Positions 1 through 44,024 of a stretch of DNA of 44,024 nt are shown in pieces. The position numbers were made by a program, and so were the translations under genes. Below the pieces are notes generated by a model. The model searched no databases. It was not told the DNA's origin and saw only the letters and a list, made by a program, of their open reading frames with translations. This stretch comes from a virus, in the IMG/VR virus record IMGVR_UViG_3300007517_000013, positions 1 to 44,024 of that record. One strand, written 5' to 3'. Position 1 is the stretch's first letter. The number at the start of each line of letters is the position of its first letter.

Positions 1-183
1 GACAGAGACGCCTTCAAGGAGAAAGCCGAAAAGTACGGCAAGCAAGCAGGTGCCTCTCACAGCATACCCAATCCAGGGAAGGCTGAAGGAGGAAATGAAG
101 ATACTCCCAAATCCGAGCAGGAGCAGTTTATGAGCTTTGCTCACAACAAAATAGCATTGGACGAACTTTCTAAATTTTCATAA
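1..183 (+). CDS. C-terminal end of capsid protease-scaffold protein (partial)
   Basis: This is an open frame from the first base of the window to a TAA at 181-183, encoding 60 residues rich in Lys, Glu and Gln with a helical scaffold-like character and no start codon of its own that looks real. It is immediately followed, 3 nt later, by the major capsid gene. The gene at the far end of the window (43005-44024) runs off the edge with a complete codon, and its frame continues exactly into this one, so the two are most simply the two pieces of one gene on a circular or permuted genome. Scaffold domains at the C-terminus of head proteases are common and are removed during capsid maturation. The join is an inference; each piece is seen directly. 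Confidence 0.75.
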   Translation, partial: DRDAFKEKAEKYGKQAGASHSIPNPGKAEGGNEDTPKSEQEQFMSFAHNKIALDELSKFS

Positions 184-186
184 GAC

Positions 187-1233
187 ATGGATGTAATTAA
201 CATTGCTGACATTATAACCGAGTGGGGTGCGAGATATACCCCCGAAGGGCAGAGTCTGAAGGATATCAAGAAGCAGCTATTCTCTCCATCGGAGACAGAA
301 GCACTGTTTATGAATATGCCGACTGACGGGGATTACTACAAAAGCACATTCGTGACTATTGGTGACGTGACCCAGGCTTTTTCCATTCCTTTCGTGCCAA
401 AGGGAGGCACGACTTTCGATGCTTATGAAACCAAACTTGGAGAGTATAAGATCGACCAGGTGATGACCCCTGACCGATTCAGAAACTCATGGCTTGGTTT
501 CTTGGCGACAATCGAAGAGGCAGACCGGTCCAAGTGGCCAATCATCCAGTGGTACATCCAAAACCTGCTGTTGCCAAAGGTAGAAGAGGAGCAGGAAGAA
601 GAGCAGTCCTATTGGGGATGGCAGTTGACCGGCTACAATGCGACACCCGTGGTGAACGGGACGACCTATGTCCGGCAGTTCTTGAATGCATCTGCTGTCA
701 CTCCTGCCAATGCGGCTGTGGACGGTATCCACACTATCATTGCGAAAATGAGGACTGCGGGAAGGTGTACGGTAAACAACTCCGGTGCATGGTCTGCCAC
801 TCCGGCCACATTCTGTACTCAAATCGAAGATTGGATGCAGGCGATAGAGCCAAACCTAAGGAGAAAGCTTGATTACCTGTTCATGTCTGAATCGCTGAAA
901 AACAGGTACACGGACGGAAGGCGGATAAAGTACAACGTGAACTACGGGCAAGAGTCCGATCTGTTTGCGATTGACAAGGTATCCACCAAAGTGAAGTCGC
1001 TCCACTCAATGGCAGGTGCCGGGAATCACGTATGGGCTACCCCAAAGGAGAATCGTATTCGCCCTCTAAAAAAGGATAAGCCTGGCATATTTGATGTTCA
1101 AAAAGAGAATAGAACAGTAAAGATCCTAAGCGACTGGAAGAAGGTGCTAACCTTCGATGTTCCGGAGTTTGTCGTGACCAACGATCAAGGCGGCGTGATA
1201 ACCGCCGGGATGATTACGGCGAGGTATTCGTAA
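187..1233 (+). CDS. major capsid protein
   Basis: This 348-residue protein would form the icosahedral shell. Identification rests on its position directly after the protease-scaffold gene (3 nt gap), its size, and a general resemblance to major capsid proteins of Bacteroidota siphophages: a soluble protein with a helical N-terminus, a Glu/Gln-rich stretch near residues 130-140 that could be part of the long spine helix or a loop, and a beta-rich C-terminus. No HK97-fold motif can be proven by eye. A strong rho-independent terminator follows at once, consistent with a highly expressed gene ending a transcription unit. It probably shares the late promoter at 42936 with the protease. Confidence 0.8.
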   Translation: MDVINIADIITEWGARYTPEGQSLKDIKKQLFSPSETEALFMNMPTDGDYYKSTFVTIGDVTQAFSIPFVPKGGTTFDAYETKLGEYKIDQVMTPDRFRNSWLGFLATIEEADRSKWPIIQWYIQNLLLPKVEEEQEEEQSYWGWQLTGYNATPVVNGTTYVRQFLNASAVTPANAAVDGIHTIIAKMRTAGRCTVNNSGAWSATPATFCTQIEDWMQAIEPNLRRKLDYLFMSESLKNRYTDGRRIKYNVNYGQESDLFAIDKVSTKVKSLHSMAGAGNHVWATPKENRIRPLKKDKPGIFDVQKENRTVKILSDWKKVLTFDVPEFVVTNDQGGVITAGMITARYS

Positions 1234-1241
1234 GCATTATT

Positions 1242-1270
1242 CCCCATCCATATAGGGTGGGGATCTTTTC
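1242..1270 (+). terminator. rho-independent terminator after the capsid gene
   Basis: An 8-bp stem (CCCCATCC against GGGTGGGG, one T-G wobble) with an ATATA loop is followed by ATCTTTTC. It starts 9 nt after the capsid stop codon. Confidence 0.75.
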
Positions 1271-1289
1271 ATTATAAGACAAGTTAACG

Positions 1290-1640
1290 ATGTCAGAGAC
1301 AAAAGAAACGCCTGATGAGCTAACCAAGCTCAAGGAAGAAAATAAGAAGCTTGCAGCAGACCTGGTAAAAGTAAGTGAGGCACTTGCTAAAAACACGGAG
1401 CTGGTAAAGCAGCTGAATGAAACGCTTGCTGAAAAGGAATCTGAAAACGACTCCCTATCCAAGTACCCGATCATTGCCCACAAAGGCAAGAAGTACGAGC
1501 TGGTAGATCCTAGATCTAGGGCCAGATATGAGGAAGAAAATTATGTACTCACCAAGGAAGAACTCGAAAACAATCCAAAATTGTTGGAATTCTGCATCAC
1601 CAAAGGGTTTTCCTGCTTAAGACTCAAAGGAGGTAAGTAA
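1290..1640 (+). CDS. small coiled-coil virion-region protein
   Basis: This 116-residue protein is not recognised. Residues about 8-60 are a heptad-rich, Lys/Glu-rich coiled coil. Residues about 60-110 form a compact, more globular part with a YPIIAHKGKKYEL stretch. A perfect AGGAGG-like sequence near its end serves the next gene, with which it overlaps by one base. The place between capsid and packaging genes suggests a head decoration, head-tail connection or assembly role. No promoter was seen between the capsid terminator and this gene, so it may depend on read-through. Confidence 0.65.
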   Translation: MSETKETPDELTKLKEENKKLAADLVKVSEALAKNTELVKQLNETLAEKESENDSLSKYPIIAHKGKKYELVDPRSRARYEEENYVLTKEELENNPKLLEFCITKGFSCLRLKGGK

Positions 1641-2179
1641 TGGGATTTGCGGCACTTAAAAAAAACAAGACCAGGGACAACGCACCAGGTCTTCGGAAGA
1701 ACATCCTGATAGCGGAGCGGGATTGGTTTGTGGTAAATATCGGGCTAAAGGCTCCGGTAGCTCCATTTACCGCTCCTGGGGATACGTTGCGTATTGAGGC
1801 TAATCATACGTTTGTCGCTGGCAGGGGATTTATTCCTTTCCACGCCACGCTAGCCTCAGCTGAGCTTACTGCTGAGAATGTGGGAGACCGGGAATCACGG
1901 ACCAACAATCCTTCCCTGGTAGCCCAGCATCCAGGCCTTACGGCAGAGATTGTCGAGTTCTTCCAAAGCCGTAAAAACGGAGACTGGATCATACTCGTCC
2001 AGACACTTGCGGGGGAATGGATACAGCTGGGTGAAGATGGTCTGGAAGCAGAAATCATGTTTTCCTTTGGCTCGGGCAAAGTGGACGGGGGATACCAGGG
2101 AGTGACGGCCACCATATCCAATTACGGAAAGCCGTATTTCTACGAAGGTGATATTGTGTACTATCCACAACCAGTATAA
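1640..2179 (+). CDS. putative structural protein, possibly tail tube
   Basis: The 179-residue protein starts with the ATG at 1640 preceded by AGGAGG at 1630-1635, one of the few clear Shine-Dalgarno sites in the window. The sequence is beta-strand rich, without transmembrane segments, ending in a segment with GGYQGVTATISNYG. Small beta-rich proteins directly behind the capsid gene are usually head decoration or major tail tube proteins. No other gene here is a better tail-tube candidate, but the assignment is by size, fold impression and order only. Confidence 0.55.
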   Translation: MGFAALKKNKTRDNAPGLRKNILIAERDWFVVNIGLKAPVAPFTAPGDTLRIEANHTFVAGRGFIPFHATLASAELTAENVGDRESRTNNPSLVAQHPGLTAEIVEFFQSRKNGDWIILVQTLAGEWIQLGEDGLEAEIMFSFGSGKVDGGYQGVTATISNYGKPYFYEGDIVYYPQPV

Positions 2180-2182
2180 GCC

Positions 2183-2392
2183 ATGATGGAGCAAGAAATA
2201 AAACTTTCCGAAGAGGTGGCTAAAAGCTACGAATGTAGCATCGTACCCACTACCGTCACCATCCAGAATGGAGCAGCCAAAGGCACCTATGATCTGAAAA
2301 CGATCAGCCTGGAAGATGCTGCCAAACTTGCCAAAGCTGGTAAGTACCTGACTGAAAAAACACCTGCCAAATCAACGCAGGAAAAGAAATAG
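2183..2392 (+). CDS. small hypothetical protein
   Basis: This 69-residue protein is not recognised. It begins 3 nt after the preceding gene and ends 25 nt before a terminator, so it closes the unit. It contains a short beta-rich middle (residues about 18-40) and a Lys/Thr-rich tail. It may be a virion accessory protein of the head region. An alternative start at the second Met makes no difference to the picture. Confidence 0.55.
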   Translation: MMEQEIKLSEEVAKSYECSIVPTTVTIQNGAAKGTYDLKTISLEDAAKLAKAGKYLTEKTPAKSTQEKK

Positions 2393-2417
2393 TTTTTTGG
2401 GTTTATTGTAACGGATT

Positions 2418-2451
2418 CCAGCCTCCTGATCTTCGGGGGGCTGGTTTTTTT
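2418..2451 (+). terminator. rho-independent terminator
   Basis: A stem of CCAGCC against GGCTGG, extended by TCC/GGG pairs, is followed by a run of seven T. A late-promoter motif starts 2 nt after the T-run. Confidence 0.8.
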
Positions 2452-2452
2452 A

Positions 2453-2488
2453 TGTCCTCCGATTGGCAACTGCCAAGATGTAGGTTTG
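2453..2488 (+). promoter_or_regulatory. candidate late promoter of the packaging unit
   Basis: TGTCCTCC at 2453-2460 is followed by exactly 20 bp and then TAGGTTTG at 2481-2488, a perfect fit to the Bacteroidota -7 box TAnnTTTG. The same layout recurs at five other unit heads. The 20-bp spacer contains the inverted repeat TTGGCA-AC-TGCCAA at 2463-2476. Transcription would start near 2492-2495. Confidence 0.6.
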
Positions 2489-2492
2489 GAGA

Positions 2493-2561
2493 ATGAAACG
2501 GACAAAAAAAACAACCCAGCAGCTGATGGCAATTGCCAGTCTGCAAAAAATCATGGTATGA
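2493..2561 (+). CDS. possible leaderless 22-residue leader peptide
   Basis: The ATG at 2493 lies 5 nt after the -7 box, at or next to the predicted transcription start. The frame encodes 22 residues, basic at the N-terminus (begins MKRTKKTTQQ), and stops at TGA 2559-2561. This stop overlaps the ATG at 2558 of the next gene as ATGA, a typical translational coupling arrangement. Coding by such a short frame cannot be proven from sequence; the support is positional only. Confidence 0.35.
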   Translation: MKRTKKTTQQLMAIASLQKIMV

Positions 2562-3127
2562 CGGATTATGAACGTTGGGAGCTGAATCCGGCATATTCCC
2601 TGGGGGTAGAGCTATACAAGCATCTTGGAGGAAATGACGTGGTTTTGCTTTCCCTGTTTTCTTTGCCTGAGACGTCATTCACCCGGTCCAAGCTGGAAGA
2701 GGCACTTAGGGATATTTCGGGTAAACCTGAGAAAAAAGCAGCAACTAGCGAAGGCCTTGAACCTTCAAAAGAAAAAACACCCGAACCGGTGCTAACCTTG
2801 ATCAGGCAAAGGAGCCAGCTGCATGAAGCACTTTTCCACACGACATCCAAATCCGACCGGCACAAGATTGCCTTGAGGATTTTGGCCATGGGCAAAACAC
2901 TGGATAGGTACTACGATCACGGGCAGCTTCCTGCCGGAGAGGCAGAGAATGAAATGCCCGAATCGGACATCCCCGTTAATGCCTGGGAACTTCACCAACT
3001 CATCAACAACAACATGGCCTATATGGCCAAAAACAAAAACCGGGAAGATAAGCAAGGAGAGATAAAACGAAGGGACAGAATGAACGGAGATATAGAAGAG
3101 CGACTAAAGGCAATCAATCATGAATGA
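2558..3127 (+). CDS. hypothetical protein upstream of terminase
   Basis: This is a 189-residue protein if started at ATG 2558. The frame is open upstream to a TTG at 2486, but that TTG lies inside the predicted -7 box and would not be transcribed from this promoter, so the ATG is preferred. The protein is charged, probably helical, with no membrane segment, and has a Lys/Glu-rich low-complexity stretch about a third of the way in and a basic C-terminus. It overlaps the next gene by 8 nt. Its position before the terminase genes suggests a packaging or head role, but the family is not recognised. Confidence 0.6.
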   Translation: MTDYERWELNPAYSLGVELYKHLGGNDVVLLSLFSLPETSFTRSKLEEALRDISGKPEKKAATSEGLEPSKEKTPEPVLTLIRQRSQLHEALFHTTSKSDRHKIALRILAMGKTLDRYYDHGQLPAGEAENEMPESDIPVNAWELHQLINNNMAYMAKNKNREDKQGEIKRRDRMNGDIEERLKAINHE

Positions 3128-3779
3128 GTTGTTTCCTGAAAATAGGGGAAAAATCAATATAAAGCTGGATACCCCCGAGGACAGGATATCTGCCTTCATG
3201 ATCTCGAAAATCACGAAAGAAGAACTCCATAAAGGCGATGATAAAATCATGCGCCGGTGGCTTAAGATCTGGAATCTTCTTCTCAATTACCACTCCGCTT
3301 CCCAAGCGGTCACAGCTCATGTGAAGATGTGCGCAGAAGATCCGGATATCGGGCAAATATCTGAACGTACCGCATGGTATGATCTCAAGAATGCGACCAG
3401 CATTTGGGGGAACCTGAATGAGGTTCCTTATCATGCTTCCCTAGTGCTTCTTTCAGAATATGCGATGAAGACCTTTCAGCTTGCGGCTAAGCAGCAAAAT
3501 ATAAAGGAGATGAATCGGGCCATTGCTGAAATGAGGGAGATAAGAAAAGACCTTCATAACATTTCCGATAAATCGGACTTTGACACCCCCACTTCACGGT
3601 TTGTGCTTATTATCCAGACAGGCATCGATGGACAGGCTCCAAGGACTATAGATTTGGACGATTACCAGGAGCTCCCTGATGACTTGGCCGCAGAGGTAAT
3701 TGAGGCCGTCCAAAATCAGGAGATTGACAGTGGTAAGTTTATGCAGATCGTGGAAGATTCAAAGAACGTAACTGAATAA
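3120..3779 (+). CDS. putative terminase small subunit
   Basis: The 219-residue protein ends with a one-base overlap with the terminase large subunit gene, the usual place of the small subunit that binds packaging-site DNA and feeds it to the motor. Residues about 55-90 (around SASQAVTAHVKM and ISERTAWYDL) look like a helix-turn-helix of the kind seen in small terminases. The centre is helical and could oligomerise, and the C-terminus is acidic. There is no catalytic motif, as expected. The call rests on gene order, size and the HTH-like segment. Confidence 0.6.
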   Translation: MNELFPENRGKINIKLDTPEDRISAFMISKITKEELHKGDDKIMRRWLKIWNLLLNYHSASQAVTAHVKMCAEDPDIGQISERTAWYDLKNATSIWGNLNEVPYHASLVLLSEYAMKTFQLAAKQQNIKEMNRAIAEMREIRKDLHNISDKSDFDTPTSRFVLIIQTGIDGQAPRTIDLDDYQELPDDLAAEVIEAVQNQEIDSGKFMQIVEDSKNVTE

Positions 3780-5434
3780 TGCTTAAGGCCAAACAGACAG
3801 TTTTCAATAAGCCACAGCAAGTATTTCAAGTCCTCAAAGCAGCATCTTCCAAGAATGTTTGGTCTCGGGGTACTGGGAAATCCTTTTTGATTGCTTGGAT
3901 CATACATATGATTGTTCGCTGGATGCCAAGATCCAGTTGGGCGATTGTAGGCAAGTCATACAAGCAGCTATTGACTAGAACCCTTCCAACGACCATCGCC
4001 ACCTTGGAGAGTGTTTTTGGTTACAAGCAGGATCGGGATTTTTTCGTTCGGAGAAAGCCCCCTAGGGAAAAGCGGTTTGAGACACCTATTTGTCCTCCCT
4101 TGGATTACGAACATTCTATTACTTTCAAGAATGGTGCATTTTTTCATCTGGTTTCCCTTGATGGGGGTGGTTCTACAATCCGGGGTCTTTCAATAGACGG
4201 ATTTTTGGGAGACGAGGCACTAGACATTAACAAGGAGAAGATGGACACTGATGTGGTGCCTACGAATAGGGGTAATATTCGGTTTTTTAAGAACATACCG
4301 TTTCACCACGGTAGCTTTTTTTTCTCTTCCATGGGCTATGGTCACGAGTTCAAATGGATGTTGGATTCGGGTAAATATTACGAAGATGATGGTTTTAATT
4401 TTCGGGGTGTTCGCCAGCAGATCGTGCAAAAAGAGATGGAACTGGTAGATTGTCCAGACAAGAAAAAAATGGCTGAGCTATGGACCGAAATATTGGAATT
4501 GAAGCGGAAGCTTAAGTGGTACAAAAACAAAAATGGGTTTTTGTACATGGAGGCAGATGTATTCGATAATATTGAAAATCTCGGTTGGGCTTATATCAAG
4601 GAAATGCGCCGGACGCTTTTGGAGTTCATTTTTTTGGTGGAAATGCTTAATTGGTTTCCTGAAGGAATTGATGCCGGGTTTTACTTTGCCCTTAATCGTT
4701 CTGATCACGGCTATTCCAATAAGTTTGATCAGGGCTTTATAGGGTCGTTGTCCCATGACTCTGAGGCCGTCAAAAAACCAGATTGCAGAATGGACACTGA
4801 CCTGGTATCTGGACAGCCCCTCAGGATAGCGGTTGATTGGGGCAGCCATATAAACTGCCTTTCCGTAACCCAGTTATTGACTAGTATAAACACGCTTCGA
4901 TTCCTCAAGAACCTATATGTCAAGGGTGATATATTAGACAAACTGGCTAATGATTTCTGTAATTACTACCATCATCACAATAAGAAGGAAGTTTACATGA
5001 GCTATGGTCACGATGGTAACGTAAGCCATGCAAACAGTAAACTAACATATGCCGAGCAGTTCGCCAAAATACTTGAGACAAGGGGATGGATTGTACACTT
5101 GTCCTATGAAGCCGTTCCGCTTAGCCAGATGGAAAGGTATTTGCTCTGGGCTAAAGTACTGCAGAATACAAGCAATGCCAAGCGAGGTAAGCCATTTGAT
5201 TCATCATTACCCATGGTAGAGTTCAACCTTGATAATTGTAATGAGACATTTGTCTCCATGCAGAATGCCCCTGCAAAGGAGGGGCGTAATGGAATTGAAA
5301 AGAATAAGAGTTCGGAGCGTAATGCGTTAATCCCACAAGAGGAAGCCACGCACCTCAGTGACACAGCTGACTACAACTTAACCGGTATAGTTCGAGATCC
5401 TTTTTCAAGTCTCCCTGGATACATTGGTTTTTAG
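3779..5434 (+). CDS. terL: terminase large subunit
   Basis: This 551-residue ATPase-nuclease is the packaging motor. The Walker A motif is WSRGTGKS at residues 28-35, with an Arg in the variable position typical of large terminases. The Walker B-like acidic pair is Asp145-Glu146 in GFLGDEAL. The C-terminal RNase H-like nuclease begins near residue 350 with Asp353 in AVDWGS, and a further acidic position lies in YGHDGN. The length is normal for the family. The gene follows the putative small subunit with a one-base overlap and is closed by a terminator 20 nt downstream. Confidence 0.9.
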   Translation: MLKAKQTVFNKPQQVFQVLKAASSKNVWSRGTGKSFLIAWIIHMIVRWMPRSSWAIVGKSYKQLLTRTLPTTIATLESVFGYKQDRDFFVRRKPPREKRFETPICPPLDYEHSITFKNGAFFHLVSLDGGGSTIRGLSIDGFLGDEALDINKEKMDTDVVPTNRGNIRFFKNIPFHHGSFFFSSMGYGHEFKWMLDSGKYYEDDGFNFRGVRQQIVQKEMELVDCPDKKKMAELWTEILELKRKLKWYKNKNGFLYMEADVFDNIENLGWAYIKEMRRTLLEFIFLVEMLNWFPEGIDAGFYFALNRSDHGYSNKFDQGFIGSLSHDSEAVKKPDCRMDTDLVSGQPLRIAVDWGSHINCLSVTQLLTSINTLRFLKNLYVKGDILDKLANDFCNYYHHHNKKEVYMSYGHDGNVSHANSKLTYAEQFAKILETRGWIVHLSYEAVPLSQMERYLLWAKVLQNTSNAKRGKPFDSSLPMVEFNLDNCNETFVSMQNAPAKEGRNGIEKNKSSERNALIPQEEATHLSDTADYNLTGIVRDPFSSLPGYIGF

Positions 5435-5453
5435 ACATTACTCAAATCATTTC

Positions 5454-5487
5454 AAGGATATACTAGCAGTTCGTATATCCTTTTTTT
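5454..5487 (+). terminator. rho-independent terminator after terL
   Basis: A perfect 9-bp stem, AAGGATATA against TATATCCTT, with an 11-nt loop is followed by T residues to 5487. The roughly 150 bp between it and the next promoter contain GGCAACTGCCAA at 5493-5504, shared with the promoter region at 2465, and AT-rich DNA; no gene is seen there. Confidence 0.85.
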
Positions 5488-5645
5488 ATGGAGGCAACTG
5501 CCAAATCTCTACAGATCCATGGCGGGGGTGATCCTGGCATTATTGCAGTTTGAAGAATGATAAGGTACAATAAAATATTGAAAATCAAAAGGTTAAAAAA
5601 AAATAGTTTGCAGATAAAAAAAATTGAAAATTTTTTGATTTTATC

Positions 5646-5681
5646 TGTCCTCCATTAAGTTCAATAGCTTTTTCACCTTCG
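5646..5681 (+). promoter_or_regulatory. candidate late promoter of the portal-lysis unit
   Basis: TGTCCTCC at 5646-5653, a 20-bp spacer, then CACCTTCG at 5674-5681, a weaker match to TAnnTTTG. The ATG of the next gene starts 4 nt after the box, so the transcript would be leaderless or nearly so. Confidence 0.5.
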
Positions 5682-5684
5682 GGC

Positions 5685-6002
5685 ATGAAAATTATCCATC
5701 TTAAAGATGCGCTCAAGGAAATGGATGATCCAAATCCTTTTTCTATCGTCTATACGACCTGCGATATAAATAGAAAAACGGGTGGTGAAATTTTTAAACT
5801 TGACAATGTAATCCTTTCATTTAATGAAAATCGAGCAGAGAAGCTTGGATTTGAAAGTCCTACACAGGGGGTTACAGGTTTTACAAAAAAAGCAAACCAT
5901 TACGATCACGCTTCACGAAACGTGCTTCTAAAAAATGGTTTGAGGAAAAAGTTTCACATCCGGTTATTACTTGAGTTCAACGGGAAAAAAGTATTCTACT
6001 AA
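5685..6002 (+). CDS. hypothetical protein preceding portal gene
   Basis: The 105-residue, basic protein is not recognised. Its start at 5685 lies directly after the candidate late promoter. The stop overlaps the portal ATG region by one base. It has a mixed alpha/beta look (VILSFNENRAEKLGF; two Lys-rich segments) and no membrane segment or cysteine pattern. It may be a small head or regulatory protein co-expressed with the portal. Base composition is more AT-rich than that of the portal gene. Confidence 0.6.
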   Translation: MKIIHLKDALKEMDDPNPFSIVYTTCDINRKTGGEIFKLDNVILSFNENRAEKLGFESPTQGVTGFTKKANHYDHASRNVLLKNGLRKKFHIRLLLEFNGKKVFY

Positions 6003-7342
6003 TGAGCAATCTAATTGAAGGAATAAGTTTGGATGTAGTGTACTCCAAGGCCACTGGAAACGTTTTTCAAACCGTTAACAAAAAAGCGCATTTGCCAGTA
6101 AAGGTCCCGGACTTTAAGGGAAACATAAACTCGCAAATTGTACAGTGGGGTGTTGACAATCTATTCCCGCAACGCGTGCTTAAGGAAATAAGAAAGAACT
6201 CAATCATTGGGCCTACCCTTAAGAAACAAGCGGAGATAGCCTACGATGAAATCATCTATGGCTTCAATGAGGATGACGGCAGCGGGAATATAAAGTTCCG
6301 AAGGGTGATCGATCCCAAGGTTGAAGCATTCTTCCAGCGCTCCCACATCCACCGGTACTACCTGGAGGCTCTCCGGAACTTCTATTTCTTCTACTTCGCA
6401 ACACCAAAGATTATTTTTTCATCCGATCGGTCTGAAGTATATTCACTGACATGCTATAAGACAGCTCACTTTAGATTTGCTCGGCCATCTGAAAGCGGTT
6501 TCATAGGGAATGGATATATCTGTGCAGATTGGGAATCACACTTGAACATCGATTCACCATTTGTTGAGACAGTTCCCTTGATCGACATCTATGCCGATCC
6601 GGAGATGTATAGAAACGGGTCTGGCTACAAATACATCTATCCGCTTGCCTATCCCACAGAAGACGAAATCCATTATCCGTTGGTTGACTGGAATGCCGCC
6701 CGGGAATCAGGGTGGCTTGATGTCGCCCAGTCGATTCCCAAGTTCAAGAAATCCCTGATGAAAAATCAAATCAGCCTTAAGAACCTTATCCAGGTTCCGA
6801 GCTGGTGGTGGGAGTGGAAGTATCCAGGTTTCTCCAAGATGGATGAGCAAAGAAGGAAAGAGGTCCTTGACCTTGAGGTTGATCGGTTCGAGAAATTCTT
6901 TGTGGGTGACGAGAAGGCCGGCTCATCCATGATGGTAACATTCATATCTGATCCCGCACACCAAAAAGAATACCAGGGCTGGAAAGTCGATGCCGTCGAT
7001 AACAAGATAAAAGACGGACTGTACATAGAAGACAGTAATGAAGCGTCATCCCATCTGCTGTATTCACTCGGCATGGATCCGGCAATCATCGGAAGCCAAC
7101 CGGGATCAAAACTAGGAGCTGGATCCGGATCTGATAAGCGGGTAGCCTTCAATATTTACGTGGATACAATCAGATCACATCAGGATATTCTGCTTGAGCC
7201 ACTGGCTTGGATAGGGTCATTCAACAAATGGCCTGCCTACAAATTCAAATCCAAAAACTCCCTGAACGCTTCCAGCTCCGCGGCGGCTGATCTGCCTCCA
7301 TCCAAAAATCCCATGAACGAACCCCAACAGCAAGCATCATGA
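6002..7342 (+). CDS. portal protein
   Basis: This 446-residue protein would form the dodecameric DNA gate at one capsid vertex. Support comes from its size, its place downstream of the large terminase, and family-like segments: an early NSIIGPTLKKQAEIAYDEI helix, a central basic/aromatic segment, and a late SHLLYSLGMDPAIIGSQPG motif followed by a Gly/Ser-rich turn, which resembles portal clip/crown sequences of Bacteroidota phages. The C-terminus is Ser/Ala/Pro/Gln-rich and probably disordered. The stop overlaps the next gene by 4 nt (ATGA). Confidence 0.8.
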   Translation: MSNLIEGISLDVVYSKATGNVFQTVNKKAHLPVKVPDFKGNINSQIVQWGVDNLFPQRVLKEIRKNSIIGPTLKKQAEIAYDEIIYGFNEDDGSGNIKFRRVIDPKVEAFFQRSHIHRYYLEALRNFYFFYFATPKIIFSSDRSEVYSLTCYKTAHFRFARPSESGFIGNGYICADWESHLNIDSPFVETVPLIDIYADPEMYRNGSGYKYIYPLAYPTEDEIHYPLVDWNAARESGWLDVAQSIPKFKKSLMKNQISLKNLIQVPSWWWEWKYPGFSKMDEQRRKEVLDLEVDRFEKFFVGDEKAGSSMMVTFISDPAHQKEYQGWKVDAVDNKIKDGLYIEDSNEASSHLLYSLGMDPAIIGSQPGSKLGAGSGSDKRVAFNIYVDTIRSHQDILLEPLAWIGSFNKWPAYKFKSKNSLNASSSAAADLPPSKNPMNEPQQQAS

Positions 7343-8331
7343 GCCACCTCATCAGCAGCATAACAGAGCTTCAGGAGTTCGTCCGGGTAGGGAACGGACT
7401 TGCTTATTCCAGCATTCTTCCATCTATCAACGAGGTAGAGTCCGGAGAGCTGCAATATTACCTTGGCACCGGCCTACTCAATAGGCTTATCCAGGTTCGT
7501 GCCTCTCAGGTATTTGAACCAAGCGAGGAGCAGCTCTCAAAATACGCCGCCATGGCTTTGGCCTGTCTGGCCGTATACAAAGCAGGACCGGAAATAGAAG
7601 TCAACTTCTCCGAAAACGGAATCCTTCGCCAAGAATCCGCCAACGAAAAGTCAGCCTTTGGCGGTCAGGTAAAGCGGTTCCGGGATGCTGTAGGTACCCG
7701 GGGATACAAGGCACTCGACAGCCTTGTAGTTTTTCTGGAAAAGAACGAAGATGATTTCCCGCTATGGCTTGATTCAGATTACTATCAGGACCGATCCTCC
7801 TTGCTGATTCGTTCGGTAAGGGAATTCCAGGAGGCGGGGGAAAACATAAAGGGAAGTGCGATCACTTTCCAGGCACTCAAGCCTATCATGAAGCAGATCC
7901 AGGAAACCCGGATCCAGATGGCGCTCCCCGATGGAATGTATCAAAGCATTCTCGCCGATGTAAGCGCAGCGGCTAACGCCTACCTGCTGAAAAACTACAT
8001 CCGCCCGGCCATAGCCAAGTTCACCATCCAGGAGGCATTGACTACCCTGCCCGTGGAGATTGATCATGAGGGCGTGTATATCAATCAGATCGACCAGGGT
8101 GACGGGCGCACGATCACCCAGGCACCCATCCACCTACTCGAAAAGAAATCGTGGAACCTACGTGGCCTGGGTGACTACTATATCAGCAGAATGAAAGAAT
8201 ACCTCAATCAACATGCCTCATCCGCAATCTATCCGCTATGGTTTGGATCGGATCACTACTCAGAAACCCTGAGGGCACAAATACTGAGGGACACCTTAAT
8301 CAGTGATGACAGGAAAATATATAGGGTATGA
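7339..8331 (+). CDS. putative head-completion/connector protein (DUF6712-like)
   Basis: The 330-residue protein overlaps the portal gene by 4 nt (ATGA). Its two halves both look like the helical head-tail connector proteins that follow portal genes in Bacteroidota phages: a conserved-looking NEVESGELQYYLGTGLLNRL segment near residue 35 and a second helical region around residues 180-250. I recall this family as DUF6712, but without a search this is tentative. It likely sits under the portal as an adaptor. It also overlaps the holin-like gene by 4 nt. Confidence 0.6.
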   Translation: MSHLISSITELQEFVRVGNGLAYSSILPSINEVESGELQYYLGTGLLNRLIQVRASQVFEPSEEQLSKYAAMALACLAVYKAGPEIEVNFSENGILRQESANEKSAFGGQVKRFRDAVGTRGYKALDSLVVFLEKNEDDFPLWLDSDYYQDRSSLLIRSVREFQEAGENIKGSAITFQALKPIMKQIQETRIQMALPDGMYQSILADVSAAANAYLLKNYIRPAIAKFTIQEALTTLPVEIDHEGVYINQIDQGDGRTITQAPIHLLEKKSWNLRGLGDYYISRMKEYLNQHASSAIYPLWFGSDHYSETLRAQILRDTLISDDRKIYRV

Positions 8332-8816
8332 TTTCAGAAAAATGTATAAGTGCGTTTGAAAACCTCGCAAAGAATATAGAAAACCCCAAGGGATGGATGC
8401 TGGCTACCAGTCTGTTTTGGTTTATCAACCAGTACGTGTTTTCCCAATGGTCATTTGCCATCGGCTTTATGATGGTATTTATCATCGACACTTTCACTGG
8501 CAGCTACTGTGCCTTTCAAAAAAAGGAATTTTCTTTTGTCAAGTTCAGGGAAATGCTCTTTGAAAAGTCATTGGCTTACTTCAGTATCATTATAAGCTAC
8601 TCGATAGGCACCAAGATCATAATGGAGGACGGTACCGGCTCCATCATACAGTACCTCAATATCCCTTTTTACTCGCTGTTCTTCACGGTTGAGTTCGGTT
8701 CGATACTGAAAAACTGGTATAAATATAAAAAATGGCCATGGCTAAAACCACTCATGAAACACTTCGATGGATTTGACGACAAAACAGGAAAGGAGGAAAA
8801 AGATGCAGCTGACTAA
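8328..8816 (+). CDS. holin-like membrane protein
   Basis: This 162-residue protein has three to four hydrophobic stretches: about residues 24-52 (ending in the IIDTFTGSYCAF motif typical of the phage holin 4 / toxin-secretion family), 73-90, and 106-122. The tail is charged. The gene directly precedes and overlaps an M15-type endolysin gene, supporting a holin role that makes the inner membrane permeable at lysis. The domain name is from memory of the TFTGxY-like signature. Confidence 0.75.
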   Translation: MISEKCISAFENLAKNIENPKGWMLATSLFWFINQYVFSQWSFAIGFMMVFIIDTFTGSYCAFQKKEFSFVKFREMLFEKSLAYFSIIISYSIGTKIIMEDGTGSIIQYLNIPFYSLFFTVEFGSILKNWYKYKKWPWLKPLMKHFDGFDDKTGKEEKDAAD

Positions 8817-9207
8817 AAACTTTCATTTGGACGAATTCCTGCTCAACCAATGGGCTACTCCTGAGGAGCAAGCCAGGATAATAAAAAGTCTGACAGGTGA
8901 TGTCCTTGAGAATCTAAAGGAGCTCGCAAAAAATCTGCAGGTACTGTCCGATGACATCGGCAATGTCACGATCACAATCAACATCGGCTTTCGACCACTA
9001 TGGTGGGAGCTTTCCCGGAAGCGATCCGGCAATAGTCAGCATGTGCATGGGAAGGGTGCGGACATTGTCGTGGCTGGCATGACCCCAGTCCAGGTAGCGC
9101 AGAGAATAGAACGCCTTATCAAGTCCGGCAAGATGAAGCCTGGCGGCTTAAAAACATATTCAAGATGGACACACTACGATATCCGGGGCGTCAATGTCCG
9201 GTGGTAA
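8803..9207 (+). CDS. endolysin, peptidase M15 family
   Basis: The start at 8803 was chosen over an upstream ATG at 8767 because AGGAGG sits at 8791-8796 with correct spacing; the gene then overlaps the holin-like gene by 14 nt. The 134-residue protein carries the M15-type zinc motif SQHVHGKGAD, with His80 and Asp87 as ligands and His124 (WTHYD) as the third, giving a D-Ala-D-Ala or L-Ala-D-Glu type peptidoglycan peptidase. The protein has no signal peptide, so the holin is expected to release it. The length is normal for single-domain phage M15 enzymes. Confidence 0.85.
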   Translation: MQLTKNFHLDEFLLNQWATPEEQARIIKSLTGDVLENLKELAKNLQVLSDDIGNVTITINIGFRPLWWELSRKRSGNSQHVHGKGADIVVAGMTPVQVAQRIERLIKSGKMKPGGLKTYSRWTHYDIRGVNVRW

Positions 9208-9231
9208 GTATCACAATAGGAAGAACCTGAT

Positions 9232-9576
9232 ATGAGCGCATTTATCAAAAACAATATCCTGCATAAGCCAATTCTGAAGGGATATCCCTTTGAGATAAAA
9301 CTAAGAGGCCCGGCCGGATATATGGCCCTGTTCACGACAATCCGGGCAGACTTCAAATCTAGCAAGACACTGGACTCTCCCACCGTGCTGTCATATAGCT
9401 TGGGGGCAGGCATAGCAGTCGATGGAAACGACATGATACTTACGATAACCAAGGAAGTGACAGCCAACATTCGCCAGGGCTTTCTTCTGGCCGACATCAA
9501 GGCCGCTGTGGGAAGCGGCGACCCGGTCCTACTTCTGGACGGATACTTCGAAGTGATAGAAAAAGCAACACTATGA
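9232..9576 (+). CDS. putative baseplate/fibre-base protein with Ig-like fold
   Basis: This 114-residue, beta-rich protein resembles BppU-type N-terminal domains: it has alternating strands ending in a pattern of D-x-I-L-T-I, an xxIRxGxxLxDI element (NIRQGFLLADI near residue 79) and a final GYFEVIEKAT strand. Such domains anchor fibres to the baseplate. It overlaps the fibre gene by 4 nt. The resemblance is by eye only. Confidence 0.5.
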   Translation: MSAFIKNNILHKPILKGYPFEIKLRGPAGYMALFTTIRADFKSSKTLDSPTVLSYSLGAGIAVDGNDMILTITKEVTANIRQGFLLADIKAAVGSGDPVLLLDGYFEVIEKATL

Positions 9577-10829
9577 TATTACAGATCTTAGAGGAAGTAA
9601 TTCCCAACACCGAAATCATAGAAGAAATCATCGTTCTTCAGGTGAGTATCATTGAAGGGTCAGAGTCCGCAGCCGTAGCCGCCGCTGTTGCCGCCGTTGC
9701 CGCCGCAGCTGCGGCATTGACTACAAAAGGGCAAATTGACGATTCCTTGCAAAACATCGTACCCGCCATCAGTCAAGCAGGTACCGATCAAGTAGGCCTA
9801 GTAAACACTGCCGGAAGCAATGCCGTTGGCAATATTAACACTGCCAGGACTGATGCCATCGGCGAAATCACTCCCTTGGTTACAAATGCGCAAGCAGCGG
9901 CAACAGCAGCAACGACCGCAAAAACAGAATCAGAAGACGCAAGGGATGAAATTAATAATGCCTTGCAAAACATCGTCCCCGCTATCGGTCAAGCCGGTGC
10001 CGATCAAGTAGGCTTGGTAAACACTGCCGGAAGTAATGCCGTTGGCAACATTAGCACTGCCAGGACTGATGCCATCGGGGAAATCACTCCTTTGGTTACA
10101 AATGCGCAAGCAGCGGCAACAGCAGCAACCACAGCAAAAAATCAATCAGAAGGCGCAAGGGATGCCATCCTTGCCAAAGTAAACTTTGCCGGATCAGTAG
10201 CGGGAGATTTACTAAGAGACGTAAACGGTATTTATGTACCTCAAAGACCAGACTTGGCGATTGTGCGGGCTTTTTACCGAATTCAAACCGCATTGATTCC
10301 AAGATTGATTCAGCACGAAGGGTTTAATATAACGGGAAACGGGGGACTAACAAATTTTACAGACCCTATTTCATCGCTTAGTTATAGAATTTTATCGGGA
10401 TTGGTAGCTAATACCGCCGCTGATATTACCCCATCTATAATTTACGTTAATGGATTCGATGAATCAAGCTTACCTACTAATAAGGGAATAATTTTAGGGA
10501 TAAACTCTACGAATTACATAGAATTAATTTGGAATCGCAACAGTGTATGCATATTTAGGAGAATAGAAAATGGGAACGTTGTATCTTCAAATAGTTCTAG
10601 TATTGGAGGTGCTCTTCGGGGAGCACCGTACCAGCTTCAAATTAATTTGGGGGGATTTAGTTCTAGAACTAGTATAGGTGCTTTGATAACTGGCTTGGTT
10701 AGAGTAAGTTTTTCTTTTGATGATAATATTATTTCTTATAGACAAAACATAACATTCATAGCATTGACAGCTAATATTGTCGGTTCTGTCAATAACAATA
10801 TTTGTATAGCAGGTCAAAAATTTACTTAA
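9573..10829 (+). CDS. tail fibre protein with internal repeats
   Basis: The 418-residue protein starts with a short N-terminal region, an Ala/Val-rich helix (residues about 30-50) and two nearly identical 72-residue repeats (about residues 59-198) built from helical, Ala/Thr-rich, trimeric coiled-coil-like sequence with NTAGSNAVGNI cores. The last ~200 residues are beta-rich and would carry the receptor-binding or tip domain. The stop is followed after 6 nt by the next fibre gene. AT content rises sharply in the C-terminal third compared with the repeats, suggesting the tip was exchanged from another source. Confidence 0.7.
   Translation: MILQILEEVIPNTEIIEEIIVLQVSIIEGSESAAVAAAVAAVAAAAAALTTKGQIDDSLQNIVPAISQAGTDQVGLVNTAGSNAVGNINTARTDAIGEITPLVTNAQAAATAATTAKTESEDARDEINNALQNIVPAIGQAGADQVGLVNTAGSNAVGNISTARTDAIGEITPLVTNAQAAATAATTAKNQSEGARDAILAKVNFAGSVAGDLLRDVNGIYVPQRPDLAIVRAFYRIQTALIPRLIQHEGFNITGNGGLTNFTDPISSLSYRILSGLVANTAADITPSIIYVNGFDESSLPTNKGIILGINSTNYIELIWNRNSVCIFRRIENGNVVSSNSSSIGGALRGAPYQLQINLGGFSSRTSIGALITGLVRVSFSFDDNIISYRQNITFIALTANIVGSVNNNICIAGQKFT
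9747..10164 (+). repeat. tandem repeat of period 216 bp in fibre gene
   Basis: TTGCAAAACATCGT occurs at 9747 and again at 9963. The two copies are nearly identical through GCAAGGGATG, which ends at 10164. The period is 72 codons, so the frame is kept. Confidence 0.9.
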
Positions 10830-10835
10830 AAAACC

Positions 10836-11393
10836 ATGCAACTAGAAAAAATATTAAACCCCGAAACAAATAGGTTTGAACCTGATTTTACAATTTTGAC
10901 AGACCGACAAATTGAAAAAATATCAGGCTTCATATTAAACGAAGACGGGGAAACTTATACGGTCACAATCAACGATCCCGAATCGGAAGCAAAAGAAATG
11001 GCCGCAATATTGGCGACAGTACAATTTACAGCGGCCAAGGGACTGCTCGATACATCAATTCCGATTGAAAGGATTGAAGAATTTGCAAAGGTGTTTGATT
11101 ATCCTGTTCCGGGAAAAACCTACGTCCTAGATTGGATATTACGCAACCCCGAGGATAATGAATTATATAGAGTAGTTCAGCCAACGGTAACGTGGGAAAA
11201 GCAGTGGGTGATGTCAAAAATACCCGCAATTGTTACCCCTCTAAGACCTCAAAAAAGTGCTTGGGTTCAACCATCTGGAGCGCATGATGCCTACAAAATA
11301 GCTGATATCGTTACTCACAAGGATAAAACCTGGGAATCACTTAACGCAAACAACGTTTGGGAGCCAGGTGTATTTGGATGGAAAGAAATATAA
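10836..11393 (+). CDS. fibre-associated protein with chitin-binding-like C-terminus
   Basis: The 185-residue protein has a C-terminal domain (about residues 140-185) with the pattern of carbohydrate-binding module family 5/12: W-x-Q-P, then YKIADIVTHKDKTWESL, then a Pro and a final Trp (FGWKEI). The N-terminal 135 residues resemble phage fibre chaperone or connector proteins. It is probably attached to or required for the preceding fibre. The DNA is AT-rich like the end of the fibre gene, so both may have moved in together. Confidence 0.65.
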   Translation: MQLEKILNPETNRFEPDFTILTDRQIEKISGFILNEDGETYTVTINDPESEAKEMAAILATVQFTAAKGLLDTSIPIERIEEFAKVFDYPVPGKTYVLDWILRNPEDNELYRVVQPTVTWEKQWVMSKIPAIVTPLRPQKSAWVQPSGAHDAYKIADIVTHKDKTWESLNANNVWEPGVFGWKEI

Positions 11394-11413
11394 AAACTAA
11401 ACTAATTTAAACC

Positions 11414-11785
11414 ATGAAAATCAAACCAATTCAAACCGTAAAAACCTACCTTGACAAGGTAGCGAACGCTGTCGTAGCCATCAAAGACAAGATCGTTCAA
11501 TTCGTGAAAGACTTCCCCGGAAACGCTGTCAACGCTGTTTTTTGGATGAAAAAGGAACTGGTTGAAATCGGGTTGATTCACATTGACAAAGTGATGCATG
11601 CTGTTAAGGGTACCTTGTTTTATGCGATACTTGGGCTGTTTGTTGCGTCCTTACCCGCACTGATAGCGACTATCATTTTGGCAATTGCCGTGGAAGCGTT
11701 AGACAAGCTGTCAAAAAAAGGCACCCCCGATATCTGGGATGCTGTCGCAACCTTTATACTCCCCCTAATTATTTACTTTCACTAG
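11414..11785 (+). CDS. membrane protein, possible second holin
   Basis: This 123-residue protein has an amphipathic basic N-terminal half, a long hydrophobic hairpin at about residues 70-93 and a second hydrophobic segment at the extreme C-terminus (residues 108-122). It lies 5 nt before a u-spanin-like gene. This makes a lysis function (antiholin or pinholin-like) plausible, but no family signature is seen. Confidence 0.55.
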   Translation: MKIKPIQTVKTYLDKVANAVVAIKDKIVQFVKDFPGNAVNAVFWMKKELVEIGLIHIDKVMHAVKGTLFYAILGLFVASLPALIATIILAIAVEALDKLSKKGTPDIWDAVATFILPLIIYFH

Positions 11786-11789
11786 CAAA

Positions 11790-12269
11790 ATGAAATACAT
11801 CATCCTCCTCATGATCATCCTCGGATCCTGCAAGGCTCCGGAAGTTCTTACCGAGCGCATATTCTCCGACACCACCATAATCCGGGAGACAACCAAGATC
11901 GTCACGATCCCGGGGCAGACGGCGCAATCTCCGAAAGTCAACCTTGACAGCCTGGTTAATTTGCTCAAGTCCGGTGTCAAGCCGGAAATAATAAACAAGT
12001 CGCTGTATTACACCGATCCCGAAACAAATATGCGGATAGGCCTCATATTGGATCAAATGGGCAACCTAAGCGCCTTATGCGAAACCCAGGAACAGACAAT
12101 AGAGCTGATGGAACGTGAAATTGAAAGGCTTAGAATAGAACAAACCACCACCACCATCACCAAAAAGCCCTCGTTCCTTGAAACCCTATCCACCTCCTTC
12201 AAAACCCTGCTATACCTAATAATCGCAATCATCGCAATAGCCACCATCTACCGCTTCACCCGCCGCTAA
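11790..12269 (+). CDS. u-spanin-like lipoprotein
   Basis: The 159-residue protein begins with a lipoprotein signal ending in the lipobox LGSC (Cys14) and ends with a transmembrane segment at about residues 138-153 followed by basic residues (YRFTRR). An N-terminal outer-membrane lipid anchor plus a C-terminal inner-membrane anchor is the topology of unimolecular spanins such as T1 gp11, which fuse the two membranes after the wall is cut. The periplasmic part has a coiled-coil-like stretch (about residues 95-125), also as in spanins. There is no sequence match that I recognise. Confidence 0.65.
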   Translation: MKYIILLMIILGSCKAPEVLTERIFSDTTIIRETTKIVTIPGQTAQSPKVNLDSLVNLLKSGVKPEIINKSLYYTDPETNMRIGLILDQMGNLSALCETQEQTIELMEREIERLRIEQTTTTITKKPSFLETLSTSFKTLLYLIIAIIAIATIYRFTRR

Positions 12270-12324
12270 CCTTTAACCCTTAACTTTTTAACCTTTAACT
12301 TTTTAACCCTTAACATTTAACCCC
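12267..12324 (+). repeat. TTAACC-type short degenerate repeats
   Basis: From the spanin stop codon on, TAACC/TTAACTTTT/TTAACCC units recur about eight times (for example CCCTTAACTTTTTAACC). This is low-complexity direct-repeat DNA in a 111-bp intergenic region that also carries the next late promoter. No terminator hairpin was seen here. Confidence 0.7.
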
Positions 12325-12340
12325 TTCCCCCAAAAACACC

Positions 12341-12376
12341 TGTCCTCCAATCCCCCCCTTGATACTGCTATTTTTC
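12341..12376 (+). promoter_or_regulatory. candidate late promoter of the tail unit
   Basis: TGTCCTCC at 12341-12348, 20 bp, then TATTTTTC at 12369-12376 (TAnnTTTG with the last base changed). The ATG of the next gene starts 5 nt after the box. Confidence 0.55.
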
Positions 12377-12380
12377 GCCC

Positions 12381-13211
12381 ATGGTAGCAATCCAAATAAC
12401 TTACCCAATCTGGCTCCTTGGCCAGCAAAAACACAAAGTAAGCGTTCCCCAGTCCTGGAACGAACTCACAAAAGACCAGCTTTGTCGGGTGGCCGCCCTG
12501 CTATATTCCGGCAAGTCAGACCTAAACCGCATCCGGATAGAGCTGCTTCGAATCCTGATGCGGCTCAAGTGGCACCACCTGTTTTTGATCGGTGGAGACA
12601 GGCTCATCGACCTATTCCCCTATGTGGCTTTCATCGAAAAGGATATTACGCTCACGGACAATAAAGTTCTTTCTTTTGCTGTTGACAATATCCGGTTTTT
12701 TGGCCCCATGCGGGATTTTTCCACGCTGACGGCGGAGGAGTGGACCGATGCCGATGAGGCGTATACCGACTGCCACCCATCGCTGAATCCCGAGGCGCTG
12801 GATAGATTTATCGCCATCCTTTTTAGGGAGCGAAAGAAAGGAATGTGGCAGAATCACTCCAAATGGTCCAACGATTACCGCCGTCCCTACCAGGAGCACG
12901 AGTTACGGGGGCGTGTCCGGCACATCGCCAAAATTCCGCAGCCGGTCAAGCTTGCGGTGCTGCTGTGGTGGAAAGGCTGCCGCCGGGAGTGGGAAGATGT
13001 CTTTGAGCGGGTGTTCAAGTCCAAAGAGCAGCAAGGCCCGCAGTCTTTCGGTTGGCAGGAAACCATACTGAAGCTTTCCGGCTCCGAATTCGGAGACCTC
13101 GAAAAGACCCAGCGCACCTACATGTACAAACTCATGCTCAAGATGGAAGTCACCATCAAGGATGAGGAATACCGCATACAACACGAAAAAGCCCAGCGAA
13201 ATGCTCATTAA
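12381..13211 (+). CDS. hypothetical tail-region protein
   Basis: This 276-residue, Trp- and Arg-rich, mainly helical protein is not recognised. It has no membrane segments. It opens the tail transcription unit directly behind a late promoter and overlaps the next gene by 11 nt. Proteins of this kind are seen in Bacteroidota phages next to tail genes, but no function can be named. Its high Trp content around residues 150-220 (WSNDYRRPYQEHE, LLWWKGCRREWEDVF) suggests a structural or assembly role. Confidence 0.65.
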   Translation: MVAIQITYPIWLLGQQKHKVSVPQSWNELTKDQLCRVAALLYSGKSDLNRIRIELLRILMRLKWHHLFLIGGDRLIDLFPYVAFIEKDITLTDNKVLSFAVDNIRFFGPMRDFSTLTAEEWTDADEAYTDCHPSLNPEALDRFIAILFRERKKGMWQNHSKWSNDYRRPYQEHELRGRVRHIAKIPQPVKLAVLLWWKGCRREWEDVFERVFKSKEQQGPQSFGWQETILKLSGSEFGDLEKTQRTYMYKLMLKMEVTIKDEEYRIQHEKAQRNAH

Positions 13212-13755
13212 AGACCACAAGACATATACCGATTTCTTCAGGACGATGGCGATCCATCACCTCGATATCAGGCACAGTGACACCCAATCCCATTTTGCCC
13301 GGATGAACCTGTCCGCACATCCCATGCTCGCCCGGGAGGACATCACCGAGTTCCTGAAAGCCATCCGGACGAAGCTGCATTTCCCCGCCCTGCTGCTGAA
13401 CAGCTACCAGGCCAAAGCCGATGCCCAGGACAGCAACGATGCCAAGCGAAAGGTGATCCAAGGGGAATTCTTCATTATCAACCGGGTCATCAAGGAAGAT
13501 TATGACAATCAGGACACCGTATTTGACGATACTGAGGAGATAGGGACCGACATCATCAGTTTCCTGGGCGAATACTACGAGGAGAACCCACAACACGGCT
13601 ATTTCGAGTGGAACGACACCATGATGGAGAAGATTTCCAACTTGGAAGTGGACAACCTGGCCGGGACAAAATTTTATTTCACGATCAGCATTCCCAACGA
13701 GGTAGCCTTTCAGCTTCGCCCGGACAGATTTGATGACCAACTCTTTACACCATGA
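13201..13755 (+). CDS. hypothetical tail-region protein
   Basis: This is a 184-residue protein if started at ATG 13201; an upstream ATG at 13162 would add 13 residues and a longer overlap. The protein is soluble, mixed alpha/beta, with an acidic patch around residues 90-105 and a beta-rich C-terminus ending in FRP-like strands. It overlaps the next gene by 4 nt. Gene order, before baseplate and fibre-like genes, suggests a tail completion or neck function; no family is recognised. Confidence 0.6.
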   Translation: MLIKDHKTYTDFFRTMAIHHLDIRHSDTQSHFARMNLSAHPMLAREDITEFLKAIRTKLHFPALLLNSYQAKADAQDSNDAKRKVIQGEFFIINRVIKEDYDNQDTVFDDTEEIGTDIISFLGEYYEENPQHGYFEWNDTMMEKISNLEVDNLAGTKFYFTISIPNEVAFQLRPDRFDDQLFTP

Positions 13756-15920
13756 CCAAAAACTACGCATACATCTATGAGGGAGTCCCCGGGTCGGTAG
13801 CAGTCACGGTCAACTTTGCCAGCTGTCAGGTGGTCGAAGTAGGTCCTACTTCCCTACATCGGAACGGAACCCTCACTGCCCAGGTCACACTGGGCCAGTC
13901 ACTGCCCTTTAATCTGTTTATCCGCATGGATAAGCGGAGTGAGTACAATGAAAATGGGGTAAATGGTGTAATCACGGTACAGGAAACGCATATTATACCA
14001 TCGGGTGTCACAAGTCACACCCTTACGCTGCAGTGCCTGACGATGCAGCCCGATCCGTGGATCTACTATGACATCTCGTACATTTTCCTGGATCAAGCCG
14101 CACCGCAAAACGAAGGCTCTCCGCTTGCCGCTTCTGTTCAGTTGACAACAAATGTCACATGCTTCGGCAGGGCTAACGGGACGGTTGCCATCTTGGCCAG
14201 ATTTGGCACCGGGGTATATGCATATGTATGGTCAGATGGGGGACCGGCCACAGCCACCCGCACGTCCCTGGCACCGGGTACATACTCCGTCACCGTCACC
14301 GACACGGGGGTAGGATCGGTCTTGTTGACAGGAATTGTCATCAGTCAGCCCACACAGATTCAGCTGGCCGTGAACAACACGCCCGTGGGATGTTTTGGGG
14401 GAAATACCGGCTCTTTGGTCTTGACCGCCTCTGGAGGGAGTGGATCAGGGTATACCTATGCCTGGTCCGATGCGTCCACGTCCAAGGACCGGACTAACCT
14501 GGTATCAGGCAGCTACGCCGTCACCGTCACCGATGGCAATGGCTGCTTTCGTGCGTTCCCGATCACCGTCACGCAACCCGCCCAACTCATCATCACCATC
14601 AACCAGTCCGGAAGGGATGTCATCATGGGCATTGCGGGAGGGACGGCGCCTTATGCTTACCTATGGAGCGATCAGGTCACGGACAGGGACCGGTTTATTT
14701 TGCCCAACGGGATATATACCTTCACCGTCACCGATGCCAACGGCTGCTCGCAGCAGACAACGGTTGTCATCCAGGATTTCAAATTCTATTTCTCCAAAAA
14801 TCCCGTATGGCTTGTCCTTGAGGCCAACTTATCCAGTCCCAAGCCAAACCTTTCATTTGTATGTGAAGTCCACCTGGAGGAAGTCTACAAGAGCAACGTA
14901 TTTTCTCAAAAATACCAAACCGAACACCCCGCCCGGGTGGGTGGCACCACGGATTTCAACCTGCAGCAGGTTTTAAACGCCTATTTGGACGCTTTTGTAC
15001 CTAATTTTGGGGAGAATGCGCCCAAGATGGTCGGTGAAATCTTCAAAAGGTTCTATCTACGGTACTTCGAAAAGTTCGGAACGCCTCCCGTTCCCGCCAC
15101 ATCCATACAGCAGGACACCTTTTATGTCCTGTTTGGTGGCCTTTCAGATCAGGAATTTGCCAAAAACGTGTTTTTCACCACCTATTTGGACAATATACGT
15201 CCATTTCTGACGTGGCAACCGAAGAGCCTCCTTATAGATGACTTGCAACATGCTTACCTTCACTATGTAGTCACCTCCCCTATCATCGCCAGCCTGAGGC
15301 TCTTTGTCCGGGTGATCTACACCGATGGGAGCAATGTCGGATTTATGTGGGGCGACACCATGCAGCCCGTCAGTAGGTATGAGGTCTTCCGATTTCCTGT
15401 TGGCATGTCGCAGCTTGGTCTTTTGGCACTCAATCCGGCAAAGAAGATCCGGGAATATATCGTGGAGCTCAGGGACTTCAACACGCCCGTATCCGAGCAG
15501 CGGACATACATCCGGGCTGCGCCCAAAAAGCACCACAAGCGGCTCCTGTTTCTCAACAGTATGGGGGGGTGGGACTCCCTGCTCTGTCGTGGCCGGGGCA
15601 AAGAGGCCATCCGCACCGAGGAAGAAAGCATAAGCAGCGATCTCCCAGTTCGCTTCGCCTACTCCGACCGGGAGCGGGAGACGGTATCCAAGACGGGTAC
15701 CCAGCGCATGGAATGTGTCATCACCAACCTGAACGGCTCCGAGCGCATGCACCTGGTAGACCTTGCCATATCCGAAAAGGTCTATTTGCAGACTTCATCC
15801 GGCTACCTGCCCGTATCTGTCGAGTTTTCGTTTGATCCTTCTGACGATTACCAGAATATTGACACCGTGGAGCTGGATATCATCCTGCCCACGGTCAAAC
15901 GCTACACCCCCGAGCTATGA
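13752..15920 (+). CDS. tail protein with SprB-type repeats
   Basis: The 722-residue protein has an N-terminal beta-rich domain (residues 1-115), then three tandem Ig-like modules (about residues 130-340). Each module has the SprB-repeat pattern: a Cys-Phe-Gly or related start (VTCFGRANGT, VGCFGGNTGS), a Y-x-Y-x-WSD core, and a final G-x-Y-x-VTVTD strand with NGC. The third module has lost its first Cys. The C-terminal ~380 residues are a separate globular part of tail or baseplate type. The SprB family is known from the surface adhesin of gliding Flavobacterium, so these modules may bind host surface glycan or neighbouring virion parts. The gene overlaps both neighbours by 4 nt. Confidence 0.7.
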   Translation: MTKNYAYIYEGVPGSVAVTVNFASCQVVEVGPTSLHRNGTLTAQVTLGQSLPFNLFIRMDKRSEYNENGVNGVITVQETHIIPSGVTSHTLTLQCLTMQPDPWIYYDISYIFLDQAAPQNEGSPLAASVQLTTNVTCFGRANGTVAILARFGTGVYAYVWSDGGPATATRTSLAPGTYSVTVTDTGVGSVLLTGIVISQPTQIQLAVNNTPVGCFGGNTGSLVLTASGGSGSGYTYAWSDASTSKDRTNLVSGSYAVTVTDGNGCFRAFPITVTQPAQLIITINQSGRDVIMGIAGGTAPYAYLWSDQVTDRDRFILPNGIYTFTVTDANGCSQQTTVVIQDFKFYFSKNPVWLVLEANLSSPKPNLSFVCEVHLEEVYKSNVFSQKYQTEHPARVGGTTDFNLQQVLNAYLDAFVPNFGENAPKMVGEIFKRFYLRYFEKFGTPPVPATSIQQDTFYVLFGGLSDQEFAKNVFFTTYLDNIRPFLTWQPKSLLIDDLQHAYLHYVVTSPIIASLRLFVRVIYTDGSNVGFMWGDTMQPVSRYEVFRFPVGMSQLGLLALNPAKKIREYIVELRDFNTPVSEQRTYIRAAPKKHHKRLLFLNSMGGWDSLLCRGRGKEAIRTEEESISSDLPVRFAYSDRERETVSKTGTQRMECVITNLNGSERMHLVDLAISEKVYLQTSSGYLPVSVEFSFDPSDDYQNIDTVELDIILPTVKRYTPEL

Positions 15921-17383
15921 TATCGATCACCGTAGACGACCAACTGATAGACATCAACGATTCTGCTTCCTTCAGCATCGGTGGCCGCAGTCCCTACACC
16001 CAACCGGGGGAGCTATACGGCCCAAAGGTGTACAACGTATCGGCCCTTGACAGTAGGAGCAATGCGAGGATATTCCAGTTTGCCAGCCTCATAAACAATA
16101 CCGGTCGGGTGAAGGCCTATCCAAACGCCCAGATCCGGTTTGGGGATCTGCTCTGGAAAGTCGGCACACTCAAGCTCCGGGACATCTCCGGGGGGTACAA
16201 TTTCAGCTTTCACTCCGATGCGGGCGACATAGAGGCCAAGATCAAGAACCGCACGCTGCCCGCACTGGATCTTGGCACGGATAGCACCGGGCTGAACACT
16301 GTCAACATCTACCCGACAGCCAAACACGCCTGTTTTGTGGTCAAAAATCCGCTTTTCTATGCCGAAAACAACAGCAAAAATACGCTCTATGAAGGCTATG
16401 TAAACCAATATAATACAGGAGCTTCACGCCTATACAACCCCACACAGGACGGCAACGCCTATACCGTCACGCCATTCCCGTTTCTTCTCCATGTTTTAGA
16501 GCGCATATTTAACGACCTTGGGTACTTTGGCATCTCCGGAGCCTGGACCCAAGAGGAGAATATCCGAAGGGTAGTCCTATATAACAACTATGACCACCGC
16601 AGCGGGGATATCATCTACAACAGGCACGTGCCGCCCATATCGGTCGGTGCTTTTCTGATAGACACGGCGATATATTTTGGGATTACGTACGTCATCAATC
16701 CCGTCACCCGCCTGGTGGAGATCCGGAAAGTCTCCGACTGGCTCGCCGATCAGAGCTATGTCGACCTGAACTACCGGGCCAACCGGTCCTATAAGCTTGA
16801 GCCAAACGAGAATGACGGTTTTCGCTTTTCGATGCGTGCCGATGGCTCGGACAAGCTGCTGGAAAATGATCCCTCCTGGATGGAAAGCAAAATCGGCAAT
16901 GGCTCCCATCCGATAGAGGTAAACGCCTCCCCGCTTACCATGATCACCGAGACCAATCCCGATGCGGCCGAGTGGACTATTCCCCAGGTGCAGCAGCAGG
17001 GCAGCGGCCCGGCTTTCGACTTGGAGTTGGACAGTAGGGGGGGGCTTCGCTTTATGCTTTTTGAGGGGATGGCCACCGACAGCGGCGGCAATGCCTACCC
17101 GCGGGGACACTACCTGCGCACGGGATTTTCGCTTAGGTGGTCCGGGGCGGATGGGATCATCGCCCGGTCATACGGCGGGTGGACCGACTGGAAGAGCGAG
17201 ACCGAACACATGGAGCGCACCGTCGAGCTTACCCTGGTGGAGCTGATGCAGCTGGACACCTCCCGAAAAGTCATGATAGACAACCTCAAGTGGATAGTCG
17301 AGGAGTACGATGCGTCCATCACCGCCAAGGGCAACCCGGACCGGATTAAGGTGGCCTTGAAACTCTATTCCGTCAAGATCTGA
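15917..17383 (+). CDS. putative baseplate/tail hub protein
   Basis: The 488-residue protein starts in a 4-nt overlap with the SprB-repeat tail gene. The N-terminal 100 residues are beta-rich with an ISGGYNFSFHSDAGDI element that resembles the first domain of hub proteins. The middle contains several aromatic-rich segments, and the C-terminus is beta-rich. Size and order (before the tape measure region in a Bacteroidota phage) fit a baseplate hub or distal tail protein. No catalytic motif is seen. The call is by position and general fold impression. Confidence 0.55.
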   Translation: MISITVDDQLIDINDSASFSIGGRSPYTQPGELYGPKVYNVSALDSRSNARIFQFASLINNTGRVKAYPNAQIRFGDLLWKVGTLKLRDISGGYNFSFHSDAGDIEAKIKNRTLPALDLGTDSTGLNTVNIYPTAKHACFVVKNPLFYAENNSKNTLYEGYVNQYNTGASRLYNPTQDGNAYTVTPFPFLLHVLERIFNDLGYFGISGAWTQEENIRRVVLYNNYDHRSGDIIYNRHVPPISVGAFLIDTAIYFGITYVINPVTRLVEIRKVSDWLADQSYVDLNYRANRSYKLEPNENDGFRFSMRADGSDKLLENDPSWMESKIGNGSHPIEVNASPLTMITETNPDAAEWTIPQVQQQGSGPAFDLELDSRGGLRFMLFEGMATDSGGNAYPRGHYLRTGFSLRWSGADGIIARSYGGWTDWKSETEHMERTVELTLVELMQLDTSRKVMIDNLKWIVEEYDASITAKGNPDRIKVALKLYSVKI

Positions 17384-17799
17384 TGGAACGCCAACTCAAC
17401 ATCCACGAAAAAATAAACTTCAGGGCATTGGCCAGGGAGTTCCCGATTATAGCCAAGAAGGAGATGGCCGAGCGGTTCCGCAAGTTAAAGATCGGAGATA
17501 GCGGGGCTTTGGAGCGGGACATGACATTCCGGGGCAAAGTATTGGTGAACGGCATTATGGTCGAGATAGATTACTATTGGTATGGACGGTGGACAGACTG
17601 GGGGCTTGGCAAGGGCATCACGGCGGGAGACGTATCCGTGATGACACTTTTGGGGGGAGGGCGCAAGCGCAAAAACTGGACACGCAAGCTCGCCGCTTTC
17701 CGTCACCGCCTTGGGGAGCTATATAGCGAGATAGCCACCGAAAGTCTTGCCGACCAAGCCAGAACTAGCTATGACCGGACATTGAGGTTTAAACTTTAG
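17383..17799 (+). CDS. putative tail completion protein
   Basis: This 138-residue, basic protein begins with a one-base overlap to the preceding hub-like gene. It starts with a helical part and has a central beta hairpin with a WYGRWTDWGLGKG motif, then a Lys/Arg-rich stretch (RKRKNWTRKL). The shape resembles tail completion or minor tail proteins of the gp10-like class, but this is only a size and order argument. Confidence 0.5.
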   Translation: MERQLNIHEKINFRALAREFPIIAKKEMAERFRKLKIGDSGALERDMTFRGKVLVNGIMVEIDYYWYGRWTDWGLGKGITAGDVSVMTLLGGGRKRKNWTRKLAAFRHRLGELYSEIATESLADQARTSYDRTLRFKL

Positions 17800-17841
17800 A
17801 AAATAAGTTGTAATTTTGAGTCTCGGATATTGGCTAAAAAG

Positions 17842-17979
17842 ATGGAGTACCTATCACAAATCGAAAAGCATGAAAACTGGACAGCAGTCCTAGAAGCTCT
17901 AAAAATTATTTTTGGAGTAGCCATTATAATTTATTTGGGTTATCTGGGAAGAAATTTCACAAAAAGATACCCCAAATGA
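17842..17979 (+). CDS. small single-span membrane protein
   Basis: A 45-residue frame starts at ATG 17842 and ends at TGA 17977-17979. It has an acidic/polar N-terminus, one hydrophobic span (about residues 22-36, IIFGVAIIIYLGYLG) and a basic end, which suggests an N-out or tail-anchored inner-membrane peptide. It sits 42 nt after the tail gene and 5 nt before a terminator, as the last gene of the unit. It is too short to prove; possible roles are lysis timing or superinfection exclusion. Confidence 0.4.
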   Translation: MEYLSQIEKHENWTAVLEALKIIFGVAIIIYLGYLGRNFTKRYPK

Positions 17980-17984
17980 CATTA

Positions 17985-18022
17985 GAAAACCCCGGGCTTA
18001 CTGCTCGGGGTTTTCTTTTTTC
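17985..18022 (+). terminator. rho-independent terminator of the first tail unit
   Basis: A perfect 10-bp stem, GAAAACCCCG against CGGGGTTTTC, with an 11-nt loop is followed by TTTTTTT. The arms overlap the 3' end of the small minus-strand gene at 17998-18165. Confidence 0.85.
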
Positions 18023-18165
18023 AAACACTCTAAACCTTTTTTCACTAAATATTGATAGGTTACTTTCAAAGAGCGCCTTACTTTCGTTTGTTTTTCAATT
18101 TCCGCATGAAGTATTTTTATGTCTAAATGCAGATCTTCCTCAATTTCAATTTGAACTTTCGCCAT
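17998..18165 (-). CDS. small ribbon-helix-helix-like regulator (Arc/Mnt-like size)
   Basis: On the minus strand a 55-residue frame runs from ATG at 18165 to TAA at 18000-17998. It starts MAKVQIEIEEDLHLDIK, one beta strand of alternating hydrophobic residues followed by two helices (about residues 12-27 and 33-50), the layout of MetJ/Arc DNA-binding proteins. It is divergent from the antirepressor gene with a 113-bp AT-rich region between them. In P22 the immI region pairs Arc and Mnt, both ribbon-helix-helix proteins, with the antirepressor Ant, so this protein is a good candidate repressor of the adjacent gene. Coding is inferred from the fold-like pattern and the context. Confidence 0.6.
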   Translation of the reverse strand: MAKVQIEIEEDLHLDIKILHAEIEKQTKVRRSLKVTYQYLVKKGLECLKKENPEQ

Positions 18166-18221
18166 GTTTTATATTTGATTGATACAAATATATCGCACAA
18201 ATATTTTTTTTCCTAATCTTA

Positions 18222-18251
18222 TTGTTTTTAAATAATAAGACATTATATTTG
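18222..18251 (+). promoter_or_regulatory. canonical Bacteroidota promoter of the antirepressor gene
   Basis: TTG at 18222-18224, 19 bp, then TATATTTG at 18244-18251 exactly matches the host consensus. The ATG follows 28 nt after the box. The region 18166-18278 is AT-rich and shared with the divergent small regulator, whose own promoter could use TATATTTG on the other strand near 18189-18196, though without a clear -33 partner. Confidence 0.75.
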
Positions 18252-18278
18252 TAACCAATAGATATAAAAATAATTAAA

Positions 18279-18830
18279 ATGAACACGCAAACAAGAACAG
18301 TTGCTGTAATCAACCAATCCAAGATATTGGTTATTCAGGATGGTCAAAAATTGGTGCCTATCAAACCCATTTGCGAGGCATTGGGGGTTGATGCAAAAGC
18401 ACAAAGATCGAAGATTCAAGAGGATGAAATCTTAAGTTCAGTTGGGGTGCTAAGCACCTCAACTGGATCTGATGGAAAGCAGTATGAAATGTTCTGCATT
18501 CCCTTCAAATATGTCTTCGGTTGGCTCTTCACCATCAACCCCGCAAACGTAAAAGAAGAGGCTAAAGCAACGGTGATCGAGTACAGGGAAGCCTGCTACA
18601 ATGCGTTGTATCAAAGCTTCACCGACATGTCGGATTTCCTCACCGAAAAGCAGCAATCTGTCGCCTCACTGCTGGAAGATCAGCGTACGGCAAAGGATAA
18701 TTTCAGCCAAGCCAAAAAGAGATTGGCGGAAGCGGACAAATCCCTGGATGCGGCAGTGGGAATGAGCTTCGATGTCTGGATGGCCAACAATCGTCAGATG
18801 AAACTTTTTGGAGACGATAATCAAGATTAA
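18279..18830 (+). CDS. phage antirepressor, P22_AR_N-type domain
   Basis: The 183-residue protein matches the P22 antirepressor N-terminal family as I know it from Bacteroidota phages: VPIKPICEALGVDAKAQRSKI near residue 27, then DGKQYEM, FCIPFKYVFGWLFTINPANVKEEA, and a Y-x-EACYNALY helix. The C-terminal ~60 residues are a Gln/Lys/Glu-rich coiled coil. Family members bind and inactivate lysogenic repressors or act as DNA-binding regulators. It lies between tail genes, far from the main repressor, and is flanked by terminators on both sides, so it is an independently expressed cassette. Confidence 0.8.
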   Translation: MNTQTRTVAVINQSKILVIQDGQKLVPIKPICEALGVDAKAQRSKIQEDEILSSVGVLSTSTGSDGKQYEMFCIPFKYVFGWLFTINPANVKEEAKATVIEYREACYNALYQSFTDMSDFLTEKQQSVASLLEDQRTAKDNFSQAKKRLAEADKSLDAAVGMSFDVWMANNRQMKLFGDDNQD

Positions 18831-18836
18831 AAAAAA

Positions 18837-18861
18837 CCCCCGGTGTTCGTAGCACCGGGGG
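18837..18861. terminator. strong hairpin after the antirepressor gene
   Basis: A perfect 9-bp stem, CCCCCGGTG against CACCGGGGG, with loop TTCGTAG begins 6 nt after the stop. A-run on the left and few T on the right mean it is a textbook terminator only for leftward transcription; rightward termination is possible but less certain. Confidence 0.6.
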
Positions 18862-18901
18862 ATTCAAATAAATGAATTACATCACTTAAAAACTGTTTGA
18901 A

Positions 18902-19396
18902 ATGCCAATTTACAGAGAAATTCTTACCTTCCAACATGTGGAGCAAATCTATTACCTATTTGAGGCCATCGAAGCAGCGAAGCTTCCTGAGAAAATCAGC
19001 CAGATATCAGACTACCTCAGGGAAGGCTACCGCTACGCCTCCAATGTGAATGATGAGCGGGTTCGCAAGATGGACGTCACCCGGCACACCGACCTTATCC
19101 ACCTGCTGCACCTCTGCGCCCAGGAGATGCTCAAGCCAGAGCCGGCCCGATTCCTCGCTGTACACCTAGACTGCGGCACAGTGATCAATCTTGAAGCCTT
19201 TCTCGACTTCTTGGATTCGCTGGACGAGGTAGACGAAGCCGTTGACGATCTGGAAGAGCTCGACCGGGTCCTGCAAAACTACCTAAACGATTCCAACGTA
19301 TGGAAGTACCGGGAATGCTCCGCCACCGTCAGGGAAATACTATATTTGATGCGGCGCATTTCCCAGTTTATCAAATCAAACCCCCAAACAGCTTAG
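18902..19396 (+). CDS. putative tail assembly chaperone (G-like)
   Basis: The 164-residue, acidic, helical protein lies two genes before the tape measure gene, the place where siphophages keep tail assembly chaperones. Residues about 105-125 are extremely acidic (SLDEVDEAVDDLEELD). Near its 3' end an A-AAC-CCC heptamer in the correct phase could let ribosomes slip by -1 into the frame of the following 67-residue gene, as for G and GT of lambda. No sequence family is recognised; the call is from order and the slip site. Confidence 0.5.
   Translation: MPIYREILTFQHVEQIYYLFEAIEAAKLPEKISQISDYLREGYRYASNVNDERVRKMDVTRHTDLIHLLHLCAQEMLKPEPARFLAVHLDCGTVINLEAFLDFLDSLDEVDEAVDDLEELDRVLQNYLNDSNVWKYRECSATVREILYLMRRISQFIKSNPQTA
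19378..19384 (+). other. candidate -1 ribosomal frameshift heptamer
   Basis: AAACCCC reads A AAC CCC in the phase of the upstream gene, fitting X-XXY-YYZ. It lies 10 nt before the TAG stop at 19394-19396. The -1 frame is open through the site and continues into the next gene to 19602. Confidence 0.35.
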
Positions 19397-19398
19397 CG

Positions 19399-19602
19399 AT
19401 GCCAGAAGAAAACACCAAAACACCACTACAGGAGCTCAGGCAAGAACTGTCCAAACGTCTCCCCCTTCTCCCTGACTACAAGATAATAGAGCTATGCCAG
19501 GATTATGGGATCAACTATGAGATGGCAGACGTAAACACCCTCCGGATATATATGTTACTCTGCGCCGCCGAGGATATGATATTGAAAGACCTCACGCCAT
19601 AA
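19399..19602 (+). CDS. putative tail assembly chaperone T-like domain or small protein
   Basis: The ATG at 19399 lies 2 nt after the stop of the preceding gene and gives a 67-residue, mainly helical protein. The frame is open upstream past 19300 in the -1 phase relative to the chaperone-like gene, so it could also be made as a fused G-T type product through the slip site at 19378. Both expression modes are possible. The next features are a late promoter overlapping a terminator, then the tape measure gene. Confidence 0.5.
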   Translation: MPEENTKTPLQELRQELSKRLPLLPDYKIIELCQDYGINYEMADVNTLRIYMLLCAAEDMILKDLTP

Positions 19603-19652
19603 TACCAATTTAATCTTTTTGCTAATGGATGACTTTAATCTTGCCTTTCGTC

Positions 19653-19688
19653 CGTCCTCCAAAACCCCGATAATCCGGGGTTTTTTTG
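19653..19688 (+). promoter_or_regulatory. candidate late promoter of the tape measure gene
   Basis: CGTCCTCC at 19653-19660 (7 of 8 to TGTCCTCC), 20 bp, then TTTTTTTG at 19681-19688, which keeps the TTTG of the -7 box but not its A. The spacer is a perfect terminator hairpin. This is the weakest member of the set; the exact spacing and the place before a late gene support it. Confidence 0.35.
19661..19687 (+). terminator. rho-independent terminator before the tape measure gene
   Basis: A perfect 9-bp stem, AAAACCCCG against CGGGGTTTT, with loop ATAATC ends in a run of seven T. It overlaps the candidate late promoter. Confidence 0.85.
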
Positions 19689-19709
19689 TTGTCATAATCC
19701 CGCAACTCC

Positions 19710-22169
19710 ATGGCTTCGAAGACCGAACAGCGCAAAATTCAAATTATAGCCGATGGCTCATCCGTCAACTCCTCCCTACAGGAGATGCAGAAAGCCTCCA
19801 GACTGCTATACAATGAGATGAGCAAGCTCCCCACCAACTCGGAGGAGTTCGCCAAAAAGTCCGAGCAGTTCCAAAACGTCAAGAAAAGACTCGATGAAAC
19901 CAAAGGTGCCGCCGTGGGTGCCACTAAGTCACTCAACGAGATGGCCAATGAAGCCCTACAAATGTCACCGATCGGCGGCATGATCAACGGCATTACCGGT
20001 GCGATGGGCAAAGCCAAAGTAGGAGTCAATCTTGTATCTGCTTCCTTCAAAACACTCCGGGGTGCCATCATGGCCACCGGGATTGGTCTTCTGGTAGTAG
20101 GCCTGGGGGTGTTGATCAACTACCTAACGTCTACCCAGGACGGCATCGACAAAGTAAACAAGGTACTGACTCCCCTCAGGGTCATTTTTGAAAAGCTCCA
20201 AGGCGTAGTCCAAAACCTGGGGGGAAATTTATTCAAAGGTCTGGGCGAACTCCTAAACGGCAACCTGAAGGATGGATTCACCACCCTAAAAAACGGAGCC
20301 AGTCAGGCAGGCGATGAACTGGGCAAAGCCTTCACCGATGGGATAAAACAAGGTGGGGAGCTTGCCGATATGAATATCAATATAGAAAAGTCAGAAAACC
20401 GGTTGATTGTAAAAAGAGCCGAATTAGCCAAGCAATATAAAGAGGCTGCTGAAATAGCCGAAAACGTAGCGGCATCTGATGAAGATCGAAGAAACGCAGC
20501 TCTAAAAGGAATTGAAGTGACAAATCAAGGTCTCGCTCTTGAAAGGGATTTGATTGATCAGAAAATAGCCCGAAAAGAATTGGAAAATAGTCTAAACGAT
20601 ACTTCCAGGGCCGATGATGCAGAGCTACAGGAACTCATGGCACAAAGATTATTGGCTGATACACAAGCATCGGAAGCAAGAACCACTGCCCGCTCAAAGC
20701 TAAACACCGTAAACCAATCTATAGCTGGAGAAGATAAAAAGAGGCATGATGAAGCTCTTAAGCGGATCGATGAGCAGTCGAAAAAGGAGGATGAAAATCA
20801 AAAGCGCATCGAAAAGCTTCGTGACGAATACCTGAAGGCTACCCTCGAAGCGGAGATGGCCGTCCAGGACTTGATGATAGCCGTCATGGCCGAGGGTACA
20901 GACAAGAAAATCGCCAAGCTGGACTTGGATTTAGAAAGGGAGCTGGCCAAGCAGGAGGAGCGCCGGGTCCAGCTACTCGAAAACGAAACCCTGACCGAAA
21001 CCGAAAGACAGTCCGTCCGGGATCAGTTTGCCGAGCTTGCGGAGCTCAAGCGGCAGGAGCACAGTCAGCAGCTGGACGAGATCCTGGAAGAGGAGAAAGA
21101 AAAGGATATTGAAAAGCAGCTCAAGGAATTTGACGAAAGCCAGGAGCGGGATACCCTTCTTTTCCAGACTTCGATGATGAATGCCGTCAATGCGGAGATG
21201 CTGAAAAAGGACGCACTCCTCCAGATTCAGCGGGAGTATGCCGCCGAGAAACTCGCACTCCTTGAAGCCTCCGGACAGGGTGAATCCATCCAAGCCCTCA
21301 AGCTGAAAAACACCATTGCACAGATCGACAAGAACATCGCCGATAACAAGATAGCGGAAGCACAGCGGGCCGAGGACTTTAAGGTACAGCTTCAGCAGAT
21401 GGGTTTTGAGGCCGCAATGGGATTTATGCAGCTTGGACTTGAACTCATTGGCGAAGAGGCAAAAGGTAGAAAAACGCTGGCAACTGCCATGAAGGCGGTC
21501 CAAATTGGGCAGGTAGTGATGATGGGAATCAAGGAGGTGCAAGCCATTTGGGCGGGAGCTTCCACCCTTGGGCCTATTGCCGGCCCAATAGTCGGTTCCC
21601 TTCAGACGGCCATCGCCGTCTCCCGTGCGGGATTGGCCATCAACAAAATTCGTACAACCCAATACGCCTCCGGAGGCGCAACGGGTTCCGGCAGGGCAAT
21701 AGACATGATGATGGGTGGAAATGGTTCTTGGAACATGCCCGATGGCAGATCTACCAACAATGTAGGGAGCTTTGCCAGGGGCGGCCACATAGGCAGCGCA
21801 TCTTTTGGCGTGATCGGAGAGCGTGGTTCCGAGTGGGTAGGGCCAAACTGGATGCTTACCTCTCCCAAGTACGCCAATATTTTCGGATACCTGGAAGCAG
21901 AGCGGCGTAGGGCTACCCCATTCGCCATGGGGGGATCCACTTCCCAAGGCACGCCCCAGCTGTCGCAAAACTCATCGGCCACCCAAGACCTACAGCAGCT
22001 TATGTCGATGATCGAGCAGTTTGGAGAGATGCGGCAAGTCCTCGTGGATATCCGCACCCTCCTCGGAGCCTGGCCCCAGCAGCTCCGGGTTGTCAATGAC
22101 CCCCGGGACATACTCGATGGCGTCCGGGTTCTTAACGAGATCGAGGCTGATAGTAGAATTAACCGATGA
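19710..22169 (+). CDS. tape measure protein
   Basis: This 819-residue protein has the tape measure layout: a helical N-terminus with repeated Q/K/E-rich segments, a hydrophobic region at about residues 115-140 (AIMATGIGLLVVGLGVLINYL), a long charged coiled coil (about residues 215-560), then a Gly/Ala-rich hydrophobic segment (about 615-650) and a Gly-rich C-terminus with ASGGATGSG. It sets the tail length; at the usual ~1.5 angstrom per residue this would give a tail near 120 nm, which is an inference from known siphophages. It is followed by a terminator 2 nt after the stop. Confidence 0.85.
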   Translation: MASKTEQRKIQIIADGSSVNSSLQEMQKASRLLYNEMSKLPTNSEEFAKKSEQFQNVKKRLDETKGAAVGATKSLNEMANEALQMSPIGGMINGITGAMGKAKVGVNLVSASFKTLRGAIMATGIGLLVVGLGVLINYLTSTQDGIDKVNKVLTPLRVIFEKLQGVVQNLGGNLFKGLGELLNGNLKDGFTTLKNGASQAGDELGKAFTDGIKQGGELADMNINIEKSENRLIVKRAELAKQYKEAAEIAENVAASDEDRRNAALKGIEVTNQGLALERDLIDQKIARKELENSLNDTSRADDAELQELMAQRLLADTQASEARTTARSKLNTVNQSIAGEDKKRHDEALKRIDEQSKKEDENQKRIEKLRDEYLKATLEAEMAVQDLMIAVMAEGTDKKIAKLDLDLERELAKQEERRVQLLENETLTETERQSVRDQFAELAELKRQEHSQQLDEILEEEKEKDIEKQLKEFDESQERDTLLFQTSMMNAVNAEMLKKDALLQIQREYAAEKLALLEASGQGESIQALKLKNTIAQIDKNIADNKIAEAQRAEDFKVQLQQMGFEAAMGFMQLGLELIGEEAKGRKTLATAMKAVQIGQVVMMGIKEVQAIWAGASTLGPIAGPIVGSLQTAIAVSRAGLAINKIRTTQYASGGATGSGRAIDMMMGGNGSWNMPDGRSTNNVGSFARGGHIGSASFGVIGERGSEWVGPNWMLTSPKYANIFGYLEAERRRATPFAMGGSTSQGTPQLSQNSSATQDLQQLMSMIEQFGEMRQVLVDIRTLLGAWPQQLRVVNDPRDILDGVRVLNEIEADSRINR

Positions 22170-22171
22170 TC

Positions 22172-22206
22172 AAACCCTGTCCAACAAAATCGGACAGGGT
22201 TTTTTT
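22172..22206 (+). terminator. rho-independent terminator after the tape measure gene
   Basis: A perfect 11-bp stem, AAACCCTGTCC against GGACAGGGTTT, with a 9-nt loop is followed by T residues. It separates the late tail unit from the convergent integrase gene. Confidence 0.9.
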
Positions 22207-22261
22207 ATTAATGTCCCCAAAATACCCAAAAACGCATTGTTTGACCTGTTTGACGGATTTG

Positions 22262-23485
22262 TCAATAATCTGTCCTCGTGAAATTACTAATACGCATACC
22301 CTCTGTTTTCTTCCGCTGATCCATGATCTTCACATATTTCTCGCTCATCTTCGTAGTAGTATGGCCTAGAAAAGCAGCAAGCACCTCCAGCTTCCCGTCA
22401 TGCTCCATATATAAGGTGGCCAGCGTCTCCCTCGCCACCTGAAAGCATATCCGGGTTTTTATTTCCAGCAAGTTGGATATCTCGTTGATATAGTCGTTTT
22501 GCTTCTGCTCACTTGGATAGCGAAACAGATTTTTATCACCAATCTCGTCTATCTCATCAGCCACCAAGTCCAAGGCCTCCTTCGTGATCGGCATCCTCAC
22601 CCTCGTACCAAACCTCTTCGTTTTGTTTGGCACAAAATCAAAAAAGTCGCCATCAATCCAGTCTACATCAAACCGCCTAAGATCCCCATGCCTCATGCCC
22701 GTCACACAGCAAAACAAAAATGCCCGAAGCACTACCCGGTGACTGGGATGCAATAGCGGCTCCTGGTAATAATCCCAAAACTGGATAAATTGATCCTTGG
22801 TAAGCGGCTGATATCTCCCCATCTCCTGCTTTGCCTTGAAAAAATCGTATGGATGGATAAATTCGATATGGTCCACCTTTCTGGCCTGATTCAGGTAGGT
22901 CTTGAAATTCTTGTGGGTAGCCCACCTGGCATTAAGCGACTTGGCCCCAGTCTTACGCTTCATCCACGAGTCGAACATCTGGGCCGTCCTGTTATTCAGC
23001 TCCGCAAAAGTAAGATCCGGTTTCCACTGCCCAATCTTCCGGACACTGGACAGGTGGTTGTTCCTGCTCGATTCCTCAATATCTCCCTGCCGGTATCGGA
23101 GATTTATTTTTTCCTCCATATACTGTAAAAAGTTCGATTTGTTCAGCGAGCTGGTAAATTCACCCAAAAAAACATCAAGCGTAAGTTCCAACCTCCGAAG
23201 CCGGTATTCCACAAAAACGGCATTCGCCTTCGCCTCAGCATCCGACAGCAATAGGTTATAATCCTTCGCCAGCTCATCATTCTTTGACCGTGGAAGGCAC
23301 CTCCTGTTTTTCAAATCGAATCTGGCCAGCTCCCAATAAAGTTTAAGGTCCAGATCCTTTTTTTTCCGATCCACAATCACCCGCAGATACAGCAGCACCG
23401 TGCCATCCTCCCGGACCCGCTGTTTATTGTAGACCACCTTTGCACTACAGTTCACCATTGTTGAAACGAAGTTGAAACCAACCAT
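22262..23485 (-). CDS. int: tyrosine integrase, Bacteroidota phage type
   Basis: The 407-residue protein is a site-specific recombinase for integration and excision. It has an N-terminal arm-binding domain (DGTVLLYLRVIVDRKKK), a SAM-like core-binding domain (about residues 105-210) and a catalytic domain. Catalytic residues seen are Arg265 (TGMRHGD), Lys290, Arg352, His375 (LGHTTT) and Tyr384. The box II motif reads FQVARET, so the usual His of H-x-x-R is Gln349 and the following His is Glu353. A start at the Met at 23458 is also possible and removes nine N-terminal residues. The gene is convergent with the tape measure gene and codirectional with the repressor. Confidence 0.9.
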   Translation of the reverse strand: MVGFNFVSTMVNCSAKVVYNKQRVREDGTVLLYLRVIVDRKKKDLDLKLYWELARFDLKNRRCLPRSKNDELAKDYNLLLSDAEAKANAVFVEYRLRRLELTLDVFLGEFTSSLNKSNFLQYMEEKINLRYRQGDIEESSRNNHLSSVRKIGQWKPDLTFAELNNRTAQMFDSWMKRKTGAKSLNARWATHKNFKTYLNQARKVDHIEFIHPYDFFKAKQEMGRYQPLTKDQFIQFWDYYQEPLLHPSHRVVLRAFLFCCVTGMRHGDLRRFDVDWIDGDFFDFVPNKTKRFGTRVRMPITKEALDLVADEIDEIGDKNLFRYPSEQKQNDYINEISNLLEIKTRICFQVARETLATLYMEHDGKLEVLAAFLGHTTTKMSEKYVKIMDQRKKTEGMRISNFTRTDY

Positions 23486-23641
23486 TCAAAATTCGTCTGC
23501 GGCCATATGCCCCAGCACCCCTGAAAGTCGCTTTTTAAGCGGTTTTCAAATAGCCAAGATGGCTTGGTGCACTCGGAAGGATTACCCATTTCTTCTAATA
23601 GTCAATTAATTAACACTTGATGTTGAAACCACGTTGAAAAA
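23460..23641. other. candidate attP region with paired GTTGAAAC repeats
   Basis: GTTGAAAC occurs at 23460 and 23471, and a second pair starts at 23623 and 23634 (last copy ends A), each pair with exactly 11-bp spacing. Between them lie two small inverted repeats: CGCTT-TTT-AAGCG, and CCAAG-ATGG-CTTGG near 23563. Integrase arm-type sites flanking a core would look like this, and the location next to int fits. No core or host tRNA fragment can be identified. There is no gene in 23486-23641. Confidence 0.35.
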
Positions 23642-24022
23642 TTATAGGTCTTCGAACAGCAGTTTGAGGATCTTGTCCTTTTTTTTGCCCTTAAGCCGGA
23701 TTGTTACCGACAGCTCCTCATCCTGCTTTTTGTGGATTGTCTTTTTGTATTCGCCGGGCTCTTCCCAGGCCATCGTCACTTCCTGTTCGGTCGAAAATTC
23801 CGGCTCGGGCAGGTTGTGGACGGAGTTCCATTCTTTTGCCAGCAGTTCATAGAAATTAATGTCAAGGGCGTTGGCATAGCTTTCCAGAACCGACATAGAC
23901 ACCTTTTCCTTGTCCAAATCTTTTTTTACCCCCTCAGGCGATTTATTTATCAATTCGCCAATTTGCTTGAGGCTGTATCTCTCCCTTTTGATACATTCTT
24001 TCAAATAGTTGCCAATATGCAT
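23642..24022 (-). CDS. HTH-type lysogenic repressor
   Basis: This 126-residue protein has an N-terminal XRE/Cro-type helix-turn-helix (about residues 5-58, SLKQIGELINKSPEGVKKDL, then an ALDINFYELL segment) and a charged C-terminal half with no Ser-Lys peptidase motifs, so self-cleavage like CI of lambda is not expected. It is transcribed away from the Cro-like gene, and the 203-bp region between them has repeats suited to operators. The antirepressor at 18279 could provide induction. No Shine-Dalgarno is seen. Confidence 0.75.
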   Translation of the reverse strand: MHIGNYLKECIKRERYSLKQIGELINKSPEGVKKDLDKEKVSMSVLESYANALDINFYELLAKEWNSVHNLPEPEFSTEQEVTMAWEEPGEYKKTIHKKQDEELSVTIRLKGKKKDKILKLLFEDL

Positions 24023-24225
24023 ACGCTTTGTAGATTATTAATTTACTTTATGTACAAATGTCAACAAAAAGTATCGAAACCAATCAACTTTTACAGGTGT
24101 AAAAAGTTTAAAAAAAGGGTGTATAATGTAAATTATATACCAACAAAAAGTAAAAAATAAGTACATATAATTTGTTTTTTAGGTACATATAGTTTATATT
24201 TGAATTACCAAACTGTATTAAGCTA
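24023..24225. promoter_or_regulatory. divergent immunity control region with operator-like repeats
   Basis: This AT-rich region separates the repressor and the Cro-like gene. GTACATATA occurs at 24161-24169 and 24183-24191 (22-bp spacing, about two helical turns), flanking the -33 box of the early promoter, and GTACATA occurs on the minus strand at 24055-24049 near the repressor start. CAACAAAAAGTA is repeated at 24062 and 24141. These are plausible binding sites for the repressor and the Cro-like protein. Confidence 0.5.
24171..24202 (+). promoter_or_regulatory. canonical Bacteroidota early promoter
   Basis: TTTG at 24171-24174, 20 bp, then TATATTTG at 24195-24202. The start codon of the Cro-like gene follows 24 nt after the box. 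One GTACATATA repeat overlaps the spacer. Confidence 0.75.
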
Positions 24226-24441
24226 ATGAACAGAATTAAAGAAGTACTCCAAACCAAAAACATAGATGAGGTGAGGCCATCAAAAGACCTCCTCGACCTA
24301 CTTGGTATTGGTGTCCACTCTTGGAACAAGTGGGTGGAAAAAAAGAAAGACCCTGAATTGTGGCAGCTGGAAATCGTTGCCTCCTTTCTGTCCTGTAACC
24401 TGTCTGACCTCGTCCAAGCCAATGAAAGAGCGGGTGTGTGA
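24226..24441 (+). CDS. Cro-like small DNA-binding protein
   Basis: The 71-residue protein is the first of the early operon and resembles small HTH proteins: residues about 20-60 give a helix-turn-helix (LLDLLGIGVHSWNKWVEKKKD then WQLEIVASFLSC). It lies divergent from the repressor with shared operators, the position of cro in lambda-like phages. Its stop overlaps the next gene by 20 nt. Confidence 0.7.
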   Translation: MNRIKEVLQTKNIDEVRPSKDLLDLLGIGVHSWNKWVEKKKDPELWQLEIVASFLSCNLSDLVQANERAGV

Positions 24442-24715
24442 CAAGCTCCGCCAGATCGCCAACGCCAGGGAGTGCGCCTTCAGGAGTGTTGGCAGGACAA
24501 GTCTGGCAAAGATGGCCGCAATCGGAAAAATACGCAACGTGGCCGGGTACATATCCACCCAGCCCGAAGGTAAGCAGCTCCGTGCTGTTTTGACCGTGGA
24601 GCAGGAGCTTTTGCTCATTGCTCCGCACGAACAAAGCCGATTCAACCGGCTAAGGGAAAAAATCCACACCATCATCCAACAAGCCCATGAAGCATATAAC
24701 CAAGCTCTTTATTGA
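24422..24715 (+). CDS. hypothetical early protein
   Basis: A 97-residue, basic, helical protein is made if started at ATG 24422; an earlier ATG in the same frame at 24302 lies inside the Cro-like gene and is less likely. There is no known motif; it has a positively charged surface-like pattern (NARECAFRSVGRTSLAKMAAIGKI) that could bind nucleic acid. It overlaps both neighbours. Confidence 0.5.
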   Translation: MKERVCDKLRQIANARECAFRSVGRTSLAKMAAIGKIRNVAGYISTQPEGKQLRAVLTVEQELLLIAPHEQSRFNRLREKIHTIIQQAHEAYNQALY

Positions 24716-24923
24716 AGCCGATAAGGTAGCAGATACCAGGTATCGACTCAGGAAGGGAGTAAAGTTGGTTTTTGGAAGCGAAAGCCGGGGCCGGATAGGA
24801 TGGGACCTGTATAAGAGCACACTGGAATTCCGAAGGATCAATCTCGCATTGTTTCATTTTGCTGAAAGCGAAGTGAGCGACGCGGAACTTGAGCAGTTCT
24901 TACTTACCCAAATACCGACATGA
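24687..24923 (+). CDS. hypothetical early protein
   Basis: The 78-residue protein overlaps the previous gene by 29 nt and the next one by 4 nt. The N-terminal part is basic (HITKLFIEADKVADTRYRLRKG), and the C-terminal part is acidic. No family is recognised and no membrane segment is seen. The tight overlap pattern supports it as a real gene of the early operon. Confidence 0.5.
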   Translation: MKHITKLFIEADKVADTRYRLRKGVKLVFGSESRGRIGWDLYKSTLEFRRINLALFHFAESEVSDAELEQFLLTQIPT

Positions 24924-25111
24924 AATACCTCACCTTTTACTTCCGGTATATGCTGTTGCTTTTTGCGGCATGCATGGTGGCCCTGCTCTTTGGATATGAG
25001 GTGTCCATCTTGACATTTTGGTTTCTCTTGTTACTGCCAAATGTCCCTGTTTTATTCGCTCTTATCTATTTGTTTTTCCATGTAAACTATTTTGATGAAA
25101 AAGACAAATAG
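24920..25111 (+). CDS. small two-span membrane protein
   Basis: This 63-residue protein consists almost entirely of two hydrophobic segments (about residues 9-24 and 30-56) with a polar C-terminus (NYFDEKDK). It starts in a 4-nt overlap with the gene before it. It is the first of four consecutive envelope-targeted small proteins in this early operon. Membrane targeting so early in infection or in the lysogen suggests superinfection exclusion or membrane remodelling; no family is recognised. Confidence 0.5.
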   Translation: MKYLTFYFRYMLLLFAACMVALLFGYEVSILTFWFLLLLPNVPVLFALIYLFFHVNYFDEKDK

Positions 25112-25265
25112 ACTCGCCATCCAGCTTACCCTGTGCTGTGTACTCAGTGTCGGTGCCGACACTGTATCCAAGGATATTCTCTCACAAAAACAAAAGGCCA
25201 TGCGAACCCTCCGACCTGGGCGGCGGACTAGAGATGAGCTGGCCGAAATATGGACATGGAACTAA
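25095..25265 (+). CDS. small protein with signal-like N-terminus
   Basis: A 56-residue frame starts at ATG 25095, overlaps the previous gene by 17 nt and the next by 16 nt. The N-terminus (MKKTNRLAIQLTLCCVLSVGA) looks like a signal peptide with a possible cleavage after VGA, or a weak lipobox; the rest is basic. Coding is supported by the continuous chain of overlapping genes here, since otherwise 140 bp would be unexplained. Confidence 0.45.
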   Translation: MKKTNRLAIQLTLCCVLSVGADTVSKDILSQKQKAMRTLRPGRRTRDELAEIWTWN

Positions 25266-25549
25266 CAATAACAACAAAAAAAGCAGCAGATAGGTGGGTG
25301 GACCCACTTATGAACTATCTGGAGGAACATATCTTTTGGATATCGCGGGAGCTCCGGGGGGAGATTATCCAAGACATGCCTACCCTGTTCAGTTATATTG
25401 TGGACCTCAAAGCCGAATTCCTGCTTTGCAACAAACAATATGAGAAGCCTTTTGGCTTCAACGCCGAATACGAATCCAACGGAACGGCCACTATCAGGGT
25501 CGGATACTCACAGGAACAAATAACAATAACAGAAAAAGTAAACCCATGA
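25250..25549 (+). CDS. hypothetical early protein
   Basis: The 99-residue protein has start candidates at ATG 25250 and 25256. It is acidic, helical in residues 10-65 and beta-rich after that, with no membrane segment and no known motif. It overlaps the following lipoprotein gene by 4 nt. Position within a chain of small early genes suggests host takeover or lysogenic conversion, but nothing specific can be claimed. Confidence 0.5.
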   Translation: MDMELTITTKKAADRWVDPLMNYLEEHIFWISRELRGEIIQDMPTLFSYIVDLKAEFLLCNKQYEKPFGFNAEYESNGTATIRVGYSQEQITITEKVNP

Positions 25550-25737
25550 AAAAACTACTTCTATTACTCATCATCGCATGCATCCTACAGACCGGATGCG
25601 CCTCCCGCCTGATCTACACAGGAAGCACGGGCGAGAGACCTCACGTATTTGTCCAGTCGCACAAATACGAAAAACAAAAGAAAGCCAGGTGGAAGCACCA
25701 AGACAAAAAATACAGAAAATATGAAAAAGCTCATTAG
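25546..25737 (+). CDS. small lipoprotein
   Basis: The 63-residue protein has a signal peptide with poly-Leu core and the lipobox-like LQTGC (Cys18), then a short, extremely basic tail (KYEKQKKARWKHQDKKYRK). It is thus expected to be a lipid-anchored periplasmic or outer membrane peptide. It overlaps both neighbours, the next gene by 17 nt. Small phage lipoproteins expressed early can block receptors (as Llp of T5 does), but no similarity is claimed. Confidence 0.55.
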   Translation: MKKLLLLLIIACILQTGCASRLIYTGSTGERPHVFVQSHKYEKQKKARWKHQDKKYRKYEKAH

Positions 25738-25966
25738 TATTCTACACATACTACTGATCATCTCCTGCGCACCGATTCCCCGTGCGATGATGACCGAGGC
25801 ACAGATCGTCAACACAGAGACAGACCGGATATACGTGATATTCAGGGAAGCACACACGCCAGACCGCTACACCGGAGGCTGGTTCCACGTCCCGGGAATG
25901 GGGCTGCTTAACAAAGATTCCTACGATGTCAACCTAGTTATCACACCCAAAAAAAGCAACCAATGA
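25721..25966 (+). CDS. second small lipoprotein
   Basis: The ATG at 25721 gives 81 residues; it was preferred over an upstream ATG at 25649 because it leads straight into a signal peptide (MKKLISILHILLIISC) with lipobox IISC at Cys16. The mature part is beta-rich with a GGWFHVPGMG loop. The overlap with the preceding lipoprotein gene suggests that the two are made together. Role unknown; candidate for surface modification of the host. Confidence 0.55.
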   Translation: MKKLISILHILLIISCAPIPRAMMTEAQIVNTETDRIYVIFREAHTPDRYTGGWFHVPGMGLLNKDSYDVNLVITPKKSNQ

Positions 25967-26220
25967 AGCAGCATTTCACAGACGTGTTGAGGGCATCCCT
26001 CACCCGTCAGTTCACCAAGTTATTTATGCCAAAACTTCCAGACTGCCACTTGAGCCGGATCGTGATGTACGAGGCAATTAATGCCAGTGCGGACTCGGGG
26101 TATTGCATCATGCAGATAGATGTAACCCGGGAAAAAAATCCATCAGACCGGTTGATTGTGAAGGTAAACAACGAAATCCGTTTGGATTTTGACTTTGCGA
26201 AGGAGGTCTCCAATGCTTAA
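25963..26220 (+). CDS. hypothetical early protein
   Basis: The 85-residue protein starts in a 4-nt overlap (ATGA) with the second lipoprotein gene and ends with an 8-nt overlap to the next. It has a basic amphipathic N-terminus and a beta-rich C-terminus. No signal peptide and no known motif were seen. Confidence 0.5.
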   Translation: MKQHFTDVLRASLTRQFTKLFMPKLPDCHLSRIVMYEAINASADSGYCIMQIDVTREKNPSDRLIVKVNNEIRLDFDFAKEVSNA

Positions 26221-26431
26221 CCCGAACCTAGAGGAATACGCATCCCAGGTAAACAAAGTCAGGGTATTGCAGCGCGGTTACTTTGAAGCCAGCGCCAGGG
26301 CAAGGAAAAGCCGCCTACCGGATGATTTTGCCAAATCCAAATCCTTGCTTGTGGAGAGCAAGAAAGAAGAAAAGGCACTCGATGAGATGACGGATAATAT
26401 ACTTTTTTGGAAGGGGGTATCCAATGCCTAA
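26213..26431 (+). CDS. small helical protein
   Basis: The start at ATG 26213 is supported by AGGAGG at 26201-26206; an upstream in-frame start at 26189 is less likely. The 72-residue product is charged and helical (repeated Lys/Glu/Arg, RVLQRGYFEASARARKSRL) and ends VSNA, as does the preceding gene product; the DNA around both gene ends (GGTCTCCAATGC / GGTATCCAATGC) is similar, suggesting a short local duplication of the translation start region. Function unknown. Confidence 0.5.
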   Translation: MLNPNLEEYASQVNKVRVLQRGYFEASARARKSRLPDDFAKSKSLLVESKKEEKALDEMTDNILFWKGVSNA

Positions 26432-27212
26432 GCTAAAACCAAACCAATTCGTCCTTGCCGGACATATCATCACGGAAACGCCCATTCTGTTCCAGACCGA
26501 AATGGTACAGGCCAATATGGAGGGGCGTAAGACGCAGACAAGAAGAACCAAAGGGCTCGATTATCTGAATGATCCCAGTACATTCAACTGCTTTGATTCC
26601 TTGGAGCATGTCGTATCGCTTGACGGAAAAAACAGACATGGCGTCATGCTAAACATAAAGGATTCATCCAGAGGCATATTTGTCAGGTATCCTTACGGAA
26701 AGCCCGGTGACCTCCTTTGGGTAAGGGAAACTTGGGAATCAGTCCCTGTTCAGGTTGGTGGGGTATATGATGATAAACCGCCCATAGAGGAGGTTGTGAT
26801 TCGTTTTAAGGCGGATTCACCGGATAGTTTTGAGCGGTGGAAACCCTCCATCCACATGCCAAAGTCCGCCTCCCGAATATGGGCGATGATAGAAGATATA
26901 AGTGTCGAGCGGGTGCAGGCTATCACCGCAGAGGATGCCATTTCCGAGGGATGCTCTCATTATGGTCCTTTTGGAGAATTCAGGGGATCACTCCATCCAA
27001 ATGGGGGGTCAATGAAATATAGGGCTTATTCAAAGCCAGAAGGAGCATTTCAGTGTATATGGGAAACCATTAACGGATCCGAATCCTGGAAGTCAAACCC
27101 CCACGTATGGGTAATCAAATACCGAATCCTATCCAAGAAGGGAAGGCCAAGTGACGGAGAAATATTTGACAATTACTGGCATATTACAGCAAAAAAGGCC
27201 ATAGGTGGATAA
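26424..27212 (+). CDS. ASCH/PUA-like domain phage protein
   Basis: The 262-residue protein has the pattern of phage ASCH-domain proteins as I recall them: PILFQTEMVQANMEGRKTQTRR near residue 20, YGKPGDLLWVRETW near 92, PSIHMPKSASRIWAMIEDI near 143, VQAITAEDAISEG near 164, and a final W-x-x-NPHVWVIKY strand. ASCH folds are RNA- or nucleotide-binding and related to PUA domains; the exact role in phages is unknown. It overlaps both neighbours by 8 nt. Confidence 0.7.
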   Translation: MPKLKPNQFVLAGHIITETPILFQTEMVQANMEGRKTQTRRTKGLDYLNDPSTFNCFDSLEHVVSLDGKNRHGVMLNIKDSSRGIFVRYPYGKPGDLLWVRETWESVPVQVGGVYDDKPPIEEVVIRFKADSPDSFERWKPSIHMPKSASRIWAMIEDISVERVQAITAEDAISEGCSHYGPFGEFRGSLHPNGGSMKYRAYSKPEGAFQCIWETINGSESWKSNPHVWVIKYRILSKKGRPSDGEIFDNYWHITAKKAIGG

Positions 27213-27414
27213 ACATATCAAGTCCCTCACCTCCGTGCTGGGCAGCTTGATGGAAGACGTGGACCTGATGAAGTTCAACATCAACAGGGACGTGAGCCGG
27301 GAGAGCCTCGATGACATCATAGCCCGGTACCATGCCGACCTCAAGCAGCACATGCAGCAGATCGCCTACATCAAAAGACAAAGATTCAGAACCCTCAAAA
27401 GAAAGAAAAAATGA
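27205..27414 (+). CDS. small coiled-coil protein
   Basis: This 69-residue protein uses a GTG start at 27205 overlapping the ASCH gene. It is helical with a strongly basic C-terminus (YIKRQRFRTLKRKKK), which suggests nucleic-acid binding. It overlaps the HNH gene by 4 nt. Confidence 0.5.
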   Translation: MDKHIKSLTSVLGSLMEDVDLMKFNINRDVSRESLDDIIARYHADLKQHMQQIAYIKRQRFRTLKRKKK

Positions 27415-28421
27415 TCAGCCTGACGCAATCAATTCTAAAGTCCCGGATGAACACCCCTCCGGACAAAACCAAAGCGGCATTTACAAAATCAAAGGTAAAG
27501 TACAATAGATTCTTCATCTATTACACCGCCGGTGATGTATGGGCCTTGGCCACGGCACTGCGATGCGATCCCTATACGCTGCTTATGGTTTTCGTTGTAT
27601 TTATCCGGGATTTCTCGAGATCCTTTATGTCGATGTCCAACGCCGAAACATCCATAGCCACCGGGATCACAAAAAACCACGTGAAATGGCTGGCCAAACT
27701 TCTGGAACTCAAAAAACCAAGCGAACTAAGAAGTAGACTCGCTCAGTCAAACTCCTTTTCGGTTGAGGAAGACACTTATGTGATCCAGTATTATTTGTCG
27801 GTTCCTATAAAGCGGATTGCCAAGGATCTGGGCCGTGGCAGCACTGGCGTGATGGGCTGCTTAAAGAGAATGGGATTGACGATTCCCGACTATATCATCG
27901 AGCGAAATACACGGGATGGGCGGTTTAAACCCGGTGTAGTCCCACAAAACAAGGGGAAAAAGTTACATGAATTCATGAGTCAAGAAGGGATTGAAAATTC
28001 AAAAAAGAGCCGATTCAAAAAAGGGCATATCCCAAACAATACCTACGACCAAGACGGTATCATTTCCATCAGGAATACAAAAGGAAGACCCTACAAATAT
28101 ATCCGCATAGCCATGGGCGCATGGGTGCCGCTGCACAAGCAGCTATGGGAAAAGGAAAACGGGGCAGTGCCATCGGGTCATTGTCTTTTGGCAAAAGACG
28201 GCGACTCACTGAACGTGGATCTATGCAATTGGGAGCTGATCACAAGAAGGGAAAACGCAATAAGGAATTCGGGTAGTGTGTCACTTACACAGCAATGTGT
28301 CGCAAAATATCTGAGCCCAAAAAATACCGATCTAAGAGAAGTAATCAAAAAACACCACCCTGAGCTGATAGCCATCAAAAGACAGCAGCTCCTGCTCGCA
28401 AGGGAGATAAACAAAAAATAA
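27411..28421 (+). CDS. HNH-type endonuclease-like protein
   Basis: The 336-residue protein has an unassigned N-terminal half, a helix-turn-helix-like segment (about residues 123-160, VPIKRIAKDLGRGSTGVMGCLKRMG) and a C-terminal HNH-like domain with LHKQLWEKENGAVPSGHCLL, then AKDGDSLNVDLCNWELITRREN. In active phage HNH nucleases the second part usually reads H-x-D-G; here the His is Ala, so catalysis may be lost or use another residue. It could be a homing-type nuclease or a DNA-binding regulator. It overlaps the previous gene by 4 nt. Confidence 0.65.
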   Translation: MISLTQSILKSRMNTPPDKTKAAFTKSKVKYNRFFIYYTAGDVWALATALRCDPYTLLMVFVVFIRDFSRSFMSMSNAETSIATGITKNHVKWLAKLLELKKPSELRSRLAQSNSFSVEEDTYVIQYYLSVPIKRIAKDLGRGSTGVMGCLKRMGLTIPDYIIERNTRDGRFKPGVVPQNKGKKLHEFMSQEGIENSKKSRFKKGHIPNNTYDQDGIISIRNTKGRPYKYIRIAMGAWVPLHKQLWEKENGAVPSGHCLLAKDGDSLNVDLCNWELITRRENAIRNSGSVSLTQQCVAKYLSPKNTDLREVIKKHHPELIAIKRQQLLLAREINKK

Positions 28422-28423
28422 CC

Positions 28424-28834
28424 ATGAAAGCATACGAAGCAGAGTCCAACCTAAACGATCTTATAGGTCAAAAAATAAGTGTTGACAACAAGTCCGGCAA
28501 GGTGATCCGATGGAGCCTCAAGGACGCCATTCTCAAAATAACGATGGATACCCAGGATATCGTAATCCTGGAGACCGACATCCCCGCATTCCTGGAGAGG
28601 ATAGAGATGCCCCAGGAGCTGGCCATACATCCTGTACCAACCACCACAATGATACATGCCGTGGGCAAGGAACTCTCCAACATAATAATGGACAACATCA
28701 GAAAGGTCCAGAAAGACAAAGACTACATCAACCAAGCCCGGGAAGTCAATGCAAATATTAAATCTATGATAGATCTGGCCAAAACCGAAATAGAGTATAT
28801 GAAAACCCTGGCCTTTCTCCACAAGAAAAGATGA
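28424..28834 (+). CDS. hypothetical early protein
   Basis: The 136-residue protein begins 2 nt after the HNH gene. Residues 10-60 are a small beta barrel-like part (IGQKISVDNKSGKVIRWS, then ILKITMDTQDIVIL), and residues 75-136 a long helix with a Lys-rich end. No family recognised. It overlaps the next gene by 4 nt. Confidence 0.55.
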   Translation: MKAYEAESNLNDLIGQKISVDNKSGKVIRWSLKDAILKITMDTQDIVILETDIPAFLERIEMPQELAIHPVPTTTMIHAVGKELSNIIMDNIRKVQKDKDYINQAREVNANIKSMIDLAKTEIEYMKTLAFLHKKR

Positions 28835-29013
28835 GTGAAAGACCAAGCAACTTTGAAAAAGAAAAACTGATGATGGAGGACAAGATCCAGGGGTGTCACA
28901 ACCAAATCCAATACGCCAGATCACTAAATTCCGACCAGCTGCTAGGCCTGAAAAAAGCAGTGGAAGACTTGGAGAAAGAATATAAGGAGTTTTTTGGGGA
29001 GGAGGGTTTATGA
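28831..29013 (+). CDS. small coiled-coil early protein
   Basis: The 60-residue, acidic, helical protein overlaps the preceding gene and the methyltransferase gene by 4 nt each. Heptad spacing of hydrophobic residues suggests a dimeric coiled coil. Function unknown; translational coupling to the methyltransferase is likely. Confidence 0.5.
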   Translation: MSERPSNFEKEKLMMEDKIQGCHNQIQYARSLNSDQLLGLKKAVEDLEKEYKEFFGEEGL

Positions 29014-30575
29014 AAGATTCTGCCTTAACAGCCACGGACCAGTTTTGCGGTGCGGGAGGTAGTTCCCAGGGAGCAAGAAACGCCGGGGTAAAAGTGAAGA
29101 TGGCCCTGAATCACTGGAAGCTGGCTATTGAAACGCACAATACCAATTTTCCAGATACAGACCATGACTGTACTGATATATCGGCATGCGATCCGAGGAG
29201 ATATCCCAGCACCAATATCCTGCTAACATCTCCGGAGTGTACAACACACAGTCCTGCCGGAGGCAATCGCCACCGAAAAGTAAGCGATACAATGGATCTT
29301 TTTCAAAAAGGAATCATTGACCCTGCAACTGAGCGGAGCCGTGCCACGATGTGGGATGTCTGCCGATTTGCCGAATATCACAGTTACGAAATTATAATTG
29401 TTGAAAACGTGGTCGAAGCACGTACCAAGTGGGTACTCTTTGATGTTTGGCTCCAGGCCATGCACCGACTGGGGTATAGGCACCGATGTAAATACCTTAA
29501 CTCAATGCACTTCTGGCCAACGCCACAGAGCAGGGATAGGATGTATGTGGTTTTCTGGAAGTCTGGAAACAAGGAACCAGACTTGGATTTCCATCCACTT
29601 GCATACTGTTCCTGCTGCGGCAAGGATATCCATGCCGTGCAAAACTGGAAAAATCCAGAAAGAAAATTTGGAAAATACCGGACTCAGTACCTATATGTAT
29701 GTCCGGTAGACGGTGCGGTAGTAGAGCCTTATTATTACGCCGCCTTCAATGCCATTGATTGGAATGATATAGGCACCAAGATCGGAGACCGCAAAAAACC
29801 ATTATCCATAAACACGGAAAGACGGATAAAATATGGATTGAAAAAGTATGGGAATCATCCATTAGTAATTAACGTAAGACAACCAAGTGGATTATTTAAT
29901 AGGGTAAAATCTGTTTCAGAGGTATTGGGAACCCAATGTACTGAGACAAGTCATTCTATAACAACCCCATTTGTAATAAAAGGTGAACATACACATTTGA
30001 CAGGATACGTCAAATCAGTAAACGAAACATTCTATACCCAAACGGCACGCCAAACCAATGCGCTGATTACGCCATGGATAATAGAGATGAATAAAACAGG
30101 AGAGTGCAAACCCGCTTCATCTCCCACGAGCACCATTACCGCGGGAGGAATTAACCATGCCATACTAGCCAGCGCATTTATCACGGAATCCAGAGGCCAG
30201 AGCAAGACCAAACCCATTGTGAGTCCCCTTGGTACCCAGACGCAAATGATCAATCACGGGATAGTCACGGATGAAAACATGAAAACATTCCTCAGCTACT
30301 ACAACAGATCCCAACAGGCTTCGGGAATAAATGACCCTATGGGAACGATACCCACGCATGACAGGGTAAGCGTTGTCAGCTATGAAAAACCAGTTTTGGA
30401 GGAATGCCACTACCGTATGATCAAGCCACCTGAGGTAAAAGCCTCCATGGGATTCGATCCGGACTATAAGATTCTAGGCAGCGGGAAAGACCAAGTCAAA
30501 CAATGCGGAAATGCCGTCACGCCACCGGTACAGGAATGGATTATTGGACAATGTGTAAAATCGCTGGAAGCATGA
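29010..30575 (+). CDS. DNA cytosine-5 methyltransferase
   Basis: This 521-residue protein would methylate cytosine C5 in the phage genome, most likely to evade host restriction. Motifs seen: I, DQFCGAGGSSQG (residues 10-21); IV, TSPECTTHS with catalytic Cys77, reading PEC rather than the usual PCQ; VI, VENV (131-134); VIII, QSRDRMYVVF (173-182); X, QCGNAVTPPVQEW near the C-terminus. An insertion after motif VIII carries a Cys cluster (Cys200, 202, 203, 231) that could bind zinc. The target-recognition region (about 240-470) has repeated P-x-x-T-I/Q-T modules followed by H-x-I/L. No partner nuclease is encoded next to it, so it is an orphan enzyme. Confidence 0.85.
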   Translation: MKDSALTATDQFCGAGGSSQGARNAGVKVKMALNHWKLAIETHNTNFPDTDHDCTDISACDPRRYPSTNILLTSPECTTHSPAGGNRHRKVSDTMDLFQKGIIDPATERSRATMWDVCRFAEYHSYEIIIVENVVEARTKWVLFDVWLQAMHRLGYRHRCKYLNSMHFWPTPQSRDRMYVVFWKSGNKEPDLDFHPLAYCSCCGKDIHAVQNWKNPERKFGKYRTQYLYVCPVDGAVVEPYYYAAFNAIDWNDIGTKIGDRKKPLSINTERRIKYGLKKYGNHPLVINVRQPSGLFNRVKSVSEVLGTQCTETSHSITTPFVIKGEHTHLTGYVKSVNETFYTQTARQTNALITPWIIEMNKTGECKPASSPTSTITAGGINHAILASAFITESRGQSKTKPIVSPLGTQTQMINHGIVTDENMKTFLSYYNRSQQASGINDPMGTIPTHDRVSVVSYEKPVLEECHYRMIKPPEVKASMGFDPDYKILGSGKDQVKQCGNAVTPPVQEWIIGQCVKSLEA

Positions 30576-30602
30576 AAAAACTAAAAACAATAACCCCCAC
30601 TC

Positions 30603-33600
30603 ATGTCTGAAAAATACAAATACAGCCTCGAAACCGGGTCAAGGAAATACCATTGCCCAAGCTGCACCAAGAAGACCTTTGTCAAATATGTATTCACAGG
30701 TACCCGGGATTATGTGGGGGAGGACTTTGGCAGGTGCGACCGGGAAAACAATTGTGGCTATCACCGCCTTCCGGAGTCGGATATCCCCACGCCCCCACAC
30801 CCCCTTACTAAAGAAAAACTTCCGCCGCCCACAGTCGTTTTTCCGGATAACGACTACCTGAAAAGTATCAAAAGTGCAAGTCCCGGTAATTTTGCGGTTT
30901 TCTGCCAAAATCAACTTTCCATCACCAAAGAACATTTGGCAAAATGGAACATGGGCGCACGGTGGATTTTCGATGCCTTCGTTTTGTCCAACTCAAAAGG
31001 GCAGAGCCTCAATGTCAAATTCGTGGCCTACACCCCCGAGGGAAAGCGGGATAAATCCGAGGGGACAGGGGGCGCACCGAAATATATACCCCATTACCTG
31101 GGCAAGTCCTACCTGCGCAACCAGAAGATCGAGACCGACAACGCACGGCTTGAGGACTGGCAGGACTACTACAAGTTTGGCCGCTGCTTCTTCGGGGAAC
31201 ACCTATGGGATCCCACCAAGAACACATGCCTGGTAGAAAGTGAAAAGACAGCGGTGATAGCCGCTTATTTTTTCCCATCGGTCAACTGGCTCGCCACCGG
31301 GGGAAACAACGGAATGACCTTTGAGCATTTTGGCGTGTTCAACGGATACCGGGGCCGGATCTGGAACCTGGTGGACAACGATATCGCCGGCTACAAAAAG
31401 TCGAAGACCATACAGTGGCTCGACAAGCTGGGCGAGATGCGGGACGATCCCGCCGAAATCGTCTCTGTCAACCTGCAGGTGGGCAAACCAAAAGGCTGGG
31501 ACCTTGCCGACCGGATTATTTACGATTTTTACAAGGACGAAAAGCAGTTTCTCCACGACCTGGATTACGCCATCGACTGCCGCCAGAAAGTCGAGATAGA
31601 TGAAGAATCGGGAGAGGTGCGCATCGTTGGGATATTCAGCGAAATAAAGCCAGACCCCAAGGAGCTGCGGAGGGCCATACAGGTGGGAAACCGGATTTTT
31701 GAGGGAAAGGTAAACCTGCTCATTAAAACGGATACCAACACAATTGACCTGATGCGGGCCATCGCCCACTTTGGAGAGGATGGAAGAGCTATCGGTCTTA
31801 AGGTGTTTGAGGCGGGGGGAATCGAAAAGGCCGCCGCCGATGCTGTCTTTGAGTTGGCACTGATGGACAGGGACGAAAGTCCCAAGCTGTTCTTTCAGAA
31901 AGCGAAGGATGCGGGGGTCGAAGTGCGGTATATCAAGACAGCCCGATCCGAAGCCGCAGAGGGAGCCGAGGGGATAGACGCACACGACTGGGTGATCACC
32001 TGGCCGGACGATCTCGGGGAGCAAGAGGGCTTCGATGAGTTCAAGCTTCGGGAGCAGCTCTTTGCCTACTCCTACCTGGAGCATAAGAACTGCATCTGGT
32101 TTGCCGTCTTTGACAATGGCAAGCGGCAGATTGGTTTCTATCGGATTTCCAATTTTGTGGTGCGGCCGCTGTATCTGATCAAGTCCAAGACAGACCCGAA
32201 GCGGCTATTTGAGGTGAAGAATATCCACGGGGTAAAGTATATCCTGGACATCCCGGCCAAGGCCTTGGTGAGTATGACGGAGTTCCAGGTCTTTTGCGAG
32301 AGCCACGGCAATTTCCTGTTTGAGGGATCAAAGGCGCAGTTCACCAAGATCAAGCGCAAGCTGTATGACAATACCAAGGATGCAGAAGAAATAAAAATGC
32401 TCGGGTGGCAGGATGACGGATTCTATGCCTTTGCCAACGGTGTATTTGAGGAGAAATTCACCAAAGTTGATGAATACGGGATCATCAAGCACATCATCCC
32501 CAAGGGAGAGAATGAGGCGGAGGAAAAATACTTCTTCATACCCGCCATGTCCTCGATCTACAAGGATGAGAAGGACCAGTATGACATGGAAAAGAAGTTT
32601 GTGTATGTCAAGCGGCCCGATGTGAAGTTCAGCGATTGGGCGGAGCTTTTTTTCGATACCTATGGCGAAAACGGCATCCTTGGCATGAGCTACTATATAT
32701 CCTGTCTTTTCAGGGATATGATATACGGCAGGTTTAAGTTCTTCCCGCACCTCTTCCACTTCGGACCTCCCGGCACGGGCAAGAGTACGATGTGCTGGAG
32801 CATGCAGTATATGTTCGGTTTGGAGCGAAAGCCCTTTAACCTCAACTCGGGTACGGCGGTCGGCTTTCACCGGACCTTTGCGCAGACCCGAAACGCCCTC
32901 GTTTGGTTTGATGAGTATAGCAATTCCAACGACTTCAAGCGGATCCAGGACTTGAAGTCTTCCTACGATGGTTCCGGACACGTGAAGGGCGAGTGGTCCG
33001 CCTCCGGAGGGTCGAGCAACCGGACCACCACCACTCCGGTGGAGAATGGATGTAATATCTCCGGGCAGGAACTACCGATTGCGGACAACGCACTTTTCAA
33101 GCGGGTCATCCTGACCCAATACCACCAGACGATATTTTCCGATGCCGATAAGGAGCGGCTAACCCGCCTACAGAAGATGCAGGAAAAAGGCCTAAGCCAC
33201 ATCACCGGCGCACTTACCCGCTTTCGGGCAAAGATGGAAGCCGAATACTTCAAGCACTTCGATGAAGTAGAGCGGGAGATTATTGCGGAGATGGGCAACG
33301 ATCCCACCATCGAGAGCCGCATTATCAAAAACATGGCCGTCATCGCCACCACATATAAGGTGCTGAAGGATGACCTGCCATGGCCATGGAGCTGGCAAAA
33401 GATGCTCATGGTGATGAAAATAAACATCAAGTCCCAAAACAACCTGATCAGCAACGCCAAGGAGACCTCCCAGTTTTGGGATCAGGTCGAGTACTGTATC
33501 AACGAGGGAGAGCTGAAGGATCATGAGGATTTTAAGGTCGAGCATATGAACACCATCCGGATCACTGTTGATCGAAAGCCCGTGGAGAAAAACCTTGGGA

Positions 33601-33911
33601 GCTTTACCAAGGTGCTGTTTGTTCGGATCGCCACTGCCCATCCAAAGTATATGGAGGCCCTCCGGAAGCAGGGAGAAAAGAAAGGGATGGACAAAGGTTC
33701 CCTGGCGCACTACCTGACCAACGCCCCTGGGTTTATTGGGATGGTCAGCTCTACGAGGTTTCGTAACGGCAACGCCAGCTTCACAAGCTCCGCCTATGCT
33801 TTCGAATACAAGCACCTGGAGGATCAGGGGTACAACTTCGACCGGGACGATCCCGATCTTGACGCCGGGGAGGAGGGCATCAAAGTAAACAGTGCCAAAG
33901 CGGACTTTTGA
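30603..33911 (+). CDS. primase-helicase fusion protein
   Basis: The 1102-residue protein combines replication functions. Residues 18-54 form a zinc-binding motif (Cys18, Cys21, Cys45, Cys51). A TOPRIM primase domain follows with Glu212/Glu214 (CLVESEKTAV), a GGNNG turn and Asp258/Asp260 (LVDNDIAG). The C-terminal half is an AAA-type helicase with Walker A GPPGTGKST (721-729) and Walker B LVWFDEY (Asp770-Glu771). It should unwind and prime DNA at the origin; an iteron array lies directly behind it. It is one of the longest genes here, and no separate primase, helicase or polymerase gene is seen. Confidence 0.85.
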   Translation: MSEKYKYSLETGSRKYHCPSCTKKTFVKYVFTGTRDYVGEDFGRCDRENNCGYHRLPESDIPTPPHPLTKEKLPPPTVVFPDNDYLKSIKSASPGNFAVFCQNQLSITKEHLAKWNMGARWIFDAFVLSNSKGQSLNVKFVAYTPEGKRDKSEGTGGAPKYIPHYLGKSYLRNQKIETDNARLEDWQDYYKFGRCFFGEHLWDPTKNTCLVESEKTAVIAAYFFPSVNWLATGGNNGMTFEHFGVFNGYRGRIWNLVDNDIAGYKKSKTIQWLDKLGEMRDDPAEIVSVNLQVGKPKGWDLADRIIYDFYKDEKQFLHDLDYAIDCRQKVEIDEESGEVRIVGIFSEIKPDPKELRRAIQVGNRIFEGKVNLLIKTDTNTIDLMRAIAHFGEDGRAIGLKVFEAGGIEKAAADAVFELALMDRDESPKLFFQKAKDAGVEVRYIKTARSEAAEGAEGIDAHDWVITWPDDLGEQEGFDEFKLREQLFAYSYLEHKNCIWFAVFDNGKRQIGFYRISNFVVRPLYLIKSKTDPKRLFEVKNIHGVKYILDIPAKALVSMTEFQVFCESHGNFLFEGSKAQFTKIKRKLYDNTKDAEEIKMLGWQDDGFYAFANGVFEEKFTKVDEYGIIKHIIPKGENEAEEKYFFIPAMSSIYKDEKDQYDMEKKFVYVKRPDVKFSDWAELFFDTYGENGILGMSYYISCLFRDMIYGRFKFFPHLFHFGPPGTGKSTMCWSMQYMFGLERKPFNLNSGTAVGFHRTFAQTRNALVWFDEYSNSNDFKRIQDLKSSYDGSGHVKGEWSASGGSSNRTTTTPVENGCNISGQELPIADNALFKRVILTQYHQTIFSDADKERLTRLQKMQEKGLSHITGALTRFRAKMEAEYFKHFDEVEREIIAEMGNDPTIESRIIKNMAVIATTYKVLKDDLPWPWSWQKMLMVMKINIKSQNNLISNAKETSQFWDQVEYCINEGELKDHEDFKVEHMNTIRITVDRKPVEKNLGSFTKVLFVRIATAHPKYMEALRKQGEKKGMDKGSLAHYLTNAPGFIGMVSSTRFRNGNASFTSSAYAFEYKHLEDQGYNFDRDDPDLDAGEEGIKVNSAKADF

Positions 33912-34069
33912 TGGTACCGTTTGTCGACAAAAAAGGAAATGGCCTATGGGCCGTCTCTTTTTTTGGAAAAAAAAGCTTCCCCGCTATGTGGCAATATCCT
34001 GTCAAACACGTCAAACATGTCAAACAAAAATCAAAATCTATCTATATATGCTTAAAACAAGGTTTTTGA
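33911..34069 (+). CDS. possible small protein overlapping the iterons
   Basis: A 52-residue frame begins with an ATG that overlaps the primase-helicase stop (TGATG). Three iteron units fall in frame and encode Val-Lys-His repeats. The overlap suggests coupling, but the iterons alone could keep the frame open, so coding is doubtful. A second short frame (ATG 34165 to TGA 34261-34263) ends in an ATGA overlap with the next gene and is equally uncertain. Confidence 0.3.
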   Translation: MVPFVDKKGNGLWAVSFFGKKSFPAMWQYPVKHVKHVKQKSKSIYICLKQGF

Positions 34070-34238
34070 ATTTGAAAAAGGTGTTTTTCTGTTTGACACT
34101 GTTTGACAGTGTTGGAACATGTTTTTTTCGTCCACGCTGTCAAACAGCGTTTGACAGTGAAGAAATGGCAAAAGGTGCGTTTCCAGTCAATGGAGGCGGT
34201 TTTATGGGTTTGTTTGACATGTTTGACACGTTTGACGG
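34001..34238. repeat. iteron array, candidate replication origin
   Basis: The heptamer GTCAAAC or its complement GTTTGAC occurs ten times. Left: three direct 9-bp units at 34001, 34010 and 34019. Middle: GTTTGAC at 34091 and 34101, and a perfect inverted repeat at 34137-34157 (CTGTCAAAC, spacer AGC, GTTTGACAG). Right: three reverse 9-bp units at 34212, 34221 and 34230. Between left and middle lies AT-rich DNA (34026-34090). Iterons plus an AT-rich unwinding element behind a primase-helicase gene are typical of an origin; a multi-site operator is the alternative. No gene with certainty occupies 33912-34259. Confidence 0.65.
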
Positions 34239-34259
34239 TATTGTGTGTCCCGGAAAAAA

Positions 34260-34499
34260 ATGACGACCGAAAAAGTAACAATCGAACTCGAAGTGCTTGA
34301 ATCCATCCGAGACCTTCAGATATACGAGGGTGGCCGGTGGCAGCGGCGTATTGGGATGCTGTATTTCCATCAGCTTGAAGACGGTCACTTCGTCTTACAC
34401 CTGATCACGGACAAGACGAACGGAGAATGGCTGAACAAGATGACCAACCAAAAAAAAATATATGTCCCAAAAGAAAGAATCCAAGCCGAAACCCGATGA
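34260..34499 (+). CDS. hypothetical early protein
   Basis: The start at ATG 34260 gives 79 residues; a few codons of upstream frame from 34245 are possible. The protein is mixed alpha/beta (VTIELEVLESIRDL, then GGRWQRRIGMLYF). No family recognised. It directly follows the iteron array, which could regulate it, and overlaps the next small gene by 38 nt. Confidence 0.5.
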   Translation: MTTEKVTIELEVLESIRDLQIYEGGRWQRRIGMLYFHQLEDGHFVLHLITDKTNGEWLNKMTNQKKIYVPKERIQAETR

Positions 34500-34605
34500 G
34501 CGGCCAAAGGTGATCATCGAACATGACAGCTGCTACCGGGGCAGGATAGAGGTCCATCGCTGCGCCGACACGGGCAAAGTTTTGAAGATGGATATTATAA
34601 GGTGA
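34462..34605 (+). CDS. small basic protein
   Basis: A 47-residue frame starts at ATG 34462 inside the previous gene and ends at TGA 34603-34605. It is Lys/Arg-rich with two Cys and two His (DSCYRGRIEVHRC), possibly a zinc site. The composition is like its upstream neighbours and unlike the AT-rich region that begins right after it. Coding is likely but not certain. Confidence 0.45.
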   Translation: MSQKKESKPKPDERPKVIIEHDSCYRGRIEVHRCADTGKVLKMDIIR

Positions 34606-34658
34606 AGTTTATTTGATTGAAGGAGTAAAAATTTAATAACAATTAAAATAACAAAAAA

Positions 34659-35312
34659 ATGAATGTAAAATTAGTATCACTGACAAAATCGCTGATTAAA
34701 GAACAAGAATTATCAGCCGAAGAATTGATTGCCTACATCGCAAGAGTAAGTAATCCTTCAAACCAGTTAAATAACGAAACAGCAGACAAGTTGCTTGGCT
34801 ACATGATTAAACACAAACATTGGAGTCCATTCGATATGGTAAATATGACTGTTGAAGTAACAACTTCAAAAGCTATCGGCATTCAAATTTTGAGACATTG
34901 GAGTATTAAGCCACAAGAATTTTCTCAACGATATGCAGAAGTTGTAGATGTAGAGCCTATTGAATTAAGGAAAAACGGAGCAACTAACAGACAAAGTAGC
35001 GAAGAGGCTTTTGACCCTGTTTTAGATGGAAACGTTGAAGCTTCAAGGTTGATTGAAAATCACATAAAAGGAAGTCAAGATTTATACAAATCACTTTTGA
35101 ATGCTGGCGTTGCAAAAGAATGTGCAAGAATGGTTTTACCAATGGCTACAAGTACAACAATGTATTTGAATGGCTCGGTTCGTAGTTGGATTCATTATAT
35201 GGAGCAAAGATGTGATGAACACGCTCAATTAGAACATCGTGAAGTTGCAAATCTTATTAAAGCAATATTTATAGAAAATTTTCCCAACATTTCTAAAGCC
35301 TTATCATTATGA
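34659..35312 (+). CDS. thyX: FAD-dependent thymidylate synthase ThyX
   Basis: The 217-residue enzyme makes dTMP from dUMP with FAD and methylene-tetrahydrofolate, raising thymidine supply during replication. The ThyX signature RHRx7S appears as RHWSIKPQEFS with the third residue Trp instead of Arg, followed by QRYAEV; HWSPFDMVNMTVEV near residue 54 and the C-terminal EQRCDEHAQLEHREVA segment also fit. The length is normal. The gene and those after it are much more AT-rich than the primase-helicase gene, which suggests a recent gain from a low-GC relative. It overlaps the next gene by 4 nt. Confidence 0.9.
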   Translation: MNVKLVSLTKSLIKEQELSAEELIAYIARVSNPSNQLNNETADKLLGYMIKHKHWSPFDMVNMTVEVTTSKAIGIQILRHWSIKPQEFSQRYAEVVDVEPIELRKNGATNRQSSEEAFDPVLDGNVEASRLIENHIKGSQDLYKSLLNAGVAKECARMVLPMATSTTMYLNGSVRSWIHYMEQRCDEHAQLEHREVANLIKAIFIENFPNISKALSL

Positions 35313-35542
35313 GTGAACAAGTAAATCATCCAAAACATTATGGAGGTTCTGAAAATCCATACGAGGCAATAAAAGTTATTGAGGCTTGGGATTTAGGTTT
35401 CTGTCTTGGAAATACTGTAAAGTACATTTCAAGGGCTGGTAAAAAAGAACCGGACAAAGTTGTTCAAGATTTGGAAAAGGCTAAATGGTACTTAGAAAGA
35501 GAAATTTCCAATTTACGGAGTATTTCTCGAAATGACTCCTAA
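35309..35542 (+). CDS. DUF3310 family phage protein
   Basis: The 77-residue protein has the DUF3310 signature: VNHPKHYGG at the start, YEAIKVIEAWDL, then FCLGNTVKYISRAGKK and DLEKAKWYLEREI. The family is common in phages next to nucleotide metabolism genes and has no established function. Translational coupling to thyX (ATGA overlap) fits a link to nucleotide supply. AT-rich. Confidence 0.85.
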   Translation: MSEQVNHPKHYGGSENPYEAIKVIEAWDLGFCLGNTVKYISRAGKKEPDKVVQDLEKAKWYLEREISNLRSISRNDS

Positions 35543-35939
35543 CCCAAAAATTATCGAAAACATGAATGATGTTGATTTTAGTTATTCGAGGGGGGCTAAC
35601 TTTCTTTCAGCTCCAGAACCGATTACTTGTGATCCGGTGCCGTATCTCGATATGGTGCCGGGTGATAAGGTTACTAATCTGGGGACAAAAAAGCGGTCAT
35701 CTTTTGGGGTGAAAAGTGGCTTGTATATCCAGTACTGCGGAATGTACACCCTAAGAGGCATCAAGCATCTTGTGTTTATGCCCACAGGCGAAACGGTCTT
35801 CTGGATGGACAAATACTGGTATTATGCTTTTGCCGTGGTGGAGACGGCTACGAATAGACTATACGTCCAGACAAGTAAAATCGGGGGTATGGACATTGAG
35901 GTAGATCAAATTGGGTATTTTGAAAATGAAATTATATGA
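35532..35939 (+). CDS. hypothetical protein
   Basis: The 135-residue protein overlaps the DUF3310 gene by 11 nt. It is beta-rich with several Tyr/Trp (GLYIQYCGMYTLRG, VFWMDKYWYYAFAVVE). The base composition is closer to the rest of the phage than that of its neighbours on both sides. No family recognised. Confidence 0.55.
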   Translation: MTPNPKIIENMNDVDFSYSRGANFLSAPEPITCDPVPYLDMVPGDKVTNLGTKKRSSFGVKSGLYIQYCGMYTLRGIKHLVFMPTGETVFWMDKYWYYAFAVVETATNRLYVQTSKIGGMDIEVDQIGYFENEII

Positions 35940-36181
35940 AAAGCAGAAATATTAAACCAAGCAACAAGCCCGTAATTGTAGGCAATAATATCTTACCAGC
36001 ATACTTTTCTGATTTTGAATGTGTTAATCAAATTCATAAAAGCAAGTCTAGTTATTATGTTCGATGTAAAGGATGGGATGATGGAATTAACAAAAAACTA
36101 AGTCCACCAACGACACAAGGATATTACCACAATGAATATATGGTAAGATATCATAGTGCTCTTGATGGGTTGCCTTTTTAA
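35936..36181 (+). CDS. hypothetical protein
   Basis: The 81-residue, basic protein overlaps the preceding gene by 4 nt. It is AT-rich with a beta-like centre (SSYYVRCKGWDDG). No family or membrane segment seen. It may belong to the same imported cassette as thyX. Confidence 0.5.
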   Translation: MKSRNIKPSNKPVIVGNNILPAYFSDFECVNQIHKSKSSYYVRCKGWDDGINKKLSPPTTQGYYHNEYMVRYHSALDGLPF

Positions 36182-36222
36182 AGATTGGGGTAAAACCAAT
36201 TATAACCACAAAACTAAATAAG

Positions 36223-36420
36223 ATGGAAAAAGACACAATTAATCAGGACAGCAATAACCCTCCATTACCAATATCGAGTGTTAGCGATTGTTGTTCTTCG
36301 GAAATGATACCTCCAGATTGGGAGATGGCGGAAAAAATGGGAAGTATGTGGAGAGCATACGCCTGTTACATATGCAAAAAGTGTGGTAAAGCATGTTATG
36401 CAGTCGCTGTGTCACAATAA
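36223..36420 (+). CDS. small zinc-ribbon-like protein
   Basis: The 65-residue protein ends with a Cys-rich part: SDCCSSE at residues 21-27 and CYICKKCGKAC at about 48-58, a pattern suited to zinc binding. It is the last gene of the early operon before the regulatory region at 36421-36548. Its role is unknown; zinc-ribbon phage proteins of this size may bind RNA polymerase or nucleic acid, but this is only a possibility. Confidence 0.55.
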   Translation: MEKDTINQDSNNPPLPISSVSDCCSSEMIPPDWEMAEKMGSMWRAYACYICKKCGKACYAVAVSQ

Positions 36421-36439
36421 TAGGTAACCCCAAAATTGG

Positions 36440-36462
36440 ACAATGTCAGTCCCCGACATTGT
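36440..36462. promoter_or_regulatory. dyad upstream of the sigma-54-like promoter
   Basis: A perfect 8-bp inverted repeat, ACAATGTC and GACATTGT, with spacer AGTCCCC is centred about 64 bp before the predicted start. It could be an enhancer-protein site or a hairpin closing the early operon; no T-run follows. Confidence 0.4.
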
Positions 36463-36488
36463 GCCAGTTGCCTGTTAAAGCAGGTATT

Positions 36489-36503
36489 TGGCACAATCCT
36501 TGC
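36489..36503 (+). promoter_or_regulatory. candidate sigma-54 (-24/-12) promoter
   Basis: TGGCAC at 36489-36494, 5 bp (AATCC), then TTGC at 36500-36503 is a perfect core match to the sigma-54 consensus TGGCAC-N5-TTGC. Transcription would start near 36515, 34 nt before the next ATG. The TGGCAC also pairs as an inverted repeat with GTGCCA at 36461. Confidence 0.45.
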
Positions 36504-36529
36504 GATTATGGGTATAAATAGTTAATATT

Positions 36530-36550
36530 ATGGGTACAAAAAGTACCCAT
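36530..36550 (+). promoter_or_regulatory. hairpin enclosing a start codon
   Basis: A perfect 8-bp stem, ATGGGTAC against GTACCCAT with loop AAAAA, contains the first two bases of the ATG at 36549 in its right arm. The left arm itself holds an in-frame-looking ATG decoy at 36530. It could control translation or be a protein-binding palindrome. Confidence 0.5.
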
Positions 36551-37034
36551 GGACCGACATATAAAACTATCCATACCCATCAAGCCCCACCTGAGGGCAT
36601 ATCTCGAAGATTTTCACAACATGCCCTATGTGCTAAACCAAAAGGATCACATGGGGCTTTTCCTATACCAGATCCTGCGGAGACGCAAATTCCGGGACCG
36701 GAAGTACTTCACCATCGACAGTTGTACGGACAGGCTCGATGTCATGGTAAGCGAAAAATATGGCTTTGGTCACGGATGCCTACTGCTGCATGACTACCAG
36801 GTACACCTTATCAACAATTACCTCGAGGACCAGATGATGGAGCATGCCATCACCTGGGTCAGGGCGGCGGAGCTGGCCGGGATGAATAACAAAGCGGCTA
36901 TCTATAACTGGATAGATCTCTACCAGCTCGATGAGGGCAGCTCGGACTGGTATCACCGTATAAAGCAGCATTATTTCAGGTTTAGAAAGAAGCTCCATCA
37001 GCGTAAAACTATCGGTGCGCCCGCTGTCCCCTGA
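36549..37034 (+). CDS. conserved Bacteroidota phage protein, possible regulator
   Basis: The 161-residue, basic protein resembles a family common in Bacteroidota phages and mobile elements, with a short N-terminal beta strand (HIKLSIPIKPHLRAYL), a central part ending in FGHGCLLL, and helical C-terminus with NNKAAIYNWIDLYQLDE followed by YHRIKQHYFRFRKKL. The last helices look suited to DNA binding. Function is unknown. It sits alone behind an elaborate control region and immediately before the receptor-binding operon, whose late promoter overlaps its 3' end. This makes it a candidate for the missing late-gene activator, which is speculation. Confidence 0.55.
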   Translation: MDRHIKLSIPIKPHLRAYLEDFHNMPYVLNQKDHMGLFLYQILRRRKFRDRKYFTIDSCTDRLDVMVSEKYGFGHGCLLLHDYQVHLINNYLEDQMMEHAITWVRAAELAGMNNKAAIYNWIDLYQLDEGSSDWYHRIKQHYFRFRKKLHQRKTIGAPAVP

Positions 37035-37060
37035 TTTATGGGATTTACATCACATATTTG
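37025..37060 (+). promoter_or_regulatory. candidate late promoter of the receptor-binding unit
   Basis: TGTCCCCT at 37025-37032 (6 of 8 to TGTCCTCC), 20 bp, then CATATTTG at 37053-37060 (7 of 8 relative to TATATTTG). The ATG starts 4 nt after the box. Confidence 0.5.
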
Positions 37061-37063
37061 GGC

Positions 37064-37816
37064 ATGAATCTTACCTTTCCCGTGTCCGGAGACAATTATG
37101 GAGGCGTAGACCGATTTTGGTTTATCCATGAGGAGGATATTGGCCACGTTGATTTTTTTGGCAGGGTGATCCCCAAGCCGGGCCGATACTACAGTGTGGG
37201 CAAAGGCACCAAGTTCACGATCGAATACGGAAACCCCGCCAATCCAAACCGGGGAGGCGTGGTCTACAGCCCGCAGCTAAAGGCAACGGTGAAGAAATAC
37301 CGCCCCGAGCTTGAGACGATCCTGCACAGCATGCGGGGGGAGCGGTTTGCCGTGATCTACAAGGACAAAAACGGCTACCTGATCCAAGTCGGACTGCCAA
37401 ACGAACTCCTGACATTCTCCACCGAGCAGGGGACGGGAGGTCTGCCCTCCGATCCCAATGCCTACACCATACGATTTGCGGGTGACACCAAGCAGGAGCC
37501 GGTTCGCTGGTTTGGCAGGGTGCCTGTCGCCCCGGGTTCCCCCCAAGAACCAGTGATCGGATCGGGCGTGACGGTGATCCTGAACGGCGTGCAGCTGAGT
37601 ATACTTCCCCCCGGATCGGCGATGTACATCAGTTCGGAGTTTACGCTTGAATTTCTCTTCCCTACCCAGATAATACCCGCTGCCGATGCGCCGCCAGTGG
37701 GGGCATATCCCGTGGGCATCTTCTTCAACGGCAGCATGATAGAACTCGTCCCTGCCGGATCTACCTATGTCATCTCATCCGAATTTACATTCACTTATAT
37801 AACCGAGGAATCATGA
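37064..37816 (+). CDS. baseplate/fibre-attachment-like protein with internal duplication
   Basis: The ATG at 37064 gives 250 residues; a TTG six bases upstream overlaps the -7 box and is not used. The N-terminal ~145 residues follow a pattern I associate with Bacteroidota phage baseplate proteins: VKKYRPELETILHSMRGERF, then a DKNGYLIQVG strand pair, TFSTEQGTGGLPSD and YTIRFAGDT. The C-terminal part has two copies of a ~30-residue beta unit (ILNGVQLSILPPGSAMYISSE and FFNGSMIELVPAGSTYVISS). It overlaps the propeller protein gene by 4 nt and probably anchors it. Confidence 0.6.
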   Translation: MNLTFPVSGDNYGGVDRFWFIHEEDIGHVDFFGRVIPKPGRYYSVGKGTKFTIEYGNPANPNRGGVVYSPQLKATVKKYRPELETILHSMRGERFAVIYKDKNGYLIQVGLPNELLTFSTEQGTGGLPSDPNAYTIRFAGDTKQEPVRWFGRVPVAPGSPQEPVIGSGVTVILNGVQLSILPPGSAMYISSEFTLEFLFPTQIIPAADAPPVGAYPVGIFFNGSMIELVPAGSTYVISSEFTFTYITEES

Positions 37817-40800
37817 ACTCCTGGAACGAAGTAAAAACCTATATCGAAAACCTGCTTAAGCCAGGCATCACGAACAGCACAAACGTCCAAAAGCTGCTAA
37901 ACAGCTTTCAGGCGGTTATCAATATGCTCAATACCGGGTCCATTGACCCGGAAAACGATGCGGAATGGAAAGATGACGTGACCTACGCAAGGGACGTGCA
38001 GCCCGTACTTTGGCGGGACTCCTGGCTCGTCAGCAATATTGCCAACAACTTGGGCATCCCTCCCATCAGTGCGGCGGGGGTACTCCACCCGGCATGGAGG
38101 ATAGTGGTAAGCAGTATTGGCGCCGGGATCAATATATGGCGACCCATTATATATCCCAATATCCTCGAGATAGTCTTTCACGAAGGCGGCCTATACTATC
38201 TGGACAGGCAAGTTGTGGGAAACGGCCCCTTTGTGTCAGTTTCTTTTTCCGCTGAGTTGGCACAGGAAAAGTGGGTTTTCATCACCGGATCAGCCACCAT
38301 CAATCTTCCGGTCGGCCTGTCCGGCCAAATATACAAGCTGAACAGGGACAACACCAACGAAGTCGACGCTGTGGATTTCATGAAAGTGGGTAACTATATC
38401 ACCACGACAGCGCAGCTGGAGGATTCGTCAGGCGCGCAAGGTGTGTTTATATCTTTTGCCAATGTTTTCCAAAACTGGAGGAGGTTTTCCCATGGCGGCA
38501 ATCCGGCATCACCCGGTCTGGTAGTAACAAATCCACTCGTGCCTACCATACCGTCACAGACGCAGTCTTGGTCCTTGGTGGGAAATGAAGTAAGGAGCAC
38601 GATAAACAGTGGAAGTTTTATCGGTTTTGTCTCGGATGTGAAGCTGCTCAACTATGACCATAGGGCCACACTGACATCAACTACTTCGGACAACGATATA
38701 ATTTCCCTGATAATCGCCTATGTGGAAGACAAGAGCGACATGGTGCTAAACAATGCTTTTGGACTAAACCCCGCAACGCACCTGGGAATCAATGTAACAG
38801 ATGAGTTTATCCCAAACCAGCACACACTTTCACTCTTGAGGGCCAGGCTTGGATTGGGATTTTCTTATATAATATACTACAACTATGGTCGTCCGGACGA
38901 AGCGGTTATTTTCAACGGATCCAGCCTTCCCCTAAACACAAGCTCAAACTGGAACAGCAACGAAGTGGACGTGCGGGTATTGCGAGAGGGGGACCTGATA
39001 AAATGCTACACCACCGACTTTTCCGATTTTCCACTTGGCAAAGGAACCCTGAGGTTTGAGCTGGCCATCGACCTGAGGGACGACATAAGAACGATAAAGT
39101 TCCGGGGTCCGGCAAGTTACGGCTATGGGGCAAGGTCCCAGGCAAACGCAACTTTCAAGAACGTGACGATCACCGGATCACGGATCAATGAAATCTATGA
39201 CCTGAGAAATGGGAATATCTGGATTGCCAACGGAGCGGGAACCTGGAACCTAAGCACCGTCAGGGTACTTGCAGATGAACTGCCATACGGGACGCTGGTA
39301 TACAATCCCCGATTTTATGAGGTTACCTTTTTCGTAAAGCCGTATGACTTCTATGTCATAAGCACGATGAGTGATAATTTCAGCGAGCAAACATTTGCCA
39401 CCATTGCCGCCAGAAATGCCCACAATGTGACGTTTCTTCCTTTCAATGCATTTGTCACAGACGATGGGGACGGTAATTGGGCACTCTATAAGGCTATTTC
39501 ACTCGGGGTGGCCGCAACCTATGTAAAGCTATCGGACTTTGACTTGATAAACGCCGTCATGACGGCTTCGGCAATAGCTTCCGCCTACGAGGGATTTTCC
39601 GATGTACGGAGGTTCACCTCAGCATTATTGACAAAACTAAACGGTATTGCCACAGCTGCTGAGGTCAATGACGACGCGGAGGCCATCAAGACAAAAATTG
39701 AATCCCTGACAGGGGCGCAGCGATTGTCGATGGACTTTCTGAAGGACAACGAGCAGCCGATTACGCCTTCTCAGTTTGAACTTGTTCCCGTGACAAACGA
39801 ATTGAGGATCAGAACCGACCAAGTTCCTGTCTCCGGCTCCCAAAGATTTGTGTCTTCGGGAGACATGTTTGGCTATGAACTGGCCAACCCCAGGGCAGTC
39901 CCCGGGAGTTCCGCTGTTTTCGGGGCGTCGACATTTCCAAGCGACATACGATTTGCGATAATCAGGGGATTTCAAAACATGATTTTCATCGCTTGTACGG
40001 AAGGAGCCACACAGCGGGTGATAATATCGTCTGACGGGGGGTTGTCTTTTTCTTTTGCGGGGATATCCAACAATGGTAACTACCAGTCCATGGATATCAG
40101 TCCATCCGGGACCATTTGTGTAGGGGATAGAAATATATCCGGAAACACAATAAGAAGGAGTACAAACTTTGGGCGCACCTGGGTAAGTTCCACGGTGCCT
40201 AGCCAAAGGCAGGTTTCATCGATAGCTTATGGGGATGGTGTATGGGTGGCCAGTTGTGTTGCCGGCACGCTCAATCGTGTCATGCACTCCATCGATGATG
40301 GGGTCACTTGGATCAACGGCGTCACCCATGAGGACAATACTTTCGAAAATGTTTGTTTTCACAAGTCAAAGTTCTACATATGTTCCTTTAACGGAACCAA
40401 CAGGCTTGCCGTATCGATCAACCGGGGGCTGAATTTCACGGCCCAATCAATCGGTAATTTTCTTGGAGACTTCTCTCGTCTGGCTTCCTTCAAAAATGCG
40501 TTGTGTATACTGGACAGCTCGTTGTCTTTTAATCCCAGGATAAGATACACAGTCGATGAGGGAGTCAATTGGCTTAGTTCCCTTACGGTCAGCCCCAATA
40601 CCCAAACGACACTTTGCATGAAGCAAATAGGGGCGTATCTGTTTGTAGGGGGCGGGGTAGGTTTTCTTGTAAGGTCAAAAAACCTGATTCTATGGGAGCC
40701 AGTAGTATCTGGCACCATACTCGACATCAACGACATAGAAGCCACCACGGTCGAAGGGCTGCCAGTCATAATCCTGATCAACAATGGAATTGCCGGCACG

Positions 40801-40830
40801 AGAATATTGACGTCTTTCCCACCACTATAA
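37813..40830 (+). CDS. large tail protein with Asp-box beta-propeller
   Basis: The 1005-residue protein has an N-terminal attachment region (1-80), a long beta-rich middle, and a C-terminal beta-propeller (about residues 700-1005) with at least five Asp-box motifs S-x-D-x-G-x-x-W/F: SSDGGLSF, STNFGRTW, SIDDGVTW, SINRGLNF and TVDEGVNW. Asp boxes are typical of sialidases and glycan-binding propellers; no catalytic sialidase residues were identified. It likely recognises or binds surface glycan. The next gene starts with no gap. Base composition is even across the gene. Confidence 0.7.
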   Translation: MNSWNEVKTYIENLLKPGITNSTNVQKLLNSFQAVINMLNTGSIDPENDAEWKDDVTYARDVQPVLWRDSWLVSNIANNLGIPPISAAGVLHPAWRIVVSSIGAGINIWRPIIYPNILEIVFHEGGLYYLDRQVVGNGPFVSVSFSAELAQEKWVFITGSATINLPVGLSGQIYKLNRDNTNEVDAVDFMKVGNYITTTAQLEDSSGAQGVFISFANVFQNWRRFSHGGNPASPGLVVTNPLVPTIPSQTQSWSLVGNEVRSTINSGSFIGFVSDVKLLNYDHRATLTSTTSDNDIISLIIAYVEDKSDMVLNNAFGLNPATHLGINVTDEFIPNQHTLSLLRARLGLGFSYIIYYNYGRPDEAVIFNGSSLPLNTSSNWNSNEVDVRVLREGDLIKCYTTDFSDFPLGKGTLRFELAIDLRDDIRTIKFRGPASYGYGARSQANATFKNVTITGSRINEIYDLRNGNIWIANGAGTWNLSTVRVLADELPYGTLVYNPRFYEVTFFVKPYDFYVISTMSDNFSEQTFATIAARNAHNVTFLPFNAFVTDDGDGNWALYKAISLGVAATYVKLSDFDLINAVMTASAIASAYEGFSDVRRFTSALLTKLNGIATAAEVNDDAEAIKTKIESLTGAQRLSMDFLKDNEQPITPSQFELVPVTNELRIRTDQVPVSGSQRFVSSGDMFGYELANPRAVPGSSAVFGASTFPSDIRFAIIRGFQNMIFIACTEGATQRVIISSDGGLSFSFAGISNNGNYQSMDISPSGTICVGDRNISGNTIRRSTNFGRTWVSSTVPSQRQVSSIAYGDGVWVASCVAGTLNRVMHSIDDGVTWINGVTHEDNTFENVCFHKSKFYICSFNGTNRLAVSINRGLNFTAQSIGNFLGDFSRLASFKNALCILDSSLSFNPRIRYTVDEGVNWLSSLTVSPNTQTTLCMKQIGAYLFVGGGVGFLVRSKNLILWEPVVSGTILDINDIEATTVEGLPVIILINNGIAGTRILTSFPPL

Positions 40831-42870
40831 ATGGCAAATTACTATATATCCAACGGCGGGCTGAACAGCAATCCAGGAACCATATCCCAACCCTTCGCAA
40901 CGCCGGAGCATGCGCAGACGATAGCAGTTGCCGGGGATTCGTTGTTCATGCAGGCAAATTCCGAGTTTGAATCGCTGACCCTACAAAAAGCAGGCACTTC
41001 GGCCAACCCTTTCCACTGGGGAAAGTACGGGTCGGGAGCAAATCCAAAAGTACACGGTTGGAAGACCATGACGGGATGGTCCTCCATAGGAAACGGCTTG
41101 TTCAGGATCACCGATCCGGGACTTCCGCCTCGGGTTAGGATAATAATGGTCGACAATGTTCAAAAAACAGTGGCAAGGCTTCCCCGTGAAAATTATTATC
41201 AGATATTGTCTGGTACTGGGGCAGGCTCCGGTACTATAACAGACGCCAGCAATCTATCCGGAAAAAATTTTACCGGGGCAGAGATGTTCACCAAAAAAGA
41301 ATTGTGGGTTGTGGACACGGGAAGAGTGACGGCACATTCGGGATCGACAATCAACTATATAGGGACTTCGTCAAATTACAACCTCAGGAACAGCTGGGGC
41401 TATGGTATTCAAAACCACAGGGATTGCTGTACCCAACTTTTTGATTGGTGCCAGGAGGGCAGTGATATTATCATGTTTTTTGGTGCGGTATCTCCCTCAT
41501 TCCACCAAATAAAATGCAGTTTCAGGGCTGGATTTGACATCAACACAAGGGGCTTCAACAGGTTTTCAAACATTGATTTTGAGGGATTCAACGGCAATGT
41601 GGGGTCCAACACCATAAATTTTTCGTCTGACTTCCCGGTTTTCAGAATACACAACAGCCAGCAGTTGTATTTTCAGAATTGTGGTTTCAGAAATATGGGC
41701 GCACCTGTGTTTCACACCACGGCCAGCAATTGCAACGATCTGGAAATAGCTGACTGCACCGTGGAAGATTGTCTTCAGATTTTTGTCTGGATAAGATTTA
41801 CCGGGTCCCCGAATACCACAAGGTTTAAAGTCTTGCGGACTAACTTTCAAAGAATAGGTACCATCCTTGGACAGGGGGGAAACGGTGACAACGGGTACAG
41901 CTGCATTGTTTTTTCGGGAGGTGCTGACGGTGTCAGGATTCTGGGAAACGACCTGAGAAACATCGGGTATAACGGCATTGAATGGGCGGGATTTGACATA
42001 TTGGTTTCCAGAAACAGGATAGAACACGGCGGACTTGTAAAAGGAGACGGCGGATGCGTCTACTCCTATGGAAAGTCGGACGAAAACAAAGCCTATCTGC
42101 AGTCAAACAGGATAGTTTCCCACAACATCTGCCTAAACTCCCCAGGCAACCGGTGGGGGGTACCAAGCCAGTTCGCAAACGGTTTTCCAGAACCATACGG
42201 TGACTTTGAGGGGATCTACATTGACGACCATGTAAGGAACTGCCAGATAATCCACAACACGATCTCTGGTTGCAAAATAGGTATTAAGGCGGCGAACAAC
42301 AATGGCTTGCTGATAAGGCACAATAAAATGTACAATAATCTCTTTGGTGCCTTGCTGACAAACAGCTCCAACGGAACGTTTGACATGAGGAATCTGGACT
42401 TTCAGTTTAACCAGATCTACCAGGGGAATGCCAACACGGTGATATGGATAGAATCACTCGCCCATGACTTTGACCTTTGGGGAGTGATAGACAACAATTA
42501 TTATATGCGTCCATCAAACCAGAACGCAATAATCAGACACTGGAAAATAGGAGCGGGGGGGTATGACAACCTCATCAATCTTGCGGAATGGCGAAACAGG
42601 ACGATACACGATGACAACACGAAAGTTAGTCCGATATCCTCAAATTTGTCTTTTCTCTATACAAACGAAACCGCGCAAGACAGCGTAAGCCAATCCATAC
42701 TCCGCAGACGGGTGAACGTGGACGGGAACGAAGTGACGGAATTGTTCCTCAATGCGTTTGAGTCCGCAATTTTGCTGGGCGATTTGGGCCCTTTGATTGT
42801 TGCTCCGATACCGGAACCCGACCCCGGACAACTTAGCTACAGGGGTAGAAAATTTGTCATAAGCAATTGA
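40831..42870 (+). CDS. beta-helix tailspike/depolymerase-like protein
   Basis: The 679-residue protein starts with a motif common in pectate-lyase-like proteins (YYISNGGLNSNPGTISQPFATPEHA), then a right-handed parallel beta-helix with repeated N-x-I/L, G-I and NNxI steps (about residues 230-560, for example VRILGNDLRNIGYNGIEW and CQIIHNTISGCKIGIKA). Such proteins cut or bind polysaccharide. The C-terminus is short, ending in YRGRKFVISN. With the propeller protein it forms the likely host-recognition apparatus. There is no signal peptide. It is the last gene of its unit. Confidence 0.75.
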   Translation: MANYYISNGGLNSNPGTISQPFATPEHAQTIAVAGDSLFMQANSEFESLTLQKAGTSANPFHWGKYGSGANPKVHGWKTMTGWSSIGNGLFRITDPGLPPRVRIIMVDNVQKTVARLPRENYYQILSGTGAGSGTITDASNLSGKNFTGAEMFTKKELWVVDTGRVTAHSGSTINYIGTSSNYNLRNSWGYGIQNHRDCCTQLFDWCQEGSDIIMFFGAVSPSFHQIKCSFRAGFDINTRGFNRFSNIDFEGFNGNVGSNTINFSSDFPVFRIHNSQQLYFQNCGFRNMGAPVFHTTASNCNDLEIADCTVEDCLQIFVWIRFTGSPNTTRFKVLRTNFQRIGTILGQGGNGDNGYSCIVFSGGADGVRILGNDLRNIGYNGIEWAGFDILVSRNRIEHGGLVKGDGGCVYSYGKSDENKAYLQSNRIVSHNICLNSPGNRWGVPSQFANGFPEPYGDFEGIYIDDHVRNCQIIHNTISGCKIGIKAANNNGLLIRHNKMYNNLFGALLTNSSNGTFDMRNLDFQFNQIYQGNANTVIWIESLAHDFDLWGVIDNNYYMRPSNQNAIIRHWKIGAGGYDNLINLAEWRNRTIHDDNTKVSPISSNLSFLYTNETAQDSVSQSILRRRVNVDGNEVTELFLNAFESAILLGDLGPLIVAPIPEPDPGQLSYRGRKFVISN

Positions 42871-42877
42871 TCTTAGG

Positions 42878-42948
42878 CGCTTGGAGGCAAAATCTTTTCT
42901 TTGTGGAATTTAGTTTGTATAGAAGTTTTTTTCATTGTCCTCCAAGCG
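42878..42948. repeat. 10-bp inverted repeat bracketing the capsid promoter box
   Basis: CGCTTGGAGG at 42878-42887 is the exact complement of CCTCCAAGCG at 42939-42948, with a 51-nt loop. The right arm includes most of the TGTCCTCC box. It begins 8 nt after the beta-helix gene and the 51-nt loop includes a run of seven T, so termination or factor looping are possible. Confidence 0.6.
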
Positions 42949-42971
42949 GCCATATTCGCTATTTACCTTCA
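42936..42971 (+). promoter_or_regulatory. candidate late promoter of the capsid unit
   Basis: TGTCCTCC at 42936-42943, 20 bp, then TACCTTCA at 42964-42971. The protease ATG follows after 33 nt. It would drive protease, scaffold and capsid genes across the window junction. Confidence 0.55.
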
Positions 42972-43004
42972 TAGCCTGATATACTTATCCGATAAACATC
43001 CGAT

Positions 43005-44024
43005 ATGAAGCTTTCTTTTTCCACACTTGGTTTTCAGCTGATGGCCCTCCATGAGGGATGGCTACAGGATAACGTGCTGGAGCTTGGCAACTCATCCGAC
43101 CATCCGCCGATATCCATCGAAGCCTATCAAAAAAAACACGAAGCCGCTTTGAATGTAGGATACGACCGTGATGCCGGAACCTACTATCTCAAGTCCCACA
43201 ATAATATAGCACTTATTCCCGTGCTTGGACCCACGTCCAAGTTTGGCGGGTGGAGTAGCGTTGGTACGCAGATGCTTTCCGGCATATTGGAAAACGCCAA
43301 AAAATCCGACAAATACAAGGCAGCCCTCATCTACATTGACAGCCCCGGCGGAGAAGTAGACGGGATGCGGGATTGGTCTGAGGAAATATTGAATGTGGGC
43401 ATGCCCACCCTTGCTTTCATAGATGGCTATGGAGCCTCAGGGGGATACTGGCAAGCAATATCGGCGGATAGGGTGATTGCCAACTCGATGAACAGCAATG
43501 ACATCGGGTCTATTGGCGTGCAGACGATCCACATAGACCGCCGCGAAGCCGCAAAGTCTACTATAGGCGATGTGAAGATCATCCGTGCCAGGCAGTCAAC
43601 GCTGAAAAACTCCGTCAATTCCTTTGAGCCGCTTACGAAGGAGAAGGAAAACTGGGTCATCGACCGACTGTCGGAAAGTGCCGACTTATTCATCAACTAT
43701 GTGACATCCAGAAGACCGGATGTCAAGTTGGATTCCCCCGCGTTGAAAGGCGAAATATTCACAGGTCAGCAAGCACTCGATGAGGGGCTTATTGACGGAC
43801 TGGCTACTTACGGCGAGGCCGTGGAAGAGCTGGCCTCAAGGATCCAGCCCGAATCTGCCAAACCAAAAAAATCAAGTCAAAATCAATCAATCAACCATAA
43901 TCAAGCAAACATGAAATTTAAATCAGCATGGGCATCCATACTCGCAGTTATCGGGTTTGGTGCCGTAGCTTCCGAAGAGGAAGCTCCTATGGTGACTGAG
44001 GAAAGACTGGAGCAACTGAACGGC
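43005..44024 (+). CDS. head maturation protease (SppA/S49-like) with scaffold region (partial)
   Basis: The 340 codons seen run off the window end. A ClpP/SppA-like fold is shown by YIDSPGGEVDGM near residue 114 (oxyanion turn), DGYGASGGYWQA near residue 144 with the nucleophile Ser, and SNDIGSIGVQ near residue 166; family enzymes use a Ser-Lys dyad. A Gln/Asn-rich linker (about 285-302) leads to a helical scaffold part from Met303. The frame joins exactly to the ORF at the window start, giving about 400 residues. The protease would process scaffold and capsid proteins during head assembly. Confidence 0.85.
   Translation, partial: MKLSFSTLGFQLMALHEGWLQDNVLELGNSSDHPPISIEAYQKKHEAALNVGYDRDAGTYYLKSHNNIALIPVLGPTSKFGGWSSVGTQMLSGILENAKKSDKYKAALIYIDSPGGEVDGMRDWSEEILNVGMPTLAFIDGYGASGGYWQAISADRVIANSMNSNDIGSIGVQTIHIDRREAAKSTIGDVKIIRARQSTLKNSVNSFEPLTKEKENWVIDRLSESADLFINYVTSRRPDVKLDSPALKGEIFTGQQALDEGLIDGLATYGEAVEELASRIQPESAKPKKSSQNQSINHNQANMKFKSAWASILAVIGFGAVASEEEAPMVTEERLEQLNG
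43911..44024 (+). CDS. possible internally started scaffold protein (partial)
   Basis: An in-frame ATG at 43911 (Met303 of the protease gene) follows the low-complexity linker and an A/C-rich, unstructured stretch, similar to other start sites here. Starting there would give a separate scaffold of about 98 residues after joining to 1-183, as Nu3 is made inside the lambda C gene. This is inferred from that precedent and the domain border. Confidence 0.35.
   Translation, partial: MKFKSAWASILAVIGFGAVASEEEAPMVTEERLEQLNG

Follow-up and report, generated by a model that had tools for sequence, protein, structure and literature searches.

A putative iteron-type replication origin with fixed layout and changing word downstream of a primase-helicase gene in tailed Bacteroidota phages

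Introduction

The Rep protein of the SaPIs recognises, with its C-terminal domain, an iteron origin located directly downstream of the rep gene (PMC7581432). The origins of PICIs always contain two sets of iterons with an AT-rich region between them, and a rep-ori segment can sustain the replication of a plasmid (PMC6092414). The locus described here resembles these replicons, in which an initiator helicase, with or without a fused primase, is followed by short iterons directly 3′ of rep (PMC7581432, PMC6092414).

The locus lies in a virus record of 44,024 bp, the whole of which is called the window below. Its genes include a terminase-like, a tape-measure-like, a tyrosine integrase, a DNA methylase and a ThyX gene, other structural-looking ORFs and a gene for a primase-helicase of 1102 aa. 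Close relatives of this phage are found in IMG/VR and in the chromosome of Algoriphagus resistens, with primase-helicases that are 65–73% identical (locus L006 is the same prophage as L129, from Algoriphagus).

According to our analysis, the segment 34001–34236 is very probably an iteron-type origin, for which the primase-helicase encoded upstream would be a self-loading initiator acting via its C-terminal winged helix. The array is most likely the start point of phage DNA copying. A search of the open-access literature, to which most subscription papers do not belong, brought up no description of origins of this kind in such phages.

Results

Organisation of the array in the window

An earlier note on this DNA had described ten GTCAAAC/GTTTGAC heptamers behind the primase-helicase gene, and all ten are present as exact copies (Table 1). 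The array starts 90 bp past the stop codon of this gene. The note had also proposed to look for the heptamer elsewhere in the genome; the window has 18 copies, ten of them within 236 bp, and shuffles give 5.6 ± 2.6. An eleventh unit, a variant in the M block that keeps the 10-bp step, is an addition to the earlier description. The symmetric three-unit arms are as described, the outer arms being 33 nt long and 88% complementary, and both the perfect 9-3-9 inverted repeat and the 65-bp AT-rich stretch were found again. Cumulative GC skew over the window was broad, with no sharp switch at 34.1 kb, and was thus uninformative.

Table 1. Positions of the array, its neighbours and related features in the window
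Feature	Position	Strand	Remarks
Terminase-like gene	3779–5434		About 29 kb from the array
Second small array	22170–22254		Units 22170 (−), 22180 (−), 22239 (+), 22248 (+); same word as the main array
Primase-helicase, 1102 aa, proposed initiator (Rep)	30603–33911	+	Pfam, profile match, AlphaFold2 model, Foldseek
Predicted C-terminal winged-helix domain (about aa 977–1075), proposed iteron reader	33531–33827	+	AlphaFold2 secondary structure, co-variation
Terminator-like hairpin and T run	33939–33961	+	Between primase stop and array; consensus scan only
Exact heptamers	34001, 34010, 34019 (−); 34091, 34101 (+); 34139 (−); 34149 (+); 34212, 34221, 34230 (+)		GTCAAAC/GTTTGAC
L arm	34001–34025	−	Units 34001, 34010, 34019; 9-bp steps; same block in relatives
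AT-rich gap, proposed DNA unwinding element	34026–34090		78% AT (window, 53%)
M block	34091–34117	+	Units 34091, 34101, 34111 (GTTGGAA); 10-bp steps; degenerate fourth near 34121
M′ block	34130–34155		Inverted unit 34139, with a degenerate neighbour near 34130, then unit 34149 (+); holds the 9-3-9 repeat (34137–34145/34149–34157)
Second spacer	34156–34211		55% AT
R arm	34212–34236	+	Units 34212, 34221, 34230; 9-bp steps

Conservation of the layout and change of the word

The origin reading, which the earlier note had preferred, was to be given up if homologous phages kept the genes and lacked the array. Our results showed that the array is nearly always kept with the primase-helicase, at constant geometry and with a different word, and the preferred reading is borne out in this sense. 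The L arm, M, M′ and R arm stand at matching offsets in the window, L006, L007 and L008, over a span of 236–239 bp, and units equivalent to those of the M′ block were found in L006 and L007. The distance from the last M′ unit (34149 in the window) to the R arm is 63 bp in all four, and the words of this set are GTTTGAC, GTTTGAA/C/T and GTTGGAA. In L006 and L008 another gene lies between primase and array, and the array is still kept.

Exact searches of the viral collection with GTTTGACNNGTTTGAC and GTTNNA patterns returned mostly chance matches and collagen-like coding repeats; such searches fail to find relatives, since the word is not the same from one lineage to the next. Some viral contigs (L263, L277, L281, L285, L289, and L296) contain long stretches of AGTTGGAGCAGTTGCAGC-type repeats that are unrelated to the array.

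A word-free scan, anchored on primase homologues, looked for 6-mers or 7-mers of any sequence with clustered copies on the two strands. It covered phage records, viral contigs, and genomes from the order to which Algoriphagus resistens belongs. It found an array mostly just downstream of primase-helicase homologues, in Bacteroidota phages and prophages. The general layout has three inverted units at steps of 8–10 bp, followed by an AT-rich gap and by three or four units at steps of 10 bp; inverted units come next, and after another gap three units close the array. Besides GTTTGAC and GTTGGAA, the lineage words include TGTAGGT, TGTAGGA, TGTCCGA, TGTCAGA/G, CGTTGTA, GGGGAAA, TGCTACA, TGTTGGA, and TTGAGA, and a TGTnnGA-like skeleton is common to most of them.

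At least 8 copies of one word, on both strands and within 800 bp downstream of the primase, were present at 60 of 86 loci, a set that includes near-duplicates and leaves 42 array-bearing lineages at <80% helicase identity. The same count was reached by 1 of 76 upstream regions, by none of the 86 stretches of 800 bp at the 3′ end of the gene, and by 1 of 258 shuffled downstream regions. At some of the remaining loci the array lies 1–3 kb from the primase (Porphyromonas phages, Microcystis phage), and L373 has an array with more mixed words. L361, L362, L363, and L396 bear GGGAAA/GGGGAA arrays. The Cellulophaga phage Ingeline_1 (L378) has a primase homologue and no recognisable array in its whole genome. 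The first gap is AT-richer than its flanks in 30 of the 32 measurable loci (mean difference +0.23).

Two observations stand beside this survey. A CTGACA array was seen in the Pseudomonas phage UFJF_PfPro, a Peduoviridae prophage (L385, 814–1081), about 3.4 kb from a distant homologue, which suggests that the layout may reach beyond Bacteroidota. In many arrays, a motif resembling TGATTATCA could be made out by eye in one spacer or in both (for example in L360, L365, L366, L368, and L132), and it is possibly the site of a host factor (IHF/HU-like).

The primase-helicase as candidate initiator

The primase-helicase comprises a Zn-ribbon (Zn_ribbon_16), a DUF6371 primase-like N-terminal part which matches DnaG-type primases in profile comparison, an AAA+ helicase and a predicted C-terminal winged helix. 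We modelled aa 480–1102 with AlphaFold2 (pLDDT 88, 50 sequences). The model ends with a helix-helix-strand-strand unit preceded by two strands, and we read this unit as a probable winged helix. The solved structures best matched by Foldseek were SCCmec Cch (5dgk, E 4e-15) and SaPIbov1 Rep (8tch, E 4e-14), over about 620 columns, followed by poxvirus D5/E5 and the SaPI5 primase-helicase. At the sequence level, the helicase half is only 10–13% identical to Cch and SaPIbov1 Rep, and Pfam DUF927 was matched by 5 of 16 homologues. Porphyromonas phage028a (L379, 4664–8061) has its primase-helicase divided between two neighbouring genes, each annotated as DNA primase.

As binder of the array, the earlier note had considered either the primase-helicase or a small neighbour. 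The first is now the best candidate, by its predicted Cch/SaPIbov1 Rep fold and by a winged-helix region that tracks the word (see below). The second was rejected: the small ORF at 34245–34499 has no family match, and no relatives of it were found among viral contigs.

Co-variation of the word and the winged helix

Word distance was compared to protein distance block by block in a partial Mantel analysis of the 42 lineages, with helicase distance removed. The block aa 985–1070 gave a partial correlation of 0.176, a value reached in none of 200 permutations, while the blocks from 490 to 960 gave no word signal. With helicase distance taken out, no block other than the C-terminal winged-helix region follows the word, and the effect is modest. 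Word orientation was hand-corrected for L367, L368, L369, and L387, and some of the words used as tree labels were anchored by hand.

At the residue level, the top mutual-information column was aa 1061 (z 9.9), which sits in a wing strand of the model. It is an arginine in 6 of 6 cases with TGTCAG words and a lysine in 4 of 4 with TGTCCG words, mostly a proline or a valine with TGTAGG, and a glutamine with TGCTACA; outside these words, arginine and lysine each occur once (TTGAGA, TGCCACA). Over the whole protein, mutual information has a high background (mean z about 1–2). The C-terminus, which makes up 13% of the columns, holds 5 of the top 25, and because several high columns lie outside it, we relied on aa 1061 and the Mantel result and on no other column. 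In a tree built from the helicase part, the middle pair of the word and aa 1061 change 21 times each. Phylogeny-aware paired contrasts gave 3, 4, and 8 informative pairs, which never pointed in the wrong direction and were too few for significance.

We consider the co-variation of aa 985–1070 with the word as good evidence at the domain level, and the residue-level reading of aa 1061 as a lead. Recognition of the iterons by the C-terminal domain is proposed from this sequence co-variation.

Proposed mechanism

We propose that the C-terminal winged helix would bind the GTTTGAC units to the left and right of the AT-rich gap, where oligomers of the initiator would assemble. The 78% AT segment may then melt and one or more helicase rings may load on single strands; priming would fall to the primase-like domain fused at the N-terminus. 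As the layout is fixed and the word drifts with the winged helix, each lineage would therefore have its own origin specificity.

A broader proposal is tentative, and we hold it to be possible rather than probable. The temperate phages of Bacteroidota may have modular, fast-switching origins, built on an invariant scaffold: a pair of half-origins set back to back, to which one clade adds a distant four-unit site at int. Changes in the winged helix would re-set the seven-base word, with aa 1061 reading its two central bases (arginine for CA, lysine for CC). The words would then define compatibility groups, so that co-resident prophages and satellites could replicate independently. The scan provides a script-based route to the origins of these Bacteroidota phages. 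The approximately 40 natural pairs of word and initiator form a panel for how a self-loading helicase reads DNA, and allow testing whether origin words decide which prophages can coexist.

Comparison with known replicons

By position, layout and predicted fold, the locus corresponds to a Rep-ori replicon of the SaPI/PICI type, elaborated into four blocks and with a hypervariable word. This form is common to a large group of tailed Bacteroidota phages and prophages. The array lies directly 3′ of the helicase gene (within 800 bp in the 60 loci given above), the L arm and the M block form two iteron sets around the AT-rich gap, with two further blocks behind them, and the predicted model matches the Rep/Cch helicase fold in Foldseek. 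Three features differ from SaPIs and PICIs. The carriers are full-size tailed phages of Bacteroidota, the units are arranged in four blocks with fixed steps (3 – gap – 3/4 – inverted 2/3 – gap – 3), and the N-terminal part is DnaG/toprim-like with DUF6371, whereas SaPIs have AEP primases. PICIs are satellites that lack a full capsid and tail gene set of their own, which does not apply to the 44-kb record; because this record is a phage with structural-looking genes, we call the window a PICI-type replicon and not a PICI.

SCCmec Cch and SaPIbov1 Rep (DUF927/MCM-like) are the closest in fold to the helicase half, and we know of no four-block origin reported for them. In P4, the alpha protein combines primase, helicase and DNA binding and acts with iterons, through two cis sites, ori1 and crr, the second of which is required. 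The window shares with P4 this kind of protein and the iterons, and its small array by the integrase recalls the second cis site of P4; primase type and iteron layout are different. The lambda O origin also has iterons beside an AT-rich unwinding element. Its sites lie inside the O gene and O has no helicase, whereas in the window the sites stand apart from the gene and a helicase is part of the proposed binder.

Alternative readings and the second small array

The earlier note had given a co-operative operator as its alternative, in which a repressor or activator on the array would control the genes downstream of the primase. Repeated short sites can act as operators, repressor-like genes are present in the window, and there is a promoter-like match at 34232–34261; promoter matches are, however, no better than in shuffles (2 vs 1.4). 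This reading is weakened because the array sits 3′ of the primase, before different genes in different phages: the genes that follow it differ between the window, L006, L008 and the Microcystis and Porphyromonas phages, while the array stays tied to the primase-helicase. The recurrence of the AT-rich gap among loci and a word that tracks the C-terminus of Rep also speak against it, and we consider an operator unlikely.

A structural element, in which the 33-nt inverted arms form a hairpin in single-stranded DNA or RNA, is very unlikely. The single strand does fold better than shuffles (z −6.4), but any pair of opposed iteron arms folds in this way. Moreover, the arm pairs mismatch in L007 (3 of 3, at position 7), in L388 (2 of 3) and in L008 (middle pair), so that the sites are kept and the pairing is not.

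The second small array, which the earlier note had not reported, lies in the gap of about 90 bp between the convergent tape-measure-like and integrase genes. Its offsets (0, 10, 69, and 78) are identical in the window and in three close relatives, G002, G003, and L388, and in G002 and G003 it also lies beside int; G004, whose word is GTTGGAA, has no second array. This copy beside the integrase, and the layout of arms around a centre, resemble an attP-like recombination site with integrase arm sites. Yet some 11 kb separate the main array of the window from int, and in Algoriphagus resistens the 18-bp att repeat AAGTGCACTCGGAAGGAT, at tRNA-Arg (361786 in L444, 402612 in L445, G001:C1), lies on the other side of int. 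It bounds a prophage of about 40.8 kb, a little longer than the IMG/VR record, with its proposed origin near 371.1 kb of contig C1; within this prophage both arrays are unbroken rather than split by integration. The attP reading is thus largely refuted, for the second array as for the main one, and retains a very slight probability.

A partition or packaging site (parS- or pac-like) is just as improbable: clustered repeats beside an AT-rich segment occur in partition sites too, but a Pfam scan of part of the ORFs in the window brought up no ParA/ParB-like gene, the terminase-like gene is far away (Table 1), and the linkage of the array is to the helicase.
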